In this document: positions 1-64,000 of the stretch, one piece after another
Position numbering within the stretch: position 1 is the first letter of the stretch
How the letters are laid out: each line of letters begins with the position of its first letter
Assembly (NCBI RefSeq): GCF_006539125.1
Contig: NZ_BJMK01000003.1
Coordinates: forward strand, 124,001 to 188,000
Length of the DNA: 64,000 nt
Direction of reading: 5' to 3'
From: Gluconobacter sphaericus NBRC 12467
Lineage (GTDB): Bacteria > Pseudomonadota > Alphaproteobacteria > Acetobacterales > Acetobacteraceae
The notes under the pieces: model-generated
The model's input: the letters and a program-made list of their open reading frames with translations, nothing else
Database searches by the model: none
What the model was told of the DNA's origin: nothing
Position numbers and translations under genes: made by a program

Positions 1-49
1 GCGTCAGTGCAAATGCCAGGCCGGTCAGAGCGATAAAATAACGGATCAT
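1..49 (-). CDS. Exported protein, N-terminal fragment only
   Basis: Only the first 16 codons lie inside the window: a start codon at 47-49 on the minus strand followed by MIRYFIALTGLAFALT, which looks like the start of a Sec signal peptide. A GGAGAAAG ribosome binding site sits just upstream (about 51-60). The mature protein is outside the window, so its function cannot be told. A 16-bp perfect palindrome lies directly upstream of the ribosome binding site, suggesting that a dedicated repressor controls it. Confidence 0.55.
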   Translation of the reverse strand, partial: MIRYFIALTGLAFALT

Positions 50-59
50 GTTCTTTCTC

Positions 60-75
60 CTTACCTGCAGGTAAG
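60..75. promoter_or_regulatory. 16-bp perfect palindrome, likely operator
   Basis: CTTACCTGCAGGTAAG reads the same on both strands. It lies 11 bases upstream of the exported-protein start at 49, where a bound repressor would block transcription or initiation. The size and symmetry suit a TetR- or MerR-type dimer, but no regulator for it can be named from this window. Confidence 0.5.
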
Positions 76-176
76 CGTATGGGGCTTTTGCAGTTTCATC
101 TCCGAATCACTTTATCGCAACTATACGTCCCTTATTGTCTTTAAATAGGGATTGGATAATTCCTGATTAAGGACTT

Positions 177-560
177 TCAGGGGTGAAGAATACGGGCAAA
201 ACGCGCCGAAGCTGCTGGCCCGGGTGTGGCTTCAGGTGTGGGAGAAGGTAGTTCTGGCGGAAGTGCGCCGGGTTGAAGGCTCATCAGAAGGACGCGGGCC
301 CGCCGGGCATCGGGCGTGTCGGCCCAGCAGTAGTGAATGGCGCGGGATTCGCGTTGGGATTCGATCAGGCCGGCACGTCTGAGGGCGCCCAGATGCTGGC
401 TTAGCGTGGGTTGGCCGATGCCGGTCATGGTTTCGAGTTCGCTGACGGCATGTGTGCTGTCGAGCAGGGCCGAGAGGATCATGAGGCGTTGAGGCTGGGC
501 GAGGATGCGCAGCCATTCCGCCAGTTCCCGGCTTTTCTCAAGTGGGAGCAGAACAGTCAT
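177..560 (-). CDS. ArsR-family transcriptional repressor of the sulfur-detoxification locus
   Basis: Winged-helix ArsR/SmtB regulator of 127 residues. The recognition-helix region around residues 47-65 (GIGQPTLSQHLGALRRAGLI) is close to BigR/SqrR repressors, which control sulfide and persulfide detoxification genes, and the neighbours fit that role. The start at 560 is preferred because its ATG overlaps the peroxiredoxin stop (ATGA, 557-560), implying translational coupling; an upstream extension to 650 would lie inside the peroxiredoxin gene. Oddly, the protein has a single cysteine (Cys78) and lacks the two-cysteine arrangement used by BigR/SqrR to sense persulfides: the alpha-2 position reads ILSALL with serine. 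It may sense another signal, or act through one thiol. Confidence 0.85.
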   Translation of the reverse strand: MTVLLPLEKSRELAEWLRILAQPQRLMILSALLDSTHAVSELETMTGIGQPTLSQHLGALRRAGLIESQRESRAIHYCWADTPDARRARVLLMSLQPGALPPELPSPTPEATPGPAASARFARILHP

Positions 561-1204
561 GGGCGTTCCCGAGTCATGGGCTGGAAGAACCACTTCGCTC
601 CGGCTTTTTCTACGGCGGCCTGTGTCTGCAGCGGTGGTGCGATGGTGCACTGTCCGGGTTGCCAGTTTTCAGGGGTCAGGGCGCCTGAACGGTCCACTTC
701 CTGAAGGGCGCAGACCAGGCGGAGCAGTTCCGGGACGGAGCGTCCGACGGTGGCCGGGTAGTTCAGGATGGCCCGGATGATGCCTGAGGGGTCGATCACG
801 AAGACCGAGCGTACAGTGGCACTGTCCTGTGCGGCGCTGTCCAGCATTCCGTAGGCCCGGGCGACGGCGAGGGAGGGGTCTTCGATGATGGGGAAGGGGA
901 CGTGGACGTCGAACTGCGTGTGGATGGCATCGATCCAGGCAAGATGCGCGGGGAGGCTGTCTGCGGAAATCCCCAGGAGGACGCAGTCCCGCTGCTGGAA
1001 CTCCTCCGCGCTGCGGGCCAGGGCAATGAACTCGCTTGTGCAGACGGGTGTGAAATCGGCCGGATGGGCGAAAAGCAGAACCCAGTGTCCGCGCAGGGCG
1101 CTCATGATGAATTCGCCATGCGTGGTGCGGGCGCTGAAATCCGGAGCACGATCGCCGATGCGCAGGGGCGGAAGAGGGGTTTCAGCAGAAGAGGATACGT
1201 TCAT
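557..1204 (-). CDS. Prx6-type peroxiredoxin
   Basis: Thiol peroxidase of 215 residues expected to reduce peroxides in the cytoplasm. It has the AhpC/TSA fold with the peroxidatic motif DFTPVCTSEF (Cys55), and the Prx6-type C-terminal arm with TPENWQPG at about 178-184 followed by Cys186, a possible partner thiol. It is transcribed leftward with the ArsR gene, whose start overlaps its stop, and away from the persulfide dioxygenase operon. The two operons share the dyad at 1253-1270. Co-location with sulfide oxidation genes suggests a role against peroxide or per-thiol species; this is inference from context. Confidence 0.9.
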   Translation of the reverse strand: MNVSSSAETPLPPLRIGDRAPDFSARTTHGEFIMSALRGHWVLLFAHPADFTPVCTSEFIALARSAEEFQQRDCVLLGISADSLPAHLAWIDAIHTQFDVHVPFPIIEDPSLAVARAYGMLDSAAQDSATVRSVFVIDPSGIIRAILNYPATVGRSVPELLRLVCALQEVDRSGALTPENWQPGQCTIAPPLQTQAAVEKAGAKWFFQPMTRERP

Positions 1205-1231
1205 GATCCGGTTCCAAAAGCATCAGGGCGC

Positions 1232-1270
1232 TTGACATGCAACACTTACAATATTAACTTAACAGTTAAT
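1232..1270 (+). promoter_or_regulatory. Promoter with AT-rich dyad operator of the sulfur operons
   Basis: TTGACA at 1232-1237 and TAACTT at 1255-1260 (17-base spacer) form a plausible sigma-70 promoter for the dioxygenase operon. ATTAACT at 1253-1259 and AGTTAAT at 1264-1270 make a perfect 7-bp inverted repeat with a 4-base spacer overlapping the -10. AT-rich dyads over the -10 are typical for BigR-type ArsR repressors, so the ArsR at 177-560 is the likely ligand, probably controlling both directions. Confidence 0.6.
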
Positions 1271-1312
1271 GAAAGTGTCGTAAAGGCATTCCACAGCCAG
1301 AGGGTGAGCGCC

Positions 1313-2239
1313 ATGCATGATGCAGCAATCCAGGCCGCAACCGGCCAGATCCGGCGAACCGAGGCAGGCGCGTCCCCCTCTCCGGTTGTCTGTACATTTT
1401 TCGATGAGGCGACAAATACGGCTACGCATGTCGTCCATTGTCCGGTCACGAAGCGCGCTGCGGTTATCGACAGCGTACTCGATTACGACGCAGCCGCCGG
1501 GCGCACGTCGCACGGATCGGCGCAGGCAATTGTTGATTATGTCGTGCGGGAAGGTCTGGGCGTTGACTGGCAGCTGGAGACGCATGCCCATGCAGATCAT
1601 CTGTCCGCTGCTCCGTGGCTTCAGGAAAAGATTGGTGGGAAGCTTGGGATCGGGGCGGATATTGTTCGGGTTCAGGCAGTATTCGGCAAGATTTTCAATG
1701 CTGGGACGCGGTTCGCGCGGGACGGGTCGCAGTTCGACTGTCTGTTTACTGATGGCGAGACGTTCCGGATTGGAGAGCTCCCCGTGACGGTACTGCATGT
1801 CCCGGGCCATACACCGGCGGACATGGCGTTTGTGATCGGCAATGTCGCTTTTGTGGGCGATACAATCTTCATGCCGGATTTCGGTACGGCCCGGGCGGAT
1901 TTTCCGGGGGGTGACTCACGGCAGCTTTTCCGGTCCATCCGCCGTCTGCTGTCGCTGCCGGTCGAGACGCGGCTGTTTCTGTGCCATGACTACAAGGCGC
2001 CGGGCCGTGACGAATACGCCTGGCTGACGACGGTTGGACATGAGCGTGGCTACAACATCCATGTTCATGACGGAATCAGCGAAGAAGAATTTGTGAAGAT
2101 GCGGACGGAGCGCGATGCCACTCTGGCGATGCCGCGTCTGCTGATGCCGTCCGTGCAGGTCAATATGCGCGGCGGGCACCTGCCCGAGCCTGAAGCCGAT
2201 GGCGTGAGCTACATCAAGATTCCCGTTAATCGCGTCTGA
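1313..2239 (+). CDS. Persulfide dioxygenase (ETHE1/Blh-like metallo-beta-lactamase fold)
   Basis: Iron-dependent sulfur dioxygenase family protein of 308 residues; the family oxidises glutathione persulfide to sulfite. The metal-binding motif THAHADH is at residues 90-96, followed by VLHVPGHTPADM near 160, FVGDTIF and a later CHDY histidine, all typical of ETHE1/Blh proteins. The start at 1313 has an AGAGGGTGAG ribosome binding site and sits just after the promoter dyad; the frame stays open upstream to 902, but that stretch overlaps the peroxiredoxin gene and is not expected to be coding. It is first in an operon with the sulfide:quinone oxidoreductase fusion and a TauE exporter, which would supply substrate and remove the product sulfite. 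Confidence 0.9.
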   Translation: MHDAAIQAATGQIRRTEAGASPSPVVCTFFDEATNTATHVVHCPVTKRAAVIDSVLDYDAAAGRTSHGSAQAIVDYVVREGLGVDWQLETHAHADHLSAAPWLQEKIGGKLGIGADIVRVQAVFGKIFNAGTRFARDGSQFDCLFTDGETFRIGELPVTVLHVPGHTPADMAFVIGNVAFVGDTIFMPDFGTARADFPGGDSRQLFRSIRRLLSLPVETRLFLCHDYKAPGRDEYAWLTTVGHERGYNIHVHDGISEEEFVKMRTERDATLAMPRLLMPSVQVNMRGGHLPEPEADGVSYIKIPVNRV

Positions 2240-2302
2240 TACCGGTATTTTCGGCGCGTCTCTGCCGTTGTTGCAAGATCTTTCCTCGTTTCCGGAGTTC
2301 CT

Positions 2303-3991
2303 ATGCCAACTCGCCACCTGACTGACAGCTATGCCGTTTCTCCCCAGATTGCCGTGCAGGATATTGCGGATCTGAAGGCAGAGGGTTTCCGCACGATCCT
2401 GTGTTTCCGCCCTGACGGAGAAGCTCCGGACCAGCCCGATATGAAAGTGATCGAAGCGGCCGCGAAGGAGGCGGGGCTGGCGTTTGCCGCAATCCCGGTG
2501 AAGGCCGGGACGGTGCCAACCGATGCGCAGGTTGCCCAGACGCGGGAGGTTCTGGCAACGCTGCCGGCGCCTGTGGTTGGCTATTGCCGTTCTGGAACGC
2601 GGGCCGCGCAGATCTGGGCGCTGGCCGAGGCAGGAAAGCGTCCGGCGTCCGAGATTTTTGCTGTGACGGACAGGGCAGGTGTGGATGTCAGTATTCTCCG
2701 CGCGCGGATTGAGAGCGTTGCTGCGCCCTCAGCTGCCCAGCGCAAGGGGGGAGCACATTTTCAGGTTCTGATTATCGGTGGCGGCGCAGGTGGTCTGTCG
2801 GCTGCGGGGAGTCTGCTCAAGCGCAACAGGCACTTGTCGGTCGGCGTGGTTGAGCCATCGAACGAGCATTTCTACCAGCCGGGCTGGACGCTTGTGGGCG
2901 GCGGTGTCTTTCAGGCGGCCCAGACGCGCCGCAAGGAAGCGGATGTCATGCCGAAGGATGTTGTCTGGATGCGGCAGGCGGCGAAGCTATTCCGGCCGGA
3001 GGTACGGGAAGTGGTTCTGGGGGATGGTACGGTCGTTTCCTATGACGCGCTGATCGTGGCGACGGGGATTACGCTGAACTGGGACGCTATTCCCGGTCTG
3101 GCGGAGACGCTGGGCAAGAACGGCGTGACGTCGAACTACCGTTTCGATCTGGCACCTTATACCTGGCAGCTGGTGCAGCAGCTCAAAAGTGGCACGGCGA
3201 TTTTCACGCAGCCGCCCATGCCGATCAAATGTGCCGGTGCGCCGCAGAAGGCTGTGTATCTGTCCTGTGATGCCTGGAAGCGTCGGGGCGTGCTGGACAG
3301 CATTTCGGTGGAGTTCGACACTGCTACGCCGGGCCTGTTTGGCGTGAAGGAATTTGTTCCGCCGCTGATGGAATACATCAAGCGCTATCGCGTTGGGCTG
3401 CATACCGGGTCGAAGCTTGTGGCGGTGGATGGTCCGAACCGCACGGCAACCTTCGAGCGTAAGGTCGGGGATAGTGTGGAGCAGGTCGAGCGGACGTTCG
3501 ACATGCTGCATGTGGTGCCGCCGCAGAGCGCGCCGCAGGTGATCCGCGAGAGTACGCTGGCGGGTTCGGATGGGTTTGTTGAGGTTAATCCGGCGACGTT
3601 GCAGCATGTGCGTTTTCCGGACGTGTTTGCCATTGGTGACGTGATCGGCACGTCTTCGGCCAAGACGGCGGCCGCAGTCCGGGTGCAGGCGCCTGTGGTG
3701 GCGACCAATGTGCTGGCATTTCTGAAGCATCAGGCTCCGGTTTCGGAATATGAAGGCTATGGTGCCTGTCCGCTGACGGTGGAAAACGGGCGGATTGTGC
3801 TGGCTGAGTTCCGCTATGGCGGCAAGCTGGCGCCGACGATGCCGAAATGGCTGCTCAACGGACAGAAGCCGACGCGTCTGGCCTGGTGGCTCAAGAAATA
3901 CGTCATGCCGCTGATGTACTGGGATGGGATGCTGAAGGGACGCGAACTCATGGTTGCACCCAAGCCGCTGAACGCGAAGAAGGACGGCTGA
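2303..3991 (+). CDS. DUF442 phosphatase-like domain fused to type II sulfide:quinone oxidoreductase
   Basis: Two-domain protein of 562 residues. Residues 1 to about 135 form a DUF442/Blh-type domain with a tyrosine-phosphatase-like loop GYCRSGTRA (Cys95). From about residue 153 there is an FAD-dependent disulfide reductase domain with the dinucleotide fold IIGGGAGGLSAAG (157-169). It carries the two cysteines expected of mitochondrial-type sulfide:quinone oxidoreductases: Cys310 in PIKCAGAPQK and Cys489 in YGACPLTVENG. It should oxidise sulfide at the membrane surface, pass electrons to ubiquinone and form a persulfide for the dioxygenase just upstream. The C-terminal WWLKKYVMPLMYW stretch may be the membrane contact. 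The role of the DUF442 domain is not established. Confidence 0.9.
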   Translation: MPTRHLTDSYAVSPQIAVQDIADLKAEGFRTILCFRPDGEAPDQPDMKVIEAAAKEAGLAFAAIPVKAGTVPTDAQVAQTREVLATLPAPVVGYCRSGTRAAQIWALAEAGKRPASEIFAVTDRAGVDVSILRARIESVAAPSAAQRKGGAHFQVLIIGGGAGGLSAAGSLLKRNRHLSVGVVEPSNEHFYQPGWTLVGGGVFQAAQTRRKEADVMPKDVVWMRQAAKLFRPEVREVVLGDGTVVSYDALIVATGITLNWDAIPGLAETLGKNGVTSNYRFDLAPYTWQLVQQLKSGTAIFTQPPMPIKCAGAPQKAVYLSCDAWKRRGVLDSISVEFDTATPGLFGVKEFVPPLMEYIKRYRVGLHTGSKLVAVDGPNRTATFERKVGDSVEQVERTFDMLHVVPPQSAPQVIRESTLAGSDGFVEVNPATLQHVRFPDVFAIGDVIGTSSAKTAAAVRVQAPVVATNVLAFLKHQAPVSEYEGYGACPLTVENGRIVLAEFRYGGKLAPTMPKWLLNGQKPTRLAWWLKKYVMPLMYWDGMLKGRELMVAPKPLNAKKDG

Positions 3992-3998
3992 ACCGGTT

Positions 3999-4766
3999 GT
4001 GCATATTGCGCTTGAACTGGCCTGCGGTGTCCTGATCGGATTCACGTTGGGCCTGATCGGGGGCGGGGGCTCCATCCTTGCCGTTCCCCTGATGGTCTAT
4101 GTGGTGGGGGTGAAGAACCCTCATGTCGCAATTGGGACGAGTGCGATGGCCGTGGCAGTCAATGCGCTGGCCGGGTTGATCAGTCACGCCCGGTCCGGAA
4201 CGGTCAAATGGAAATGCGCGGCCATTTTTGCCCCCTGCGGTGTGGTAGGGGCGCTCATCGGGGCAGCGTTCGGCAAGGCGGTGAACGGGCAGAAACTGCT
4301 GCTCTGTTTTGCGCTGCTGATGGTCGTGGTGGGCGTACTTATGCTGCGAGGGCGGCGCAACAAGGGTGAGGCAGGGGCGGCGTGCAATCGCCAAAACATG
4401 CCGCGCGTCATGATGGCTGGGGCCGGGACGGGGGTTCTGTCCGGGTTTTTCGGGATTGGCGGCGGGTTTCTGATCGTGCCTGCGCTGATTGCCTGCACGC
4501 GGATGCCCATTCTCAATGCGGTGGGAACGTCTCTTGTGGCTGTAGCGGCGCTGGGGGCGAGTACGGCGCTGAGTTACATGCTTTCGGGCTACGTGGACTG
4601 GGTGATGGGGATGCTGTTTGTGGCGGGGGGAATTGTGGGGAGTTTCCTCGGAACCCGGGTGGCAAAGCGCCTGTCGGGTTCCGGTGCGGCGCTGACGACG
4701 TTCTTTGCCTGCGTTATCTTCACAGTTGCGGCTTATATGATCTGGAGGAGCCTTTCGGCTCTTTAA
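3999..4766 (+). CDS. TauE/SafE-family anion exporter (putative sulfite exporter)
   Basis: Polytopic membrane protein of 255 residues with the internal two-fold repeat of the TauE/SafE (DUF81) family: GFTLGLIGGGGSILAVPL near the N-terminus and GVLSGFFGIGGGFLIVPAL in the second half. The family moves sulfite, sulfoacetate and related organic anions. A GTG start is used, 7 bases after the preceding stop, so it is co-transcribed. In this operon, exporting the sulfite made by the persulfide dioxygenase is the natural job. Confidence 0.85.
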   Translation: MHIALELACGVLIGFTLGLIGGGGSILAVPLMVYVVGVKNPHVAIGTSAMAVAVNALAGLISHARSGTVKWKCAAIFAPCGVVGALIGAAFGKAVNGQKLLLCFALLMVVVGVLMLRGRRNKGEAGAACNRQNMPRVMMAGAGTGVLSGFFGIGGGFLIVPALIACTRMPILNAVGTSLVAVAALGASTALSYMLSGYVDWVMGMLFVAGGIVGSFLGTRVAKRLSGSGAALTTFFACVIFTVAAYMIWRSLSAL

Positions 4767-4772
4767 AAGCGG

Positions 4773-5123
4773 TTAGTTGAGGCCGAAATGTGGGAAGATG
4801 GTGAAGCAGACCATCGAGAAATAAAACATCACCGCCAGCAGGATGTGGCACATATAGAGCGGTGCGATCATGGCGCCGCGCCTGCGGAAAAACGCCATCA
4901 GCACACCGAAGGCCGTGATGGCCACGGCAAGCGCTACGTTCAGCATGAGTCGACTGTCGCCGTTGCTGATGGCGATGATCAGAAAGACCGAGCCCACAAT
5001 GGCCGAGCCTACATGTATGGGCGTCAGGAAGCTGAAGGGGCGTTTGTGCCGGGCTGCGAAAATGGAGAGCCAGACGCCCATGATCGCTGTGAGAGTGAAA
5101 CATCCCGTCGAAGCGTACAGCAT
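4773..5123 (-). CDS. Small four-helix membrane protein of unknown function
   Basis: The start at 5123 gives 116 residues with four predicted transmembrane segments (about 5-23, 33-52, 60-77 and 88-109) separated by short basic loops (ARHKRP, FFRRRG). The reading frame is open upstream to 5384, but those residues are low-complexity and basic, and a GTAGATTACAG stretch precedes the chosen start. I do not recognise the family. It lies tail to tail with the TauE-type exporter (6-base gap) and may not belong to the sulfur operon. A 14-bp palindrome (5175-5188) lies about 50 bases upstream. Confidence 0.6.
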   Translation of the reverse strand: MLYASTGCFTLTAIMGVWLSIFAARHKRPFSFLTPIHVGSAIVGSVFLIIAISNGDSRLMLNVALAVAITAFGVLMAFFRRRGAMIAPLYMCHILLAVMFYFSMVCFTIFPHFGLN

Positions 5124-5174
5124 CTGTAATCTACCCTGTTCCTGATGTCCCTGTGCAGACACTCGGAGCCGTAA

Positions 5175-5188
5175 TCCGAATATTCGGA
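5175..5188. promoter_or_regulatory. 14-bp perfect palindrome in a divergent promoter region
   Basis: TCCGAATATTCGGA is self-complementary and lies between the leftward membrane protein (start 5123) and the rightward XRE-cupin regulator (start 5409). It could be the operator of the latter or of another dimeric regulator. There is no further support. Confidence 0.3.
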
Positions 5189-5408
5189 AGCCTCCGCGTT
5201 CTTCAGGTTTTTCAGAACACGTCGCCCTGACAGCGTGTTTACGCCGGAACGGCCTTTTGGGCCAGACGTTCCTGGATGCAGGGCGCTTTCTCTCCGGGAT
5301 GGCGTAGAAAATTATACCCCTATTCGGTATTCTTATTTTCGAGGTTTCCTTTCTGTTTCGATATGACATACTGGTGATACGCAAGAGGCCGGGGAGGGTA
5401 CAACGGGG

Positions 5409-5951
5409 ATGGATTTGGGAGCACGCCTGCGACTTGTGCGGACGGCACGGAACCTGTCCCAGCGCGAACTGGCCAAGCGGACCGGTGTGACCAATTCTAC
5501 GATTTCCCTCATTGAATCAGGTGACATGAATCCTTCCGTCGGAACGCTCAAGCGTATTCTGGACGGGATTCCCGTGACGCTCGGGGAGTTCTTCAGCATT
5601 GCCCCGGAGGGTGATGAAAAGATCTTCTACCGGGCGGACGAACTGATGACGTTCGAGCAGGACGGTGTGACCTTTGGGCAGATCGGAGGTCCCCTGTCTG
5701 GCCGGAGCCTTCAGATCCTGCGCGAGACCTATGCGTCCGGGGCGGATACCGGGGCCATGGTCTATGCCCATGAGGGCGAAGAGGGCGGGTTTGTCCTGCA
5801 CGGGCAGGTAGAAATCACGGTGGGAGACAGGCGCGAGATTCTGGGCCCGGGTGATGCCTATCATTTCGACAGTCGTCAGCCGCATCGTTTCCGCTGTCTC
5901 AGCTCTGAAGGCTGCGAGATCATCAGCGCCTGTACGCCGCCGACGTTTTAG
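5409..5951 (+). CDS. XRE-cupin transcriptional regulator (PuuR-like)
   Basis: 180-residue regulator with an N-terminal XRE helix-turn-helix (about 5-60; LSQRELAKRTGVTNSTISLI) and a C-terminal cupin_2 domain (about 105-175; HEGEEGGFVLHGQVEITVG, then DAYHFDSRQPHRF). This architecture is shared with PuuR, the putrescine-utilisation repressor, and with many other small-molecule-sensing regulators. A GGGAGGG ribosome binding site precedes the ATG. No polyamine genes are adjacent, so the regulated pathway is unknown. Confidence 0.85.
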   Translation: MDLGARLRLVRTARNLSQRELAKRTGVTNSTISLIESGDMNPSVGTLKRILDGIPVTLGEFFSIAPEGDEKIFYRADELMTFEQDGVTFGQIGGPLSGRSLQILRETYASGADTGAMVYAHEGEEGGFVLHGQVEITVGDRREILGPGDAYHFDSRQPHRFRCLSSEGCEIISACTPPTF

Positions 5952-6119
5952 AATTTCGCTCCCGGACTTTCAGAGCCCCTGCGTTCAAAAGAACGGGAGG
6001 GGCGTGCTTTCCCGCTGGCTGTGGCGTTGTGTTGGGTGACTATGCCTGTCCGTATTTTCGGGGGTGCCCAGCGGAGAGCCACGGATATGCCAGACCGTCC
6101 GTACCCAGAAAGAGACATT

Positions 6120-6515
6120 ATGTTCCGTGCGGTCGCTGCGTCTTTGCGCAGGGGGCTGGGTGCGGGGGCGATGGTCTGCGTCCTGTTTCTGGGTGGCCCG
6201 GTTGTGGCAGGGAGTGTGACGCGGACACAGGATATTTGCCCGGTTCAACAGGCGATGCTTCAGATTGAAACGAAGACCCTTGCAGCGGCTGTAGCAGAGT
6301 TGTCTCGCGAGACGAAATGCCCCGTGCTGATGGATGAAGGGCTTTTGCGCGGCGGGAGCAGCATTGCCGTCGCTGGAGTTTATACGCCGCGCGAGGCCCT
6401 GATCAGGCTTCTGGGCAATGCTGAGCTGGATGTGATCGAGACGGTTCAGGGATTGGCCGTCATGCCGCTGAGTTATCGGGCCGCGCATCGCATGGACCAA
6501 GCTGAACGGATGTAG
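6120..6515 (+). CDS. Stand-alone exported STN-domain protein
   Basis: 131 residues. A signal peptide (about 1-30, hydrophobic GAMVCVLFLGGPVVAG) is followed by a short STN (secretin and TonB N-terminus) domain at about 48-115: ETKTLAAAVAELSRETKCPV, then GVYTPREALIRLLGNAELDV. STN domains normally form the periplasmic signalling tip of FecA-type receptors or secretins; here nothing follows it. The start at 6120 is chosen because it opens the signal peptide and has an AGAAAGAGAC site; the frame is open from 6021. It could be a free signalling module or the remnant of a transducing receptor whose barrel was lost. No FecI/FecR genes are nearby. Confidence 0.65.
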   Translation: MFRAVAASLRRGLGAGAMVCVLFLGGPVVAGSVTRTQDICPVQQAMLQIETKTLAAAVAELSRETKCPVLMDEGLLRGGSSIAVAGVYTPREALIRLLGNAELDVIETVQGLAVMPLSYRAAHRMDQAERM

Positions 6516-6530
6516 TTCAGGAGAGCGCGG

Positions 6531-7223
6531 TTAGCGGCGCCCCTTCCAGATGCGGCGTTGCAGCAGGAAGGTCAGGAGTGCCATCAGAGCGAGATAGGCG
6601 AGAACATAGATGCCGATCCTTTTGCGTTCGGTCTGATGGGGGTGGGCAATGCCGTCGAGAAAGGCCGAGACGTCGCTAGCCATCTGCGCGGACGTCGGTG
6701 GCGTGCCGTCGGGATAGGTGAGCATGCCGTCCTGAAGGGGTGGGGGCATGCCGATATGCTTCCATTTCAGGGCGGTGTTGTAATAGCGCCCTTCGTCGAG
6801 CGTTACGCCTGCGGGAGTGGGGGCATAGGAAAGCAGAATCTGCCGGATTTTTTCGGCGCCACCGGGTAGCGTCAGGGCCAGCCGGGAAAGATCGGGCGGG
6901 AGTAGTCCGTGATTGGCGAGACGTCCTATGGCCTCGTTTGGGTAAGGTGACAGGATGGGATCGGTGGCTGTGGCGGGACGGGTTTTCGGATCGCCATTAT
7001 CGTCCGTGCCGTTGGGCATCTGCTGGTCGGCGGCCCATTTGCGAATTTCATCCGGCGAGAGGCCGAGGCTGCTCATGTCGCCATACGCGACGTGTTCCAT
7101 GCCGTGGCAGGTGCTGCATACCTGCTGGAAAACCATCAGGCCGCGCTGGGCGGGCGTGCTCGCACAGGCAGGCAGGGCTGTCAGGCTGGCGGCGAGTATG
7201 AGGTTCCGGGTCCAGCGCGTCAT
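6531..7223 (-). CDS. petC: Cytochrome c1 of the bc1 complex
   Basis: 230-residue heme protein. A signal peptide (1 to about 22) is followed by the single heme motif CSTCH at 36-40, a Met-containing distal region (KHIGMPPPLQDGM) and a C-terminal transmembrane anchor (about 207-223) ending in basic residues RRIWKGRR. It transfers electrons from the Rieske protein to a soluble cytochrome c. The start at 7223 overlaps the cytochrome b stop (ATGA, 7220-7223), giving translational coupling. It is the last gene of the Rieske-cytochrome b-c1 operon. Confidence 0.92.
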   Translation of the reverse strand: MTRWTRNLILAASLTALPACASTPAQRGLMVFQQVCSTCHGMEHVAYGDMSSLGLSPDEIRKWAADQQMPNGTDDNGDPKTRPATATDPILSPYPNEAIGRLANHGLLPPDLSRLALTLPGGAEKIRQILLSYAPTPAGVTLDEGRYYNTALKWKHIGMPPPLQDGMLTYPDGTPPTSAQMASDVSAFLDGIAHPHQTERKRIGIYVLAYLALMALLTFLLQRRIWKGRR

Positions 7224-8398
7224 GACGATATCTCCCGTTCGGAGGCCAGCGGTGTGACGAGCAGGAAGTGGATGAACCACCAGGCTATCGCCACGCGGCT
7301 GGCGAGCAGCCATGCCGGGGTAGGCGCGTGCATCCCGGCGATGCCGAGCAGAATGAAGGCCGCGAAGGCGAGGGGTAGCGACAGGCGTACCATCGGTCGC
7401 TGTGCTGCGGGGCGGATGGCGGAGCGGTCCAGCCAGGGCAGCACGAACAGGACGGCGAGGCTTCCCGAGGCAAGGAGAAGCCCGCCGAGGCGTGAGGGCA
7501 CTGCGCGGAGGATCGCGTAGAATGGTGCGAAATACCATTCTGGCCGGATGTCACGCGGTGTGACGAGCGGGTTGGCCTGAACGTAATTGTCGGCCAGCGT
7601 CAAAAGATCGGGCAGGAAAAAGACCAGCCCGGCATAGACCATCAGGAACAGGCAGAGCGCGAAACCGTCCCGGCTGGTGTAATAGGGGTGGAACGGCAGG
7701 GTCTGTTTCGGGCTGACGGGATCAACGCCCGAAGGATTGTTCGATTTCACGACATGCAGCGCTGCGACATGCAGGGCGATGACGCCGAGGATCGCGAAAG
7801 CCATCGTGAAATGCAGCACGAAAAGCCGATGCAGCGCCACGTTCCCCAAAGTGTCACCGCCCAGCAGGAGTTCGGACAGCGGTTGGCCAATGACCGGGAC
7901 GGCATGGACGGCGTTCAGGATTACCGTGGCGCCCCAGTAGGACATCTGTCCCCAGGGCAGAACATAACCGGCGAAGGCCGTCACCATCACCATCAGCATC
8001 AGGCCGAGCCCCGTCAGCCAGAGTAGTTCGCGCGGGGCCTTGTAGGAGCCATACCAGAGGCTGCGTCCTATATGGATGTAGAGGCAGCCGAACAGCATCG
8101 TTACTCCGCCCATATGCAGGCTGCGAATGAACCAGCCTGAGGGGATCTGCCGGTCGATGGCTTCGACGCTGGCGAACGCCTGGGTGATGTCAGGTGTGTA
8201 GTTGATCGCGAGGAACAGGCCGCTGGCGACCATGAAGGCCATTGTGACGATCAGGAACGCGCCAAAGCTCCACAACGCATTGAGGTTGCGGGGCATCGGG
8301 AAGGCAACGTAGTGGTGGCGCAGCAGGCTCATGACCGGCAAGCGATGTTCGAGCCAGCCAAGTGGTTCCGTGTCGGGCGTTCTGTTGGGTGAGGGCAT
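7220..8398 (-). CDS. petB: Cytochrome b of the bc1 complex
   Basis: 392-residue integral membrane protein of the ubiquinol:cytochrome c oxidoreductase. It carries the paired heme-ligand histidines in helices B and D (SLHMGGVTMLFGCLYIHIG and LHRLFVLHFTMAFAILGVIA, then ALH) and the quinol-oxidation-site PEWY motif in RPEWYFAPFYAILRA. The start at 8398 (MPSPNRTPD) follows the Rieske stop by 10 bases; the frame extends to 8449 but would overlap the Rieske gene. It makes up the operon core, between petA and petC. Confidence 0.95.
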   Translation of the reverse strand: MPSPNRTPDTEPLGWLEHRLPVMSLLRHHYVAFPMPRNLNALWSFGAFLIVTMAFMVASGLFLAINYTPDITQAFASVEAIDRQIPSGWFIRSLHMGGVTMLFGCLYIHIGRSLWYGSYKAPRELLWLTGLGLMLMVMVTAFAGYVLPWGQMSYWGATVILNAVHAVPVIGQPLSELLLGGDTLGNVALHRLFVLHFTMAFAILGVIALHVAALHVVKSNNPSGVDPVSPKQTLPFHPYYTSRDGFALCLFLMVYAGLVFFLPDLLTLADNYVQANPLVTPRDIRPEWYFAPFYAILRAVPSRLGGLLLASGSLAVLFVLPWLDRSAIRPAAQRPMVRLSLPLAFAAFILLGIAGMHAPTPAWLLASRVAIAWWFIHFLLVTPLASEREISS

Positions 8399-8408
8399 GG
8401 TCCGGTCC

Positions 8409-9041
8409 TCAGATCTGTTGGATGTCGGACATGCTGAAGCCCGGATCACCTGCGCTGTGGCCGATGCGGAGTTTCGTGTCGGAAAGGAACGTTACGGGCG
8501 GGACCGGCAGGTTGCAGGGCGCGGGCGCGCGGCGTGCAACACGCCCTGCAGCGTCGAAGTGTGATCCGTGGCAGGGACAGAAATATCCCCCCTTCGCTTC
8601 TGGCGTGGAGCCGGGTTTTTCGAAAGAGGGCACGCAGCCAAGATGGGTGCAGATACCGATCAGTACGCCATACTCCGGGCGGACCGAACGGTGCCAGTTC
8701 GTCGCGTCCTTTGGTTGCTGGAGGACTTTCGAGTCCGCGTCCCGCAGGGTGGCCAGATGATCCGGAGTCTGCAGGACGGCCAGCATCTGAGGCGTGCGGC
8801 GTTGAATGAAAACAGGCCAGTCCCGCCAGCGCACCGTCATGTCCTGCCCGGGTTTGAGAGACGACAGATCAACGTCCAGCAGTCGGGCGGACGGGGACGT
8901 TGCCGCCGGATTTTTCAGGCTTTCGACAAAGGGGATGGTTAGAGCGCAGGCCCCGGCACAGCCCAGAACCACGGTTCCGGTGGCCAGCAGATCCCGCCGT
9001 CTGGTGCCATCCGAAGAAGGGGGTGTCTCGCTCTGGGTCAT
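8409..9041 (-). CDS. petA: Rieske iron-sulfur subunit of the bc1 complex
   Basis: 210 residues. A twin-arginine-type N-terminus (TRRRDLLATG, about 13-22) leads into a transmembrane anchor, followed by the soluble [2Fe-2S] head. Cluster ligands are visible: CTHLGC (Cys131, His133, with Cys136 for the disulfide) and CPCHGSH (Cys155, His158, with Cys157 for the disulfide). It oxidises ubiquinol at the Qo site of cytochrome b, encoded next. It is the first gene of the operon, and reads divergently from the cytochrome c gene at 9206. Confidence 0.95.
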   Translation of the reverse strand: MTQSETPPSSDGTRRRDLLATGTVVLGCAGACALTIPFVESLKNPAATSPSARLLDVDLSSLKPGQDMTVRWRDWPVFIQRRTPQMLAVLQTPDHLATLRDADSKVLQQPKDATNWHRSVRPEYGVLIGICTHLGCVPSFEKPGSTPEAKGGYFCPCHGSHFDAAGRVARRAPAPCNLPVPPVTFLSDTKLRIGHSAGDPGFSMSDIQQI

Positions 9042-9205
9042 GCGGAACCTCTGCCGGCTGCGCCGGATGCCCGGCAGGAAAGATGGCAGCAGGATAGGCG
9101 TCTTTGCGCTTTCGAGAAAGGCGGCGTGCGGTAGCTTTCAGGGCATTTGGGAGCTAGTGTTTTCTGAATTGATATCACGACGCAAGCTGCGGAAGGGCTC
9201 CGGAT

Positions 9206-9682
9206 ATGACAACGAAACCCCGCTTCAGGATCATGCTTTCGGCTTTTCTGGGCCTGATGCCGCTGATGGCATCTCGGGTTATAGCTGCGGATGGAGCGGC
9301 GCTGTACCAGGGAAAATGCGCGATGTGTCACGGGCCTGCGGCCGCGGGGCGTCCGGGAACTTTTCCTCCACTTGCGGGTCGGGTCGGGCAGATTGCTGGC
9401 AATCCGGACGGGAAAGCGTATCTGGCGGCGGTTCTGGTGAACGGGCTGCATGGTCCGATCACGGTGAATGGAGAATCGTACAAGGGATTCATGCCGTCAT
9501 TCCGCACGTTGTCAGATGAGGATATCGCAGCTGTTCTGGCCTATGTCAGTACTCTGGGTAACAGCACGGCGCCTGTGGGAATATCCGCTCAGGATGTGAC
9601 CTCCGTCAGAGCCGCGCCGATGGATGCGGCCGCGGTTCAGGCGAAAAGGGCTGCCCTTCAGACTGCTGGTGTGATCCCCTGA
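9206..9682 (+). CDS. Periplasmic class I cytochrome c
   Basis: 158 residues: signal peptide (1-28, cut near VIAADG), heme motif CAMCH at 38-42, and a likely axial methionine at Met96 in GFMPSFR. The closing helix (DEDIAAVLAYVSTLG) is typical of class I cytochromes c. It is transcribed divergently from the bc1 operon, so it may be the electron acceptor of cytochrome c1. A C-terminal extension of about 40 Ala-rich residues follows the heme domain. Confidence 0.9.
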   Translation: MTTKPRFRIMLSAFLGLMPLMASRVIAADGAALYQGKCAMCHGPAAAGRPGTFPPLAGRVGQIAGNPDGKAYLAAVLVNGLHGPITVNGESYKGFMPSFRTLSDEDIAAVLAYVSTLGNSTAPVGISAQDVTSVRAAPMDAAAVQAKRAALQTAGVIP

Positions 9683-9808
9683 TAAAAATAGACATATTTT
9701 GTTACTAAATAAACGTAAATGCGTCTTGTAACGGCGGATCCATATCTGACCAGCTGCGTTCATTCCAAGTCATGTTAGCCGGTGAAATGGCCAGAGAGGG
9801 GAATGACC

Positions 9809-10462
9809 ATGTCACAGACGATAGTGCCGCATTCTTTACCGTTAAACATAATGCACGTTCCCGCTCGGGACCAGACGACTGCTCGGGCACCGGGTCGGCC
9901 AGTCAATCTGAGGCTTAAGAGCAATATCCTTGCGGCGATCGCACTGGTGCTCGTGGAAGAGGGCTATCAGGGTCTTACTATCAGTCGTGTGGCGAAGGCC
10001 GCCGGAGTGTCGACGGCGACGGTTTATCGCCGCTGGCCGACGAAGCAGGCCATGTTCTTTGATGCGATGCGTTTGTGGCGTGACGATCTGACCCCGGAGA
10101 TCGATACGGGCAGCTTCGCGGGTGACGTGGATGAACTCATCGCCGCCCGTATTCGATTTCTGGACACTCCTCTGGGCCGCACTTACGGGACCCTGCTGGG
10201 TGAGGCCGTGCATGACCCGGAATTCGGTCAGGTCCTGTGGGAAGTGAGCGTGGTACCGGCGCGTGCGCAGATGGCGCTTTTTCTTGAGCGTGCAAACCGG
10301 CGTGGCGAGAAGGTTTTTTGCCAGCATTCCGACACGGTCCTGGATATGCTGCTGAGTACGATCCATTTCCGCGCGATGAATCTGCTGGGGCGTGAGCCCA
10401 TGGATGCCGACAGCACCCTTAAGGAAATCCGGTCTCTGGCGCGTAGCCTGATTGCCAGCTGA
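9809..10462 (+). CDS. TetR-family transcriptional regulator
   Basis: 217 residues with an N-terminal TetR helix-turn-helix (about 38-78; LTISRVAKAAGVSTATVYRR, then WPTKQAMF) and an all-helical C-terminal ligand domain. The start at 9809 is chosen for the AGAGGGG site 7 bases upstream; a GTG at 9782 and an ATG at 9803 are alternatives. It is convergent with the TonB-dependent receptor that ends at 10478, so that receptor is not an obvious target. The ligand is unknown. Confidence 0.85.
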   Translation: MSQTIVPHSLPLNIMHVPARDQTTARAPGRPVNLRLKSNILAAIALVLVEEGYQGLTISRVAKAAGVSTATVYRRWPTKQAMFFDAMRLWRDDLTPEIDTGSFAGDVDELIAARIRFLDTPLGRTYGTLLGEAVHDPEFGQVLWEVSVVPARAQMALFLERANRRGEKVFCQHSDTVLDMLLSTIHFRAMNLLGREPMDADSTLKEIRSLARSLIAS

Positions 10463-10477
10463 GCGTTTACAGAGGCC

Positions 10478-12802
10478 TCAGAAGCCGTATGACATGCGGC
10501 CGCCAATGAAACGGGGTGGTCCGGGAATATAGAAATAGGTTGTTGTTGCCATACCGCCGCTTTCGAAAAAGCTGCGGTTGAGCAGGTTTGAGGCGTAGAC
10601 CGTGACTTCCCATTTTCCCGATGAGGGACGCAGGGTTGCATGGGCGCCAAGCAGGAAATAGGGCGGTAGGCGATAGAACCCTGTGCCGCCGACCGCGATG
10701 GCCTGGCTACCGCGATAGGACCAGTCCGGCCCGATATCGAAGCCCAGTCCTGGTGTCAGTGCCTGCCGCCATTCGGCCTGACCGTTGAGTGTCAGCTTGG
10801 GCTGACCGTTATCCACGCCCGCGAAATTGCTGTTCACGGCTCGCCAGACGCCTGTCTTGGCATAGGCGGCATTGGTCGCGGCACGATTGACGTTCAGGAA
10901 GTCTTGATAATTGCCGCGCTGCCAGCCGATATTCTGTGTGACGAACACATGCCGCACCGGGTGCAGTTCGATTGTGCCTTCGAAGCCCCAGCTTTCGGAT
11001 TTGGGGACGTTTGTGATTTCGCTAAGCGGGCCGTAATTCGGGATCAGCACCGTGCCCACGACCTGCTGGTTGTGGAAGTCGTTGTAGAAAGCGGCTCCGT
11101 TCAAGCGCAGGACGTTCGGGATTGGGTCGCTCTTGAAGCCGAGTTCATAGGTCAGCACCGTTTCGGGACCGAACGGGTCGAGCTGGGCCTGGATCTGGGT
11201 GTTGTTGGCGCTGAAGCCGCCGGGTTTGAAGCCCTTGCTCATTTTGTAATAGACGAGCGTGTTTTTCGTGGCCTGCCATGACACGCCAACCTGTCCCGCA
11301 AACTGGGCTGCGGCCGTGCTTTCCCCGTGGAAGGATCTGGTTCTGCCGCCGAAGATTTCTGACGTCAGGCCGGGGAGGCTGCGGTCGTCGATTTCGTGCA
11401 GCAGGCCTGCGAACAGCGTTATGTTATGTGGCAGGCGATAGCTGATATGGCCGAATTCGGACGTGCTCTCCTGATTCATGGAGAAGGACGTGGCCATCAT
11501 GTAACCGCGGGCTGCATAGTCCGTGTAATCGAAAAAGAAGCGCTGTTTCATGCGGCTGCGCTGATAGAACGCCCCGACCACCCATTGCAGGCGGCTGTCG
11601 GGATTGCTGGAACCCAGACGCAGTTCCTGCGTGAAGGCATTGGCGCTGATGGTACGGTAGGTGTCGGCTTCGGAGCGGGACGTACCGTCCTGATCGGTAT
11701 ATTCGCCCTGCCGCTCGGTTTCGAAAGCCGTGACGGACGTGACTTTCGCGAAGCCGAAATCATGGTCCATATGCAGGTCCCAGCCCCAGAACTGGTTGTG
11801 CTCGCTGGGTTTGAGGCCTTCGGGGCGTCCGATCAGTTTGTCGAATTGCGAACGGGAGGACCATTCGGCCTGTGTCTGTCCAAGATGCGGGAGAGCGGCT
11901 GTGCCGATCAGGCGGTGGACGGCCTGACTGGTGACGACCTGACTGTTATCCTGCACGAAATGGCCGGAAAGCAGGATCGTGGTGCGGTTGTCGTCCGAGT
12001 GCCAGCGTAGTTTGCCGCGCAGGGCATAGGAATCCGCGTCTCCAAGATGGGCGCCGTTCTGCGGGTCGGTCTGCCAGCCGCCTCCCTGTCGGATCTGCCC
12101 GGCCAGACGGAAATCCAGCCCCTTGGCGATCGGGCCGGAAATATAGGCCTCGCTCCGGCTGCGGGCATAGGAGGCGATGTCCTGACTGACGCCGTAATGC
12201 AGGGTGCTGGTCGGGTCGGCTGTGTGGAGGCGGACTTCGCCGCCTGTGTCGGACTGCCCGTGCGTGGTGCCAACGGGGCCGGGAGTGACGGTCGCATCCG
12301 CCAGATCGAACATCAGACCGCTCGACATGGTCGAGAGTGCGAAAGGCACGTCATCGAAATAGGTCATGACGGTCGGGATGTTGTTCATAGTGAAGTCGTT
12401 GAAGCCGACGCCACGCAGGTAGAAATTGGTCGAGGCCGTGCCGTTGATGGACTGGATCGTCAGGTTTGGAGCCACGCGCTCCAGATCGCGCAGGGTCACG
12501 ACACCGCGCTGGGTCAGGCGGTCGGCGGTCAGGCGCGTGTCGGCGTCCGGGCTATGCTGTGCTGCGGCAAAGGCGAAGTCCGTCCGCCGGGCCGTGACGG
12601 CGATCGTTTCGGTATTACGGCCCTGAATGGACTGGGGAGTAGCTTTGCGGGGTACGGGTTTTGCGGCCGGATGATGGGCATTGGCGTGTGAAGGCGCTTC
12701 GCTCCTGCCTGCCAGAGGCTTCGTCTTTTCCGGCGAGGCCGCCAGGGCGAGGGACGGGCCAAGGAGGCTGGCGCTCAGGAGAAGGACCTTGCGAAGCGTC
12801 AT
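10478..12802 (-). CDS. TonB-dependent outer-membrane receptor
   Basis: 774 residues with a signal peptide (MTLRKVLLLSASLLGPSLAL, then AA), a TonB-box-like ETIAVTA about 65 residues in, an N-terminal plug domain (TLRDLERVAPNLTIQSING and onward) and a beta-barrel ending in the C-terminal aromatic signature (GGRMSYGF). The architecture without an STN domain points to uptake of an iron complex or other scarce ligand driven by ExbBD-TonB, which is encoded at 31758-33757. The start at 12802 gives a clean signal peptide; the frame is open to 12928. It is divergent from the receptor at 13039, and the Zur-like dyad at 12962 could act on both. Confidence 0.9.
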   Translation of the reverse strand: MTLRKVLLLSASLLGPSLALAASPEKTKPLAGRSEAPSHANAHHPAAKPVPRKATPQSIQGRNTETIAVTARRTDFAFAAAQHSPDADTRLTADRLTQRGVVTLRDLERVAPNLTIQSINGTASTNFYLRGVGFNDFTMNNIPTVMTYFDDVPFALSTMSSGLMFDLADATVTPGPVGTTHGQSDTGGEVRLHTADPTSTLHYGVSQDIASYARSRSEAYISGPIAKGLDFRLAGQIRQGGGWQTDPQNGAHLGDADSYALRGKLRWHSDDNRTTILLSGHFVQDNSQVVTSQAVHRLIGTAALPHLGQTQAEWSSRSQFDKLIGRPEGLKPSEHNQFWGWDLHMDHDFGFAKVTSVTAFETERQGEYTDQDGTSRSEADTYRTISANAFTQELRLGSSNPDSRLQWVVGAFYQRSRMKQRFFFDYTDYAARGYMMATSFSMNQESTSEFGHISYRLPHNITLFAGLLHEIDDRSLPGLTSEIFGGRTRSFHGESTAAAQFAGQVGVSWQATKNTLVYYKMSKGFKPGGFSANNTQIQAQLDPFGPETVLTYELGFKSDPIPNVLRLNGAAFYNDFHNQQVVGTVLIPNYGPLSEITNVPKSESWGFEGTIELHPVRHVFVTQNIGWQRGNYQDFLNVNRAATNAAYAKTGVWRAVNSNFAGVDNGQPKLTLNGQAEWRQALTPGLGFDIGPDWSYRGSQAIAVGGTGFYRLPPYFLLGAHATLRPSSGKWEVTVYASNLLNRSFFESGGMATTTYFYIPGPPRFIGGRMSYGF

Positions 12803-12961
12803 GGAAAGGGCGGTTCTCCGGAAGAGGGGGCGTTCCAAGCGGGCAGCCTGCCTGAAAAAGAACAGCAAAGCCCGAAAAATCACCGTGCTTATATTGTACT
12901 CATGCAACAGAGCAAACGCTCGATGCACAATGGCGCACAGAGGCGCAGATTTCGCTTGAAT

Positions 12962-12976
12962 TGTTATGATATAACA
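12962..12976. promoter_or_regulatory. Zur-like operator
   Basis: TGTTAT-GAT-ATAACA is a perfect 6-bp inverted repeat with a 3-base spacer, differing at one position from the widely conserved proteobacterial Zur box TGTTATAATATAACA (consensus recalled from the literature). It lies 62 bases upstream of the receptor start at 13039 and in the intergenic space shared with the receptor starting at 12802. Confidence 0.6.
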
Positions 12977-13038
12977 TAATAAGCATTCCGCTCTGACAAT
13001 CTTTCGTCTTTGCCGTATCCCCCCTGTCCGGAGGTTTC

Positions 13039-15345
13039 ATGCCGTCTATCGTGTCTGCCCGTTCCTTCCTGCTGCTTTTGGGCTGCACTACCGCCCTTGC
13101 TGATTCCGCGTTCGCCCAGTCGGTAACTCCGTCCGTCACGTCTTCCCAGGCGGCTGCGGCCACCACTGAAACCCAGACGGATGATGTGTCCACGGCTGCC
13201 CGTGCCAGCTTCGGTCATGCCGACGACCAGCATGGTACGACAACGACGGAGAGCAGTCGCACGGGCGAAGATGACGTTACCGTCAATGCCCATCTCGAGC
13301 GCGCCCGTGCGGCCCTTCAGTCTTCGACCGGGGCGACGACCTATAATTTTTCGCGGCAGGCCATCGAGACGAATCCTGGCGGTGACAATGCGGGTCTGAA
13401 CACCCTGCTGCTCCAGGCCCCGGGTGTGGCGCAGGATAGCTACGGGCAGATCCATATCCGTGGTGACCACAATGAAGTGCAGTTTCGTCTCGACGGCGTA
13501 GAACTGCCTGAAGGTATGAGCGTGTTTGGACAGGCGCTCATGACACGCTTTGCCCATTCCATGTCACTGACGACCGGTGCGCTGCCGAGTGAGTACGGGT
13601 TCCTTCAGGCCGGTGTGATCGATATCAACACCAAGAACGGCTATTCCGATGCTGGTGGTGATGTTTCGATCTATGGTGGCGCGCGCGACTATTTCTTCCC
13701 GTCTGCGCAGTTTGGCGGTCATCATGGCAAGTGGGACTGGTTTGCGACGGGTGATTTCGTTCACAACCGTGTCGGCATTGAAAACACCACGCCGAGCTTC
13801 AATGCGATCCACGATCTGACGAACCAGTATCACTTTCTGGGCCATGCCCGTTACACGGTGGACGAGAATACGCGGATCAGTCTGACCGCGGGTGTGTCCA
13901 ATGCCGAATACCAGCTTCCCAACAATCCGGGGCAGCAGCGCCAGTTTGCCAATCCGTCCTTTGCGAGTAGTGACCTGTCGCAGAAGCTGTACGGCAACGG
14001 GGACAGTTCGAGCCTGACCGAGCATCAGAAGGAAATCACGGATTTCGGCATTCTGTCCCTGCAGAAAGACATGGGCAAGCTGAGCTTCCAGACCTCTGCC
14101 GTGCTGCGTTACAGCTCGCTGCGCTACTCGCCCGATCCGCTGGGGGATCTGGTTTATAACGGCATTGCCCAGCGTGCGGCGCGTTCGGTCTTCTCGACGG
14201 GAACGCAGTCCGATGCCACCTGGCAGGCGGCGAAGGATCATACGGTCCGTTTCGGCTATCAGATTTATGTGGAACGGAACGTTTCCAAATCGGATTCGAC
14301 CGTTTATCCGCAGAGCGGCGAGGATGCTGATGGTAACGCGGTCTATTCCGATAATCCGCTGACCATCCATGACGGCACGGGTCGGACGGGGTGGATGTAC
14401 GGCCTTTATGCGCAGGACGAGTGGCGTCCGCTGAAGAACCTGACCATCAATTACGGTCTGCGGTTTGACGGGGTGGATGAATATACCCATGCCAAGCAGG
14501 TCAGTCCGCGCCTGAACATTGTTTACAAGCCCTGGAACGGCGGCACGTTCCATGCGGGATATTCGCGTTACTTTACGCCGCCGCCGTTTGAGCTCGTGGG
14601 TGGGACGTCGCTCAACAAGTTCGTCAATACGTCAGCGGCTCCTGGGACGTTCCTGAACAGCAACGTGAAGGCCGAGCGCGATCATTACTTTGACGCGGGC
14701 TTCTCACAGACGATCCTGCCGGGCTGGCATGCGTCCTTCGATGCGTATGTGAAGCTCGCCAAGAACATGATCGACGAAGGGCAGTTCGGCTCTCCGGTCA
14801 TTCTGTCGGCGTTCAACTACCGTCGCGGTCAGGTTAATGGTTATGAATTCGCCACGGACTACACCCGCGGTGCCTTCAGTGTGTATGGCAATTTTTCGTG
14901 GTCGCGCGCCATTGGCAAGGATATCACGACGGCGCAGTGGAATTTTGATCCCGACGATCTGGCTTATACCAGCAAGCACTGGATCCATCTGGATCATGAC
15001 CAGCGCTGGACTGCGTCTGCCGGCGCAAGTTATTCGCTCTTCCACCGAACCGGCCATCCGCTACGCCTGTCCGCCTCAATGGTCTATGGTAGCGGTCTGC
15101 GGGCCGATGGTGCGACGCCGAACGGGGCTTCCGTGCCTCAATATGCCACGTTTAACCTGTCGCTGGTCCAGTCTTTCAAGGATCTGTTTCAGGTGCCGTT
15201 CCTCAAGCGCACGCAGCTGCGTCTGGACGTGACCAATCTGTTCGACCGGACTTATCTGCTGCGTGACGGTAGTGGCATCGGTGTGGGTGCGCCGCAGTAT
15301 GGTCTGCGTCGGACGATCCTCACCGGTATTGACCAGCGTTTCTGA
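13039..15345 (+). CDS. TonB-dependent receptor, candidate zinc receptor
   Basis: 768 residues: signal peptide ending near AFAQS (about 26), an acidic, His/Thr-rich linker (about 55-80), a plug domain (LNTLLLQAPGVAQDSYGQIH, then IRGDHNEVQFRLDGVELPEG) and a beta-barrel closing in the terminal phenylalanine (GIDQRF). It is clearly related along its length to the receptor at 27630-29783. The Zur-like box just upstream suggests induction under zinc limitation, which would make it a ZnuD-like receptor; this is inference from the site, because plug and barrel alone do not show the ligand. A GGAG ribosome binding site precedes the ATG. Confidence 0.88.
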   Translation: MPSIVSARSFLLLLGCTTALADSAFAQSVTPSVTSSQAAAATTETQTDDVSTAARASFGHADDQHGTTTTESSRTGEDDVTVNAHLERARAALQSSTGATTYNFSRQAIETNPGGDNAGLNTLLLQAPGVAQDSYGQIHIRGDHNEVQFRLDGVELPEGMSVFGQALMTRFAHSMSLTTGALPSEYGFLQAGVIDINTKNGYSDAGGDVSIYGGARDYFFPSAQFGGHHGKWDWFATGDFVHNRVGIENTTPSFNAIHDLTNQYHFLGHARYTVDENTRISLTAGVSNAEYQLPNNPGQQRQFANPSFASSDLSQKLYGNGDSSSLTEHQKEITDFGILSLQKDMGKLSFQTSAVLRYSSLRYSPDPLGDLVYNGIAQRAARSVFSTGTQSDATWQAAKDHTVRFGYQIYVERNVSKSDSTVYPQSGEDADGNAVYSDNPLTIHDGTGRTGWMYGLYAQDEWRPLKNLTINYGLRFDGVDEYTHAKQVSPRLNIVYKPWNGGTFHAGYSRYFTPPPFELVGGTSLNKFVNTSAAPGTFLNSNVKAERDHYFDAGFSQTILPGWHASFDAYVKLAKNMIDEGQFGSPVILSAFNYRRGQVNGYEFATDYTRGAFSVYGNFSWSRAIGKDITTAQWNFDPDDLAYTSKHWIHLDHDQRWTASAGASYSLFHRTGHPLRLSASMVYGSGLRADGATPNGASVPQYATFNLSLVQSFKDLFQVPFLKRTQLRLDVTNLFDRTYLLRDGSGIGVGAPQYGLRRTILTGIDQRF

Positions 15346-15352
15346 TGCTGGT

Positions 15353-15380
15353 GCCTGACGGGTCGGACGATCCGTCAGGC
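15353..15380. terminator. Stem-loop between convergent genes
   Basis: GCCTGACGG at 15353-15361 pairs perfectly with CCGTCAGGC at 15372-15380 around a 10-base loop. It lies between the ends of the receptor gene and the GGDEF-EAL gene, whose stop it overlaps. There is no T-run, so it is a weak or factor-dependent bidirectional terminator at best. Confidence 0.45.
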
Positions 15381-17111
15381 TGGTTCGGCCGCCGGGGGCA
15401 GAAGCGACCGGTAGCGGATCTTTTCAAGGGCGGCGGGGATGTCCATGACCGGCACAGCCTCGCACAGAAAATCGCCCTGCACGAAATCGCATTCCATCTC
15501 CAAAAGCGTGCGGACCTGTGTCGCGTTTCCGATCCCCTCGGCCACGACCTTGCGCCCGAGACTGTGGACGATGTCGATCACGCCCCGGATGATCGCGGCG
15601 TCTGTTCCATGACGTTCCAGACCGGCCACGAAAGCCCGGTTGATCTTTACTGCATCGAACGTGAAGGTCTTGAGATGCGTTAGGGATGCAAACCCTGTTC
15701 CAAAATCATCGAGGGCAATCTGGATACCTTTCTGGTGAAGGATGTCGAGTTCCTGTTCGATCTGGCCGTGGTGTGGGCGCGAGAAGATGTTCTCGGTGAT
15801 TTCGAGGGCCAGGGAGGTGAGCGGGATGTTCATTTCCTCGCCGAGGAGAGCGACTTTCCGGAAAAAATCGCTACCTTCGAAATCGCAGGATGTGATGTTG
15901 ATGGCGATGCGTTCGAAGCGGACGTTCTGTTCGCGAAGTCTGCGCATGTCCCGCATGACCTGCCGTGTAACGAAGGTATTCAGGGTCAGGGTCAGTCTTG
16001 GGTCTTCAAAGACTTCGGGAAAATGCTGAGGCGAGAGGATGGGGTGCTGCGGATGGTCCCAGTGCAGCAGGGCCTCGAAGGAAATATTGCCGGGCGTACT
16101 CAGGGAAAAGATGGGCTGGTAAAAGACCGCGATGCTCTGGTTGTGTAGTCCGGTCTGGACCCGTCTGCGCAGGCGGGCGGCATGGTCCAGTTTCTCTTCC
16201 ATGACAGGATGATATTCCCGGATACGGTTCCGGCCGCTGGTCTTGGCGGCATAGAGCGCAAGATCGGCGCATTTCAGAAGGGCTTTTTCCCGTGCATCGA
16301 CCAAGGGGACGCGGACATAGCCGATGCTGGCGGTGCAGGCATGGGTCATGGTGCGGTTGCGGAAGCTGAAGCGCATCTGCTCGAGGATTTCGAGAAGGAT
16401 ATTCTCGAACAGCGCCGGGCAGTCACCTGTCATGAGGATGGCGAATTCGTCGCCACCGATGCGAGCGATGAAGCAGTTTTCACTCTGGAAGGACTGGAGC
16501 TTCTCGGCGACCTTGCGCAGCAGCCGGTCTCCGGAATCGTGTCCTGACGTGTCGTTGACCGTCTTGAATGTGTCGATGTCGAGCAGAGCCAGACAGATAT
16601 GGCCTGCGGCACTCTGGCGCAGGGTTTTGCGAAGGGTGTGAGAGAAGTGCAGGCGGTTGGAAATCTTGGTCAGGAAGTCCGTATTGACGGCGTGCTGGAG
16701 CTTCTGACGGCTGGATTTCAGGTGGTTTTCCGCCTGTTTCCGTGGCGTGATATCAAAGCGGATGGCCACATAGCTGGTGACTTTTCCGCTTTCCGAAATA
16801 TGGGGAACGATCGTGGTGTCGACCCAGTAAAGGGAGCCGTCGCGCCGGCGGTTGCAGATCTCGCCGTGCCAGACATTGCCTGAGGCAATCGTCCGGTACA
16901 TCTGCCGGAAGAACTTCCGGTCGTGTTGGCCGGAGCGCAGCATCCGGTGATCGTTGCCAATGAGTTCGTTCCGCGTATATCCGCTGATTTCCTCGAACCG
17001 GCTGTTGACGGAAAGAATGCAGCCGCGGGTGTCGGTCATGGCGACAATGGCGGAGCAGTCTAGGGCATGAAGAACGAAATCGTCGCGGGGGGGGTGAGGC
17101 CAGTTCTTCAT
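15375..17111 (-). CDS. PAS-GGDEF-EAL cyclic-di-GMP signalling protein
   Basis: 578 residues. A PAS domain with PAC motif (about 14-125; SRFEEISGYTRNELIG, WHGEICNRRRDGSLYWVDTT) is followed by a GGDEF domain with intact signature RIGGDEF (GGDEF 219-223) and an EAL domain with FEALLHW (EAL 345-347). In the EAL domain the metal and catalytic residues appear present: INITS, EITEN, DDFGTG, VKIN, VAEGIG and FVQGD. Both cyclase and phosphodiesterase activities are therefore possible. No transmembrane segment is seen, so it is likely a cytoplasmic sensor. The ATG at 17111 has a GGAGAAG site; a GTG at 17156 is an alternative. Confidence 0.9.
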   Translation of the reverse strand: MKNWPHPPRDDFVLHALDCSAIVAMTDTRGCILSVNSRFEEISGYTRNELIGNDHRMLRSGQHDRKFFRQMYRTIASGNVWHGEICNRRRDGSLYWVDTTIVPHISESGKVTSYVAIRFDITPRKQAENHLKSSRQKLQHAVNTDFLTKISNRLHFSHTLRKTLRQSAAGHICLALLDIDTFKTVNDTSGHDSGDRLLRKVAEKLQSFQSENCFIARIGGDEFAILMTGDCPALFENILLEILEQMRFSFRNRTMTHACTASIGYVRVPLVDAREKALLKCADLALYAAKTSGRNRIREYHPVMEEKLDHAARLRRRVQTGLHNQSIAVFYQPIFSLSTPGNISFEALLHWDHPQHPILSPQHFPEVFEDPRLTLTLNTFVTRQVMRDMRRLREQNVRFERIAINITSCDFEGSDFFRKVALLGEEMNIPLTSLALEITENIFSRPHHGQIEQELDILHQKGIQIALDDFGTGFASLTHLKTFTFDAVKINRAFVAGLERHGTDAAIIRGVIDIVHSLGRKVVAEGIGNATQVRTLLEMECDFVQGDFLCEAVPVMDIPAALEKIRYRSLLPPAAEPA

Positions 17112-17375
17112 ATAATCTAGGCTTCTCCGGAAATCATCCTCTTGCTTTTTTATCACTCAGGTCTGGCTCTATCGAGAGGAGATCTGAGTAATATCGTAGA
17201 ATAATTAAGCGTTCGTTAAAAGGAGATCCAGCTGTTTTTGGGTATATTTTTGGAGGTCTGTTTCGGGATTTTTCTTTCTTGTTATGCGCGGTGTCAATTT
17301 TATTTTAACTATTTCGGGAAACTTAACATAATGGCGCGCGCCCGCCTATTTTGAACCCTGAATGCAGCCCTGTTC

Positions 17376-18059
17376 TTACAGTTCGGCCCACTGGCGCAGC
17401 AGGTTGTGATAGGTCGAGGTCAGCCCGAGAACAGCGGGATGGCTGTCCGGCAGCGCCTTGCGGGTTTCGATGATGGAGCAGTCAAATTCGTAAAGCAGAC
17501 GGCGCTTCGTATCGTCGCGGACCATGGATTGGGACCAGAAGAACGAGGCCCAGCGGCTGCCGCGTGTGATGCGGCTGACGCTGTGCAGGCTGGTCGAGGG
17601 ATAGAGCACCATGTCGCCGGCGGGGAGCTTGATACTCTGGGTGCCGTAAGTGTCCTGGATGACGAGTTCGCCGCCGTCATACTCGTCCGGTCCGGTGAGG
17701 AAGAGCGTGGAGGAGACGTCCGTGCGGATGCGCATCCCAGCACCGGGGATCGGGCGGATGGCGTTGTCTACATGGGCGTCGAAATGCATGCCGGTGTCGT
17801 AGCGGTTGAAGAGCGGCGGGTAGACGCGCAGGGGCAGGGCCGCGCTGTTGAAGGTCGGGTTACGGCCTAGCGCGCGCAGGACGAATTCCCCGAGTTCGCG
17901 GCATTCGGGGGAATCCTGCGGGATCTGGAGGTTTAGCTTGGCCTTGGCGGACTGTTCCCCCGCAGTGACGCGTCCGTCTGCCCATTCCGCGCCTTCCAGT
18001 CTGTCACGGAAGTAGCGGACTTCTTCGGGAGTGAGGACGTTCGGGATATGGATCAGCAT
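17376..18059 (-). CDS. PKHD-type Fe(II)/2-oxoglutarate hydroxylase (PiuC/YbiX family)
   Basis: 227-residue 2-oxoglutarate-dependent dioxygenase. Iron ligands are seen in HFDAHVD (His96, Asp98) and His159 (STSLHSV), with the 2-oxoglutarate arginine following in RITRGSRW. PiuC/YbiX proteins are commonly iron-regulated and found near TonB-dependent siderophore receptors; their substrate is not settled. A Fur-like box at 18111-18130 lies 52 bases upstream. It reads divergently from the RND metal efflux operon. Confidence 0.9.
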
Positions 18060-18110
18060 GGACGTCGGGCCTTGAAGGAGAGGGGGGCGGAGATAGGAAC
18101 AACGGGCTCA

Positions 18111-18130
18111 AAATGAGAATGACTCTTATC
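18111..18130. promoter_or_regulatory. Fur-like box
   Basis: The core AATGAGAATGACTCTTAT resembles the Fur 19-mer with GAGAATGA-type hexamers in inverted orientation. The same 18-base core occurs upstream of exbB (31698-31715). It lies 52 bases upstream of the PKHD hydroxylase start and about 130 bases upstream of the RND outer-membrane component. Confidence 0.65.
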
Positions 18131-18258
18131 TCGGAGTCATAAAGCCGTTTGGAGGGAGGGGCAATTGGTGCAGGCCTCTGGTGTCCTGTGGGGGAACGGA
18201 AGCAAAGGTCGCATTTCCTTTCGTTGACAGGACTGGCGGGGCAGGGGATGACACGGAC

Positions 18259-19551
18259 ATGGCATTTCATTCCCTCCTCGTTACGCGCCGGACGGGGGTG
18301 TCGCGTGGGTGGATGACCGGCGTGGCGCTCATGGTGGTCTGTATCGTCGGAGCGGGACAGAGCCGTGCACAAGGGGGGCTCGTGGCGCCGCTGTCCATTC
18401 ATGATGCGATTGCGGCGGCCTGGAAGGCGGACCCTGTACGGGCTGAACTTGAGGTCAATCAGGATTCTGCCGATGCGCGGGCGAAAGCGGCGCAGTCCTG
18501 GTTTGCAGGCGGTCCGACGCTGACGGGGGACTATTATGATGACCGAATCAGCGGTTCCAACCATGGGTACATCACCTGGCAGGGTGGGGTTTCGGTACCG
18601 CTATGGTTGCCGGGGCAGGGTACGGCGACTGAGAACGTGGCGAAGGCCGAAGCGAAGATGGCGACCGTTCGCCTTGACGTAGAGCGGATGTCGGTTGCGG
18701 TGCGGGTCGTGGATGCGACCGGGGCTGCGATCATGGCTATGCGGCGGCAGACGGCGGCGCTGGCGACCGTAGCTGCGCTAAAGCGGATTGAAGCCGGTGT
18801 ACAGCGGGCCGGGCATGCCGGGGAAATCGCGATGTCGGACCAGCAGGCCGTGGAGGCGCAGTTGGCGCAGGCCCGCAGCGAAGCGGACATGGCGGCCGAG
18901 GAAATCGAAACTACGGCGAGCCAGTTACGGACGCTGACGGGGCTGCCGGGTGTCCCGGACATCACGCAGGCGGACGAGCACTGGCTGGGGCTGACGCGGG
19001 CCAATGATGCGCGCTGGGTCGAGGATGTTGATCCGCGGGTGCGGGCGACGCATCAGGCGGTGATTGCGGCGCAGAACCAGATGAAGCTGGTCCGCAAAAG
19101 TTTTATGCCCAATCCGGAAGTGGGGGTTGATGCGATCGATCAGGGGCAGTTTGGCAGCCCGTGGGATACGCAGGTGGGTGTCAATCTGCGGGTGCCGCTG
19201 CCGAGCGCTGTGACGAATACGCCGCAGGAATCCGCCGCCCGCGACCGGATGGCGGCGGCAACACGGGAGGAAGTCGAGGCGCGGCGGGCTGTGCGCAATG
19301 AGATGGCACAGGTCCGGGCGCATCTGGTGGCGGCGACGGGATCGCTGTCGAATTCACGGGTTGAGGCCAGTTCCATGTTGCGCCGGGCGGACGGGATGGA
19401 GCAGTCCTGGCGAGTTGGTGAGACGCCACTGATCGAGGCTCTGCGGGCACGGATGGATGCGTATCGGGCGCTGCTGGATCTGAATCGTGCTGAGATTGCC
19501 TGGCATGCGGCGATTATCCGGATGGGTATCGCGACGGGGACCATTCCATGA
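18259..19551 (+). CDS. Outer-membrane efflux protein of an RND metal exporter (CzcC/TolC family)
   Basis: 430 residues, with a signal peptide (cut near SRAQG) and the two alpha-helical repeats of outer-membrane efflux proteins (long Ala/Glu-rich helices at about 110-240 and 320-420). It would form the exit duct for the adaptor and RND pump encoded directly downstream; its stop overlaps the adaptor start. The start at 18259 gives a complete signal peptide; an upstream in-frame ATG at 18181 would add 26 unlikely residues. Confidence 0.85.
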   Translation: MAFHSLLVTRRTGVSRGWMTGVALMVVCIVGAGQSRAQGGLVAPLSIHDAIAAAWKADPVRAELEVNQDSADARAKAAQSWFAGGPTLTGDYYDDRISGSNHGYITWQGGVSVPLWLPGQGTATENVAKAEAKMATVRLDVERMSVAVRVVDATGAAIMAMRRQTAALATVAALKRIEAGVQRAGHAGEIAMSDQQAVEAQLAQARSEADMAAEEIETTASQLRTLTGLPGVPDITQADEHWLGLTRANDARWVEDVDPRVRATHQAVIAAQNQMKLVRKSFMPNPEVGVDAIDQGQFGSPWDTQVGVNLRVPLPSAVTNTPQESAARDRMAAATREEVEARRAVRNEMAQVRAHLVAATGSLSNSRVEASSMLRRADGMEQSWRVGETPLIEALRARMDAYRALLDLNRAEIAWHAAIIRMGIATGTIP

Positions 19552-20711
19552 GTCGGTTTGTGCGTTTTCTGGTCTGTGGGGTGGCGCTGTGTGCGCTTGG
19601 ATGTGCGGGTGCGGCAGATGCGCCGGGCTGGATGCAGCCGCTGACGCTCGGGGCGGAGGCGCGGGAGGGGGAGCATCTCCAGACAGCGCTGGTGCGGCAA
19701 GGGACGCTTCATGACACGGTCTCAGCGCTGGCGCGCGTGAGCGCAGATCTGTCGCGGACGGTGGTGATCCGCGCGAGCGGGGACGGGAAGGTCACGGCTG
19801 TGCGGGTGACGCCGGGGCAGACTGTGGTGCCCGGGCAGGCGCTTATTGATTACACGGATCATTCCCTTCACGTGCTGCATCTTCAGCTTGAGCAGGACGA
19901 GGCCGCTCTGGCGTCAGCAAAGGCGACGTTGGGGGAGGCTGAACTGGCGTATCGGCGCGGGCAGTCGCTTGTGGGTAGCACGGTGTCCGCCGGAGAAGTG
20001 CGGCGGCGTCAGGCAGCGGTGCAGCAGGCGCGTAGCATGGTCGTGGCGCGGGAAGCGGATATCGGGCTGATTCAGCATCGGCTGACGGAAGAGTTTACCT
20101 CCGTGACGGAAAAGATCGTGCAGGATGAGGCGTCTACGCTGATTTCGCCGGTGCGGGGTGTGGTGCAGTCCATTCAGACCTCTGTAGCGTCGGATGTGAC
20201 GCCGGGGCAGGCGGTGGCGACGGTTGTGGATCTGTCGGGGGTGTGGATTATCGCGGATCTGCGGCTGGATGAAGTGTCGCGGCTGGTGCCCGGTGGCACT
20301 GTGACGGTCCGTCCGTCCGGCAATGTACGGGCCGAGCCGTTCCGGGCGGCCATCACGACAATCGACGGCGTTGCCGATCCGGTGACGGGGCTTGTGAAGG
20401 TCGTCTGCGTCGTCGATCGGCCCGTGGCGTTCCTGCGGCCGGGGATCATGCTGGATGCGGCTCTTGAAACCAGCGAGGCCGTGGACGGTATGATTGTGCC
20501 GTCGAATGCGGTGCAGACGATCGAGGGGCATGACCTCGTTTATGTTCAGACCGCTGAAGGACAGTATGCGCCGCGTGAGGTGCGGGTGCGGCTGGCGACG
20601 GATGAGAGTGTCGTCGTGCAGGGAAATCTGAAGGTGGGGGATCGTGTGGTGACGGAGGGCAGTTTTGCCCTGAAGTCCATGTCGCTCGTTAGTGGGCTGG
20701 ATACGGACTGA
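19548..20711 (+). CDS. Periplasmic adaptor of an RND metal exporter (CzcB/HlyD family)
   Basis: 387 residues with an N-terminal signal or lipoprotein-like segment (GVALCALGCAG, with Cys near residue 20 as a possible lipidation site), a barrel-sandwich hybrid (ASGDGKVTAVRVTPGQTVVP and ISPVRGVVQSIQTSVASDVT), a coiled-coil hairpin between them (about 105-180) and a beta-barrel domain. Members of this family link the inner-membrane pump to the outer-membrane duct. The start overlaps the upstream stop (ATGA). Confidence 0.88.
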   Translation: MSRFVRFLVCGVALCALGCAGAADAPGWMQPLTLGAEAREGEHLQTALVRQGTLHDTVSALARVSADLSRTVVIRASGDGKVTAVRVTPGQTVVPGQALIDYTDHSLHVLHLQLEQDEAALASAKATLGEAELAYRRGQSLVGSTVSAGEVRRRQAAVQQARSMVVAREADIGLIQHRLTEEFTSVTEKIVQDEASTLISPVRGVVQSIQTSVASDVTPGQAVATVVDLSGVWIIADLRLDEVSRLVPGGTVTVRPSGNVRAEPFRAAITTIDGVADPVTGLVKVVCVVDRPVAFLRPGIMLDAALETSEAVDGMIVPSNAVQTIEGHDLVYVQTAEGQYAPREVRVRLATDESVVVQGNLKVGDRVVTEGSFALKSMSLVSGLDTD

Positions 20712-20720
20712 CTGGGTTTC

Positions 20721-23700
20721 ATGCTGCATTTTCTCCAGTCCAACCGTTTTGTCCTGCTGGGTCTTCTTGTCGCGCTGATGATCGGTGGGATCATGACCGT
20801 GCCGGGACTGCCGGTCGAGCCGGTACCGGATATTTCGCCCAAACAGGTTATGGTGTCGGTCACAGCCCCCGGACTGGCGACGGAAGAAGTTGAGAAGCTG
20901 ATTACCTTTCCGGTTGAGGCGAGTCTTACGGGTATTCCGGGCGTGACAGATCTGCGCTCCGTGTCGCGGACAGGAGTGTCAGCGGTCTATCTGCAGTTCG
21001 ATGATGCGACGGATATCGATCTGGACCGGACGCGGGTTGCCGAGCGGTTGCAGGCGGCACGGGACAGTATCACGATGCCGGGTGTGAGTGTCTCGATGGG
21101 GCCGCTGGCGACGGGCATGGGCGAGATCATGCAGTTGCAGATTCGGGGCGCCGGGCTTTCCCTGATGGAGCTGAACCGGCTCATGACCTGGACGGTCGTG
21201 CCGCAGCTTCGGCTGGTGCCGGGCGTGGTGGATGTTAATGTCAATGGCGGGTCGGTTGAGACCTACCAGGTGGCGGTTGACCCGGCGCGGATGCGGGCAT
21301 TCGGGGTCTCTGTCAGCGAGATCGTGCAGGCTGTCGATACGAACAATGCATCTTCCGGCGGGGGCTGGATTGCGCATCATGCCGAGCAGAATGTGGTGGT
21401 CGGTCGTGCACTGGTGGGCAGTCTGGCGGATTTTGGCGCCATTCCCGTCAAGTTCGGGACGGGCGGGCATGTGATCCGGCTGCGGGACATGGGCGTTGTC
21501 TCCGCTGGGCCACGCACGCGGCTTGGAGCCGTAACGCGCGACGGGCAGGGCGAGGCGGTCATCGGCGTCGTGATGATGCAGACAGGGGCGAGTTCAAACG
21601 CAACGCTGGCTGCGATCGGGCGCGCCTTGCCGACAATCCGGCAGGCCCTGCCGCCGGGCGTGACGCTGGAGCCGTTTTACAGCCGGGCGAGTCTGACGGG
21701 TCAGACCATCCATACGGTCAAGGAAAATCTGCTGATCGGCGCGGCGCTGGTGCTGTTCGTACTGGTCGTCGTGTTGGGGGACTGGCGGGCGGCGCTGGTG
21801 ATCGTGTCTGTCATTCCGGCGTCTCTGGTCGCCGCGATGGCGGGGATGCGGCTGTTTGGCGTGTCGGCCAATCTGCTGAGTCTGGGTGCGATCGATTTCG
21901 GAATGATCGTGGACAGTTCGCTCGTCGTGGTGGAGCACATCATGGTCGAGCGTGGGGAAAGCCATGGGACACGCCCCTTCGCAGCCCTGACCGCGGATGC
22001 TGCAAAGGCCGTGATACGGCCGGTCAGCTTCGCAATCTTCGTCATCATCATGGTCTATCTGCCGGTGCTGACGCTTCAGGGCATCGAGGGCAAGATGTTC
22101 CGGCCGATGGCGCAGACGGTCATTATGGCCCTGTTGGCCTCACTGGTTTACTGCTTCGTCTGCGTGCCGGTGCTTGCGGCAATGCTGATGCGCAAGGTCC
22201 AGGCGGACCGGGAGACCGTGTTCGTGCGGACCGTGCGCCGGTATTACGAGCCCGCCCTGCGCTGGACGGAACATCACAGCGGGCGCCTTCTGATCGTCAC
22301 GGGTGTTGCGTTTCTGGCGGCGTTGCTGATTGGCGGACGCCTGGGCGGGGAGTTCGTGCCGCAGCTTGAGGAAGGCTCGCTGGTCCTGACTTCGACGCGT
22401 CTGCCGGGGGCGTCCCTCGATACGGTGCTGGACGGGGTGACGGCGGAAGAGAAAATCCTGCGCTCTTTCCCCGAAGTGAAAACGGTCGTGAGCAGCACGG
22501 GAACGGCGGCTATTCCGACCGATCCGATGGGAACGAACGAGACCGATACGTTCATTTTCCTCCGCCCGCGTGAGGAATGGAAGACGGCGTCTACACAGGC
22601 CGGGCTGGTTACGAAAATCAATGACGTGTTGGAAAAAACGCGGCCGGATGCGGCATATTCGTGGTCGCAGCCGATCCAGATGCGGATGGATGATCTGTTG
22701 GCCGGTGTGCGGACGCAGCTTGCGATTTCGGTCTATGGCGATGATCTTGCGGAGCTGAACCGGATTGCCGGGCAGGTTGTTGAGACGCTGCACACTGTGC
22801 GTGGTGCAGCGGATGTCGCGTTGCAGGGGAGCGGGACGGTGCCGTTCCTGCATATCGACGTGAACCGGGATGCGGCAGCGCGGCTGGGAGTATCGGTGCC
22901 AGATATTCTTGCGGTTGTGGAAGCCGTGGGCGGGCATGTGGGCAAGCCGGTGACGGTGCAGGGAGCGATCATTCCAACGCAGGTGCGTCTGCGGGAGGAC
23001 GCGGTCAGTTCGGCGGACCGGATCGGGCATCTGCAGGTGCGCCGGGCGGACGGGCAGGGCTGGGTTTTGCTGTCGCAAGTGGCGGATATCGTGCTGTCGG
23101 ATGGCGTATCGCGGATTGACCGAGACAATATCCATCGCCGGGTGATCGTGCAGGCCAATATTCGCGGGCGGGATGTGAGTTCGTTTGTCGCGGCGGCGCA
23201 GCAGGCCGTGGCACAGAAAATCAGGATGCCGCAGGGCTACCGGATGGTCTGGGCCGGGCAGTTCCGGAACCTGCAATCCGCGCTGCACCGTCTGTTCATT
23301 GTTGTGCCGATTGCGCTGGCGCTGATTTTCCTGTTGCTGGTGGCGGCCCTGGGGTCGTTTGGTGCGGCGGCGCTTGTTTTTGCCAACCTGCCGATGGCGG
23401 CGACCGGCGGCATTTTCGTACTTGCGATCCGGGGGCTGCCGTTCAGCATTGCGGCAGGGATCGGGTTTATTGCGCTGTTTGGCGTGGCGATCCTGAACGG
23501 TGTGGTTTTGGTCAGTCAGATCCGCGTGTTCCGTCAGGAAGGGTTTGCGGCGGCAGAGGCGGCGTTTCAGGCCGCGCGGAGCCGGTTGCGACCGGTGCTG
23601 GCGACGGCATCCGTGGCCAGTCTGGGGTTTTTCCCGATGGCGTTTTCTGGCGGATCCGGCGCGGAAGTGGAGCGGCCGCTGGCATCGGTTGTGATCGGAG

Positions 23701-23798
23701 GGCTGATCTCTTCGACGCTTCTGACCTTGTTCGTACTGCCGACGCTCTATGCGCGGTTCTTCGGCGCTGAAGGCCGGGAGGCTCCGGACAAGGCGTGA
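20721..23798 (+). CDS. Heavy-metal RND efflux pump (CzcA/CusA family)
   Basis: 1025-residue inner-membrane proton antiporter with twelve expected transmembrane helices and two large periplasmic loops. The fourth-helix segment AIDFGMIVDSSLVVVEH contains the proton-relay acidic residues Asp392, Asp398 and Glu405 that mark the HME (heavy-metal efflux) branch. The metal cannot be fixed from sequence: CzcA-type proteins export Co, Zn, Cd or Ni, CusA-type export Cu and Ag. A Fur-like box in the upstream region raises the possibility of a link to iron. It is the third gene of a czcCBA-like operon. Confidence 0.92.
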   Translation: MLHFLQSNRFVLLGLLVALMIGGIMTVPGLPVEPVPDISPKQVMVSVTAPGLATEEVEKLITFPVEASLTGIPGVTDLRSVSRTGVSAVYLQFDDATDIDLDRTRVAERLQAARDSITMPGVSVSMGPLATGMGEIMQLQIRGAGLSLMELNRLMTWTVVPQLRLVPGVVDVNVNGGSVETYQVAVDPARMRAFGVSVSEIVQAVDTNNASSGGGWIAHHAEQNVVVGRALVGSLADFGAIPVKFGTGGHVIRLRDMGVVSAGPRTRLGAVTRDGQGEAVIGVVMMQTGASSNATLAAIGRALPTIRQALPPGVTLEPFYSRASLTGQTIHTVKENLLIGAALVLFVLVVVLGDWRAALVIVSVIPASLVAAMAGMRLFGVSANLLSLGAIDFGMIVDSSLVVVEHIMVERGESHGTRPFAALTADAAKAVIRPVSFAIFVIIMVYLPVLTLQGIEGKMFRPMAQTVIMALLASLVYCFVCVPVLAAMLMRKVQADRETVFVRTVRRYYEPALRWTEHHSGRLLIVTGVAFLAALLIGGRLGGEFVPQLEEGSLVLTSTRLPGASLDTVLDGVTAEEKILRSFPEVKTVVSSTGTAAIPTDPMGTNETDTFIFLRPREEWKTASTQAGLVTKINDVLEKTRPDAAYSWSQPIQMRMDDLLAGVRTQLAISVYGDDLAELNRIAGQVVETLHTVRGAADVALQGSGTVPFLHIDVNRDAAARLGVSVPDILAVVEAVGGHVGKPVTVQGAIIPTQVRLREDAVSSADRIGHLQVRRADGQGWVLLSQVADIVLSDGVSRIDRDNIHRRVIVQANIRGRDVSSFVAAAQQAVAQKIRMPQGYRMVWAGQFRNLQSALHRLFIVVPIALALIFLLLVAALGSFGAAALVFANLPMAATGGIFVLAIRGLPFSIAAGIGFIALFGVAILNGVVLVSQIRVFRQEGFAAAEAAFQAARSRLRPVLATASVASLGFFPMAFSGGSGAEVERPLASVVIGGLISSTLLTLFVLPTLYARFFGAEGREAPDKA

Positions 23799-23819
23799 GC
23801 CTGCCTGGAGCGTGTGCCC

Positions 23820-25799
23820 TTACTGGAAGGGCAGGTAGCGGAAGTCGAAGAAGATCTGGCTCATGCTGGTATGCGGATCGCCGCCGATGCCGGACCAGAT
23901 CTGTCGCCGCGAATAGGCAAGCTGTGTGCCCGCTTCCACGGTGCCGAACTTGCCTTTGAAGAAGCGCCACCAGCCACCGATCGTGATCTCCGAAACGCTG
24001 CGGGTATTGGCTGTGCAGGAGAGCGTGGAAAGTTCCTGTAGACAGCCTGCGTTGGAGTAGGCGGGGTTGCCATAGCCGTAAGATGCGCCGTTTGCGTTGA
24101 AATAGGAATGGCCGACGCGCTGCGTGCCGAAATAGCCATAGACATCGATGCGCGGGTTGGGATGCGCGATGACGCCCGCCTGGGCCTGGATGCCGAAGAG
24201 CGGATCGGGGCTACCATTGGCCTTGAGTGTGGCATCCGGCAGCAGGACGGATCCATAACGGTTGATGCCCCAGCCAGCGAGGCCGGCCATGCGCAGTTCC
24301 ACCTTGCCGGGAATGAGCGGCAGGATCATCGAACCGCCCGCGCCGCCGCCGACGGCGGTATTGTTATGGCCGGTATTGCCCATCGTCACGCGGTCATGAG
24401 GGAAGTGCAGGATGCCTTCCATTTCGTAATGGCCCCAGACGGGATCGTAGGCGACCTTGCCGATGACGTCGGGTGCGATCTCGTTGGAGAAATTGGTTGT
24501 GTCATTGGTCAGGCCAACACCGTTCTCGCCGATCGTGACGGTGGAGCCGTTGGGCATCGATACGGCTCCGTTGCTGGCGGAAAAGCCGGTCGTGTCATAG
24601 AGCGTGGCGGGATTTTCGATTGAAAGACCCGTCCACAGCCGGTGATGGAAGAAATCCTTCACGATGCGGACCTGCCACTGGCGGGACCAGGTTTGGCCTG
24701 CAAGCATCGACGCTTCAATCGTTTCCGGAAGACTTTCCTGTCGCGCGACGATACCCGCACGGCCCGGCGTCAGAAGGCTCCAGGCCTGGCCGCCGAGGAA
24801 ATGCCAGCCTGCCTTGTTGTCGTCATAGGCGAGATAGGCCTGACGCATGCGGAAGGAATAGCTGTTGCTCTCGTAAGGATCGGTCGTGACGGCGCCGGCG
24901 CCAAAATCGGATTCAAAAAAGCCCGAGATGATGGCTTCGGAATTGATGTTGCCGCGTGCGAGCAGGGACAGGCGGCTGTAGCGGGCGCTGCCGTTGAAAT
25001 TATTGGTGTGGTAGCGCGGCTCGTTCGGATACGGCATGTCCTGCCAGTAGTTGAACGTATCGGATGCGACATGACGGTTTTCGAGCACGGCGGCCATATC
25101 GACGAAACCGCCGAGCATGAGCGTGACCGGGCCAAGGTGGAACACGCCGTGATCGCCGATGGCACCTGCGGACTGCGCGCCCATCGTCTCACGCGGATGC
25201 GGACCCACACCGTTTTCTGCGAAATGGACGAGCACGTCTTCGGCGCGATGGCCGACGACGGCGAGTTCCGAGCCTCTGTCGGTGTCGATCACTCCGCGTC
25301 CGGTGGGAGAGAGGGAAACGCGGTCGCGTCGGGCCACGGCTCCGTGGACGGGTTCGGCTCTGGCGGCGGCGGTCATTTCGCTTGGTGTAGCTGCAAACTG
25401 GGGAGCTTCGGCAGTTTTAAGGCTATGACGGCCGGCGGAAACAGTGGTGATCCGTTTGCTATGGTCTGCGTGGATATCATTGCGATCAGGTAGATGGGCG
25501 GTGGCGAGCTGTCCGTCATGCGCGGGGGGCGCATGGGAGGCAGACCTGCTTGAGGTGCGGTGTCGGGCAATTTCCGCCTTCAGCAGGGCCATGTCGTGAT
25601 TGATGACGCGTTGTTCTTCCTGCACATGAGCCTGAGCGGCCTGAAGGCGACTCATTTCCTGTTCCATTTTTGAAACGATATCGTCATCGGCCCGCGCCGC
25701 GGTGCCCAGCATAAGAGCGCTTAGTGTCGTGCCGAGAAGCAAATATCCGCGTCCCGATAACCGTAGGGAGCGCAGCGTGCGGAAGGTGAGCGGTTGCAA
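23820..25799 (-). CDS. DcaP-like outer-membrane porin with N-terminal coiled coil
   Basis: 659 residues: signal peptide (cut near TAARADD), a coiled-coil segment (about 40-80; KMEQEMSRLQAAQAHVQEEQ), a long low-complexity, His-rich linker (about 80-210), then a beta-barrel from about 225 (LGPVTLMLGGFVDMAAVLE) to the C-terminal aromatic end (FFDFRYLPFQ). The arrangement matches DcaP-type trimeric porins, which transport dicarboxylates in Acinetobacter; the substrate here is unknown. It is convergent with the RND pump gene. The start is the first ATG and opens a clear signal peptide. Confidence 0.8.
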   Translation of the reverse strand: MQPLTFRTLRSLRLSGRGYLLLGTTLSALMLGTAARADDDIVSKMEQEMSRLQAAQAHVQEEQRVINHDMALLKAEIARHRTSSRSASHAPPAHDGQLATAHLPDRNDIHADHSKRITTVSAGRHSLKTAEAPQFAATPSEMTAAARAEPVHGAVARRDRVSLSPTGRGVIDTDRGSELAVVGHRAEDVLVHFAENGVGPHPRETMGAQSAGAIGDHGVFHLGPVTLMLGGFVDMAAVLENRHVASDTFNYWQDMPYPNEPRYHTNNFNGSARYSRLSLLARGNINSEAIISGFFESDFGAGAVTTDPYESNSYSFRMRQAYLAYDDNKAGWHFLGGQAWSLLTPGRAGIVARQESLPETIEASMLAGQTWSRQWQVRIVKDFFHHRLWTGLSIENPATLYDTTGFSASNGAVSMPNGSTVTIGENGVGLTNDTTNFSNEIAPDVIGKVAYDPVWGHYEMEGILHFPHDRVTMGNTGHNNTAVGGGAGGSMILPLIPGKVELRMAGLAGWGINRYGSVLLPDATLKANGSPDPLFGIQAQAGVIAHPNPRIDVYGYFGTQRVGHSYFNANGASYGYGNPAYSNAGCLQELSTLSCTANTRSVSEITIGGWWRFFKGKFGTVEAGTQLAYSRRQIWSGIGGDPHTSMSQIFFDFRYLPFQ

Positions 25800-26320
25800 C
25801 TAATTCATCCATGTCAAAAGATGTCTGGAACATGTGCATGAAGTCTGGCGCGATAGCTTTTAAAAATATTTTCAGGTCACTCCTGACGTACTTCATGTCT
25901 CCGGAAAGTTGTGGGGAGAGAAAAATATTATCGTGTGGATTTAGGAAAAAATAACGCAATAGTTAAATTTTTTCATATTTTGATTGGGTATTTTATAGAA
26001 AAAAATGAAAATCGATTAATATAGTTGAATAAAAAATTGTTAATTATATTTATATACAAATTAACATTAAATATAATTTTTCATTTATGGCGTGTTCGGG
26101 CTTTATTTCTGCCCTTTTGGGGATTTTTATTGGTTTTTCATTTTCTTTACGATATGATATTTTTTCTGTACCGAAAAGTATCAGAGCCGCTCTGGGCGCT
26201 GGCGGCTGACAGAATTACCTGCATGAATTCTGTATTTCGTCTTCACCCCATCCTACCGCTCAGGCATGCTGTGGTGGCGGGCGTGATGGCCCATGCGACT
26301 TGTGGAAATGGAATGCGGTG
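25800..26320. other. AT-rich intergenic region
   Basis: This 520-base gap is strikingly AT-rich in a GC-rich chromosome, most of all at 25930-26170, with long A and T runs. It holds the promoter of the leftward porin and possibly one for the rightward nitrilase-family gene. A 98-codon frame starting with TTG at 26025 has no recognisable features and is not called. It could be a site for a xenogeneic silencer or a scar of a past insertion. Confidence 0.6.
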
Positions 26321-27115
26321 ATGAGAGTTGCTCTGGGACAGTTTGCTGTTGCGCCGGACTGGGAAACCAACCAGCGGCAATGCCTCGACCTGATTGCACG
26401 GGCGCGGGAGGGAGGAGCAGAGCTTCTGGTCCTGCCCGAAGGGATTCTGGCTCAGGACATCAATAACCCGGAACTCCTGCCGCAGACGGCGCAGCCGCTG
26501 GACGGACCGTTCATGGAGGGGCTGCGCAAGGCCAGTCAGGGCATTGCCGTGGCGGGATGTGTGAATGTGCCTGACGGGCACGGAAGGTTCTACAACACGC
26601 AGTTCGTGTTGCGCGACGAAGCCTTCATTGCAACATACCGCAAGCTGCATCTGTATGATGCATTCAGCATGAAGGAATCCCAGCGCACCTCACCGGGGCT
26701 GGAACTGCCGCCCGTGGTGCAGATCGGGGATATGAAGGTGGGTCTTATGACCTGCTATGACGTACGCTTTCCGGAGTTGGCGCGTCATCTGGCTCTGGCG
26801 GGCGCAGAGGCCCTGCTTTTGCCTGCTGCCTGGGTGCGGGGGCCGGGCAAGGAACGCCACTGGGAAATCATGTCCGTGGCGCGGGCGCTGGAAAATACCT
26901 GCTATGTCGTGGCGGTCGGGGAATGCGGCGCGCGAAATACCGGGTTCAGCATGGTGGTCGATCCGCTGGGTGTCGTGACGCTGGCTCTGGGTGAGGCGCC
27001 GGCTCTCGGTTTTGCTACGCTGGAGCGGGAGCGGGTCGCTCATGCCCGGCAGGTGCTGCCGGTCCTGGAAAACCGACGATTTGTGGCACCGGTTCTGGCT
27101 GGTTTGAAAAGCTGA
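26321..27115 (+). CDS. Nitrilase-superfamily amidase (Nit1/omega-amidase-like)
   Basis: 264-residue carbon-nitrogen hydrolase. The catalytic triad is visible: Glu in LLVLPEG (about residue 42), Lys in YRKLHLYDAF and Cys in GLMTCYDVRFPE. The last two motifs are typical of the deaminated-glutathione amidase/omega-amidase branch, which clears side products of transaminases in the cytosol. The ATG at 26321 is chosen; a TTG at 26300 in the same frame is unlikely. Gene context does not add to the function. Confidence 0.88.
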   Translation: MRVALGQFAVAPDWETNQRQCLDLIARAREGGAELLVLPEGILAQDINNPELLPQTAQPLDGPFMEGLRKASQGIAVAGCVNVPDGHGRFYNTQFVLRDEAFIATYRKLHLYDAFSMKESQRTSPGLELPPVVQIGDMKVGLMTCYDVRFPELARHLALAGAEALLLPAAWVRGPGKERHWEIMSVARALENTCYVVAVGECGARNTGFSMVVDPLGVVTLALGEAPALGFATLERERVAHARQVLPVLENRRFVAPVLAGLKS

Positions 27116-27181
27116 AACGCGTTAGGATCGATCCCCTGATTTGCCGGCGGGGGTAAATAGTTTTCATGCATGCTTTAGCTT

Positions 27182-27550
27182 CGCAATTTGGGCTCTTCCG
27201 CAAGGTCGGACTGGCAGGCTGAGTCGGTCCAGCTCGGCTATCATTATTACCACAACGCCGATACGCCCGTGACACCGCCCGAAAGTACGCGGATGTAGAC
27301 TGCATGTCATCGGCAGAGAAGATATCGACATACCCATGCATTCCTGATTGTTCAGGCTCTGATGGAGCTGCTGCCAGACCCGCGAGGATTGGATCGCATC
27401 ATGCTTTATCCAGACAATTTCGAAGACACGACCTACGCCGTTTATTATCCGCAATGGTCCGAGTAAGCCGGACTTGAGTGGATCCATTGCGAATTGCGTG
27501 ATCTGGAAATCATGAATGACGGGCGGCTGGACAGACTGTTGGCGCAGCTT
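27182..27550 (+). pseudogene. Decayed gene, one frame broken by two stops
   Basis: One plus-strand frame reads with protein-like composition through this stretch (ESVQLGYHYYHNADTPVTPP, then FLIVQALMELLPDPRGLDRI, ending in AVYYPQWSE, then RLDRLLAQLDRGIGSLRQEL) but is interrupted by TAG at 27296-27298 and TAA at 27464-27466. The family is not recognised. No start codon is obvious upstream. The remaining bases between the nitrilase gene and the receptor end (27116-27629) hold nothing else that I can support. Confidence 0.4.
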
Positions 27551-27629
27551 GACCGCGGCATCGGGTCGCTGCGCCAGGAGCTAGGGGGGGGCTGGTTGTT
27601 CCGGTGTGAGGCCGGGTTCTTACATCCGT

Positions 27630-29783
27630 TCAGAACTCCGAGACGACTGAGAAAAACGTGCCGCGCCGCTGGCCGTACTGGGCCTGATAGATGCCGACGC
27701 CGCTGCCGTTGCGGAGCTGGTAGCGTTTGTCGAACAGGTTCATGACGTCCGCGCGGATTTTGATGTCATGCCCGACCGGGACCTTCGTGAAGGTGTGCTG
27801 ATAGCCGATGTTGAAGACGTCGTATTGCGGCTCTTTTTCCAGATTGGCGAAGCCGCTGCGCAGGCCGTAGCCATAGACGAAATCGATATAGGCCATGTCG
27901 TGTTTCGTGGTCCAGGATGCCCCGGCCGTGGCAGTGAATTCGCCCTGATGGTCGAGCTGGATCGCGTGGTTGCGGATATAGGCGAGTTCCGCCAGATCGA
28001 ACTGGTACTGCGCCGAATTGATGTCACGGGCCGAGGTTTTGACGTAGGAAAAATTACCGAACAGCGACCACGGTCCGTGCCGCCACGAACTGCCGAACTC
28101 GGCACCATAGACGCGGCCGCGTTTGTAGCTGAACGGGGCGAGGATGACCGCCCGACCGAACTGCCCCAGATCGGTGAGGTCATGCGCCCATTTTGCATAG
28201 GCATCGAGCGTGATCTGAAAGTTCGGCGTGATGCGCTGGAGGATGCCGCCATCGACGTAATGCGATTTCTCGACTTTCGTGGCATCGTCGATCGTGTTGG
28301 CTGCGGCGTTGGTGGTGCCCGAAAAGCGGGCAAGTGTGGAGGGATAGACATATTGCGGGGAAGGCGGGGCGAAATAGCGCGAATAGCCCAGATGCAGTGT
28401 CGTGGTGCGGCCGGGTTTCCAGACCATGTTTGCGCGCGGGCTTAACTGCCCTTCATCGTCGAAGGACGAGGCGAAGCGGTCGTAGCGAATGCCATAATTG
28501 AAGGTCAGGTTATGGGTGATTTTATATTCGTCCTGAATATAGGCGCCCGCTTCGACGGACCAGTTGCCAGTATTGTCGATCATGCGTTTTGCGATGTCGG
28601 ATGTCTGGTTTCCGGCGTCGTCCACGGGGAAGGCCAGCGTATCGGTATCCAGCCGTTCGGACGTGTACTGCCCCAGCAGACCGGCCCGCAGGGTGTGATG
28701 GGGGGCGATATCGTAGGACAGGTCCGCCTGCATGCCGCCGGTCGTGAAGTCGTTGACTTCATGTTCGGAGACGCCCTGATAGATCAGGTCGCGGTCACGG
28801 TCCGGGGTGTAGTCGATCCGACCGTAGCGGAAATAGGGTGAGACCTGAAGGTTCAGTTTTTCGGTCGTGCGCTGATAGGACAGCACGGCGTAGTAGTTCT
28901 GTTCGGTCTGGCTGTCGTTCAGATTGGCCCAGTTCATGGACGGGTCATGCGGATTGACGCCCGCGACGTTGTACAGGGTCGTGTAGTCCGGGCTGGTCGT
29001 ATCGAATGTCTTGAACGAGTTGGGGATTTGGAAATCCGCGTAGGAGGCGCTCGTCAGCAGCGTGATGCGGCTTGTGTCGTCGAGATGGTAGGACAGATAC
29101 GCGAAGGCTTTCTCCTGTTCGGTCACGTCATGGATGGCGCGGAACGTGTTGCTCGGGTTTTCGATGCCGATATTGTTGCGCGTGAAGGAAAGGGTGGTGA
29201 AATAGTCCAGTTTTCCATGCTGGCCGCCAAACTGCACGGACGGGACGAACGTGTTGTAGCTGCCGCCATACAGTGAGACCTGATTGTGTTTGAGGCTGTC
29301 GCCGGTCTTGGTCGTGACGTCCACCACGCCTGCGGTGCGGAAGCCGAACTGGGCGGGGAGGATGCCGGTCAGCAGGTCTACGGACTGGATGATGCGCGTG
29401 TCGAGTTCCTGTCCGAAACCGTTCAGCCCTTCCGGCAGCAGCACGCCGTTGACGCGGTAGGTCAGGCCGCCATGCTCGCCGCGAACATGGACCTCGCCAT
29501 AGCTGTCGAGAACAACGCCGGGGACGCGGAGGAGGATCTGGCTGAAGGCCGCGTTCTGGCCGCCGGGTGTGGTGGTGATCTGGCGTTGGTCGATGGTGTA
29601 GTCCACGGCGCCGAGGCCGGGGAAAATGCGCGCGCGTTCGTGATTGAGATGTCCTGTGACGCTGATCCGTTCGGGGGCGGAGGCTTTCTCGGGCGAGATG
29701 GTTTTCTTGACGGTCTGCGGTTTTGTTTCGGGCAATGTGGGGGCTGCGAGCGCAGTCCCGAGAACGGCCATACTGACGCTCAT
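27630..29783 (-). CDS. TonB-dependent receptor, paralogue of the 13039 receptor
   Basis: About 717 residues: signal peptide (MSVSMAVLGTALAAP), a TonB-box-like ERISVTG, a plug domain (FSQILLRVPGVVLDSYGEVH, then VRGEHGGLTYRVNGVLLPEG) and a barrel ending in the terminal phenylalanine (FFSVVSEF). The plug aligns directly with that of the receptor at 13039-15345, and the barrel segments YSRYFAPPS, LGQFGRAVILAPF and RADVMNLFDKRY also match. The start is uncertain: 29783 or 29771 gives a proper signal peptide, while the frame is open to 29858 and would run through the palindrome at 29827-29844, which is better read as an operator. Confidence 0.85.
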   Translation of the reverse strand: MSVSMAVLGTALAAPTLPETKPQTVKKTISPEKASAPERISVTGHLNHERARIFPGLGAVDYTIDQRQITTTPGGQNAAFSQILLRVPGVVLDSYGEVHVRGEHGGLTYRVNGVLLPEGLNGFGQELDTRIIQSVDLLTGILPAQFGFRTAGVVDVTTKTGDSLKHNQVSLYGGSYNTFVPSVQFGGQHGKLDYFTTLSFTRNNIGIENPSNTFRAIHDVTEQEKAFAYLSYHLDDTSRITLLTSASYADFQIPNSFKTFDTTSPDYTTLYNVAGVNPHDPSMNWANLNDSQTEQNYYAVLSYQRTTEKLNLQVSPYFRYGRIDYTPDRDRDLIYQGVSEHEVNDFTTGGMQADLSYDIAPHHTLRAGLLGQYTSERLDTDTLAFPVDDAGNQTSDIAKRMIDNTGNWSVEAGAYIQDEYKITHNLTFNYGIRYDRFASSFDDEGQLSPRANMVWKPGRTTTLHLGYSRYFAPPSPQYVYPSTLARFSGTTNAAANTIDDATKVEKSHYVDGGILQRITPNFQITLDAYAKWAHDLTDLGQFGRAVILAPFSYKRGRVYGAEFGSSWRHGPWSLFGNFSYVKTSARDINSAQYQFDLAELAYIRNHAIQLDHQGEFTATAGASWTTKHDMAYIDFVYGYGLRSGFANLEKEPQYDVFNIGYQHTFTKVPVGHDIKIRADVMNLFDKRYQLRNGSGVGIYQAQYGQRRGTFFSVVSEF

Positions 29784-29826
29784 CCACGTGCAGGAGCGTT
29801 TATTTCGGGATAGTAAATTGATGATT

Positions 29827-29844
29827 ATATAGCATATGCTATAT
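29827..29844. promoter_or_regulatory. 18-bp perfect palindrome, probable operator
   Basis: ATATAGCATATGCTATAT is self-complementary and lies 44 bases upstream of the receptor start and 9 bases before the decayed regulator gene on the other strand. A related dyad, CAATAT-GCT-ATATTG, lies at 29941-29955; both contain ATATGCTATATT. A two-site operator for the divergent regulator is the simplest reading. Confidence 0.55.
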
Positions 29845-29852
29845 TTAGTGAT

Positions 29853-30418
29853 GTGCATGAAAGACGGCCTGCGAACGGGGTTTGGGGCATCATGGGTGAT
29901 GGAAGTCTGTCAGGAATAAAGCATCTGCGTGATATTATGCAATATGCTATATTGATTGGCGCGGAATTTTGGGGCATTGCAGCAGCAGTTTCCAATCAAG
30001 GCGCAGGTTATGGCGATGGTGCTGCGGCATTACGCGGTCAGGCGTGCGTGGATGCCATGTTGGACACGATGTGGCGGCTGGTAAAGGACGAGCCGGAATT
30101 TCTGGCGACCGTGGAGATCGAACTGGCAAGGTAGAGCAACCCGGATCTGGAAGTAGTGACGGCACCGGTTCGGGAGTGGATTGATCGGTTTATGACCCGC
30201 TGGCTTTCAGGGAGGCACATGGCCCCGTGGGACCCGTACTGCGTCGAGTTGCGGCTGCTCAATTCGGCGCTGTTCCACTGGAGGATCTGGCGCGCTTCTT
30301 TGAAGTCTGGCGGTGCTTGTTCCGGACAGATAAGGCCAAACATGCCGATGCCGTTTCTGACTGCCTTGTCGGTACCACTGTAAGGAATGTCGTGACTATG
30401 TCTGTCATCAAGGTTTGA
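29853..30418 (+). pseudogene. Decayed regulator gene, possibly TetR-like
   Basis: The plus-strand frame from 29853 reads ALRGQACVDAMLDTMWRLVK, then DEPEFLATVEIELAR, meets TAG at 30132-30134, and resumes in the same frame as SNPDLEVVTAPVREWIDRFM. Near 30270 the protein-like character moves to the next frame (PLEDLARFFEVWRCLFRTDK). The helical, acidic C-terminal pattern resembles the ligand-binding part of TetR-type regulators, but I see no helix-turn-helix, so the assignment is tentative. It is divergent from the receptor at 27630 and flanks the palindromic sites, which suggests a lost local repressor. Confidence 0.4.
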
Positions 30419-30454
30419 GCGACTGCTTGTGCTTTATAAGCAACAATGTCATTA

Positions 30455-30497
30455 CCACGCATTATTGCCAATGAGAACCATTTGCAATAATGCGTGG
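30455..30497. repeat. 14-bp perfect inverted repeat with 15-base loop
   Basis: CCACGCATTATTGC at 30455-30468 pairs exactly with GCAATAATGCGTGG at 30484-30497. There is no T-run. It may be an operator, an RNA hairpin or a terminal repeat of a lost element; it sits at the end of the decayed regulator region. Confidence 0.6.
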
Positions 30498-31026
30498 AGT
30501 GCGGGAAACAGACCTAAGTCAGAACGTCGTGGCGCTTTTGCCTGACGCGAGGTTTCCTCCGGATCAGGCGGAAGGCGGCGTAAGATTTGTGAAGCTTCCA
30601 GGGTTCAGGTGCTGCATGCCTTCAGAAAACGATTTCTCGATTTCTTCGCCATCAGGTTCGTCTTTCAGATTCTTCCGCGATCGCTGGGGTCAGAAATGGT
30701 CGGCTCTCGTCATGCTGTCACCCGGCGCAGGTTTTGGCGTCCCAGAAGGCGGGGACGCCAAGGCGCAGGATGGAACGTATACTGCAGGCACGACAGTAAC
30801 TGACAGCACGATCAACCTGTCTGCTGCGCGTGTTCACGCTCAGGTGGACGCTGACAGCAGCGACACGAACAATACCGTCCTCGATATCGGACGCACATCG
30901 GGCATCACCATGTCGTGGAAGGACCTTTATGTGGTCTGTCTTGCGGCGGTCCGCATAATCTACTCTCCGTGGGGACAGGGCTCGAAGTCAGCCGGCACCT
31001 TTCCGCTTAAATTCCTGTTTCTCTGA
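30490..31026 (+). CDS. Hypothetical protein, doubtful ORF
   Basis: 178-codon frame without recognisable motifs. The first half is rich in Ser, Arg and Pro with no clear ribosome binding site, and its start overlaps the inverted repeat at 30455-30497. The middle (AQDGTYTAGTTVTDSTINLS, then AARVHAQVDADSSDTNNTVL) has a more protein-like, Thr/Asp-rich composition and may be a fragment of a surface or structural protein. I do not recognise it; it may be non-coding or the tail of a decayed gene. Confidence 0.25.
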   Translation: MRGVRETDLSQNVVALLPDARFPPDQAEGGVRFVKLPGFRCCMPSENDFSISSPSGSSFRFFRDRWGQKWSALVMLSPGAGFGVPEGGDAKAQDGTYTAGTTVTDSTINLSAARVHAQVDADSSDTNNTVLDIGRTSGITMSWKDLYVVCLAAVRIIYSPWGQGSKSAGTFPLKFLFL

Positions 31027-31068
31027 CATCAACCTGCGGCCGGCGCGGTGCTGGCACAAGAAAGAAAC

Positions 31069-31596
31069 ATGTTCAAAACATTCATGAACCGATACGGGAC
31101 CCCACTGACGACCGGGTTCTTCATTGTCTCCGGCGTCACGGGTGTGGCGATGTTTTTCCACTGGGCGCCACAGTCGTTTCATCCCATTCATGAATGGCTG
31201 AGCATGGTGCTTCTCGCGCCGTTCATCCTTCATCTGGTGAAGAACTGGACGTCCCTGGTCAATTACGCCCGGCGCAAGACGCTGTATGTGCCGCTGATCA
31301 TCGCGTTCGCGGCCTGCATCCCGTTCATCTTCCAGGTCCCGGGTGGACATGCGGGTAACCGGAAAACCGCGTTCATGGCGCTTCCGGTGCTGGAACAGGC
31401 GCCACTGTCGGATATCGCCCCTCTGGTTCACATGGATGCGGACGGCCTGATTCATCGCCTTCAGTCTCAGGGCTACACGGTCATATCGGCGGAGCAGAGC
31501 CTCGACGATATTGCAAAAACGTCGGGACGCCCCGTCAATGATACGGTGGTCGCAGCCCTTCAGCGTCCGCATGATCATAGCGGCCATCAGGACTGA
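31069..31596 (+). CDS. DUF4405-type membrane protein
   Basis: 175 residues. Three hydrophobic segments (about 12-32, 42-60 and 76-94) carry the histidines of a DUF4405 (cytochrome b561-like) core: AMFFHWAPQSFHPIHEWLSM and FILHLVKNW. A soluble C-terminal domain follows, ending in a His-rich tail (PHDHSGHQD). It could be a small b-type cytochrome or a membrane quinone-linked protein; the heme is inferred only. The start at 31069 follows an AAGAAAG site. A terminator directly follows. Confidence 0.7.
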   Translation: MFKTFMNRYGTPLTTGFFIVSGVTGVAMFFHWAPQSFHPIHEWLSMVLLAPFILHLVKNWTSLVNYARRKTLYVPLIIAFAACIPFIFQVPGGHAGNRKTAFMALPVLEQAPLSDIAPLVHMDADGLIHRLQSQGYTVISAEQSLDDIAKTSGRPVNDTVVAALQRPHDHSGHQD

Positions 31597-31599
31597 GAC

Positions 31600-31629
31600 A
31601 AAAAGCCTTGGTCAGACCGGGGCTTTTTT
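31600..31629 (+). terminator. Rho-independent terminator
   Basis: AAGCC and GGCTT arms, extended by an inner GGTC-GACC stem, are followed by a run of six T. It ends the DUF4405 gene transcript before the Fur box of exbB. Confidence 0.75.
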
Positions 31630-31694
31630 CATTTCAGGCACCGAAAATGCGCACCGGATACGATGCGACATGTAGGAGCATGCGAATTATCCTT

Positions 31695-31719
31695 GATAAT
31701 GAGAATGACTCTTATTATC
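31695..31719. promoter_or_regulatory. Fur box upstream of exbB-exbD-tonB
   Basis: A 25-base near-palindrome (starts GATAATGAGAATGA, ends CTCTTATTATC) whose 18-base core is identical to the site at 18111-18130. It lies about 40 bases upstream of the exbB start, a good position for iron-dependent repression of the energy-transducing operon. Confidence 0.75.
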
Positions 31720-31757
31720 GTTGATGCAGTATCCCCGCAGTTCCTATAGGTGCCGTG

Positions 31758-32483
31758 ATGTCCCTCAGCTTTTCCCCCTGGCAGATGTTTCTCGACGCCG
31801 GCCCGGTCGTGCGGGGTGTCATGACAATCCTGACGATGGCCTCGCTCGTGACCTGGACGATCTTCATTGCCAAAACCATTGAACTACAGCGTCTTCGTGC
31901 GCGTCTGAAGAAGTCGGAAATCACGCTCGAAGACGCTGAGACGCTGGATATTGGCGAGGAATGGACGCGCGCCGGATCAGGCTCCGGCATTGCGCATGCG
32001 ATGATCATGGCTGCTGAAGTGGAGCGTCAGCGCTCGCAGGATATTACGGGCGACCGCGAGGGCATCAAGGAGCGCATCGTCCTGCATCTTGAGAGGCTGG
32101 AAGCTGCCGAAGGCCGTCGCCTGATGCGGGGGACTGGCGTGTTGGCGACTATCGGCGCGACGTCTCCGTTTGTCGGGTTGTTCGGCACGGTCTGGGGCAT
32201 CATGTCGTCCTTCACAGGCATTGCGGCTGCCCATGCCACGAGCCTTGCGGTCGTGGCTCCGGGCATTGCCGAGGCGCTGCTTGCAACTGCGCTTGGCCTC
32301 GTCGCGGCCATTCCGGCTGTGGTCATTTACAATCATCTCGCCCGTCAGACGGCCGCCTGTCGCGCCTGTGTCGCGGATCTGACGTCGCTCGTAATGCGTC
32401 TGGTGTCGCGGGATCTGGCGCGCGGGGTCAGCGGCGGCAAGGTGCTTCGCTTCGGTCGTGATATGCTGGCTGCGGCAGAGTAA
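31758..32483 (+). CDS. exbB: Biopolymer transport protein ExbB
   Basis: 241-residue inner-membrane proton channel subunit (MotA/TolQ/ExbB family) with an N-terminal transmembrane helix (about 20-40), a cytoplasmic helical region, and the conserved pore helices TIGATSPFVGLFGTVWGIMS and IAEALLATALGLVAAIPAVV. With ExbD and TonB it uses proton motive force to energise outer-membrane receptors such as the three in this window. The ATG at 31758 is preferred over an in-frame GTG at 31755. It is the first gene of an iron-regulated operon by its Fur box. Confidence 0.93.
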   Translation: MSLSFSPWQMFLDAGPVVRGVMTILTMASLVTWTIFIAKTIELQRLRARLKKSEITLEDAETLDIGEEWTRAGSGSGIAHAMIMAAEVERQRSQDITGDREGIKERIVLHLERLEAAEGRRLMRGTGVLATIGATSPFVGLFGTVWGIMSSFTGIAAAHATSLAVVAPGIAEALLATALGLVAAIPAVVIYNHLARQTAACRACVADLTSLVMRLVSRDLARGVSGGKVLRFGRDMLAAAE

Positions 32484-32489
32484 GCTTCC

Positions 32490-32924
32490 ATGGCCATCCG
32501 GATCCGCCATGCGGACGACACCGTGCTTGAAGCGCACGAAATCAACGTCACGCCGTTCATTGATGTTATGCTGGTGCTGCTTGTGATCTTCATGGTCACG
32601 GCGCCGCTTACGACCGTCAACGTCCCCGTCGATCTTCCGTCTTCGACACAGCAGGCAGTACCGCGCCCCGATGAGCCCGTTTTCCTGACCGTCAAGGCAG
32701 ATCACAATCTGGCACTCGGGGAAAACGATGTGCCCGCCGCGCAACTGACGGAAGCCCTCGCCGCCGCGACCAAGGGTAACCGCGACGAACGCATTTTCCT
32801 GCGTGCTGATAAAACAGTGGATTACGGTACGCTGATGGATGTCATGGATCATCTGCGAAGCGCGGGTTATCTCAAGGTGGCGCTGGTAACGCTCCAGGGC
32901 CAGACGACAGGCACAACGCCCTGA
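32490..32924 (+). CDS. exbD: Biopolymer transport protein ExbD
   Basis: 144 residues: a short cytoplasmic N-terminus, one transmembrane helix with the proton-conducting aspartate (Asp25 in NVTPFIDVMLVLLVIFMV) and a periplasmic domain (VDLPSSTQQAVPRPDEPVFL and onward). It partners ExbB, 6 bases upstream, and TonB, whose start shares the last base of its stop (TGATG). Confidence 0.93.
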   Translation: MAIRIRHADDTVLEAHEINVTPFIDVMLVLLVIFMVTAPLTTVNVPVDLPSSTQQAVPRPDEPVFLTVKADHNLALGENDVPAAQLTEALAAATKGNRDERIFLRADKTVDYGTLMDVMDHLRSAGYLKVALVTLQGQTTGTTP

Positions 32925-33757
32925 TGTCGGACGGGCTGATCTCTGCAAACGTGCCGCTGCCGAGGTTTCGGGAGTGGTACGCCGCAACCTGCCATGTGGA
33001 AGACCGCCGGAGCGCACGTCTCTGGGGAGGTTCTGCTCTGGGTGTTGTTGCCCTTACGGGGGCGGCCCTGTTCTGGGCAGTGATGTCCGCGCATCCCCAG
33101 CCCATTCTGGTGGCGGAACCGTCTCCGGCTGCGATCAGCATCGATCTTGCGCCTGTCCCCGTGCCGGTATCGGCACCGCAACAGGATGTCGATCCCGCTC
33201 CGCAGCAGGCAGTGGCCTCGACGGAGGCGCAGCCGGAAGACCGTCCCAAGGTCGAAGCCCCGCCAAGCCCGGCGCCCAACCCGCCGGTCCCGGTGCCAAA
33301 GACGGAGAAGGTCAGGCCGCACCAGCCAAGTGTGCACAAGCCGCTCCCACCCGTTCCGGTCAAAGCGCCGTCTGTGGAAAAGGCAACAGCCCCCCGTACG
33401 GTCGAAGCTCCGCCTACGACCGCTCCGAGCGCTGCTTCGGTCACGACGTCCAGCCAGGCATCGCATGATCCCGTGACCTGGCAGGGCGAGCTGCTGGCGC
33501 GTCTGGAACGGTTTAAACGCTATCCTGAAGCAGCTCAGTCCACGCATCAGGAAGGAACGTCTCTGTTGCATTTCGTCATGGATCGCAAAGGCCATGTCCT
33601 GAGTGTCAGTCTCAAGCGTAGCGCGGGGTATGACCTGCTGGATGCGGAGACGCTGGCCTTGATCCACCGTGCCGAACCGCTGCCTATTCCGCCCGATAGC
33701 GTGCAGGGCGATCCGCTGTCCCTGACGGTTCCTATCGAGTTCTATCTGGAACACTGA
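32924..33757 (+). CDS. tonB: TonB energy-transducing protein
   Basis: 277 residues: a cytoplasmic N-terminus longer than usual (about 30 residues), one transmembrane helix (about 33-55), a Pro/Lys-rich periplasmic spacer (about 80-165; [16 protein letters not shown]) and a C-terminal TonB domain (about 185-277; [12 protein letters not shown], then [20 protein letters not shown]). It spans the periplasm to open TonB-dependent receptors. Encoded directly after exbD with a one-base overlap. Confidence 0.92.
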
Positions 33758-33959
33758 TCCGCTTGCCCCGCAGACCCGAAAGGTCTGCGCGCACGTTGGG
33801 GCGGAGCGTCGGAACAGTCTGTCCTGCAGCGTGGTAATCTATATTTGCCTGTTGATCGCACGCGCCATGTCAAACGAACAGCTGATGGAAATGGTCCATC
33901 CCCGTTTTGAAATACGGACTGCGTGCAGTAGTGTCCGGCCACAAACGGAAAAGGTCATC

Positions 33960-34310
33960 ATGGACAGTAATCTGAAATGCCCGGTCTGCGGGTGCGAACA
34001 CGTTTATCCGGATGGTGCGCTGTGGATGTGCCCGGAATGTGCGCATGAGTGGAACCCGGCCGAGACGACGGCGGAAAGTGGTGAGGCTTCCGGCGAGATC
34101 CGTGATGCCAACGGCAATGTTCTGGCCGATGGTGATACCGTGACGGTCATCAAGGATCTGAAGATCAAGGGCTCGTCCATGGTTGTCAAGGGCGGCACCA
34201 AGGTGAAGAACATCCGCCTTTCAGATGGTGGCGACGGGCATGACATCGCCTGCAAGATTGCCGGGATCGGTGCGATGAACCTGAAGTCCGAATTTGTCAG
34301 GAAGGCCTGA
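33960..34310 (+). CDS. phnA: PhnA-family zinc-ribbon protein
   Basis: 116 residues with an N-terminal zinc ribbon (CPVCGC, CPEC) and the PhnA domain ([20 protein letters not shown], then [20 protein letters not shown]). The family (YjdM) is named for linkage to phosphonate genes, but its biochemical role is not settled. The start at 33960 opens directly on the ribbon. Its 3' end overlaps the convergent SulP gene by 14 bases. Confidence 0.9.
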
Positions 34311-35985
34311 CGGTCGGAGGGGACGCTGCGGTGTCCCCAAGGATCTGGTGGGCGGCTTTCAGCGCCGTGTGCAGTTCGGCATAGATATTGTTGTCCCCTA
34401 GTGTCGGGGTAATATGGTGCCGGTCCATATCCGCGCGCAGATATACGCTCACTCGTCCGAAAATCAGCGCAATGTCGTGCTGATGCAGTTGTGCGATCAG
34501 GGCCCGCAGGTCGGCGGCAGCGGAATAATCGATGTCCGTGACAGGGCTTGCATCCAGCACGACGCAGCGCACCGGATGAGGCGCATGCTCCACAAGACCC
34601 AGCAGATCCTGCCGGAAGCGCGTCGAATTGGCGTAGAACAGATCCGCGCAGAACCGGAAGACAATCAGGCCGGGCGCACTTTCCAGCCCGTTCTTTGCGG
34701 GCAGGGCTTCCAGAATACCGGCGCTCGGGGATTGTTGCAGCACCATCGTATGCGGCTCGTAGCTGTGCCGGACATGGCGGAACAGCGAGAGCGCGATGGC
34801 AAGGAAAATACCTTCCTCGACGCCAACCCCCACAACGACGGCGGCTGTCGTGATGGCCAGCCAGAATTCACCGGGGCTCTCCTGCCGGATTGCCCGCAGG
34901 CCTTTCAGGTCAATCATGCCGACCGCGACAGTAAAGACGATCCCCGCCAGAACGCAGCGGGGCAGAGCTTCAAGCGGGCGTGTGAGAAACAGCAGCACCA
35001 GGAGCGTCACACAGGCGAACGTGACCTGTGCCAATTGCGTGCGGGCACCGGAACGCACGGCCATGGCCGTCTGTGTCGGGCTGCCATTGACGGTGAAAGT
35101 CCCGCTCAGTCCTGCCGCGACATTGGCTGCCGACAGACCCAGAAGATCGCGGTTTTCATCAACGGTTTCATGAAACCGCTCCCCGAAGATACGGGACGTG
35201 GCCGCACTCTGCGCGATGATGACGAATACGCAGGATGCCGCGACGGGCAGAAGTGCCAGAAGTTCGTTCCATGAGACGTCCGGCAGACCGAAAAGCGGCA
35301 ACCCGCCCGCAACATGCCCCAGTGTCGGAACACCGTGCTGGGACAGGTTCAGTCCCATGCTTAGTGCAATACTGCCGATGACGACACAGAGCCCGGCTGG
35401 CAGATGCGGGGCCAGACGCTGCCCGGTCATGAGAATCCCGACCGTCACAGCCGAAAGGCCTGTGACCATGAGGCTCGCATGTGGGATCTGACGGAAGGTT
35501 TCGTAAGCCTGCAGCAACGGATTATGTGCGCTGACGGACACGCCCAGCATGTCGTGCAGCATTGCGATGCAGACCTGTACGCCCACCCCGGCCAGAAATC
35601 CCGTCAGCACGGTGCGGGAGAGGAAATCCGCCAGAAACCCCAGCCGAAAAACCCGCGCCACCAGCAGAAGTCCCGCACAAAGCAGCGCCGTCATGCTGAC
35701 GAGCGCGATGTAATGCGCACTCCCGGGTAGTGCCATCTTGCCGATCGCACTTGAGAAAATGGCCGCCGTCGCGGAATCAGCGGCCACGACCAGATGCCGA
35801 GATGATCCGAAAGCTGCGAACGCCACAAGTGGCAGCAGGACCGTATAAAGCCCCGTGACAGCAGGCATGGCCGCAATGCGCGTATAGCCCAGAACCTGCG
35901 GAATATTCACCGAGGCAAGGGATAGACCTGCGACAATATCCGTCCACCCGCGCGGGGTCCCGGTGGGGCTCTGCTGTTCCGACAT
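34297..35985 (-). CDS. SulP-family anion transporter with STAS domain
   Basis: 562 residues: an inner-membrane SulP domain (about 10-420) with the family signature after the start ([20 protein letters not shown], then [20 protein letters not shown]) and a cytoplasmic STAS domain (about 440-555; [33 protein letters not shown]). SulP proteins transport sulfate, bicarbonate or dicarboxylates; the substrate cannot be fixed here. The start at 35985 is chosen because residues upstream of it (frame open to 36219) overlap the divergent SDR promoter region and lack membrane character. Confidence 0.88.
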
Positions 35986-36121
35986 GAGTTGTGTTCTAGG
36001 CCTTTGATGAAGGGATGTCTTCACAATGTCAGGGCAGTGGTTGGGTCCGGCATAAAAATGCCTCATGATCTGGACGTTAAAGACGGATCTTTCGTCATCG
36101 CAGTCAGGAAGGAACAGGGTC

Positions 36122-36853
36122 ATGACCCAGAGAGTAGCGCTCATTACCGGCGGATCACGCGGCATCGGCGCGGCCATCGCGCTGAAGCTGGCACAGGATG
36201 GCTTCGATATCGCCATCACTTACGCCCGCAATGAAAAAGCTGCGCAGAAAGTTGTCTCGGAAGTTGAGGCGCTGGGCCGCAAGGCCGTCGCCGTTCAGGC
36301 CGATGGCGGCAGCACGGACGGCAATATCGCAGCCATCACGAAAACGCATGAAGCGTTCGGGCGTCTGGATGCACTGGTATGTAATGCGGGCATCTACCCC
36401 TATGGCCCGATCGCCCAGATGACCGTCACGCAGATCGAGGATGTCCTGAACCTCAACCTGCGCGCGGCGATGATCGAAACGGTCGAAGCCCTGAAATACA
36501 TGCAGACGGGTGGCCGCCTGATCTACATCGGCTCGGCCTTTGGTGAACGCGCACCGTTCCCGGGCATCTCGCTCTATTCGGCAACGAAGGCCGGCCTGAT
36601 CGGCTTTACGAAGGGTGTAGCGCGGGATCTCGGACCGCAGGGCATCACGGCGAACATCGTCGAGCCTGGCCCGATCGCAACCGACCTAAACCCCGAGGAC
36701 GGAGCGGCCGCCGCCGTTATCCGCAAGTTCACGGCCACGGAATCCTACGGCAAGGTCCATGACATTGCCCGCACCGTGTCGTTCCTCGCCAGTCCGGACG
36801 CGTCCTACATCACAGGTGCGTCCATTCTGGTGGATGGCGGTCTCGTCGCCTGA
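36122..36853 (+). CDS. Short-chain dehydrogenase/reductase (FabG-like)
   Basis: 243-residue classical SDR: cofactor motif TGGSRGIG (9-16), NAG motif (VCNAGIYPYG), catalytic Ser and the YSATKAG Tyr-Lys motif, and the C-terminal ITGASILVDGG. It is an NAD(P)-dependent oxidoreductase, annotated in many genomes as 3-oxoacyl-ACP reductase, but it is not in a fatty-acid cluster. The start at 36122 is the first in-frame ATG at the Rossmann fold; the frame extends to 36065. Monocistronic by appearance, followed by a stem-loop. Confidence 0.88.
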   Translation: MTQRVALITGGSRGIGAAIALKLAQDGFDIAITYARNEKAAQKVVSEVEALGRKAVAVQADGGSTDGNIAAITKTHEAFGRLDALVCNAGIYPYGPIAQMTVTQIEDVLNLNLRAAMIETVEALKYMQTGGRLIYIGSAFGERAPFPGISLYSATKAGLIGFTKGVARDLGPQGITANIVEPGPIATDLNPEDGAAAAVIRKFTATESYGKVHDIARTVSFLASPDASYITGASILVDGGLVA

Positions 36854-36862
36854 GACCAAAAA

Positions 36863-36887
36863 CGGCTCCCTCGCGATGAGGGAGCCG
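36863..36887. terminator. Strong stem-loop after the SDR gene
   Basis: CGGCTCCCTC (36863-36872) pairs perfectly with GAGGGAGCCG (36878-36887), loop GCGAT. The A-run precedes the stem on the plus strand, so the classical intrinsic terminator orientation is leftward; it may still end the SDR transcript. Confidence 0.55.
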
Positions 36888-37050
36888 CCGTAGCGCGGGC
36901 GTTCTCCACAAAAAAATAACTCTGGATTTTGGCGTTTTTGACAAACCGTGATGACCCCAGCCCCGGTGCTGGATTTGTGGGAATGACCACGTCATGGTTT
37001 CATGATGCACAACATCTCCGGCCATGCCGGAAAAACGAGGAAGCAGTCCC

Positions 37051-37431
37051 ATGGCCGCATCAATCACGATCTACGGCATTCCCAACTGCGATACGATGCG
37101 CAAGGCGTGGACATGGCTGGCCGAACACGGGGTGGCGGTTACGTTCCATGATTATCGCCAGGACGGCGTCGATCGGGGGCAGCTTGAAGGCTGGGTGGCT
37201 CAGCTGGGCTGGGAGAAGCTGCTGAACCGTTCGGGAACGACGTTCCGCAGGCTGTCACCGGAACTGAAGGACAACCTTGATGCGGAACGTGCCATTGCGC
37301 TCATGCTGGAGCAGCCTGCCATGATCCGGCGTCCGGTTCTGGAAGCTCCGGGCCTGCTGCTGGTCGGTTTCCGCCCTGACGATTACGCCGCAGCCCTGTC
37401 AGGTTTCAGCGCTCAAGATCCAACGCCCTGA
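37051..37431 (+). CDS. ArsC/Spx-family protein (YffB-like)
   Basis: 126 residues of thioredoxin-like fold with the single-cysteine motif YGIPNCDTMRKA (Cys13) and the ArsC-family end ALMLEQPAMIRRPVLE. This is the YffB subgroup, proposed to be a glutathione-dependent thiol reductase rather than an arsenate reductase. The 3' end overlaps the convergent regulator gene by 26 bases. Confidence 0.88.
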   Translation: MAASITIYGIPNCDTMRKAWTWLAEHGVAVTFHDYRQDGVDRGQLEGWVAQLGWEKLLNRSGTTFRRLSPELKDNLDAERAIALMLEQPAMIRRPVLEAPGLLLVGFRPDDYAAALSGFSAQDPTP

Positions 37432-38311
37432 TCTTGCGGTGCAGCGTCGCGCGACTCACGCCCAGAAGACGCGCGGCGGCACTGACATTTCCGTGGACCG
37501 TTGCAAGGGCGGAGTGAATAACCTGCGCTTCTGCCCGACGGAAATTGGGCTCTTCCTGCGCATCGAGCAGGGGTAGCAGGGCGGGGAGGCTGGACAGCTC
37601 GCCCTCGGGCCAGTTCATGTGCTGGCGGCTGGCATGTGTCGCACCTTGGACATGACCGTCACGGTCAAGAGCGACTAACATCGACGAGGATGACGTGGAC
37701 GGCCCCAGGGTCATGATCATGGCCTGCCCGAAGCGGTCATGAAACAGTTTCTCCTCCACGCGCCGGGCAGTCGTTAGGAGCGCATCCATCAGCAGCTGCG
37801 CGGTGGGCACGACGTTCTCCGCCGTAAATGAACAGATATTCATCGCGCCTGCGAGTTCCCCGATGGAATTATAGACCGGTACGGCCATGCCTGTGAGCTT
37901 GCGGAAACATAGCCGCCAGTGCTGGTCATGCACGACCATAACGGGGCGTTCCTCACGCAGGCAGGTGCCGATGGCATTGGTTCCTGCATTCTGCTCGTCC
38001 CATACCGCTCCTGCCTGAAAACGCCAGCGCCTGCAGCCGCTGAGCTGGCTGCGCTGGGTATGGCGGGAGAGAACGATCCCTGTGGGATCGGCCAGCATGA
38101 CCGTGAAATCCAGCCGATCCACGAGCCTGTGCAGATGCTGCATCTCGGGCAGGGCACTCTGGATCAGGCGCTGGGTGCGCCCGCTGACGAAGCGCAGCTC
38201 CGGCTGGCTGAGGACTTCTGTTTCCCACCGCTCGGACGGATCCAGATTGTAGTTCGTGGAGCATCTTGCCCATGAAGCGGTCAGGCAGGTGCGGGACAGT
38301 GTTGTGGTCAT
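37406..38311 (-). CDS. GAF-Fis transcriptional regulator (AcoR-like without AAA+ domain)
   Basis: 301 residues: a GAF-type sensor (about 60-200; MLADPTGIVLSRHTQRSQ and VWDEQNAGTNAIGTCLREER) and a C-terminal Fis-type helix-turn-helix (about 250-300; GNVSAAARLLGVSRATLHRK). It resembles AcoR but lacks the sigma-54-interacting AAA+ ATPase, so it should work with ordinary RNA polymerase. It is divergent from the PQQ dehydrogenase operon and a 16-bp inverted repeat lies 14 bases upstream of its start, the likely site of action. The start at 38311 is chosen because the frame upstream (to 38392) runs through that repeat. Confidence 0.85.
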   Translation of the reverse strand: MTTTLSRTCLTASWARCSTNYNLDPSERWETEVLSQPELRFVSGRTQRLIQSALPEMQHLHRLVDRLDFTVMLADPTGIVLSRHTQRSQLSGCRRWRFQAGAVWDEQNAGTNAIGTCLREERPVMVVHDQHWRLCFRKLTGMAVPVYNSIGELAGAMNICSFTAENVVPTAQLLMDALLTTARRVEEKLFHDRFGQAMIMTLGPSTSSSSMLVALDRDGHVQGATHASRQHMNWPEGELSSLPALLPLLDAQEEPNFRRAEAQVIHSALATVHGNVSAAARLLGVSRATLHRKIRALDLER

Positions 38312-38324
38312 CGCGCTCCTCGCA

Positions 38325-38366
38325 CTGCGTCGTACCTGTCGCAGTTCTGAGACAGGTACGACGCAG
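38325..38366. promoter_or_regulatory. 16-bp perfect inverted repeat, probable regulator site
   Basis: CTGCGTCGTACCTGTC (38325-38340) and GACAGGTACGACGCAG (38351-38366) are exact reverse complements with a 10-base spacer. The dyad lies between the GAF-Fis regulator and the PQQ dehydrogenase. Length and spacing suit an enhancer-type site for a Fis-domain dimer. The rest of the 411-base gap (38312-38722) shows no gene that I can support. Confidence 0.65.
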
Positions 38367-38722
38367 ACGGTCACAAACGGGTGAAAGTTCAATGATGTGG
38401 GATAGCCCGCAACGAAAAAAATCAGGAATGACGTTTTCCGGAAAAGGCGAAGCGTTGCGTATCGGGGATGCTGTTTTGCAGGCCATCGGTAACGCAGTGC
38501 TCCTTCTCTTTTCTGGTTCAGTGCTGTGGAGCGGAGGGGAAGCAGGCATGAAGCCGGAGCTGTTAGCAGGCGCCGCTTTTTGCTGCTCCTGCTGTTCGAA
38601 CAGGGCTCTCCCGTCCGTCACAGCCATGACGGGACGCAAACGGTAACGCGTTCCGCCGATGACCAGGAAAGACAAATCATTTCAGAGGGAATGGTTTTCG
38701 TTTTTCGCAAGAACGAGGTGTC

Positions 38723-41194
38723 ATGTCTGCTTCACTCCAGAGGGTAATGTCTTCATTAACCTCTATCCTGCTCGCACTTGTCGGGCTTTTCCTGCTGGGA
38801 GGGGGAGGATATCTCCTCATTCTCGGCGGCTCGTGGTTCTACGCCCTTCTGGGCCTCGTGATGCTTGCTGCTGCGGGTATCAGCTTCAGGAATCCCCTGC
38901 TGGCCGCGCGGCTGTACGCGGCCCTTCTGCTGGTGGCGACCATCTGGTCCGTTCTTGAAGTCGGGTTCGACATCTGGGGTCTGGAAGTCCGTCTTTTCAC
39001 GCTCGTCGGCATTGCGGCCTGGATGCTGCTGCCATGGGTGTGGCGCACGGGCCGGAACTGGACTTCGGACAAGCGCGAACTGCTCGGTTCGACCGTCATT
39101 GCGATGGTTGCGATCATCGCAAGCTGCTTCACGTCCTACTCCATTAACGGCACGCTCCCTGCGGACCGTATGGCCGTAACCGGACAGTCCGATCTGACGG
39201 CGAAAGGCACGCCCGAAGCCGACTGGCCTGCCTACGGCCGCACGGTGGGTGGTGATCGCTACAGCCCGCTGGCCCAGATTACACCTGCGAATATCAGCAA
39301 CCTCAAACGCGCCTGGGTGACCCGCACGGGTGACGTCCAGAAGTCTGACGAAGGTGTTGTCGCAGGTCCTGATCAGGGCCACGAGTTCAACCTTGAGGTC
39401 ACCCCCATCAAGGTCGATGACACGCTCTATCTCTGCACGCCGCACAACTGGGTCATGGCTCTTGATGCCAGAACCGGCAAGGTGAAGTGGAAGTTCGATC
39501 CCAAGCCGGCCGCGGCCGATCTGGCGGCGAACGTCTATCTGGCCTGCCGTGGCGTGTCCTATTATAAGGCGCCGGACGACTATCAGGCTCCGGACGGCTC
39601 CAAGGCCTGCCAGAAGCGCCTTTTCTCCCCGGTCGGCGACGTGCGTCTGCTGGCTGTCGATGCCGAAACCGGCAAGCCCTGCGAAGATTTCGGCGAGCAC
39701 GGCTTTATTTCTCTGCGCCAGTATCTCGGTCATGTTCCGCATGGCTTCCATTTCGTGACGTCCCCGCCGCTGGTGGTGAAGGATCGCGTGGTGCTGGGCG
39801 GTTGGATCTTCGACAATCAGGCGAATTTCGAGCCTTCCGGCGCAATCCGTGCGTTTAACCCGATCACGGGCGAGATCGAATGGGCCTGGGATGCCGGTCA
39901 CAACCCGGAAAACTGGAAGCCCGGCCCGAACGACGAGCTGACGCGTGACACCCCGAACGCATGGGGCGTCTACACGGCCGATCCGGATCTCGGCCTGCTG
40001 TATATCCCGACGGGTAACTCTCCTCCGGACAACTGGGGTGGCTCGCGCCGTCCGTTCGACGACGCAACCTCCAGCGCCACGATCGCTCTCGATATCGAGA
40101 CGGGTGAACGCCGCTGGACCTTCCAGACCGTTCATCATGACCTGTGGGACATGGATCTTCCGATCGGTCCGTCCATGGTTGATCTGCCCGGCCCGAACGG
40201 TGAAAACATTCCGGCTCTGATCCAGAGTACCAAGCGCGGAGAGTTCTTTGTTCTGGACCGTCGGACCGGCAAGCCGGTTCCGGGTTACCCGGTCGAGGAA
40301 CGTCCGGTTCCGACCGCGGGTGTTGCAGCGGATGACCATGTCTCCCCGACGCAGCCTTACGCAGTTGGCCTGCCGTCCCTGACGCCGCCGGACCTCAAGG
40401 AAAGCGACATGTGGGGCGCGACGCTGCTGGATCAGATGATCTGCCGCATCCAGTTCCGTCAGTCCGCTTATGACGGTCAGTTCACGCCGCCACATGTCGG
40501 CAAGACGACGATCGTCTATCCGGCATTCTATGGTGTGGTTGACTGGCAGGGCGCATCCATCGATCCGCAGCGCAAACTGCTGATCGCCAATGCGAGCTAC
40601 CTGCCGTTCCGGATCCGTCTGGAAAAGCGTCAGCAGGCTGAAAATGCCGGTATTCTGCCGAAGTGGAACGGTCAGGGTGACAAGCCGGAAGCCAAGGGCG
40701 ATGCGCTGAGTGTCTCTCCTGATTACGGAACGCCTTACATCGCTTACACCAGCCCATGGCTGAACCCGCTTCAGATTCCCTGCAAGGGCCCGGCCTGGGG
40801 AACGATCACGGCAATCGATCTGGTGACGAAGAAGATTGTCTGGCAGCACCCTGTCGGCACCACGCGCGACACGGGTCCTTTCCGGACGCATAACAACCTT
40901 CCGCTTCCGACCGGGATGTACAACATCGGTGGCAGCGTCCTGACCAAGGGCGGCGTGTCCTTTATGGGTGCGACGGCCGACGACTACCTGCGCGGTTTCG
41001 ACATGTCGAACGGCAAGGTCATCTGGCAGGACCGTCTGCCTGCTGGCGGACAGGCCACGCCGATGTCCTATCAAATCGATGGGAAGCAGTATGTTGTGAT
41101 CGCCGCTGGCGGTCATGGGGGCCTTGGCACCCGCAGCGGTGATTATATCATCGCTTACAGCCTGAACGGAGACCAGAGCGCCCCTGCGCACTGA
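38723..41194 (+). CDS. Membrane-bound PQQ dehydrogenase (glucose/quinate type)
   Basis: 823 residues: five N-terminal transmembrane helices (about 15-150) and a periplasmic eight-bladed quinoprotein propeller with family motifs WPAYGRTVGGDRYSPLAQIT, LCTPHNWVMALD, TVHHDLWDMD, QDRLPAGGQATPMSY and AAGGHGGLGTRSGDYIIAY. It oxidises a sugar or polyol in the periplasm and passes electrons to ubiquinone, the hallmark oxidative metabolism of acetic acid bacteria. Single-chain members include glucose, inositol and quinate/shikimate dehydrogenases. The partner channel downstream and the Asn in CTPHNW lean towards quinate or a cyclic polyol, but glucose is not excluded. An in-frame ATG at 38747 is an alternative start. 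Confidence 0.88.
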   Translation: MSASLQRVMSSLTSILLALVGLFLLGGGGYLLILGGSWFYALLGLVMLAAAGISFRNPLLAARLYAALLLVATIWSVLEVGFDIWGLEVRLFTLVGIAAWMLLPWVWRTGRNWTSDKRELLGSTVIAMVAIIASCFTSYSINGTLPADRMAVTGQSDLTAKGTPEADWPAYGRTVGGDRYSPLAQITPANISNLKRAWVTRTGDVQKSDEGVVAGPDQGHEFNLEVTPIKVDDTLYLCTPHNWVMALDARTGKVKWKFDPKPAAADLAANVYLACRGVSYYKAPDDYQAPDGSKACQKRLFSPVGDVRLLAVDAETGKPCEDFGEHGFISLRQYLGHVPHGFHFVTSPPLVVKDRVVLGGWIFDNQANFEPSGAIRAFNPITGEIEWAWDAGHNPENWKPGPNDELTRDTPNAWGVYTADPDLGLLYIPTGNSPPDNWGGSRRPFDDATSSATIALDIETGERRWTFQTVHHDLWDMDLPIGPSMVDLPGPNGENIPALIQSTKRGEFFVLDRRTGKPVPGYPVEERPVPTAGVAADDHVSPTQPYAVGLPSLTPPDLKESDMWGATLLDQMICRIQFRQSAYDGQFTPPHVGKTTIVYPAFYGVVDWQGASIDPQRKLLIANASYLPFRIRLEKRQQAENAGILPKWNGQGDKPEAKGDALSVSPDYGTPYIAYTSPWLNPLQIPCKGPAWGTITAIDLVTKKIVWQHPVGTTRDTGPFRTHNNLPLPTGMYNIGGSVLTKGGVSFMGATADDYLRGFDMSNGKVIWQDRLPAGGQATPMSYQIDGKQYVVIAAGGHGGLGTRSGDYIIAYSLNGDQSAPAH

Positions 41195-41210
41195 TCGCCC
41201 ACTTACGGAC

Positions 41211-41240
41211 GGAGCGTGTCTTTTACTGAGGACACGCTCC
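41211..41240. other. Intercistronic stem-loop
   Basis: GGAGCGTGTC (41211-41220) and GACACGCTCC (41231-41240) pair exactly around a 10-base loop, between the PQQ dehydrogenase and the outer-membrane protein gene. Without a T-run after it, it may be an mRNA stabiliser or attenuator that sets the ratio of the two products. Confidence 0.5.
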
Positions 41241-41274
41241 ACATTCCCGCTCACACTCTATGGAAATTCACGTT

Positions 41275-42165
41275 ATGCGTTGCAAATTCACGCTCGGAGT
41301 GCGTCTTGGTGCCCTGACGGCCTGGTTGCCTGCTGTTGCTCTCGTTCCAGGCTTTGCCGCTCATGGTGCGGATATTCCACTGGCCATCATCGGACCGCAC
41401 GAATACGACCTGCCGGTCGATTTCAAACCGTTCAACGTGGTCGTGCAGTATGGTGACGGAAACGCCGCTGGCTCCGTTTACGACAGTGGCGGACAGCGAC
41501 GGGCGCGAGGTGGCAGTCACACCTGGAGCGGTATGACGAAATACGTGCATTTCCGAAGTTTCGACGCGATCCCGCATGTCGGCTTCGCCTTCGAACTGAT
41601 CCAGTCCGAGGCCTACACGCTGGCTAACGGGCAGAACTGGGGTGGTCTGGGCACGACAATCGTCGGACCCGCCGCCTGGTTCAAGCCCAACAAGCACAGC
41701 ACGCTCGGGATCCAGACCTTCATGGAAACACCGTCGGGCACGCGGGATTCCATGGCGATGCATTACTGGGCCAACCTGTCGAGCATCATCTTCGATTACG
41801 AATGGAAGCATTTTAGCTTCGATGGCGATCTGGGCAGCGTCGTAAGCTCCACCAAACATCGCAATGGCGAACACAGCTATTCGGCTGGAAACGTGTTTTA
41901 CACGAACCTGCGCTTCAGCTGGAAAGCCACGTCACGCATCGAGCCGTTCTTGTCGCTCGACTGGCAGAACAGTGGCGGCATGCACGACAACACGTCCAAT
42001 CTGTGGGTCGCCAATTCCAGCAGCCGCGAAACGGCGCTTGGCGTCGGTGCAATGTTTTTCATCACTAAACGCCTGTCGTTCACACCCCGTTATTCTCATT
42101 CCGTCGAAGGACGGAACGTGCCGGAGACGAACGCCTATTACATGAAGATCGCCTATCTGTTCTGA
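41275..42165 (+). CDS. Outer-membrane channel of the MetA-pathway (phenol) porin type
   Basis: 296 residues: signal peptide (cut near AAHGADI) and an outer-membrane beta-barrel of the phenol MetA-pathway type, ending in an aromatic C-terminus (YYMKIAYLF). It follows the PQQ dehydrogenase and probably admits its substrate to the periplasm, much as the quiX porin accompanies quiA in Acinetobacter (established precedent; orthology not shown). An ATG at 41260 in frame is an alternative start. Confidence 0.7.
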   Translation: MRCKFTLGVRLGALTAWLPAVALVPGFAAHGADIPLAIIGPHEYDLPVDFKPFNVVVQYGDGNAAGSVYDSGGQRRARGGSHTWSGMTKYVHFRSFDAIPHVGFAFELIQSEAYTLANGQNWGGLGTTIVGPAAWFKPNKHSTLGIQTFMETPSGTRDSMAMHYWANLSSIIFDYEWKHFSFDGDLGSVVSSTKHRNGEHSYSAGNVFYTNLRFSWKATSRIEPFLSLDWQNSGGMHDNTSNLWVANSSSRETALGVGAMFFITKRLSFTPRYSHSVEGRNVPETNAYYMKIAYLF

Positions 42166-42175
42166 GAGCGTGTTC

Positions 42176-42194
42176 GCGGCCTGTTTCAGGCCGC
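42176..42194. terminator. Stem-loop between convergent genes
   Basis: GCGGCCTG-TTT-CAGGCCGC, a tight 8-bp hairpin between the ends of the channel gene and the aminotransferase gene, likely a bidirectional transcript end. Confidence 0.5.
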
Positions 42195-43661
42195 TGCCTT
42201 CGGACGGAAGCGCGCCGTGGTGATGTCGCAGTCATACTGTGCCGCCGTCTCGCAGGGATTGCTGGCGAGTTCGTTAATAGCGTTCAGGATGCGCTCGACC
42301 TTGCTGTCATCCATCAGCACACTGAAATTCAGGCGTGTCCAGCCAGGTTTTTCGATTTCCTGACCCGAGAGAATGGCGCTGCGGATCAGGCCAGACACAT
42401 TTTCATCAATGCCTAGCAGACGATGCGCATACGGCCCTGCACACGCACAGCCACCCCGGACCTGAATGCCGTAACGGTCCGACAGCATGCGCGTGAAAAG
42501 CTGCTGATGGATGAACACATTGTTCTTCACATCGCGGATACGGAACGAAAAGATCGGCAGTGCGTCGGCAGTCGGATGTCCTAGGATCTCGATGGCGGGA
42601 TTGTTGCTCCAGGCTTTTACGGCCCGGGCGCGCAGTTCCGCATTGCGCTGCGCCATATAGGCGTCTCCGATGACGTCCTTGACGATGAAGGCCAGCGCGG
42701 CGCGGATATCTCCGATCACGTTCGGTGTCCCGCTTTCTTCGCGGGCAGCGAGGTTCGCGGTGTAGTCGTGGTTCCAGGGCGAAACAAAACGCACGGTACC
42801 ACCGCCCGGAAGGACAGGTGTCGTGCGGAGCATGGCGGTATTGCGGACGATCAGTATGCCGGACGCTGCCGGGCCACCGATGAACTTGTGGCAGGACACG
42901 ACGACCGCATCTTTCTCGAACGGTGTGCCGGGCTGCATGTCAATCGGGCAGTATGGTCCGGCTCCGGCATAATCCCAGATCGACAGGGCACCATTTCGCT
43001 TGAGCAGGGCAGTGACGGCGTTCACATCCGTCAGGATGCCCGTGACGTTGGAAGCGGCCGAGAACGAGCCGATTTTCAGACGGTCTGCGGGGTAGGATTT
43101 CAAGGCCTGTTCCAGACCATGCAGATCCGGTCCACCTTCGGGCGCCTCAGGAATTTCGACAATCTCCGCACCGCTCTCACGCCAGGGCAGGATGTTGGAG
43201 TGATGCTCGTAAGGGCCGATAAAAACGACGGGCCGCTTGCCAGTTTCACACAGAGCCGGGATTTCCAGCAGATGAACGAGACGGTTCAGCCCGGCCGTTG
43301 CGCCATTGCCCATAAAGATGGTCGTGAAATCGGGAGCAGGTGCATGACAGAACCGGGCGATCATGGCGCGGGCGCTGTTGCGCAGGCGCGTCATGTAAGC
43401 GCCGCAGAAAGACGCTTCGGTGTGACTGTTGGCATAGAATGGCAGGATCTCGTCCATGATGAACGTCTCGATCTGCTTCAGCGCACGGCCGGAGGCAACA
43501 TAATCGGCATAAAGCAGGGATTGCGTCCCGAACGGCGTCGAGAACTTCGCACCATCACCAATCACCCCCTTGGCCAGCGCGCTCAACCCGTTGTCGCGCA
43601 GCGTCTGCTCGAACTGTTCAAGAATGGCGGTGCTGTTGTCGAGATTGCCGATCGTTTCCAT
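42186..43661 (-). CDS. Class V PLP-dependent aminotransferase/cysteine desulfurase-like enzyme
   Basis: 491 residues of fold-type I PLP enzyme. The PLP lysine is Lys259 in VSCHKFIGG, preceded by the aspartate in SIWDYAGAGPY; a reactive-loop motif RGGCACAGP (Cys405, Cys407) matches that of class V cysteine desulfurases. It is longer than SufS or IscS (about 410). Next to it are a divergent Lrp-type regulator and an amino-acid permease, suggesting catabolism of an imported amino acid rather than Fe-S assembly. The true substrate is unknown. Confidence 0.8.
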   Translation of the reverse strand: METIGNLDNSTAILEQFEQTLRDNGLSALAKGVIGDGAKFSTPFGTQSLLYADYVASGRALKQIETFIMDEILPFYANSHTEASFCGAYMTRLRNSARAMIARFCHAPAPDFTTIFMGNGATAGLNRLVHLLEIPALCETGKRPVVFIGPYEHHSNILPWRESGAEIVEIPEAPEGGPDLHGLEQALKSYPADRLKIGSFSAASNVTGILTDVNAVTALLKRNGALSIWDYAGAGPYCPIDMQPGTPFEKDAVVVSCHKFIGGPAASGILIVRNTAMLRTTPVLPGGGTVRFVSPWNHDYTANLAAREESGTPNVIGDIRAALAFIVKDVIGDAYMAQRNAELRARAVKAWSNNPAIEILGHPTADALPIFSFRIRDVKNNVFIHQQLFTRMLSDRYGIQVRGGCACAGPYAHRLLGIDENVSGLIRSAILSGQEIEKPGWTRLNFSVLMDDSKVERILNAINELASNPCETAAQYDCDITTARFRPKAAA

Positions 43662-43771
43662 GGCGCGATGTTCTTCCTCTGCGTGAGAATTGAACGATAG
43701 ACCGACAGAAAGAGTAAAAACCTTTTCTTTTTTGAGGATGAAAAATCGTTTTTGTGGTCATATGATGCGAT

Positions 43772-44233
43772 ATGGCCAGAAAACTCGATCAAACAGACAG
43801 GGCGATCCTGAGAATCCTCCAAAAGCAGGGTACCCCTTCCCAGCGTGAACTCGCCGAGAAGGTTGGTCTGTCGCAGAATGCCTGCTGGCGGCGCCTGAAC
43901 GCCCTGCGCGAAGACGGCGTGATCGCCCATGACACGGTGCGGCTCAACGCCTCTGCGCTGGGCCTGACGCTGACGGTGTTCGTGCTGATGCGTACGCGCC
44001 ATCATTCGCGCGAATGGTTCGAGACATTTCGCAAGGTGGTCGGTTCGATCCCGAACATAGTTGATTTTTATCGGATCGCGGGTGAATACGATTATCTTCT
44101 GAAAGTGGTGGCCTGTGATATGAACGATTTCGATCGTGTCTATCAGCAGATCATCAGCAAGGTGGAGCTTGATGCCATCACCTCGTACATGACCATGGAA
44201 ACCCTGGCGGACAACAGAGATCTTCCGGTCTGA
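43772..44233 (+). CDS. Lrp/AsnC-family transcriptional regulator
   Basis: 153 residues: N-terminal AsnC helix-turn-helix (LDQTDRAILRILQKQGTPSQ and onward, with VGLSQNACWRRLNALREDGV) and a C-terminal RAM ligand domain (about 70-150). The first gene after the divergent aminotransferase promoter and upstream of a permease, it is likely the local amino-acid-sensing switch for both. Confidence 0.9.
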   Translation: MARKLDQTDRAILRILQKQGTPSQRELAEKVGLSQNACWRRLNALREDGVIAHDTVRLNASALGLTLTVFVLMRTRHHSREWFETFRKVVGSIPNIVDFYRIAGEYDYLLKVVACDMNDFDRVYQQIISKVELDAITSYMTMETLADNRDLPV

Positions 44234-44283
44234 AACGTCTGGCCCGCAACACCGTCCCGTCCACAGCAGGAAGTCCCTTGTCC

Positions 44284-45582
44284 ATGAGCCAGCCCGACCA
44301 GCTTGCCCACAGTCTGCGTACGCGCCATGTCGTCATGATCGCCCTGGGAGGGGTGATCGGGGCGGGATATTTCATTGGAGCGTCCGCGGCCCTTTCGCTG
44401 GGTGGTCCTGCGGTGCTGCTGTCCTATGCGCTTGCCGGAACGCTGGTGTTCCTGGTCAATCTGATGATGCGCGATCTGGCGCTGAAGGTGCCGGGACGGG
44501 CATCGTTTCTGGGCCAGATCCAGTACGCGCTTGGGAACCGCGCAGCCTTTGTGGCTGGCTGGGCGTACTGGCTGACCTGGATTATCGCGATCGCCGTGGA
44601 GGTCATCGCGGTGGCCACGATGCTCGCCCCTTATATTCCGCTACCTTACGCGGTGCTGGAAATCCTGATCATGGCAGTGATGACCGGGGTGAACCTCATG
44701 TCGGTCAAAGGCTATGGCGAGTTCGAATACTGGTTCTCCGCCATCAAGGTTCTGGCAATCGTCTGTTTCATTGGTATCGGCGTCTGGGTGCTGCTGAGCC
44801 GCCCCATTCCTGTGCATGAAAACCTGTTCGCGCATGGCGGCGTGTTGCCGCATGGCTGGCTGGCCCTTCTGGCCGTGATCCCGACGATCCTGTTCTCCAT
44901 GGGCGGCAGCGAGATTTCCACCGTTGCGGCCGTTGAATCCGACAACACCGAGCAGAACATTGTCCGCGCCACGCGCTCCATCGCGCTGCGCATTGGCGGG
45001 TTCTATATCGTATCCATCGCGCTCGTTCTGTGTCTGGTGCCGTGGAGCGATGTGGTTTCCGGATATTCGCCATTCCTGCTGGTCCTGCACCGCCTGCATA
45101 TCCCATTCGCGGATGTGGCGCTGGCGCTCGTTGTCATGACGGCTGCGCTCTCCAGCCTCAATTCCGGGATCTATGTAACGTCCCGCATCCTGTATGAACT
45201 GGCGGAATCCGGCTCCGCGCCGGGGTTGTTTCTGACGGTGGATGCATCCACAAAACTGCCACGGCGCGCCATTCTGGTCAGCGCCATAGCGTCCATTGTT
45301 GTGGCTGCCTTGGCCGTTCTGTCGCCGACGCTGATTTTTGGCCTGCTGGTCAGCCTGACGGGTGGGTTCATGGTGTTCAACAATACCATGATCGTGGCAG
45401 GGCGCCTGAAGCTCGTGCCTGAGTCGCCCTGGAAGGCTTATGTGGCGCTGGTCCTTATCGGATGCACGTTGGCCGCTATGCTGATCCAGCCCGAAACGCG
45501 TTCGCAGATCGTGTTGGGGGCTGCGGCACTTCTGCTGATCTTCCTGGCGGAGCGGTTCGTGCCACGTCGCCAACCGGACTGA
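44284..45582 (+). CDS. Amino-acid permease (APC superfamily)
   Basis: 432 residues, about twelve transmembrane helices. The first helix carries the AAT-family signature HVVMIALGGVIGAGYFIGAS; helix 6 has IPTILFSMGGSEISTVAAVE. It is related to GABA, proline and aromatic amino-acid permeases. Downstream of the Lrp regulator by 50 bases, so probably in one operon. The ATG at 44284 is preferred to an in-frame TTG at 44278. Confidence 0.88.
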   Translation: MSQPDQLAHSLRTRHVVMIALGGVIGAGYFIGASAALSLGGPAVLLSYALAGTLVFLVNLMMRDLALKVPGRASFLGQIQYALGNRAAFVAGWAYWLTWIIAIAVEVIAVATMLAPYIPLPYAVLEILIMAVMTGVNLMSVKGYGEFEYWFSAIKVLAIVCFIGIGVWVLLSRPIPVHENLFAHGGVLPHGWLALLAVIPTILFSMGGSEISTVAAVESDNTEQNIVRATRSIALRIGGFYIVSIALVLCLVPWSDVVSGYSPFLLVLHRLHIPFADVALALVVMTAALSSLNSGIYVTSRILYELAESGSAPGLFLTVDASTKLPRRAILVSAIASIVVAALAVLSPTLIFGLLVSLTGGFMVFNNTMIVAGRLKLVPESPWKAYVALVLIGCTLAAMLIQPETRSQIVLGAAALLLIFLAERFVPRRQPD

Positions 45583-45586
45583 GGCT

Positions 45587-45985
45587 TCAGAAGAGCGCCC
45601 CCTGCGCCGGGCTTTTGGGTATGGTTCGCCCAAAATCCCGCTCGATCCAGCTTCGCAGCACAAGCAGGATCTGCGCCTGCTGTTCGGGTGTCAAAGCCCT
45701 GCCGGGGGCCATGCCATGCCATTTGGACAGGCAGCTCCGGCAGCACGCACCTGTGGCATGCTGTGCGATAAATACCGGATGCCCGCGCATGGGCGTCTGC
45801 TTGCCATCGCGGGGTGGATGGGCCGGGGCAAGACGTTCGGCAATGAAAGCCGTGCCATGTTCCATGACGGCATCAAGGCCCCGGCTTTCGAGATAGAGTC
45901 GCGCCTGATCGTCCAGGTGAAAGCGGGTGCGGAACCGGGACCGGGCAAGACGTTTGAACAGCGCTTCGGGATCAAATCGGCCCAC
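45587..45985 (-). CDS. DUF4186 protein
   Basis: 132 residues matching the DUF4186 family: the conserved stretch HPVFIAQHATGACCRSCLSK, then WHGMAPGRALTPEQQ, with two nearby Cys pairs likely to bind a metal or participate in catalysis. The function of the family is not known to me. It ends 4 bases after the permease stop, convergent, and reads divergently from the exonuclease VII-like gene at 46079. Confidence 0.75.
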   Translation of the reverse strand: MGRFDPEALFKRLARSRFRTRFHLDDQARLYLESRGLDAVMEHGTAFIAERLAPAHPPRDGKQTPMRGHPVFIAQHATGACCRSCLSKWHGMAPGRALTPEQQAQILLVLRSWIERDFGRTIPKSPAQGALF

Positions 45986-46046
45986 CAGTTCACAACCTTC
46001 TGAAAAACAGGCAAAAAATCACGTGAGAGGGCCTCAGCCCCCTGTG

Positions 46047-46060
46047 AGAACATTTGTTCT
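46047..46060. promoter_or_regulatory. SOS-box-like dyad upstream of the XseA-like gene
   Basis: AGAACATTTGTTCT contains GAAC-N4-GTTC, the spacing of Gram-positive LexA (Cheo) boxes rather than the GTTC-N7-GTTC of most alphaproteobacteria. An overlapping larger dyad, CATTTGTT (46051-46058) with AACAAATG (46074-46081), reaches the start codon. Confidence 0.35.
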
Positions 46061-46078
46061 TTCTCCATATGGTAACAA

Positions 46079-47113
46079 ATGGACGCTTTTCCGAGACGCT
46101 CCCGCTCATCTTCCGCGGCGGGAGACACAACAACACTGACAGTCCTCTCGCCGCTTCAGGTGCAGGATCTGTTTTCTGCCCGGCTGGATGAGATCTGCGC
46201 CGCTTTCGACGAATGGGGCTTTCCGCTGATCGTAGCGGGACAGCTTGGTGATGCCGCGCCTAATGCTTATCCCAAATATTACCAGCTTCCCCTGACCGAT
46301 CCGCAATTCGGAACCACCCTGGCTCTCGAAGTGCAGAAATCCATTCTGGCGCGGGCCGAAGTCGGGCCCGGCGATTACGTCCATGTCACCGGCATGCTGC
46401 GCGCCCGACAGTATCGCGGACAGGTCGTTCTGCGTTTCGAAGTGGTCGCCGTGGAACTGCATGATCCGGATCGTCAGAAGATCGAACGCGTCGAACGTTC
46501 CGTTCTGGACGTCCTGCGTGGGTTGCCCTGCGCATTTCACCCCTATCCCACCCGGCCGGAGGCGCGGCTCCTGCTGATTCATTCCGCAGCCTCCAGTGCA
46601 TTGGTGGCCGAGGATTTCCTTCAGGCTCTCGGCGGGGCCTGGCGCCCGGAACGTGTGCGAAGTCTGCCCACGGCCATGAACGATCCAAGTCGTCTGGCAG
46701 AGGCGATCCGCACCTGCCGGGAAGACATCATCGTTCTGATTCGTGGGGGCGGGGACGTGTCCGATTTTGTGGTGTTCGAAAACCCGCTGGTGCTGGAAGT
46801 TTTGGCCGCCTGTCCTGCGCATCGCGTTCTGGGGCTGGGACATACGGCAAACCGGACTTTGGCCGAACGTGTTGTTGACCATGCCGCAACAACCCCGGCC
46901 GATGCCGGGCATTACATCCGGCGCATGAGCGGCCGGGTTTGGCAGGAACAGGAAGAAGCCCGTGCGCAGCAGGAAGAAATGGCTGCGCTGCGTGACAGCG
47001 TGACGCAAACTGTTGTGCCCGAGCGGACGCCGATCGGAACACGTCTGCGCAACGGCCTGATCCTGTTTGCGATTGGTGTAGCGCTGGGGCTGCTTCTGAC
47101 CCGGCTGCTTTAA
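46079..47113 (+). CDS. Membrane-anchored exonuclease VII large-subunit-like protein
   Basis: 344 residues. An OB-fold-like region (about 18-125; YYQLPLTDPQFGTTLALEVQ, GDYVHVTGMLRARQYRGQVV) is followed by a domain with the ExoVII large-subunit landmarks LIRGGGDVSDFVVFENPLVL (RGGGD at 222-226) and GLGHTANRTLAERVVDHAAT, TPADAG. Unlike XseA, it lacks the long coiled coil, and it ends in one transmembrane helix (about 322-341; LILFAIGVALGLLLTRLL). So it is a shortened, tail-anchored relative of a DNA nuclease. No small subunit (XseB) is adjacent. It could act on DNA at the membrane; activity is untested. Confidence 0.7.
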   Translation: MDAFPRRSRSSSAAGDTTTLTVLSPLQVQDLFSARLDEICAAFDEWGFPLIVAGQLGDAAPNAYPKYYQLPLTDPQFGTTLALEVQKSILARAEVGPGDYVHVTGMLRARQYRGQVVLRFEVVAVELHDPDRQKIERVERSVLDVLRGLPCAFHPYPTRPEARLLLIHSAASSALVAEDFLQALGGAWRPERVRSLPTAMNDPSRLAEAIRTCREDIIVLIRGGGDVSDFVVFENPLVLEVLAACPAHRVLGLGHTANRTLAERVVDHAATTPADAGHYIRRMSGRVWQEQEEARAQQEEMAALRDSVTQTVVPERTPIGTRLRNGLILFAIGVALGLLLTRLL

Positions 47114-47244
47114 GGAGCAGATGTTTCCCGGAGTGTTGCGGTTGTCCGCAGGACGGCGAGGGCTGTGGCGTTAAGAAAGAGGCACAGACCGAAACCGGTG
47201 CACAGGATACCCAGCACCAGTTTGGTCCCGGTCCGGTACCTCAC
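47110..47244 (-). CDS. Small single-helix membrane protein
   Basis: A GTG start at 47244 gives 44 residues with a basic N-terminus (VRYRTGTK) and one transmembrane helix (about 9-33; VLGILCTGFGLCLFLNATAL). A GGAACAGAGG site lies upstream. It follows the lipoprotein gene by 31 bases and overlaps the end of the XseA-like gene by 4 bases, convergent. It may be chance, but the hydrophobic pattern is convincing. Confidence 0.4.
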   Translation of the reverse strand: MRYRTGTKLVLGILCTGFGLCLFLNATALAVLRTTATLRETSAP

Positions 47245-47275
47245 AGCGCCTCTGTTCCGGGCATGGCTTCGGAGA

Positions 47276-47770
47276 TCAGCGTACGTCGACGCGGACGGAC
47301 GGTTTTGTGGCCGACGGATCGGTAATGGCGTGCATTTCGATCTGGATGGGCTGTGCGCCAGCCTTTTCAAGATGGGACGCGACGACTGCCGCCAGATGGT
47401 TGGTCACATCTGTTAAGGCCTGTGCCTGACCGTCGGGGGTCGGCTGTGGCGGTGCAAAGGCCTGCACGATGAAGAGGACGTTCGCCTTGCGTGACAGGGC
47501 AGCCTTCGCAGCGCGTTCCACGATGGGGCCGTATTCGGATTCTGGCGTCCCCCCTGCGATCGCCAGAAACGGAGCATGTGGCGGCGGTGCAGGCGGCGCA
47601 GGCGGAATATGGGGGTGAGGGGGCTTGCCCGCATTCGGGTTGAACGTGCGCTGGTCCAGCAGCTTGCATCCCGAGAGAAGGGGCGCGGCCAGAAGAAGCC
47701 CTCCCATCAGGAGGACGGAGCGGGGCACAGAACCCCGCGGCGAACGGAAATGTCGGACAAAAGGTGCCAT
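47276..47770 (-). CDS. Putative lipoprotein with Pro-rich linker
   Basis: 164 residues from the ATG at 47770. A lipoprotein signal with lipobox LLSGC (about residue 38) is followed by a Pro/His-rich linker (PPHPHIPPAPPAPPPHAP) and a soluble domain (SEYGPIVERAAKAALSRKAN, then VLFIVQAFAPP). The family is not recognised; the linker suggests a tether through the cell wall. Divergent from gap. Confidence 0.65.
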   Translation of the reverse strand: MAPFVRHFRSPRGSVPRSVLLMGGLLLAAPLLSGCKLLDQRTFNPNAGKPPHPHIPPAPPAPPPHAPFLAIAGGTPESEYGPIVERAAKAALSRKANVLFIVQAFAPPQPTPDGQAQALTDVTNHLAAVVASHLEKAGAQPIQIEMHAITDPSATKPSVRVDVR

Positions 47771-47915
47771 ATCGTGCGGAACCGTCGCAGGAACGGAGGC
47801 TTTGAGCAAGATTATAGAGCCAACTTAATGAAAAACTGTTGATGCCCCCTGTTGCTCTGCTGTGGCGGTGCTATGGAGGATGCCCGAGTTTTCAAGAAAC
47901 GGAGTAGGGCAGGTC

Positions 47916-48938
47916 ATGGCTGTAAAAATCGCGATTAACGGTTTCGGACGGATCGGACGGCTGGTGCTGCGTGGCATCATCGAGAGCGGTCGCACGGATG
48001 TCGAAGTTGTCGCCATCAACGATCTGGGTTCCGTCGAGGCCAACGCGCACCTTCTGGCCTATGACAGCACGCATGGCCGTCTTCCGGGAACTGTCCGCGC
48101 CGAGGGCAACAGCCTGATCATCGAAGCCAATGGTCGTACCTATGGTCCGATCAAGGTGTCCGCCGAGCGCAACCCGGCACAGGTCCCGTTCCAGGGCGTC
48201 GATGTGGCGATGGAATGCACGGGCCTCTTCACGTCCCGCGAAAAGGCTTCGGCCCTGCTGGAAGCCGGTGCCAAGCGGGTCGTCATCTCTGCTCCGGCCA
48301 CGGACGTCGATGCGACGATCGTTTACGGTGTGAACAATGATGTTCTGACGCCGGACATGAAGATCATCTCCAACGCGTCCTGCACCACGAACTGCCTGGC
48401 GCCCGTGGCCTCCGTTCTGGACAAGGCTTTTGGGATTGAATGTGGCTACATGGTCACGATCCACTCCTACACGGGTGATCAGCGCACGGTGGACACCCTG
48501 CACAAGGACCCGCGCCGTGCCCGCGCCGCCGCGCTCAACATGATCCCGACCTCCACGGGTGCCGCCAAGGCCGTCGGTCTGGTTCTGCCGCACCTAAAGG
48601 GCAAGCTGGACGGAACCTCCATCCGCGTTCCGACGCCGAATGTCTCGGTCGTCTCGCTGGACTTCGTCCCGACGCGCGCTCCGGCTTCCGCCGAAGCCGT
48701 CAACGAAGCCATCCGTGCTGCTTCGCTCGAAGGCTCTCTGAAGGGTATTCTCGAGTACAACACGGCGCCGCTCGTTAGTTCCGATTTCAACCATGACAAG
48801 GCGTCGTCGATCTTCGATGCGACGCAGACGGTCCTTGTCGATGGTGGCAAGATGGTGCGCGTCTGCTCCTGGTACGACAACGAGTGGGGCTTCTCCAACC
48901 GTATGGCCGATACGGCAGCCCTGTTCGGGACCCTCTGA
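47916..48938 (+). CDS. gap: Glyceraldehyde-3-phosphate dehydrogenase
   Basis: 340 residues: NAD-binding motif INGFGRIGRLVLR at the N-terminus, the catalytic cysteine Cys156 in SNASCTTNCLAP and the C-terminal WYDNEWGFSNRM. It forms 1,3-bisphosphoglycerate for the phosphoglycerate kinase encoded 3 bases downstream. The start at 47916 begins directly at the Rossmann fold. Confidence 0.96.
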   Translation: MAVKIAINGFGRIGRLVLRGIIESGRTDVEVVAINDLGSVEANAHLLAYDSTHGRLPGTVRAEGNSLIIEANGRTYGPIKVSAERNPAQVPFQGVDVAMECTGLFTSREKASALLEAGAKRVVISAPATDVDATIVYGVNNDVLTPDMKIISNASCTTNCLAPVASVLDKAFGIECGYMVTIHSYTGDQRTVDTLHKDPRRARAAALNMIPTSTGAAKAVGLVLPHLKGKLDGTSIRVPTPNVSVVSLDFVPTRAPASAEAVNEAIRAASLEGSLKGILEYNTAPLVSSDFNHDKASSIFDATQTVLVDGGKMVRVCSWYDNEWGFSNRMADTAALFGTL

Positions 48939-48941
48939 GTG

Positions 48942-50156
48942 ATGGCCTTCCGCACCCTTGATGGTGTGGACGCACGCGGCAAGCGCGTGCTGGTCCGCGC
49001 CGACCTCAACGTCCCGATGCATGACGGCGTCATCACGGATGACACCCGTCTGCAGCGGGTTGCACCGACGATCCGCGAACTGGCCGACAAGGGCGCGCGC
49101 GTTGTGGTGTTCAGTCATTTTGATCGCCCGAAGGGTCAGGTCGTTCCGACCATGTCCCTCCGTCCGATCGCGCTGAAGCTTGGTCAGATTTTGGGCCAGC
49201 CGGTCGGCTTCGTAGCCGAATGCGTTGGCTCGACCGTGGAAGCGGCTGTGGGCGCGATGGAAGACGGGGACATCATCGTTCTCGAAAACACGCGCTTCCA
49301 TGCGGGTGAAGAGGCGAATGATCCGCAGTTCGCCAAGGCCCTGGCGCAGAATGGCGATATTTTCGTCAATGACGCGTTCTCGGCTGCGCACCGTGCCCAT
49401 GCCTCAACTGAAGGTGTGGCCCGCGACCTGCCGTCCTTCGCCGGACGTCTGATGCAGGCCGAACTAAGCGCTCTCTCCGCAGCTCTGGAAAACCCGGAGC
49501 GTCCGGTCGGTGCGATCATTGGCGGCTCCAAGATCTCGACGAAGCTCGATCTGATCGGGAATGTCATCGAGAAGGTGGACACGCTGTTCATCACAGGGGC
49601 GATGGCTAACACGTTCCTCGCCGCTGAAGGCATGAATGTGGGTAAGTCCCTGCAGGAAGCCGAAATGCACGAGACGGCGCGCAAGATCGCCCATCTTGCG
49701 CAGGAGAAGGGCTGCGAGATCGTCCTGCCGGTCGATGCTGTCGTGGCGCGTGAGTTCAAGGCCCATGTCCCGACCGAGACCTGCCTGATTGGCGAAGTCC
49801 CGGATGATGCCATGATCCTCGATGCTGGTCCGCGTACGGTCGCGCTGATTCGCGAACGTCTGGACACGCTCAAGACTTTGGTCTGGAACGGTCCGCTCGG
49901 CGCGTTCGAGATTGCACCTTTCGACAAGGCGACCGTCGAGGTCGCTCAGTATGCGGCGCAGCTTACGGAAGACGGCAAGCTCAAGACGATCGCCGGCGGT
50001 GGTGACACGGTCTCTGCCCTGCGCCATGCAGGTGTTGCAAACAAGATGACCTATGTCTCTACGGCAGGCGGGGCCTTCCTGGAATGGCTGGAAGGTAAGA
50101 TCCTTCCAGGCATTGAGGTGCTTCGCTCCGCGGGCCACGATCTGGGGCTCGAATAA
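48942..50156 (+). CDS. pgk: Phosphoglycerate kinase
   Basis: 404 residues with the N-terminal [11 protein letters not shown] substrate motif, [11 protein letters not shown] hinge region and the nucleotide-binding [13 protein letters not shown] near the C-terminus. It follows gap with a 3-base gap, so the two are co-transcribed, and a strong terminator ends the operon. Confidence 0.96.
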
Positions 50157-50160
50157 GACA

Positions 50161-50194
50161 AAAGCCGGGGAATGTGACTTCCCCGGCTTTTTTT
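50161..50194 (+). terminator. Rho-independent terminator of gap-pgk
   Basis: AAAGCCGGGGAA pairs with TTCCCCGGCTTT across a 6-base loop (TGTGAC), followed by T-rich sequence. It lies directly after the pgk stop. Confidence 0.92.
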
Positions 50195-50410
50195 ATGCGC
50201 TGTGAGAGAAGGCGTTGGATATTGCTGCGTTTGTCTCGGGCTGTTTTCTGCTCTGTAGTCTCATCGCCTGTCAGGCCTATGACCGTGCCCCTACGCCACC
50301 CGCTCCGCCTTAGACTGCATAACCTGTCCTGAGCGGTTGTCCGGAGGGGATGCTGCTGTCTCCTCCAGAATGGGAAACGCAATTCCATCATTCCGGCTGG
50401 TGTTTCAGCA

Positions 50411-50451
50411 CGAAAAACCCCGCCAGAGCCATGCTCCAGCGGGGTTTTTCG
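50411..50451 (-). terminator. Terminator of rpoH
   Basis: CGAAAAACCCCGC (50411-50423) and GCGGGGTTTTTCG (50439-50451) pair exactly with A- and T-runs built into the stem, so it can work in both directions; it follows the rpoH stop at 50466. The rest of the 50157-50465 gap contains no gene that I can support. Confidence 0.88.
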
Positions 50452-50465
50452 TGAAAGATGTTTCT

Positions 50466-51359
50466 TCAGGCTTGAAGGCCGTTTTCGCGGCGACGGTGTT
50501 CCACTTCGGCGGCCATGGCCTTCTGAAGCTTCTCCATCGCACGGGCCTCGATCTGGCGGATGCGTTCGCGCGAGACGTTGTAGTGATGGGAAAGCTCTTC
50601 CAGGGTGGACGGCTCTTCCTTCAGACGACGCTCGCTCAGGATGTGCCGCTCACGCTCGTTCAGCGTCATCAGCGCCTGATCGAGCAGAGCCTTGCGCCCC
50701 GTGAACTCTTCAGACGCAGCGTAGGTCTGCTCCTGGTTTTCGTGATCGTCCACGAGCCAGTCCTGCCACTCACCTTCACCATCGATGCGCAGCGGCGCAT
50801 TGAGGCTGTGGTCAGGCGCGGCCAGACGCTGGTTCATGGACAGGACGTCTTGCTCCGGCACACCAAGCGTTGTGGCAATGGAATTGACCTGCTCCGGCTT
50901 CAGGTCACCGTCATCAATGGCCTGCATCTGTCCTTTGAGACGGCGCAGATTGAAGAACAGCTTTTTCTGGGAGGCCGTGGTGCCAATTTTCACGAGCGAC
51001 CAGCTATGCAGAATATATTCCTGCATGGCGGCACGGATCCACCACATGGCGTAGGTGGCAAGGCGGAAGCCACGCTCCGGATCGAACCGGCGCACGGCCT
51101 GCATCATGCCGATATTGCCCTCGCTGATAAGTTCGTTCACCGGCAGGCCATAACCGCGATAACCCATGGCGATCTTGGCCACGAGACGCAGATGGGACGT
51201 GACGAGGCGGTGTGCCGCGCTCGTATCCTCATTCTTGCGCCACTGGCGGGAGAGATCGAGCTCTTCCTGCGGCGTCAGCAGGGGGAACTTGCGGATTTCC
51301 TGAAGGTAGCGGGTGAGATTGTTTTCTGGACCCACTGAAATGACGGCTGGGGATGCCAT
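50466..51359 (-). CDS. rpoH: RNA polymerase heat-shock sigma factor (sigma-32)
   Basis: 297 residues with sigma-70 regions 2 (NELISEGNIGMMQAVRRFDP, then TYAMWWIRAAMQEYI), 3 and 4 (LDQALMTLNERERHILSERR, then RIRQIEARAMEKLQ). The RpoH box QKKLFFNLRR after region 2.4 distinguishes it from other group members. It directs heat-shock transcription. A sigma-70-type promoter is visible upstream at 51561-51589, giving a 5' leader of about 200 bases, long enough for the RNA thermometer or regulatory folding known for rpoH in other bacteria. Confidence 0.94.
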   Translation of the reverse strand: MASPAVISVGPENNLTRYLQEIRKFPLLTPQEELDLSRQWRKNEDTSAAHRLVTSHLRLVAKIAMGYRGYGLPVNELISEGNIGMMQAVRRFDPERGFRLATYAMWWIRAAMQEYILHSWSLVKIGTTASQKKLFFNLRRLKGQMQAIDDGDLKPEQVNSIATTLGVPEQDVLSMNQRLAAPDHSLNAPLRIDGEGEWQDWLVDDHENQEQTYAASEEFTGRKALLDQALMTLNERERHILSERRLKEEPSTLEELSHHYNVSRERIRQIEARAMEKLQKAMAAEVEHRRRENGLQA

Positions 51360-51560
51360 GGTTTTCGACTCCTTTCGCCCGGGGCTTAACCCGCATCCGG
51401 ATGAGCTGGAGACTCATACGGACCGGCGACGGAAGAGTTCCGTCTGACCCAGGTGACGCATTGGGAAGGACTTTCACGTCCCCGACCGTCAGCCCCCGAA
51501 CTGGGCGACCTCTGGCGGTACGATCCGTTCCGGCGGCGCGTCAGCTCGTCGGATAAGCAG

Positions 51561-51589
51561 TTAATGACAGGCTCAGCTAAAAAAGTCAA
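51561..51589 (-). promoter_or_regulatory. Promoter of rpoH
   Basis: On the minus strand, TTGACT (51589-51584) and CATTAA (51566-51561) are spaced 17 bases apart in the gap between the pseudouridine synthase gene and rpoH. Confidence 0.6.
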
Positions 51590-51603
51590 TAACCTTTTAA
51601 AGT

Positions 51604-52572
51604 TTAGCCGATCAGTCGCTTTTTCAAGGCCTGGAAATCTTCAGGAGGGGCGGTTTCGAACGAAAGCTGTTTTTTTGTCCGCGGATGGATAAATCCGAGT
51701 CGGGTCGCATGGAGCGCCTGACGGGGGAAATCAAGCGCCGCTTCTTTCGCATCCTGCGACAGGCCGCGCGCCGCTGCGGGAATCCGGCGCAGATAGACCG
51801 GGTCTCCGAGCAGGGGATGGCCTGCATTCGAAAGATGAACACGGATCTGATGGGTCCGTCCAGTGGCGAGGCGACATTCGATCAGGGACACGGCAGCCTG
51901 AAACGGCTCGATCAGTTTGAACCGTGTCAAGGCAACCTTGCCGCCACTGCCCACGACCGCCATGCGTTTGCGGTCCCTCTTGTCACGGCCGATATTGCCG
52001 TCAAACTCGCCTTCGGACGGCACAAGCCCCCAGGCGAGCGCCAGATACGCACGGTCAATATCGCGGGCGGCAAAGGCTTCAGACAGGGCGTTGTGAGCCA
52101 TCGCCGTTTTGGCCACGACCATCAGCCCGGACGTATCCTTGTCCAGACGATGCACGATTCCCGGCCGCTTTTCGCCGCCAATTCCCTCGAATCCTTCACC
52201 GCAATGGCCGAGCAGCGCATTAACCAGCGTGCCTGTCTCGTTCCCCGGAGCAGGATGCGTAACGAGCCCGGCCTGCTTGTCGAGCACGATCAGGTCGTCA
52301 TCTTCATAAAGGATATCGAGCGGAATCTGCTCGGCGATCGGCCGGGCAGGGGTGGGGGCCGGGAATGTCAGCAGCATTTCCATGCCGTCGCGCAGCGTTT
52401 CCGCTGGCTCGCAGACCGTCTTTCCATTGACGGAAAGATTGCCGCTTTCAATCAGGGCCTTGACCCGGGAGCGTGAAACCGTGCCGATGGCGTCCGCCAG
52501 CGCCCGGTCGGCCCTCTGGCCAGCCGTGGACGCATCGACAACAAGACGGAATGGGGAAACAGGATCAGACAT
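51604..52572 (-). CDS. rluD: RluD-family 23S rRNA pseudouridine synthase
   Basis: 322 residues: an S4 RNA-binding domain (about 14-65; RADRALADAIGTVSRSRVKA) and the RluA-type catalytic domain with GIVHRLDKDTSGLMVVAKT (catalytic Asp144) and ATGRTHQIRVHLSNAGHPLL. It modifies uridines of large-subunit rRNA helix 69 if truly RluD. The start codon at 52572-52570 overlaps that of the divergent membrane protein, within CATG. The upstream extension to 52665 would lie inside that gene. Confidence 0.9.
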   Translation of the reverse strand: MSDPVSPFRLVVDASTAGQRADRALADAIGTVSRSRVKALIESGNLSVNGKTVCEPAETLRDGMEMLLTFPAPTPARPIAEQIPLDILYEDDDLIVLDKQAGLVTHPAPGNETGTLVNALLGHCGEGFEGIGGEKRPGIVHRLDKDTSGLMVVAKTAMAHNALSEAFAARDIDRAYLALAWGLVPSEGEFDGNIGRDKRDRKRMAVVGSGGKVALTRFKLIEPFQAAVSLIECRLATGRTHQIRVHLSNAGHPLLGDPVYLRRIPAAARGLSQDAKEAALDFPRQALHATRLGFIHPRTKKQLSFETAPPEDFQALKKRLIG

Positions 52573-52954
52573 GACACAGGGTGTAGCCGAGGAAATGGCG
52601 AACAGCGAGTCGCACACACCAAAAGCGCTTCTGGCCGCCGTAATTTTGATGGGCGTGCTGATCATCGCGGCCGTCTTCGGGCTGATTGGCGTGATTGCCT
52701 ACCGTTTTCTGCATCCCCGACCGAGCGTGACGGCGACCGTCCCGCTGGTTGATGGCGGCTTTTCCCGTCTGGCGCTTCCGCTGGGCGCGGGCGAACACAT
52801 CACGTCCGTCACCTCCCGTCCTGACGGGCTGATGGCCGTCACGCTGAGCGGCGCCGGCAGTGACCGGGTCCTGCTGTGGAATCCGGATGCCGGGAAGATC
52901 GCGGCCGAGCTCGATTTCGGCACGCCCGCGCCATCGGCCTCCCCGGCCCCCTGA
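52571..52954 (+). CDS. Bitopic membrane protein of unknown function
   Basis: 127 residues: cytoplasmic N-terminus, one transmembrane helix (about 18-43; ALLAAVILMGVLIIAAVFGL) and a periplasmic beta-rich domain (ITSVTSRPDGLMAVTLSGAG, then SDRVLLWNPDAGKI). Similar small proteins are found next to rluD in acetic acid bacteria as I recall, without known function. The ATG at 52571 shares bases with the divergent rluD start; an in-frame ATG at 52595 with GAGGA upstream would avoid that overlap. Confidence 0.7.
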   Translation: MTQGVAEEMANSESHTPKALLAAVILMGVLIIAAVFGLIGVIAYRFLHPRPSVTATVPLVDGGFSRLALPLGAGEHITSVTSRPDGLMAVTLSGAGSDRVLLWNPDAGKIAAELDFGTPAPSASPAP

Positions 52955-53010
52955 ACCGTAAGCCCTGCTGCCGCGTTACGGCAGCAGGATTTATGTAAGG
53001 ATCAGGGATT

Positions 53011-53488
53011 ATGGGACGTCTGGTTGATGCGGTCCTCGCCGCCGGCACGGTTTTCGGAGTTCAGTACGCTGCCCGGGAAATCAGCCCTGCCGACGATCCC
53101 TCCACCCGCCAATGGTACAACCGCCTGAACAAGCCGTATTTCAATCCGCCCGGACCGGCCTACGCCGTGATCTGGACGCTGCTGGATGGCCTGTTGGCCT
53201 GGTCGGGCTACCGGCTTCTGCGCGCTGAAAAATCCTGTTGCCGGACGATGGCTCTGGTCCTCTGGGCACTCTGTGTCGCGGGGGGGGGCGGGGTTCCCGT
53301 TCTTCGTATTCCGCAAGCGCCAGCTCGGAACAGGTCTGGCCATCTGCGTCGGCCTGATCATGATGTCAGGGGCCTCGATCTGCACGGCGCACAAAGTGGA
53401 CTGCAAGGCGGCCTCGATGCAGGTGCCGTTCTTCGTCTGGCTGGTGTTCGCAACCTGCATCCAAGAAGAAATCTGGCGCAGGAACTGA
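53011..53488 (+). pseudogene. TspO/MBR-family protein with poly-G frameshift
   Basis: The first frame encodes STRQWYNRLNKPYFNPPGPA and YAVIWTLLDGLLAWSGYRLL, and a second frame continues with FPFFVFRKRQLGTG, LAICVGLIMMSGASICTAHK and FATCIQEEIWRRN, the usual TspO C-terminal pattern. The switch occurs at a run of nine G at 53280-53288. TspO proteins are five-helix membrane proteins binding porphyrins. The break may be a true loss, phase variation or a sequencing error at the homopolymer. Confidence 0.8.
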
Positions 53489-53497
53489 GGCTGTTCT

Positions 53498-53797
53498 TCA
53501 GGGAGCGTTCAGAATAGCCGCCAGAAGCCCGGGGAATCGCATGTCGAGTTCCTCGCGACGCAGAGAGTTGCGATGCTGAACCCCTTCGATGCGTGTCCGC
53601 AGAACCCCGCTGTCCCGCAGAACCTGAAAATGATGCGACATGCTGGATTTGGGCCGCGTCCCGACCAGCGTTGCGCAGTTCGCTTCTCCGACCCGCCCCA
53701 GATGCCGGACGATATCCAGACGTGCAGGATCGGCCAGGGCGCGGAGCACCGAGGTCAGTTCGAACGTCGCGGGGTCAGGATGGTCGTAGGCAGGCAT
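53498..53797 (-). CDS. ArsR-family regulator of the NemA gene
   Basis: 99-residue winged-helix repressor: LTSVLRALADPARLDIVRHL, then a recognition helix region TRPKSSMSHHFQVLRDSGVL and wing TRIEGVQHRNSLRREEL. One cysteine (NCATL) could be the sensor of electrophiles. It is divergent from the old yellow enzyme gene, with two dyads between them that it should bind. Confidence 0.88.
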   Translation of the reverse strand: MPAYDHPDPATFELTSVLRALADPARLDIVRHLGRVGEANCATLVGTRPKSSMSHHFQVLRDSGVLRTRIEGVQHRNSLRREELDMRFPGLLAAILNAP

Positions 53798-53840
53798 GGG
53801 GTCTTATCCCTTTCCTGAGGTTTTATCGCAACACCTGCTT

Positions 53841-53892
53841 TGTTCGAGTCCTGTCAAACAAAAGGCTTGCCTTGTTCGATTATTGTCGAACA
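53841..53892. promoter_or_regulatory. Tandem ArsR operators
   Basis: TGTTCGA-N6-TCGAACA at 53873-53892 is a perfect inverted repeat, and TGTTCGA-N6-TCAAACA at 53841-53860 has the same geometry with one mismatch. They are 32 bases apart, about three helical turns, between the divergent ArsR and NemA genes. Confidence 0.75.
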
Positions 53893-53923
53893 TTATGCGG
53901 CCCTGTCCAGAGGAGATTAAGTG

Positions 53924-55009
53924 ATGCCAACCCTGTTCGATCCCATCGATTTCGGTCCCATTCACGCGAACAACCGGATCGTGATGTCACCGCTCACACG
54001 CGCACGCGCCGACAAGGATGCCGTTCCAACCCCCATCATGGTGGAATACTACGCCCAGCGCGCCAGTGCCGGACTGATCATTACGGAAGCCACCGGGATT
54101 TCCCGTGAAGGTCTGGGATGGCCGTTCGCTCCGGGAATCTGGTCAGACGCACAGGTCGAAGCCTGGAAGCCGATTGTTGCTGCCGTGCATGCAAAGGGCG
54201 GCAAGATCGTCTGCCAACTCTGGCATATGGGCCGCATGGTTCATTCCTCCGTCACCGGAACCCAGCCCGTCTCGCCGTCTCCCACGACCGCTCCGGGCGA
54301 AGTCCATACTTACGAAGGCAAGAAGCCTTACGAAGAGGCCCGCGCGCTGGATGCCGCCGATATCAGCCGCATCCTGAGTGACTATGAGAACGCAGCCCGC
54401 AACGCCATCCGCGCCGGTTTCGACGGGGTGCAGATCCATGCCGCCAATGGCTATCTTATTGACGAGTTCCTGCGAAACAGTACGAATCAGCGGGCTGACG
54501 AGTATGGTGGGGTTCCCGAAAACCGCATCCGCTTCCTGAAGGAAGTCACCGAGCGCGTCATTGCAGCCATCGGCGCCGAACGTACAGGCGTACGCCTCTC
54601 CCCCAACGGAGACACGCAGGGCTGCATCGACAGCGCGCCGGAGACGGTCTTCGTGCCAGCCGCTAAACTGCTTCAGGATCTGGGCGTGGCATGGCTCGAA
54701 CTGCGGGAACCCGGCCCGGATGGCACGTTCGGAAAAACGGAGCAGCCCAAGCTGTCCCCGCAGATCCGCAAGGTCTTCACCCGCCCGCTGGTGCTCAATC
54801 AGGACTACACGTTCGAGAGTGCACAGAAAGCTCTGGCGGAAGGTCACGCCGATGCGATCGCCTTTGGCCGTAAGTTCATCTCGAACCCTGACCTGCCAGA
54901 GCGTTTCGCCCGCGGCATCGCCCTTCAGCCGGACAACATGAAGACCTGGTACAGCCAGGGCGCAGAAGGATACACGGACTACCTGTCCGCCACATCCGGC
55001 CCTAACTGA
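53924..55009 (+). CDS. nemA: Old yellow enzyme / N-ethylmaleimide reductase
   Basis: 361-residue FMN flavoprotein that reduces activated alkenes and nitro compounds with NAD(P)H. Motifs: NNRIVMSPLTRARA near the N-terminus, CQLWHMGRM, IHAANGYLIDEFLRNSTNQR (with the substrate-binding His and Asn) and DAIAFGRKFISNPDLP. An AGGAG site and ATG at 53924 follow the second ArsR operator; a GTG at 53921 is an alternative. Regulated by the divergent ArsR, probably induced by electrophiles. Confidence 0.92.
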   Translation: MPTLFDPIDFGPIHANNRIVMSPLTRARADKDAVPTPIMVEYYAQRASAGLIITEATGISREGLGWPFAPGIWSDAQVEAWKPIVAAVHAKGGKIVCQLWHMGRMVHSSVTGTQPVSPSPTTAPGEVHTYEGKKPYEEARALDAADISRILSDYENAARNAIRAGFDGVQIHAANGYLIDEFLRNSTNQRADEYGGVPENRIRFLKEVTERVIAAIGAERTGVRLSPNGDTQGCIDSAPETVFVPAAKLLQDLGVAWLELREPGPDGTFGKTEQPKLSPQIRKVFTRPLVLNQDYTFESAQKALAEGHADAIAFGRKFISNPDLPERFARGIALQPDNMKTWYSQGAEGYTDYLSATSGPN

Positions 55010-55017
55010 CCCTCAGT

Positions 55018-55046
55018 TTTCCGGGAGCATTCAGTGCTCCCGGAAA
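55018..55046. terminator. Bidirectional stem-loop
   Basis: TTTCCGGGAGCA (55018-55029) and TGCTCCCGGAAA (55035-55046) form a 12-bp perfect stem with a 5-base loop between the convergent nemA and rlmB genes. Confidence 0.75.
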
Positions 55047-55065
55047 CCCGTTCAGCGTGTACCTC

Positions 55066-55911
55066 TCAGACCGGACGCACCAGTTCGTAAAGTGCGACGG
55101 CGGCGGCATTGGAGACATTCAGGCTCTCCATGTCGCCGGGCATGTAGACGCTGGCGATTTCGTCACAGGTCTCGCGCGTCAGGCGACGTAGCCCTGCGCC
55201 TTCGGCCCCCAGAACCAGCGCCACACGACGCCCGGCAAAGCTCTTGCCATCCAGTCGCGTCCCCCCGGCATCCAGCCCGACAACCCAGAAATCCTCGGCC
55301 TGAAGCGCCTGAAGCGCACGGGAGAGATTGACCTCACGCAGGATCGGCACAACGTCCAGCGCGCCCGAAGCCGCCTTCGCCATCGCAGCGCTTTCCTGCG
55401 GCGCATTGCGATCCTGCACCAGAAGTGCCGCCGCGCCGAATGCTGCGGCAGAGCGGAGAATGGCGCCGATATTACGCGGATCCGTCACCTGATCCAGCAC
55501 CAGAACCGGGCCCTTGCGCTCAACGATATCAGGAATGGCGAGCGTCTCCAGAGGCTCGACCCGCAGGCAGAGACCCTGATGAACGGCATCGCGCTCACAC
55601 AGCTTGTCGAGGCGCTCACGGTCAACGATCTGCGGCTTGCGTGAAGCGCTTTCGAATGCAAGCGCGGCTTCGCGCGTGGCCAGAAAGTCATGAATGACAC
55701 GCTCGGGGTTGGCGAGCGCGGCCTGTACGGCATGGTGTCCGTAAATCCAGTAGCCAGAGCCGGAACTGCCCCCATGGCCACGGCCAGACCGGCCACCGCG
55801 TTCTTTCGAACGCTCACCGGGAGTGCGTGTCTGCTCGGCATGTCCGGCGGGAGAGGAGGAACGATTCGTGGAGCGATCGGGGGCGGAACGGGAGGGAGAT
55901 CTTCTGGCCAT
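55066..55911 (-). CDS. rlmB: 23S rRNA 2'-O-ribose methyltransferase (RlmB/TrmH family)
   Basis: 281 residues: a disordered, basic N-terminus (about 1-50, rich in Ser, Arg and Gly), an L30e-like substrate-binding domain (GYWIYGHHAVQAALANPERV) and a SPOUT domain with the three motifs DQVTDPRNIGAILRSAAAFG, VLGAEGAGLRRLT and MESLNVSNAAAVALYEL. It methylates a guanosine of 23S rRNA in the family type enzyme. The ATG at 55911 is chosen over one at 55932. Confidence 0.88.
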   Translation of the reverse strand: MARRSPSRSAPDRSTNRSSSPAGHAEQTRTPGERSKERGGRSGRGHGGSSGSGYWIYGHHAVQAALANPERVIHDFLATREAALAFESASRKPQIVDRERLDKLCERDAVHQGLCLRVEPLETLAIPDIVERKGPVLVLDQVTDPRNIGAILRSAAAFGAAALLVQDRNAPQESAAMAKAASGALDVVPILREVNLSRALQALQAEDFWVVGLDAGGTRLDGKSFAGRRVALVLGAEGAGLRRLTRETCDEIASVYMPGDMESLNVSNAAAVALYELVRPV

Positions 55912-55980
55912 AAAAAAGCATATAATCGACATCAGGGAATTGACATAGCCGTCAATCCGCCATATCTGAACCGCCGACCC

Positions 55981-56066
55981 GGAGAGGTGCCCGAGTGGCT
56001 AAAGGGGGCGGACTGTAAATCCGCTGGCGTACGCCTACGTTGGTTCGAATCCAACTCTCTCCACCA
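55981..56066 (+). tRNA. tRNA-Tyr(GUA)
   Basis: An 86-base tRNA with encoded CCA. Acceptor GGAGAGG pairs with TCTCTCC (last pair G-T); anticodon stem GCGGA/TCCGC encloses the loop CTGTAAA with anticodon GTA at 56015-56017; a long variable arm of the type II tRNA-Tyr class precedes the TTCGAAT T-loop. It lies in the same orientation as the variable segment that follows. Confidence 0.95.
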
Positions 56067-56190
56067 GGTCCCCTTCTCTTCAATAAAATCAATTCAGTTA
56101 TGGCCAAGTTCTGGTAACAGTTCACTGCCATACTGGTAGTATCTTGTCGGTATCCTTACATGGCCAAGAAGGCCTATACAGGATGATAAT

Positions 56191-56304
56191 ATGCACGGCT
56201 TGAAGCGGACAGATAGTCTCACATGGCCTGTTCGTTCATCGATTCCCCAGGACCGCTGGGCTGCCGCGGGGAAGGTGTCTCAGACCAAATCAGGCATTAA
56301 GTAA
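56191..56304 (+). CDS. Short ORF downstream of tRNA-Tyr
   Basis: 37-codon ORF (begins MHGLKRTDSLTWPVRSSIPQ) with an AGGATGAT site 7 bases before the ATG. No family is recognised. It may be a remnant left by integration at the tRNA. The remaining bases between the tRNA and here contain nothing else that I can support. Confidence 0.25.
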   Translation: MHGLKRTDSLTWPVRSSIPQDRWAAAGKVSQTKSGIK

Positions 56305-56885
56305 GAAGTGGAGGGATCGAAGAACCGTTAATTGATGCGCTTGGCACGTGTTTTCCATTTTGGAATGCACCGAACGGGATGGCGAGATCGCTGGATGGTA
56401 TGGTTCCATCGTCCTGACGCTTCGTTTCCGTGAGTTTCAGGGGGTAGCGTGCATGACGATCCTGAGTGCGACCGTTTTGTGGGTTTGTTCTGCCAGTGTT
56501 CGGGAATACGTCCCTCTCGAAGATACGTTTTCTCGGTGTCGGTATAGCGTTGCTTTGGAGCGGCCAGATTGTTTTGGTATCCGACACCCGACCTGAAAGC
56601 CCCAGTTCAAAGAAGCGCATGAAGGGCAGGCAATAATTGATCAGGTATTCCGTCTGTTCATCGGACAGGTTGTTCAACGTCTGGGTCATCAGGAACTTGA
56701 ATATCAACACCAGATCGAATGGCGGACGTCTGCCCTTGCGCTCATCGGAATACGCTAGAGCCTGGTTTAGATCCGGACGGAGGACTTCAAAATCCACAGT
56801 TCGGGAAAACACTTCGAGCTAGTCACCCAGAGCGCTGAAACGGGGTAAGCCGGGCTTCAATATCAAAGAAACCGCACTGCTTCAT
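56297..56885 (-). pseudogene. IS5-family transposase remnant
   Basis: From the ATG at 56885 the frame reads MKQCGFFDIEARL, then shifts, meets TAG, and continues as VFSRTVDFEVLRPDLNQALA, YSDERKGRRPPFDLVLIFKF, LMTQTLNNLSDEQTEYLINY and ends the match at SDTKTIW. These are the conserved N-terminal blocks of IS5-type transposases. The catalytic DDE part is absent and no clear terminal inverted repeats are seen, so this is a dead fragment. Confidence 0.8.
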
Positions 56886-56913
56886 GATCCATATCCCAAT
56901 CAACTCAGGAAAA

Positions 56914-56982
56914 ATGGAATCATACAGAGAGGAGCAAAACCAGAGGGTTTTTCGAGCCCTCCGCCTGTTTTTCCGAAAGTAA
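56914..56982 (+). CDS. Very short ORF in the variable segment
   Basis: 22-codon ORF (begins MESYREEQNQRVFRALRLFF) with AGGAAAA upstream. It is immediately followed by another short ORF with a good ribosome binding site. It could be a leader peptide or chance. Confidence 0.2.
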   Translation: MESYREEQNQRVFRALRLFFRK

Positions 56983-57004
56983 AAAACAGAATAAGGAGAC
57001 CAGT

Positions 57005-57118
57005 ATGACAGCTTTTGGAGGCCGGGGTGTCCGTATCCAAAACATCGGTAACGATGCGGCTGGAAACTCCAATACTGCACGACAGGCTTCAGGAACACGC
57101 TATTTCCTGAAGCTATAG
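57005..57118 (+). CDS. 37-residue Gly/Asn-rich peptide ORF
   Basis: Starts MTAFGGRGVRIQNIGNDAAG and ends GTRYFLKL. A clear AAGGAG site lies 7 bases before the ATG, unusual for chance in this stretch. It precedes the nitroreductase gene by about 100 bases. No family is recognised; a small secreted or modified peptide is conceivable but there is no known modification enzyme beside it. Confidence 0.35.
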   Translation: MTAFGGRGVRIQNIGNDAAGNSNTARQASGTRYFLKL

Positions 57119-57221
57119 TCTTGGATTTATTATGATACTAATCCGAAACGGAAATCCTGTTAGAGTTGGGCCTCGTCAGCATGCTGCGTGATGTTACCAT
57201 TCCCACAACGTGAGATCCGTG

Positions 57222-57833
57222 ATGACCGAAGCCCCCAACCGCGAAGCATCTTCCTCAATCATGAAAATGATCGTCAATCGCTGGTCCCCCCGCGCTTTTA
57301 CGGACGACACAATTTCTGACGAAGTTCTTCGTGAAATTCTTGAAGCGGGCCGGTGGGCTCCCTCCCAGTATAATTCGCAGCCGTGGCGGTTCATGTACGC
57401 CCGGAAAGGAACAGAAAACTGGGAACAGTTCCTGTCTTGGCTGAAGCCGGTGAACCAGAGATGGGCCAAGTCAGCGTCAGCGCTCGTCTATATCGCATCG
57501 CGTACCACCATGATCCCGAGAACAACGCCGGATCGTGTTTTTTCCCGCACTCATTCTTATGATGCCGGGGCCGCTGCCATGCTGGTCCTTTTGCAGGCAC
57601 ACCATGCTGGATGGGCGGCTCACACTATGAGTGGTGTTAGTGATGTCGATTTGACCCATGCGGGTCTGCAACTGCCAGCCGATTATGCTTTTGAAACCGC
57701 AATCGCCATCGGAAAGCAGGCTCCGGCTGAGATTCTTCCGGAAGATCTGCGGGTGCGTGAAGTGCCTTCACAGCGTGTGCCGGTTGAGCGCGTCATATTT
57801 GACGGGACTTTTGTCGAAGCCCCTGATGCCTGA
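57222..57833 (+). CDS. Nitroreductase-family FMN oxidoreductase
   Basis: 203 residues with the nitroreductase FMN-binding start RWSPRAFTDDTISDEVLREI, LEAGRWAPSQYNSQPWRF, and the later ALQLPADYAFETAIAIGKQA-type region. It reduces nitro groups or quinones with NAD(P)H in the family. The ATG at 57222 is preferred to an in-frame GTG at 57210. Upstream of the MFS gene by 59 bases, so possibly an operon. Confidence 0.85.
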   Translation: MTEAPNREASSSIMKMIVNRWSPRAFTDDTISDEVLREILEAGRWAPSQYNSQPWRFMYARKGTENWEQFLSWLKPVNQRWAKSASALVYIASRTTMIPRTTPDRVFSRTHSYDAGAAAMLVLLQAHHAGWAAHTMSGVSDVDLTHAGLQLPADYAFETAIAIGKQAPAEILPEDLRVREVPSQRVPVERVIFDGTFVEAPDA

Positions 57834-57892
57834 CATCCCCTTGCCCTGCGGGCCTCTGTGGCATCGGTAGGGTAAAGCTTGCGGAGAGAATA

Positions 57893-59163
57893 ATGCCAGG
57901 ATTTGATTCGCTTGACAGGAAGCTGCTCATCCGTCTGATGCCGCTTCTCGTCTTGTGTTTTTTTTTGCTTATGTAGACCGGGTCAATGTAAGTTTTGCTG
58001 CCGCTGACATGCGCCATGACCTCATGCTTTCAGGCACGACTTATGGACTGGGCGCCGGTATTTTCTTTATCGGCTATGTTCTCTTTGAGATGCCGGGCAA
58101 TTACATTCTTGGTCGACTGGGGGCCAGGTTGTGGCTTTCGGTTTGCATGATTGCCTGGGGGCTTGTCTCTGCAGGTATGGCCTTCGTCGGGACCGGGACC
58201 GGATTTCTCGTCATGCGTTTCGTGCTCGGGGTGGCGGAGTCCGGTTTTTATCCCGGGATCCTCTTTTTCCTGATGCAGGCCTTCCCGCCCAAGCTGCATG
58301 CACGGGTCGTCAGTTACCTGATTGTGGTCATCCCAGTGGCGAGCGCTGTGTCGTCATTGCTTGCAAGTGTCATCCTGCACTTGAACGGGACATGGAATCT
58401 GCACGGGTGGCAATGGCTTTTTCTGATTGAAGGGCTTCCCTCAATTCTTCTGGGTGCTCTGCTTTATCACTGTCTTCCTGAGCGGCTGGAGCACGCCGTG
58501 TGGCTGACAGAGGATGAGCGGGTAGTTATGGCCGGTCGTCTTGCCTATCTGAGGGCTTCCCGGCAGTCGCGCTCTCTCGACCTGTTTCTTGGCGCGTTCA
58601 GGCTCCCGATCGTCTGGAAAATTGCCGTTGTCTTCTTCTGTATCTCTTTTGTGAGCAGCACCATTCATTTCTGGCTGCCTCAGATGATTGCTCATGCCGG
58701 GTTCGAGCGGCACAATGTTCTCCGGCTTGCGACCGTTCCTTATTTTGCAGGTGCAGTGGCTCTCCTGATAAGCGTGAAGCGAACCGGGACGGTTACTGAT
58801 AACAGGCGTATTCTCAGTGCTCTGGTGACTGCCTGCCTGGCCTTGGGAAGCATGACATTCATACCATCTCTTGCAGGACAGGGCGCCCTGCTCACACTGG
58901 CTACAGCTGCAATTTTCGTGATCCTCGGGCTGATGTGGGGCGTACCCGGACGTTTTCTGCACGGCGTTCAGGCAGCAGCCGGGGTTGCGTTGATCAATTC
59001 ATTCGGAAACCTCGGAAATTTTTTTGGTCCGGTGGTTTTTGCGTCTCTTGCCGGTTCGACGTCAGCCTATGCCTGGGGGCTAATTATGGATGCTTTGATG
59101 CTGGGGGGAGCCACGATCTTTTTCTGGAAGTTGAGCCGTAAAGGGTCGGTTTCTTCCACATAG
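57893..59163 (+). pseudogene. MFS transporter (ACS-type) with poly-T frameshift
   Basis: From the ATG at 57893 with a GGAGAGA site, the frame reads MPGFDSLDRKLLIRLMPLLV and soon stops, while another frame continues as FFFAYVDRVNVSFAAADMRH through twelve helices to 59163. The join is a run of nine T at 57958-57966; ten would restore the frame. DRVNVSFAA is typical of anion:cation symporters (ACS family) for organic acids. Either inactivated, phase-variable or a sequencing error; a GTG at 57955 could start a protein lacking the N-terminus. Confidence 0.82.
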
Positions 59164-59177
59164 CTCATGGGCATGGT

Positions 59178-59210
59178 GCTCCAGAAGCAGGAAAGACCGG
59201 CTTCTGGAGC
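59178..59210 (+). terminator. Stem-loop terminator after the MFS gene
   Basis: GCTCCAGAAGC and GCTTCTGGAGC form an 11-bp perfect stem with an 11-base loop, followed by GTTGTTTT. Confidence 0.75.
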
Positions 59211-59216
59211 GTTGTT

Positions 59217-60392
59217 TTATTCCTGCCCCCTGACGTTCAGGAGACTATTCAGCCCCAGCTGTGACAGCGTAGCCTTTCCACTCAGTGCCATTGTCACGCG
59301 CAGTTCGTCCAGAAGCATGTTCAGGATGCGCTCCACACCCTCGACCCCGCCTGCAGCAAGACCATAGAGTGGCAGACGTCCGACCATAACCGCATCTGCG
59401 CCAAGAGCGAGTAGTTTGAAAACATCGCTTCCCTGCCGGATCCCGCTATCGGCGATGACTGTCATATTCCCGGCTTCGTCTGCCAGAGAGGGAAGAACAT
59501 CTGCTACGGCAGGAGCTGAATCAAGATTGCGCGCGCCATGTGTTGAGACGACAATTCCATCAATGCCGATCCGTCTGGCGTGTGTTACATCTTCAGGGGA
59601 CAAAACCCCCTTGAGTACAAGATTCCCTTTCCAGAACACACGCAGATGTTCGATATCCTGCCATGTCACGTCCTGTGCCAGCCGTACGGACGGGTCCTGT
59701 TGGGGGCGCAGGACATTTGGGCGCAGACCTTCCGGGTAATGCGGGAAATCCGGTACTCCACGCCCCTGCAGCAGAGGCCGCAGAAGTGCATTCCACGCCC
59801 AGCGCGGATGGGACGCAATGTCCAGGACAGACCGTGGCGTAGCCCGAAAACCCATGCTGAACCCGTTGCGTCGATTGTAGTGCCGCAGCGGCTGCACGGC
59901 CGTGTCTACCGTCACCAACAGCGTTTCCACACCGGCGGTTCTGACGCGTTCCACCAGGTCCAGTGTCCGCTGCCGGTTCTGCCAGATGTAGAGTTGAAAC
60001 CACACGTTTCCCGGTGCTGCCCGTGCAACGGTTTCGATCGGTACGATGGATTGTGTGGCCAGACAGACCGGTATTCCCACCCGGGCCGCAGCCGAGGCGA
60101 TCCGGGCTTCTCCGCCGGTGCGGATCATGCCTGCAATGGCCGTGGGCGCGACGATCAGAGGGGTTGGGAAGGTTTTCCCCAGGATATTACACGACAGGTC
60201 TCTGGTGCTGGAGCCAGTGAGAACAGACGGCATGATCCGCAGATGGTCCAACGCCGTTCTTCCCTGTTTGAGGGCTGTTTCCCGTTCGCTTCCCCGGTCC
60301 ATGTATTCAAACAGAACCCGGGGCAAATAACGACGGGCGGCTGTACGAAAATCTTCTGTTTCCAGCAGGGCCGATAAATCATGCCGCATCAT
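59217..60392 (-). CDS. FMN-dependent 2-hydroxyacid dehydrogenase (LldD/mandelate type)
   Basis: 391 residues of the alpha-hydroxyacid oxidase family: N-terminal AARRYLPRVLFEYMDRGSER, FMN-binding LIVAPTAIAGM and LATQSIVPIE, WFQLYIW, and the catalytic histidine in VVSTHGARNLDSAPA, where family members more often have NHGGRQLD. It oxidises a 2-hydroxyacid such as lactate or mandelate, possibly at the membrane. Its start overlaps the stop of the upstream SDR (ATGA), so both are one unit. Confidence 0.88.
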   Translation of the reverse strand: MMRHDLSALLETEDFRTAARRYLPRVLFEYMDRGSERETALKQGRTALDHLRIMPSVLTGSSTRDLSCNILGKTFPTPLIVAPTAIAGMIRTGGEARIASAAARVGIPVCLATQSIVPIETVARAAPGNVWFQLYIWQNRQRTLDLVERVRTAGVETLLVTVDTAVQPLRHYNRRNGFSMGFRATPRSVLDIASHPRWAWNALLRPLLQGRGVPDFPHYPEGLRPNVLRPQQDPSVRLAQDVTWQDIEHLRVFWKGNLVLKGVLSPEDVTHARRIGIDGIVVSTHGARNLDSAPAVADVLPSLADEAGNMTVIADSGIRQGSDVFKLLALGADAVMVGRLPLYGLAAGGVEGVERILNMLLDELRVTMALSGKATLSQLGLNSLLNVRGQE

Positions 60393-61174
60393 ACACTCCT
60401 GACCATTCCACCATCGATGCGGATCTGGCTGCCGGTGATGTAGGATGCTCGCTCACTGGCCAGAAAAACTGCGGCATCGGCAAATTCTTCCGGCCGCCCA
60501 TAACGTCCGGCGGGAATGTTGCACAGGGAGCGGTTGGCGACTTCTTCGACAGTTATGCCGTCACGAGAGGCCGCTGCGCCATCGAGCTGGTCGAGGCGAT
60601 CCGTATGAATGCGTCCGGGGATCAGCATGTTGACCGTCACACCATCCACAGCAACCTCATTGCTGAGTGTCTTGGACCAGCCGGCAATCGCTCCGCGGAT
60701 CCCGTTTGAAAGGCCAAGTCCGGGGATAGGCTGCATGATCCCTGATGACCCTACAGTCAGCACGCGCCCCCATTTTCGTACCCGCATCCCGGGAACCAGC
60801 CGGGATGCCAGCAGGAAGAAGCGGCTTGCCATGACCGTGAAATGGTCGATCCACTCCTCGTCGGAGAAAGCGCTGACGGGGCCGGTTGGGGGGCCGCCGC
60901 TGTTGTTGACGAGAATGTCTACGCCTACGCTGGCCAGAACGCTGTCTGCCAGTGCGGTAATGGATGCACGGTCCTTGAGATCGGCCTGCAGCGCTGTAAT
61001 ACGGTTGCGCTGCTCTTCAGGTAATTCTGCACGCCAAACTTCGATGTCAGCGGGATGCCGCGAGGCTGCCAGGACATTGACACCTTCGGCGCATAGGCCA
61101 ATCGCGATTGCACGTCCCAGCCCTCGGCTTGCTCCAACCACGAGAGCCGTTTTTCCATTCAGACCCAGATCCAT
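60389..61174 (-). CDS. Atypical SDR oxidoreductase without YxxxK
   Basis: 261-residue Rossmann SDR: cofactor motif VGASRGLGRAIAIG, NNSGGPP, and ITGSQIRIDGG near the C-terminus. At the catalytic position it has GLGLSNGIRGAIAGWSKTLS, with Ser-Asn and Arg in place of the Tyr-x-x-x-Lys motif. A subfamily with LSNxxR at this site exists; its chemistry is uncertain. Overlaps the FMN dehydrogenase gene by 4 bases. Confidence 0.85.
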   Translation of the reverse strand: MDLGLNGKTALVVGASRGLGRAIAIGLCAEGVNVLAASRHPADIEVWRAELPEEQRNRITALQADLKDRASITALADSVLASVGVDILVNNSGGPPTGPVSAFSDEEWIDHFTVMASRFFLLASRLVPGMRVRKWGRVLTVGSSGIMQPIPGLGLSNGIRGAIAGWSKTLSNEVAVDGVTVNMLIPGRIHTDRLDQLDGAAASRDGITVEEVANRSLCNIPAGRYGRPEEFADAAVFLASERASYITGSQIRIDGGMVRSV

Positions 61175-61405
61175 GGATTTTCCCCTTCAGAGGCGTATGC
61201 AGCAGCACTGTGGAACAGTTTCCAATACCCTGTCGACAGGACCGGATACGAAATAATTACAATTCTGCTCTTTATTCCGGGGCGGTATTAAGATGGCTTA
61301 TACCCGGCAATGATTCGCAATCGAAAAAGCCGGGAAAACAGTTCACATCAGCTGCTTTTCGTTCTCTCCTGTAAACGATATTCCAGATGACAGGCGGTGT
61401 ACAAA

Positions 61406-62872
61406 ATGACCTCAGACGCCCTCCCGCAGACAAATCACGCTCTGGCCGACCTGACAGTCCGCGTTCGTGATGACCTTGATCGCATCGCTCATCCACGCCG
61501 CTCCTGGACATTCCGGCACGTGGCCCCCTCCGGCGAGGCAATGCTCGATGTTCTGATCGTGGGCGGTGGGCAAAGCGGTCTTGCTGCGGCATTCGGCCTG
61601 ATGCGCGATGAGGTCCTCAATATTCTGGTGGTCGATCAGGCCCCCCGGGGGATGGAAGGGCCATGGCTGAGCTATGCCCGCATGCATACGCTTCGCAGCC
61701 CTAAGGACTTCACCGGCCCCGATCTCGATATTCCGTCCCTGACCTATCAGAGCTGGCACGAAGCGAAGTTCGGGGCAGAAAGCTGGACTGCATTGCATCT
61801 GATCACCAAGCAGCATTGGGTCGAATATCTGCTCTGGCTGCGTGATACCGTTGGAATTCCGGTCCAGAATGACACGACTGTTCTGGATATTGAGCCCTGT
61901 GAAGGCGGTTTGTGTGTCCTGCTCCAGAGTGCAGGTGCGGAACCGGTGCGCCGTTTTGCCCGCAAAGTTGTTCTTGCCACGGGACAGGAGAGTCTGGGTC
62001 GCTGGTCTATGCCGGGCTTCATCGAAGCGCTGCCTGCACAGGTTCGCGCCCACACGGCTGAAGGTATTGATTTCGCGGCTCTGCGTGGGAAACGCGTTGC
62101 CGTTCTTGGAGCTGGTGCATCAGCGTTCGATAATGCAGCGACCGCTCTGGAAGCAGGGGCAGGAGAGGTACATCTTTTCTGTCGCCGGGCGGAGCCGCAG
62201 CTTGTGCAGCCTTACCTGTGGCTGACCTTTACTGGTTTTCTGAAGCATTTTTCCGAACTGGATGACGTCTGGAAATGGCGCTTCATGAACTATATTCTTG
62301 GCCTGCGTGAAGGTTTTCCCCAGCCCACATGGGACCGCTGTGCGAAGCACATGAATTTCCGTCTTCATACGGGAGCAGGCTGGAACGCTGCCCGCATGGA
62401 GGGAGAAAAAATCCTGCTGGAGACCGCACAGGGGCCTTTTGAGGCGGATTACGTCATCTGCGCCACCGGTATTGAGCATAATCCTGCGCAGCGCCCGGAA
62501 CTGGCTCGTGCTGCTGAAAATATCGCCCGTTGGGAAGACCGCTTTACGCCTGCTCCGGGTGAGCAGAACAGCCGCCTGGCGGCCTTTCCCTATTTGGGAA
62601 ACGATTACACGCTCCAGGAACGCGTTCCCGGTGAAACGCCGTGGCTGCGGAATATCCATCTGTTCTCGATCGCGGCCACGATGAGTTTTGGGCCGTCAGG
62701 ATCATCCATCAACGCCATGAAATTCTCTGTGCCCAAGCTGGTCTCTGGGATCACCGGTGCCCTGTTTCGTGATGATGTGCAGGCCTACTGGCAGGATCTG
62801 AAAGACTACGACATTCGGCAGGCGGAGCTTCGTTGGCCTGCCGGTCATCCCATGACACTGGAAGATGCCTGA
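61406..62872 (+). CDS. FAD-dependent monooxygenase
   Basis: 488 residues with two Rossmann motifs, LIVGGGQSGLAAAFGL for FAD (about 52) and VAVLGAGASAFDNAAT for NADPH (about 235), plus VICATG near 350. This is the flavin monooxygenase / Baeyer-Villiger-like group. The exact reaction is unknown. The ATG at 61406 is preferred to an in-frame GTG at 61397. The solute-binding protein gene follows by 4 bases, so they form an operon; divergent from the SDR. Confidence 0.85.
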   Translation: MTSDALPQTNHALADLTVRVRDDLDRIAHPRRSWTFRHVAPSGEAMLDVLIVGGGQSGLAAAFGLMRDEVLNILVVDQAPRGMEGPWLSYARMHTLRSPKDFTGPDLDIPSLTYQSWHEAKFGAESWTALHLITKQHWVEYLLWLRDTVGIPVQNDTTVLDIEPCEGGLCVLLQSAGAEPVRRFARKVVLATGQESLGRWSMPGFIEALPAQVRAHTAEGIDFAALRGKRVAVLGAGASAFDNAATALEAGAGEVHLFCRRAEPQLVQPYLWLTFTGFLKHFSELDDVWKWRFMNYILGLREGFPQPTWDRCAKHMNFRLHTGAGWNAARMEGEKILLETAQGPFEADYVICATGIEHNPAQRPELARAAENIARWEDRFTPAPGEQNSRLAAFPYLGNDYTLQERVPGETPWLRNIHLFSIAATMSFGPSGSSINAMKFSVPKLVSGITGALFRDDVQAYWQDLKDYDIRQAELRWPAGHPMTLEDA

Positions 62873-62876
62873 GCCT

Positions 62877-64000
62877 ATGGTCAGAAACATCTTCAGCCGT
62901 CGGGCCTTCCTGAGTTCGGCCCTCAGTGCGGGGGCTGCCCTGACACTCCCGTACCCGCAGGGTTCCGCTTTGGCCCAGTCCCGAAGAGAGACGCTGCGTC
63001 ATGTCACGGGCGGTGCCATCAATACGCTTGATCCCACCATGCTCGGATCGACCCGTGAGTCCTTCGGGTTGAGCATGAATGTCTATGATCGCCTCATGAC
63101 GTTCGGCAGTCGTCCTATCGGGGCCTTCGCGACGTTCGATCCTGCGCATCTGCAGGGCGAGCTTGCTGAATCCTGCGAGATCAGCGCAGACCAGAGGCGT
63201 CTTACACTTCACCTTCGGGACAATGCCGTCTGGCATGACGGCACACCCGTCATGGCTGAAGACATTAAATGGTCTCTTGATCGCTGTGTCTCGGCCAACT
63301 CGCTCGCCCGCCCCCAGTTTAGCAGCGGCTCCCTGACCACACCGGATCAGTTCCGCATTGCTGGTGAGCGCACCATCGAGATTTCCTTGCCCAAGCCCGA
63401 CCGCCTGGCAATGGCCAATCTGGCCATGCCTTATGCGATCATGGTCAACAGTCGGCTGGCCCGACAGCATGCCACATCAGACGATCCCTGGGCCCAGCAG
63501 TGGCTCCAGCACAATACGGCCGCCGGAGGGGCTTTTCGTGTCGAGAACTTCAGGCCCGGCGTGAATGTCACCTTGACCCGTCATAACGGCTGGCACAGTG
63601 GAGCACCGCCCTTCTTCCAGCGGATCATCAGCCAGACCGTTCCTGAAGCCACAACCCGCGCCGGGCTGATCGAACGCGAGGACGCTGACATTGTCATTGA
63701 CCTTGAGGCCTATGACATCATGGCGCTTTCCCGGCGCGGCAAGGTCCACATCGATTCTGTTGTGGAGAGCAACTGCTTCACGCACTTGGCTTTCAATACA
63801 CAGAGCGCGCCGTTCGATAATGTTCTTGTCCGCCGTGCCATTGCGCTGGCTCTGCCGTATCAGGACCTGTTTGCCGCCAGCATTTTTGGACGCGGCAAAC
63901 CCCTTTATGGCGCAGACTGGTCAGAGCGGTCGCCTGCGCCTGACTTTCCTCAGCCTCTGCCATTTTCGCAGAATGTCCAGAAAGCGCGCGAGATGTTAAT
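62877..64000 (+). CDS. Tat-exported ABC solute-binding protein, family 5 (partial)
   Basis: At least 374 residues; the frame runs off the window end. The N-terminus holds a twin-arginine signal (FSRRAFLSSALSAGAAL), and the mature part has family 5 (peptide/nickel/opine) features: INTLDPTMLGSTRESFG, LTLHLRDNAVWHDGTPV, EDIKWSLDRCVS and VRRAIALALPYQDLF. It should deliver a peptide or similar solute to an ABC permease encoded outside the window. The ATG at 62877 lies 4 bases after the monooxygenase stop. Confidence 0.88.
   Translation, partial: MVRNIFSRRAFLSSALSAGAALTLPYPQGSALAQSRRETLRHVTGGAINTLDPTMLGSTRESFGLSMNVYDRLMTFGSRPIGAFATFDPAHLQGELAESCEISADQRRLTLHLRDNAVWHDGTPVMAEDIKWSLDRCVSANSLARPQFSSGSLTTPDQFRIAGERTIEISLPKPDRLAMANLAMPYAIMVNSRLARQHATSDDPWAQQWLQHNTAAGGAFRVENFRPGVNVTLTRHNGWHSGAPPFFQRIISQTVPEATTRAGLIEREDADIVIDLEAYDIMALSRRGKVHIDSVVESNCFTHLAFNTQSAPFDNVLVRRAIALALPYQDLFAASIFGRGKPLYGADWSERSPAPDFPQPLPFSQNVQKAREML

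Follow-up and report, generated by a model that had tools for sequence, protein, structure and literature searches.

Exonuclease VII (ExoVII) is generally treated as a soluble enzyme made up of XseA and XseB. Four residues of E. coli XseA, D155, R205, H238 and D241, reportedly matter for its catalysis, as is said of work by Poleszak in 2012. The title of the PDB entry 8txr, which names an H238A form, is consistent with a catalytic H238. According to PMC5684230, the OB domain of E. coli XseA binds DNA, its middle domain is catalytic and its coil binds XseB. Among the open-licence papers that we searched, none was found on membrane-anchored or XseB-less ExoVII. Here we describe a protein encoded in a 64,000-nucleotide stretch of the genome of Gluconobacter sphaericus NBRC 12467, which is called the window throughout. 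Like canonical XseA (PF02601, TIGR00237; 8txr) this protein has an OB domain followed by an ExoVII-type core, and it carries RGGG and GH motifs. It differs from canonical XseA in its length (344 amino acids, compared to 456 in 8txr and 517 in the XseA of the same host), in having a short helix and a transmembrane tail where canonical XseA has the long XseB-binding coil and a C-terminal segment, in carrying Asn at the place of D241, and in failing the cut-off of the xseA equivalog. The domain and fold of the window protein are already known; the tailed short lineage to which it belongs, the mobile homes of that lineage and the repeated change at D241 seem to be undescribed as far as our literature search reaches. 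The gene and its parts are the following.

46079..47113, + strand: tail-anchored ExoVII-like protein (open reading frame; PF02601, 54.8 bits; conservation in Gluconobacter; dN/dS 0.079 overall)
46079..46135, + strand: N-terminal segment, residues 1-19, starting with MDAFPRR (alignment; low-confidence part of the model, pLDDT <50)
46136..46462, + strand: OB-fold-like domain, residues 20-128 (AlphaFold2 secondary structure; hhalign to XseA; OB-dominated structure matches)
46559..46894, + strand: ExoVII-type catalytic-core domain, residues 161-272 (Pfam, alignment to 8txr, hhalign; dN/dS 0.044, the lowest of all regions)
46613..46615, + strand: D179, equivalent of E. coli XseA D155 (alignment to 8txr, with a two-residue gap; active-site table)
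46742..46744, + strand: R222 of RGGGD, equivalent of E. coli R205 (alignment to 8txr; active-site table)
46841..46843, + strand: H255, equivalent of E. coli H238 (alignment to 8txr; active-site table)
46850..46852, + strand: N258 at the place of E. coli D241, Asp to Asn (alignment to 8txr; active-site table)
46895..47011, + strand: helix, residues 273-311 (EExRAxxEExxALRxS), where XseA has the long XseB-binding coiled coil (AlphaFold2 model)
47033..47107, + strand: C-terminal helix with a single transmembrane tail, residues 319-343 (hydropathy 2.29; AlphaFold2 helix)

The reading frame (46079-47113, + strand) codes for 344 amino acids plus a stop codon. A first-pass annotation, made from the sequence of the window, had taken the product for an ExoVII relative, and both landmarks on which it relied are present, RGGGD at residues 222-226 and GLGHTANRTLAERVVDH at residues 252-268. 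The start MDAFPRR shows few changes in the alignment of the Gluconobacter group and its sister genera. An M[D/E][A/V]F N-terminus whose position is shared by 34/34 extracted Acetobacteraceae loci backs the start in the window, with the reservation that in 19 of those 34 loci the start codon had been picked by this very pattern; the relatives in the genomes G375 and G399 lack this N-terminus. PF02601 (Exonuc_VII_L) matched residues 173-300 of the window protein with an E value of 1.3e-14 and 54.8 bits against a cut-off of 35.9, and the match covers positions 24-158 of the 315 in the profile. The score for the NCBIfam xseA equivalog TIGR00237 was 53.3 bits, below the cut-off of 180. When seven motif-bearing Gluconobacter rows were aligned by hhalign with 15 canonical XseA rows, a probability of 97.7% was obtained, and the alignment paired residues 16-279 of the window protein (OB plus core) with XseA positions 7-266. 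The ExoVII relation was thus borne out by profile searches against XseA families, and the lack of any such relation, named beforehand as a refutation, did not arise. The OB-like region proposed earlier is backed by the same alignment and by an OB-like barrel in the AlphaFold2 model. As to membership in canonical XseA, the protein has no long XseB-binding coiled coil or C-terminal segment; one helix and then a transmembrane helix are found there.

The host genome (3.06 Mb) also carries a full-length XseA (a frame of 520 codons) on contig C1 and XseB on contig C5, and the window protein is 31% identical to this XseA across a stretch of 103 columns. It had been argued beforehand that no XseB gene is adjacent to the ExoVII-like gene. 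This is true, but it makes a weak argument, as both XseB and a full-length XseA are encoded elsewhere in the genome.

An AlphaFold2 model of the window protein, built on a 27-row alignment (mean pLDDT 80.7, pTM 0.50), contains an OB-like barrel at residues ~48-127, an alpha/beta core from 164 to ~270, and helices at 273-311 and 319-343. The best three Foldseek matches were all to chains of the E. coli ExoVII structure 8txr, with E values between 2.2e-17 and 4.4e-16 that surpass the next match by ten orders of magnitude, and the structure matches beyond 8txr were mostly generic OB folds. With VIA-align, residues 35-324 were superposed on 8txr_B with a Z of 18.0, the runner-up being an MCM chain (Z 11.8, residues 13-129); the rmsd of 10.0 over 273 residues suggests that the domains are probably placed differently from those of 8txr_B. 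The helical part had been described as missing. The long XseB-binding part is indeed absent, but a short helix is predicted at residues 273-311 before the tail. The single C-terminal transmembrane helix was recovered both as the one hydrophobic segment of the tail, with a 19-residue Kyte-Doolittle mean of 2.29, and as the model helix 319-343. A tail hydropathy of at least 1.78 was reached in 4 of 34 checked window genes including the window protein; the other three are two polytopic proteins and one single-segment protein with a CxxCH motif. The survey of tail conservation gave values of at least 1.78 in 37/37 Acetobacteraceae rows, a few of them identical, and in 0/31 canonical-type XseA rows, where the maximum was 0.75 (one row is cut by a contig end). 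Some Acetobacteraceae rows stem from one genome that was taken twice, with identical rows for the window and L003, for L004 and L033, and for L046 and L061, so there are fewer independent cases than rows.

The active site was compared in a table of 67 rows selected for RGGG and, in the case of the xse rows, for G[HA]xx[DN]x[TS] as well. Owing to this selection R205 is necessarily conserved in the table, and the canonical rows can tell only whether D or N stands at D241. The table leaves out L025 (a contig-cut XseA), L103 and the motif-less rows described below, and Microvirga stands in none of its groups. In the canonical four-residue test, the window protein keeps three of four residues (the equivalents of D155, R205 and H238) and has N258 in place of D241. 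Every table row has D at the first position and H at the third, including 20/20 motif-bearing Gluconobacter rows and 9/9 short forms from plasmids. The fourth position is Asn in 20/20 motif-bearing Gluconobacter rows and Asp in 2/2 rows from G375 and G399, as it is in 5/5 haloarchaeal and 31/31 canonical rows. Among the nine plasmid short forms it is Asn in four, Asp in three and Glu in two, and two Thermus plasmid copies carry one D and one N. The change from D241 to Asn makes full ExoVII-like activity of the window protein doubtful.

The window protein was used to search 299 genomes of the family, and a full-length relative turned up in 19, namely in 7/7 genomes of the window's genus, 6/7 of g33, 2/2 of g61, 3/3 of g101 and 1/1 of g70; the g33 genome that has no paralog-level match is G032, where loss of the gene, a gap in the assembly or divergence may be the cause. 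Each of those 19 genomes holds a second match, which in 18 of them is of canonical type with 484-529 codons among the matches listed. When 395 genomes of the order were searched with a profile, strong matches (E 3.4e-70 or better) numbered 44, with 26 of them in Gluconobacter, 10 in g33, 2 in g61, 3 in g101 and one each in g70, g43 (G399) and g31 (G375), and the other listed members of g43 and g31 are without the gene. The frame is open in 26/26 listed Gluconobacter genomes, and no listed genome without a match belongs to Gluconobacter. At the level of the class (385 genomes, E <=1e-12) no genome beyond the window's own was found. The phylum search (398 genomes) gave one other match above 97 bits, apparently the Sulfuricystis plasmid pSTJ1, and when 397 genomes of the family were searched with the G399 protein (E <=1e-14), 29 genomes matched and no new kind of relative appeared.

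Selection was estimated by the Nei-Gojobori method on pairs pooled from 14 G. oxydans-group sequences, and the values come without confidence limits. The dN/dS ratio was 0.079 overall, 0.044 in the core, 0.071 in the OB domain, 0.086 in the C helix, 0.089 in the linker, 0.193 in the tail and 0.210 in the N-terminus. In 18 motif-bearing Gluconobacter rows the core was again lowest (0.085), with 0.091 in the C helix. Constraint is thus strongest in the core, and this speaks against a simple decay of the gene in the lineage of the window.

In the Acetobacteraceae loci examined, those of G375 and G399 excepted, the gene lies at a syntenic place: it is flanked on one side by gap, pgk and a lipoprotein gene, and on the opposite side by an amino-acid permease gene (in many loci), a DUF4186 gene or an ArsC-like gene. 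A glycosyltransferase-like gene is convergent to the ExoVII-like gene in many loci, in most of the other lineages. The labels glycosyltransferase-like and ArsC-like are our own reading, made without a family search. Both gap and pgk are present in 25/25 loci used for the GAPDH+PGK tree. The nearest co-directional gene in several loci of g33 and g70 is the ArsC-like one, which ends 58-84 bases upstream and offers no pointer to DNA work; in the window it is more than 8 kb off. No DNA-transfer or repair gene stands beside the ExoVII-like gene in the window genome. Since there is no steadily co-directional partner, the neighbours give no function. No functional link to the DUF4186, small-protein and lipoprotein genes was seen; they belong to a syntenic locus. 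The small open reading frame in the window (86 amino acids, 47110-47370, minus strand) has no family match and overlaps the end of the lipoprotein frame 47276-47809. In many relatives the glycosyltransferase-like gene replaces it at that place.

Relatives were also found on mobile DNA. With the G375 protein as tblastn query against plasmids, copies were detected in Sulfuricystis (E 3e-29, 350 aa) on a plasmid typed as mobilizable and in Azospira (E 2e-25, 351 aa) on a conjugative plasmid. Further plasmid short forms, among the matches examined, come from Paenibacillus, Thermus (two), Allomeiothermus, Prevotella, Bacteroides and Rhodococcus, and since the collections searched outside Pseudomonadota were plasmid, phage and viral ones only, the plasmid context may be exaggerated. 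No small subunit is annotated near any of these nine forms in the stretch examined, plasmid annotation being incomplete. The tail hydropathy is at least 1.97 in six of the nine (Sulfuricystis, Azospira, Paenibacillus, both Thermus and Prevotella). The Allomeiothermus tail reaches 1.34, Bacteroides has none, and Rhodococcus has no terminal tail and, by eye, a hydrophobic stretch further in. Four of the plasmid proteins (WP_126447975.1 of Sulfuricystis, WP_152091082.1 of Azospira, WP_052452951.1 of Paenibacillus and WP_202819410.1 of Thermus HB5002; 338-351 aa) resemble the window protein in their membrane tail, in Asn at D241 and in having no small subunit annotated in the stretch examined. They differ from it in being plasmid-borne and distant (Sulfuricystis is 30% identical to the window protein) and in their unlike tail stalks. 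Within Acetobacteraceae, a relaxase gene (DUF3363 plus Relaxase) ends 16 bases ahead of the copy in G399 (L089), and VirD4-, TrbB- and TrbE-type genes lie downstream, so that this copy is part of a conjugation module. The G375 copy has chromosomal-looking surroundings of metabolic genes, and both loci differ from the common syntenic one. The Paenibacillus copy has, on its upstream side, genes for a Cthe_2314-like HEPN protein and for a member of the TIGR02391 family (L096:1720-4167).

A viral origin was considered and rejected, as four scans of viral_contigs gave no relative and nothing in the phage collection matched the window protein. Matches to the Paenibacillus query were found in 49 phage records, in one of them (L122) over more than 80% of the query; this one is of the ordinary XseA type and has no tail. 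With a Prevotella-type query, a match came up on a single faecal 'phage' scaffold (7 kb, unverified), whose ExoVII-like frame of 506 codons (L146:2932-4449) combines a long coiled coil with a membrane tail. This frame is close to the Prevotella and Bacteroides plasmid forms and is included in no tree or table.

Defence was among the roles suggested by the first-pass annotation; as a defence or exclusion factor, the protein would degrade or block incoming phage or plasmid DNA at the membrane. The plasmid-borne, membrane-placed relatives and the HEPN and TIGR02391 proteins annotated upstream of the Paenibacillus copy would suit such a role. However, in PADLOC-DB at E 1 the window protein and three neighbours matched 0 families, and unlike most defence genes the gene is syntenic and intact in 26/26 listed Gluconobacter genomes. 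We regard a defence role as improbable.

In a core-domain tree of 53 rows, from which motif-less rows, the contig-cut XseA L025 and L103 were left out, 16 short forms fall on one side of a branch, apart from canonical XseA (93/95; 93% of 200 bootstrap trees). The Gluconobacter proteins form a group with G375, G399, Sulfuricystis and Azospira (98/95, starred in the tree), and the host's own XseA groups with other Acetobacteraceae XseA. As caveats, long branches meet in this tree, and in the drawn tree Paenibacillus branches basally on the canonical side. The tree also bears on the possibility that the window gene is a truncated or decaying duplicate of the host's XseA, to which the partial coverage of PF02601 (24-158 of 315) might point. 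We consider this extremely improbable and rejected it on the grounds of selection, distribution and the core tree: dN/dS is 0.079 overall, the frame is intact in the 26 listed Gluconobacter genomes, the tree puts the window protein with the short forms and not with Acetobacteraceae XseA, and the tail is absent from the 31 canonical-type rows. Nor are the relatives full-length XseA of which this one would be a truncated copy, the other refutation named at the outset.

A tail is also found in haloarchaeal XseA from plasmids (e.g. WP_004966502.1 of Haloarcula), where four of five proteins examined have a C-terminal transmembrane helix like that of the window protein. Unlike the window protein, those four have a small subunit annotated beside them and Asp at D241. 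In the core tree the haloarchaeal tailed XseA fall among the canonical rows, so their tail looks separately acquired. The four genes (L098:4962-6173, L123:1926-3029, L124:1689-3059 and L125:1530-2969) have tails of 2.8-3.2 and the small subunit directly downstream, so that their products look like canonical ExoVII apart from the tail anchor; the fifth (L128) has no tail and looks cut short.

The RGGG and GH motifs are absent from the proteins of four Gluconobacter genomes (G054, G131, G180 and G326) and of all examined members of g33, g61, g70 and g101. What these motif-less proteins keep is the OB domain, the tail, a helix of the EExRAxxEExxALRxS type and, slightly changed, the N-terminus. 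In ten motif-less rows the mean identity to the window protein is 42% in the OB domain, 51% in the helix and 29% in the core, and 0/9 motif-less members match PF02601 at E 1. Aligned to XseA by hhalign, a nine-row motif-less set reached 59.9% probability and a three-row motif-less Gluconobacter set an uninformative 4% (alignment depth 1). The sister groups have lost the core motifs and kept the rest, which suggests that the nuclease is dispensable to what these groups do with the protein. As to the number of losses, the full-length tree has one change of motif state, with weak support (68/98, 74% of bootstraps). The GAPDH+PGK tree (25 rows, midpoint root, no outgroup) has two changes, and 1% of its bootstrap trees allow one; the OB+helix tree also has two, with a one-clade tree not rejected (p-AU 0.26). 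A twofold independent loss of the motifs rather than a single one would be the better reading of these trees, short of being proven.

These relatives raise the question whether the Gluconobacter protein might already be a pseudoenzyme, a membrane-tethered ssDNA-binding or scaffold protein that does no cutting and represents a step towards its motif-less sisters. The Asn at D241 in 20/20 motif-bearing Gluconobacter rows agrees with this, as do the better conservation of OB domain (42%) and helix (51%) than of the core (29%) in the ten motif-less relatives and the failure of PF02601 to match any of nine at E 1. However, no region is under stronger constraint in Gluconobacter than the core. Moreover, N or E recurs at the place of D241 in 6/9 plasmid relatives and Thermus has both D and N forms, so the Asn does not look like simple decay. 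Such a pure binding role is the main rival reading and a strong one, which we would nevertheless call tentative rather than probable.

We lean, with about as much confidence as doubt, towards a membrane-tethered protein of plasmid origin, which binds ssDNA, perhaps also trims it, and belongs to a distinct, mostly tailed lineage of short ExoVII-like proteins that have no annotated XseB. One copy of this lineage seems to have become fixed on the chromosome of the Gluconobacter group. The transmembrane tail would hold the window protein at the cytoplasmic face of the inner membrane, and the helical stalk would set its domains off the membrane. There the OB domain may bind single-stranded DNA, and the ExoVII-type core (D179, R222, H255, and N258 for the fourth acidic residue) may act on the strand or its end, either as a slow or altered nuclease or as an end-holding domain. 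We infer this cytoplasmic unit for binding and trimming ssDNA because the roles of the domains are known, core residues are kept, the core is under constraint and close relatives have a mobile context; the orientation, DNA binding, activity and chromosomal fixation of the window protein are all part of that proposal. The substrate might be DNA that is taken up, transferred or under repair at the membrane. What the proposal builds on was observed: the sequence and its architecture, the relation to ExoVII, the constraint on the core, and the plasmid and conjugation context of the relatives.

A wider idea, on balance doubtful, is that there are undescribed XseB-independent, membrane-tethered ExoVII-like ssDNA enzymes on plasmids and conjugative elements of several phyla, which act on DNA strands while these cross the membrane or undergo processing there. 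The Gluconobacter group might then have domesticated one of them, and its active site might have died at least twice while the DNA-binding frame was kept. A short membrane branch that seems to manage without XseB, and in one case lies beside conjugation genes, points to a use of the fold in DNA transfer or in DNA processing on the membrane side. Furthermore, Acetobacteraceae offer a natural series in the same frame, with Asp motifs in G375 and G399, Asn in the window's group and no motifs in the sister groups. With this series one could test directly whether the fourth catalytic residue is needed and what the non-catalytic frame does.

Finally, the Sulfuricystis and Azospira copies each adjoin an annotated PD-(D/E)XK protein, which in Sulfuricystis is DUF3799 by Pfam. 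A short ExoVII-like gene adjoining a PD-(D/E)XK nuclease gene was seen at L094:6731-8924 (Sulfuricystis/Azospira) and at L144:3317-5636 (Bacteroides). Neighbours of this kind on unrelated plasmids perhaps form a two-nuclease pair for the processing of DNA ends.
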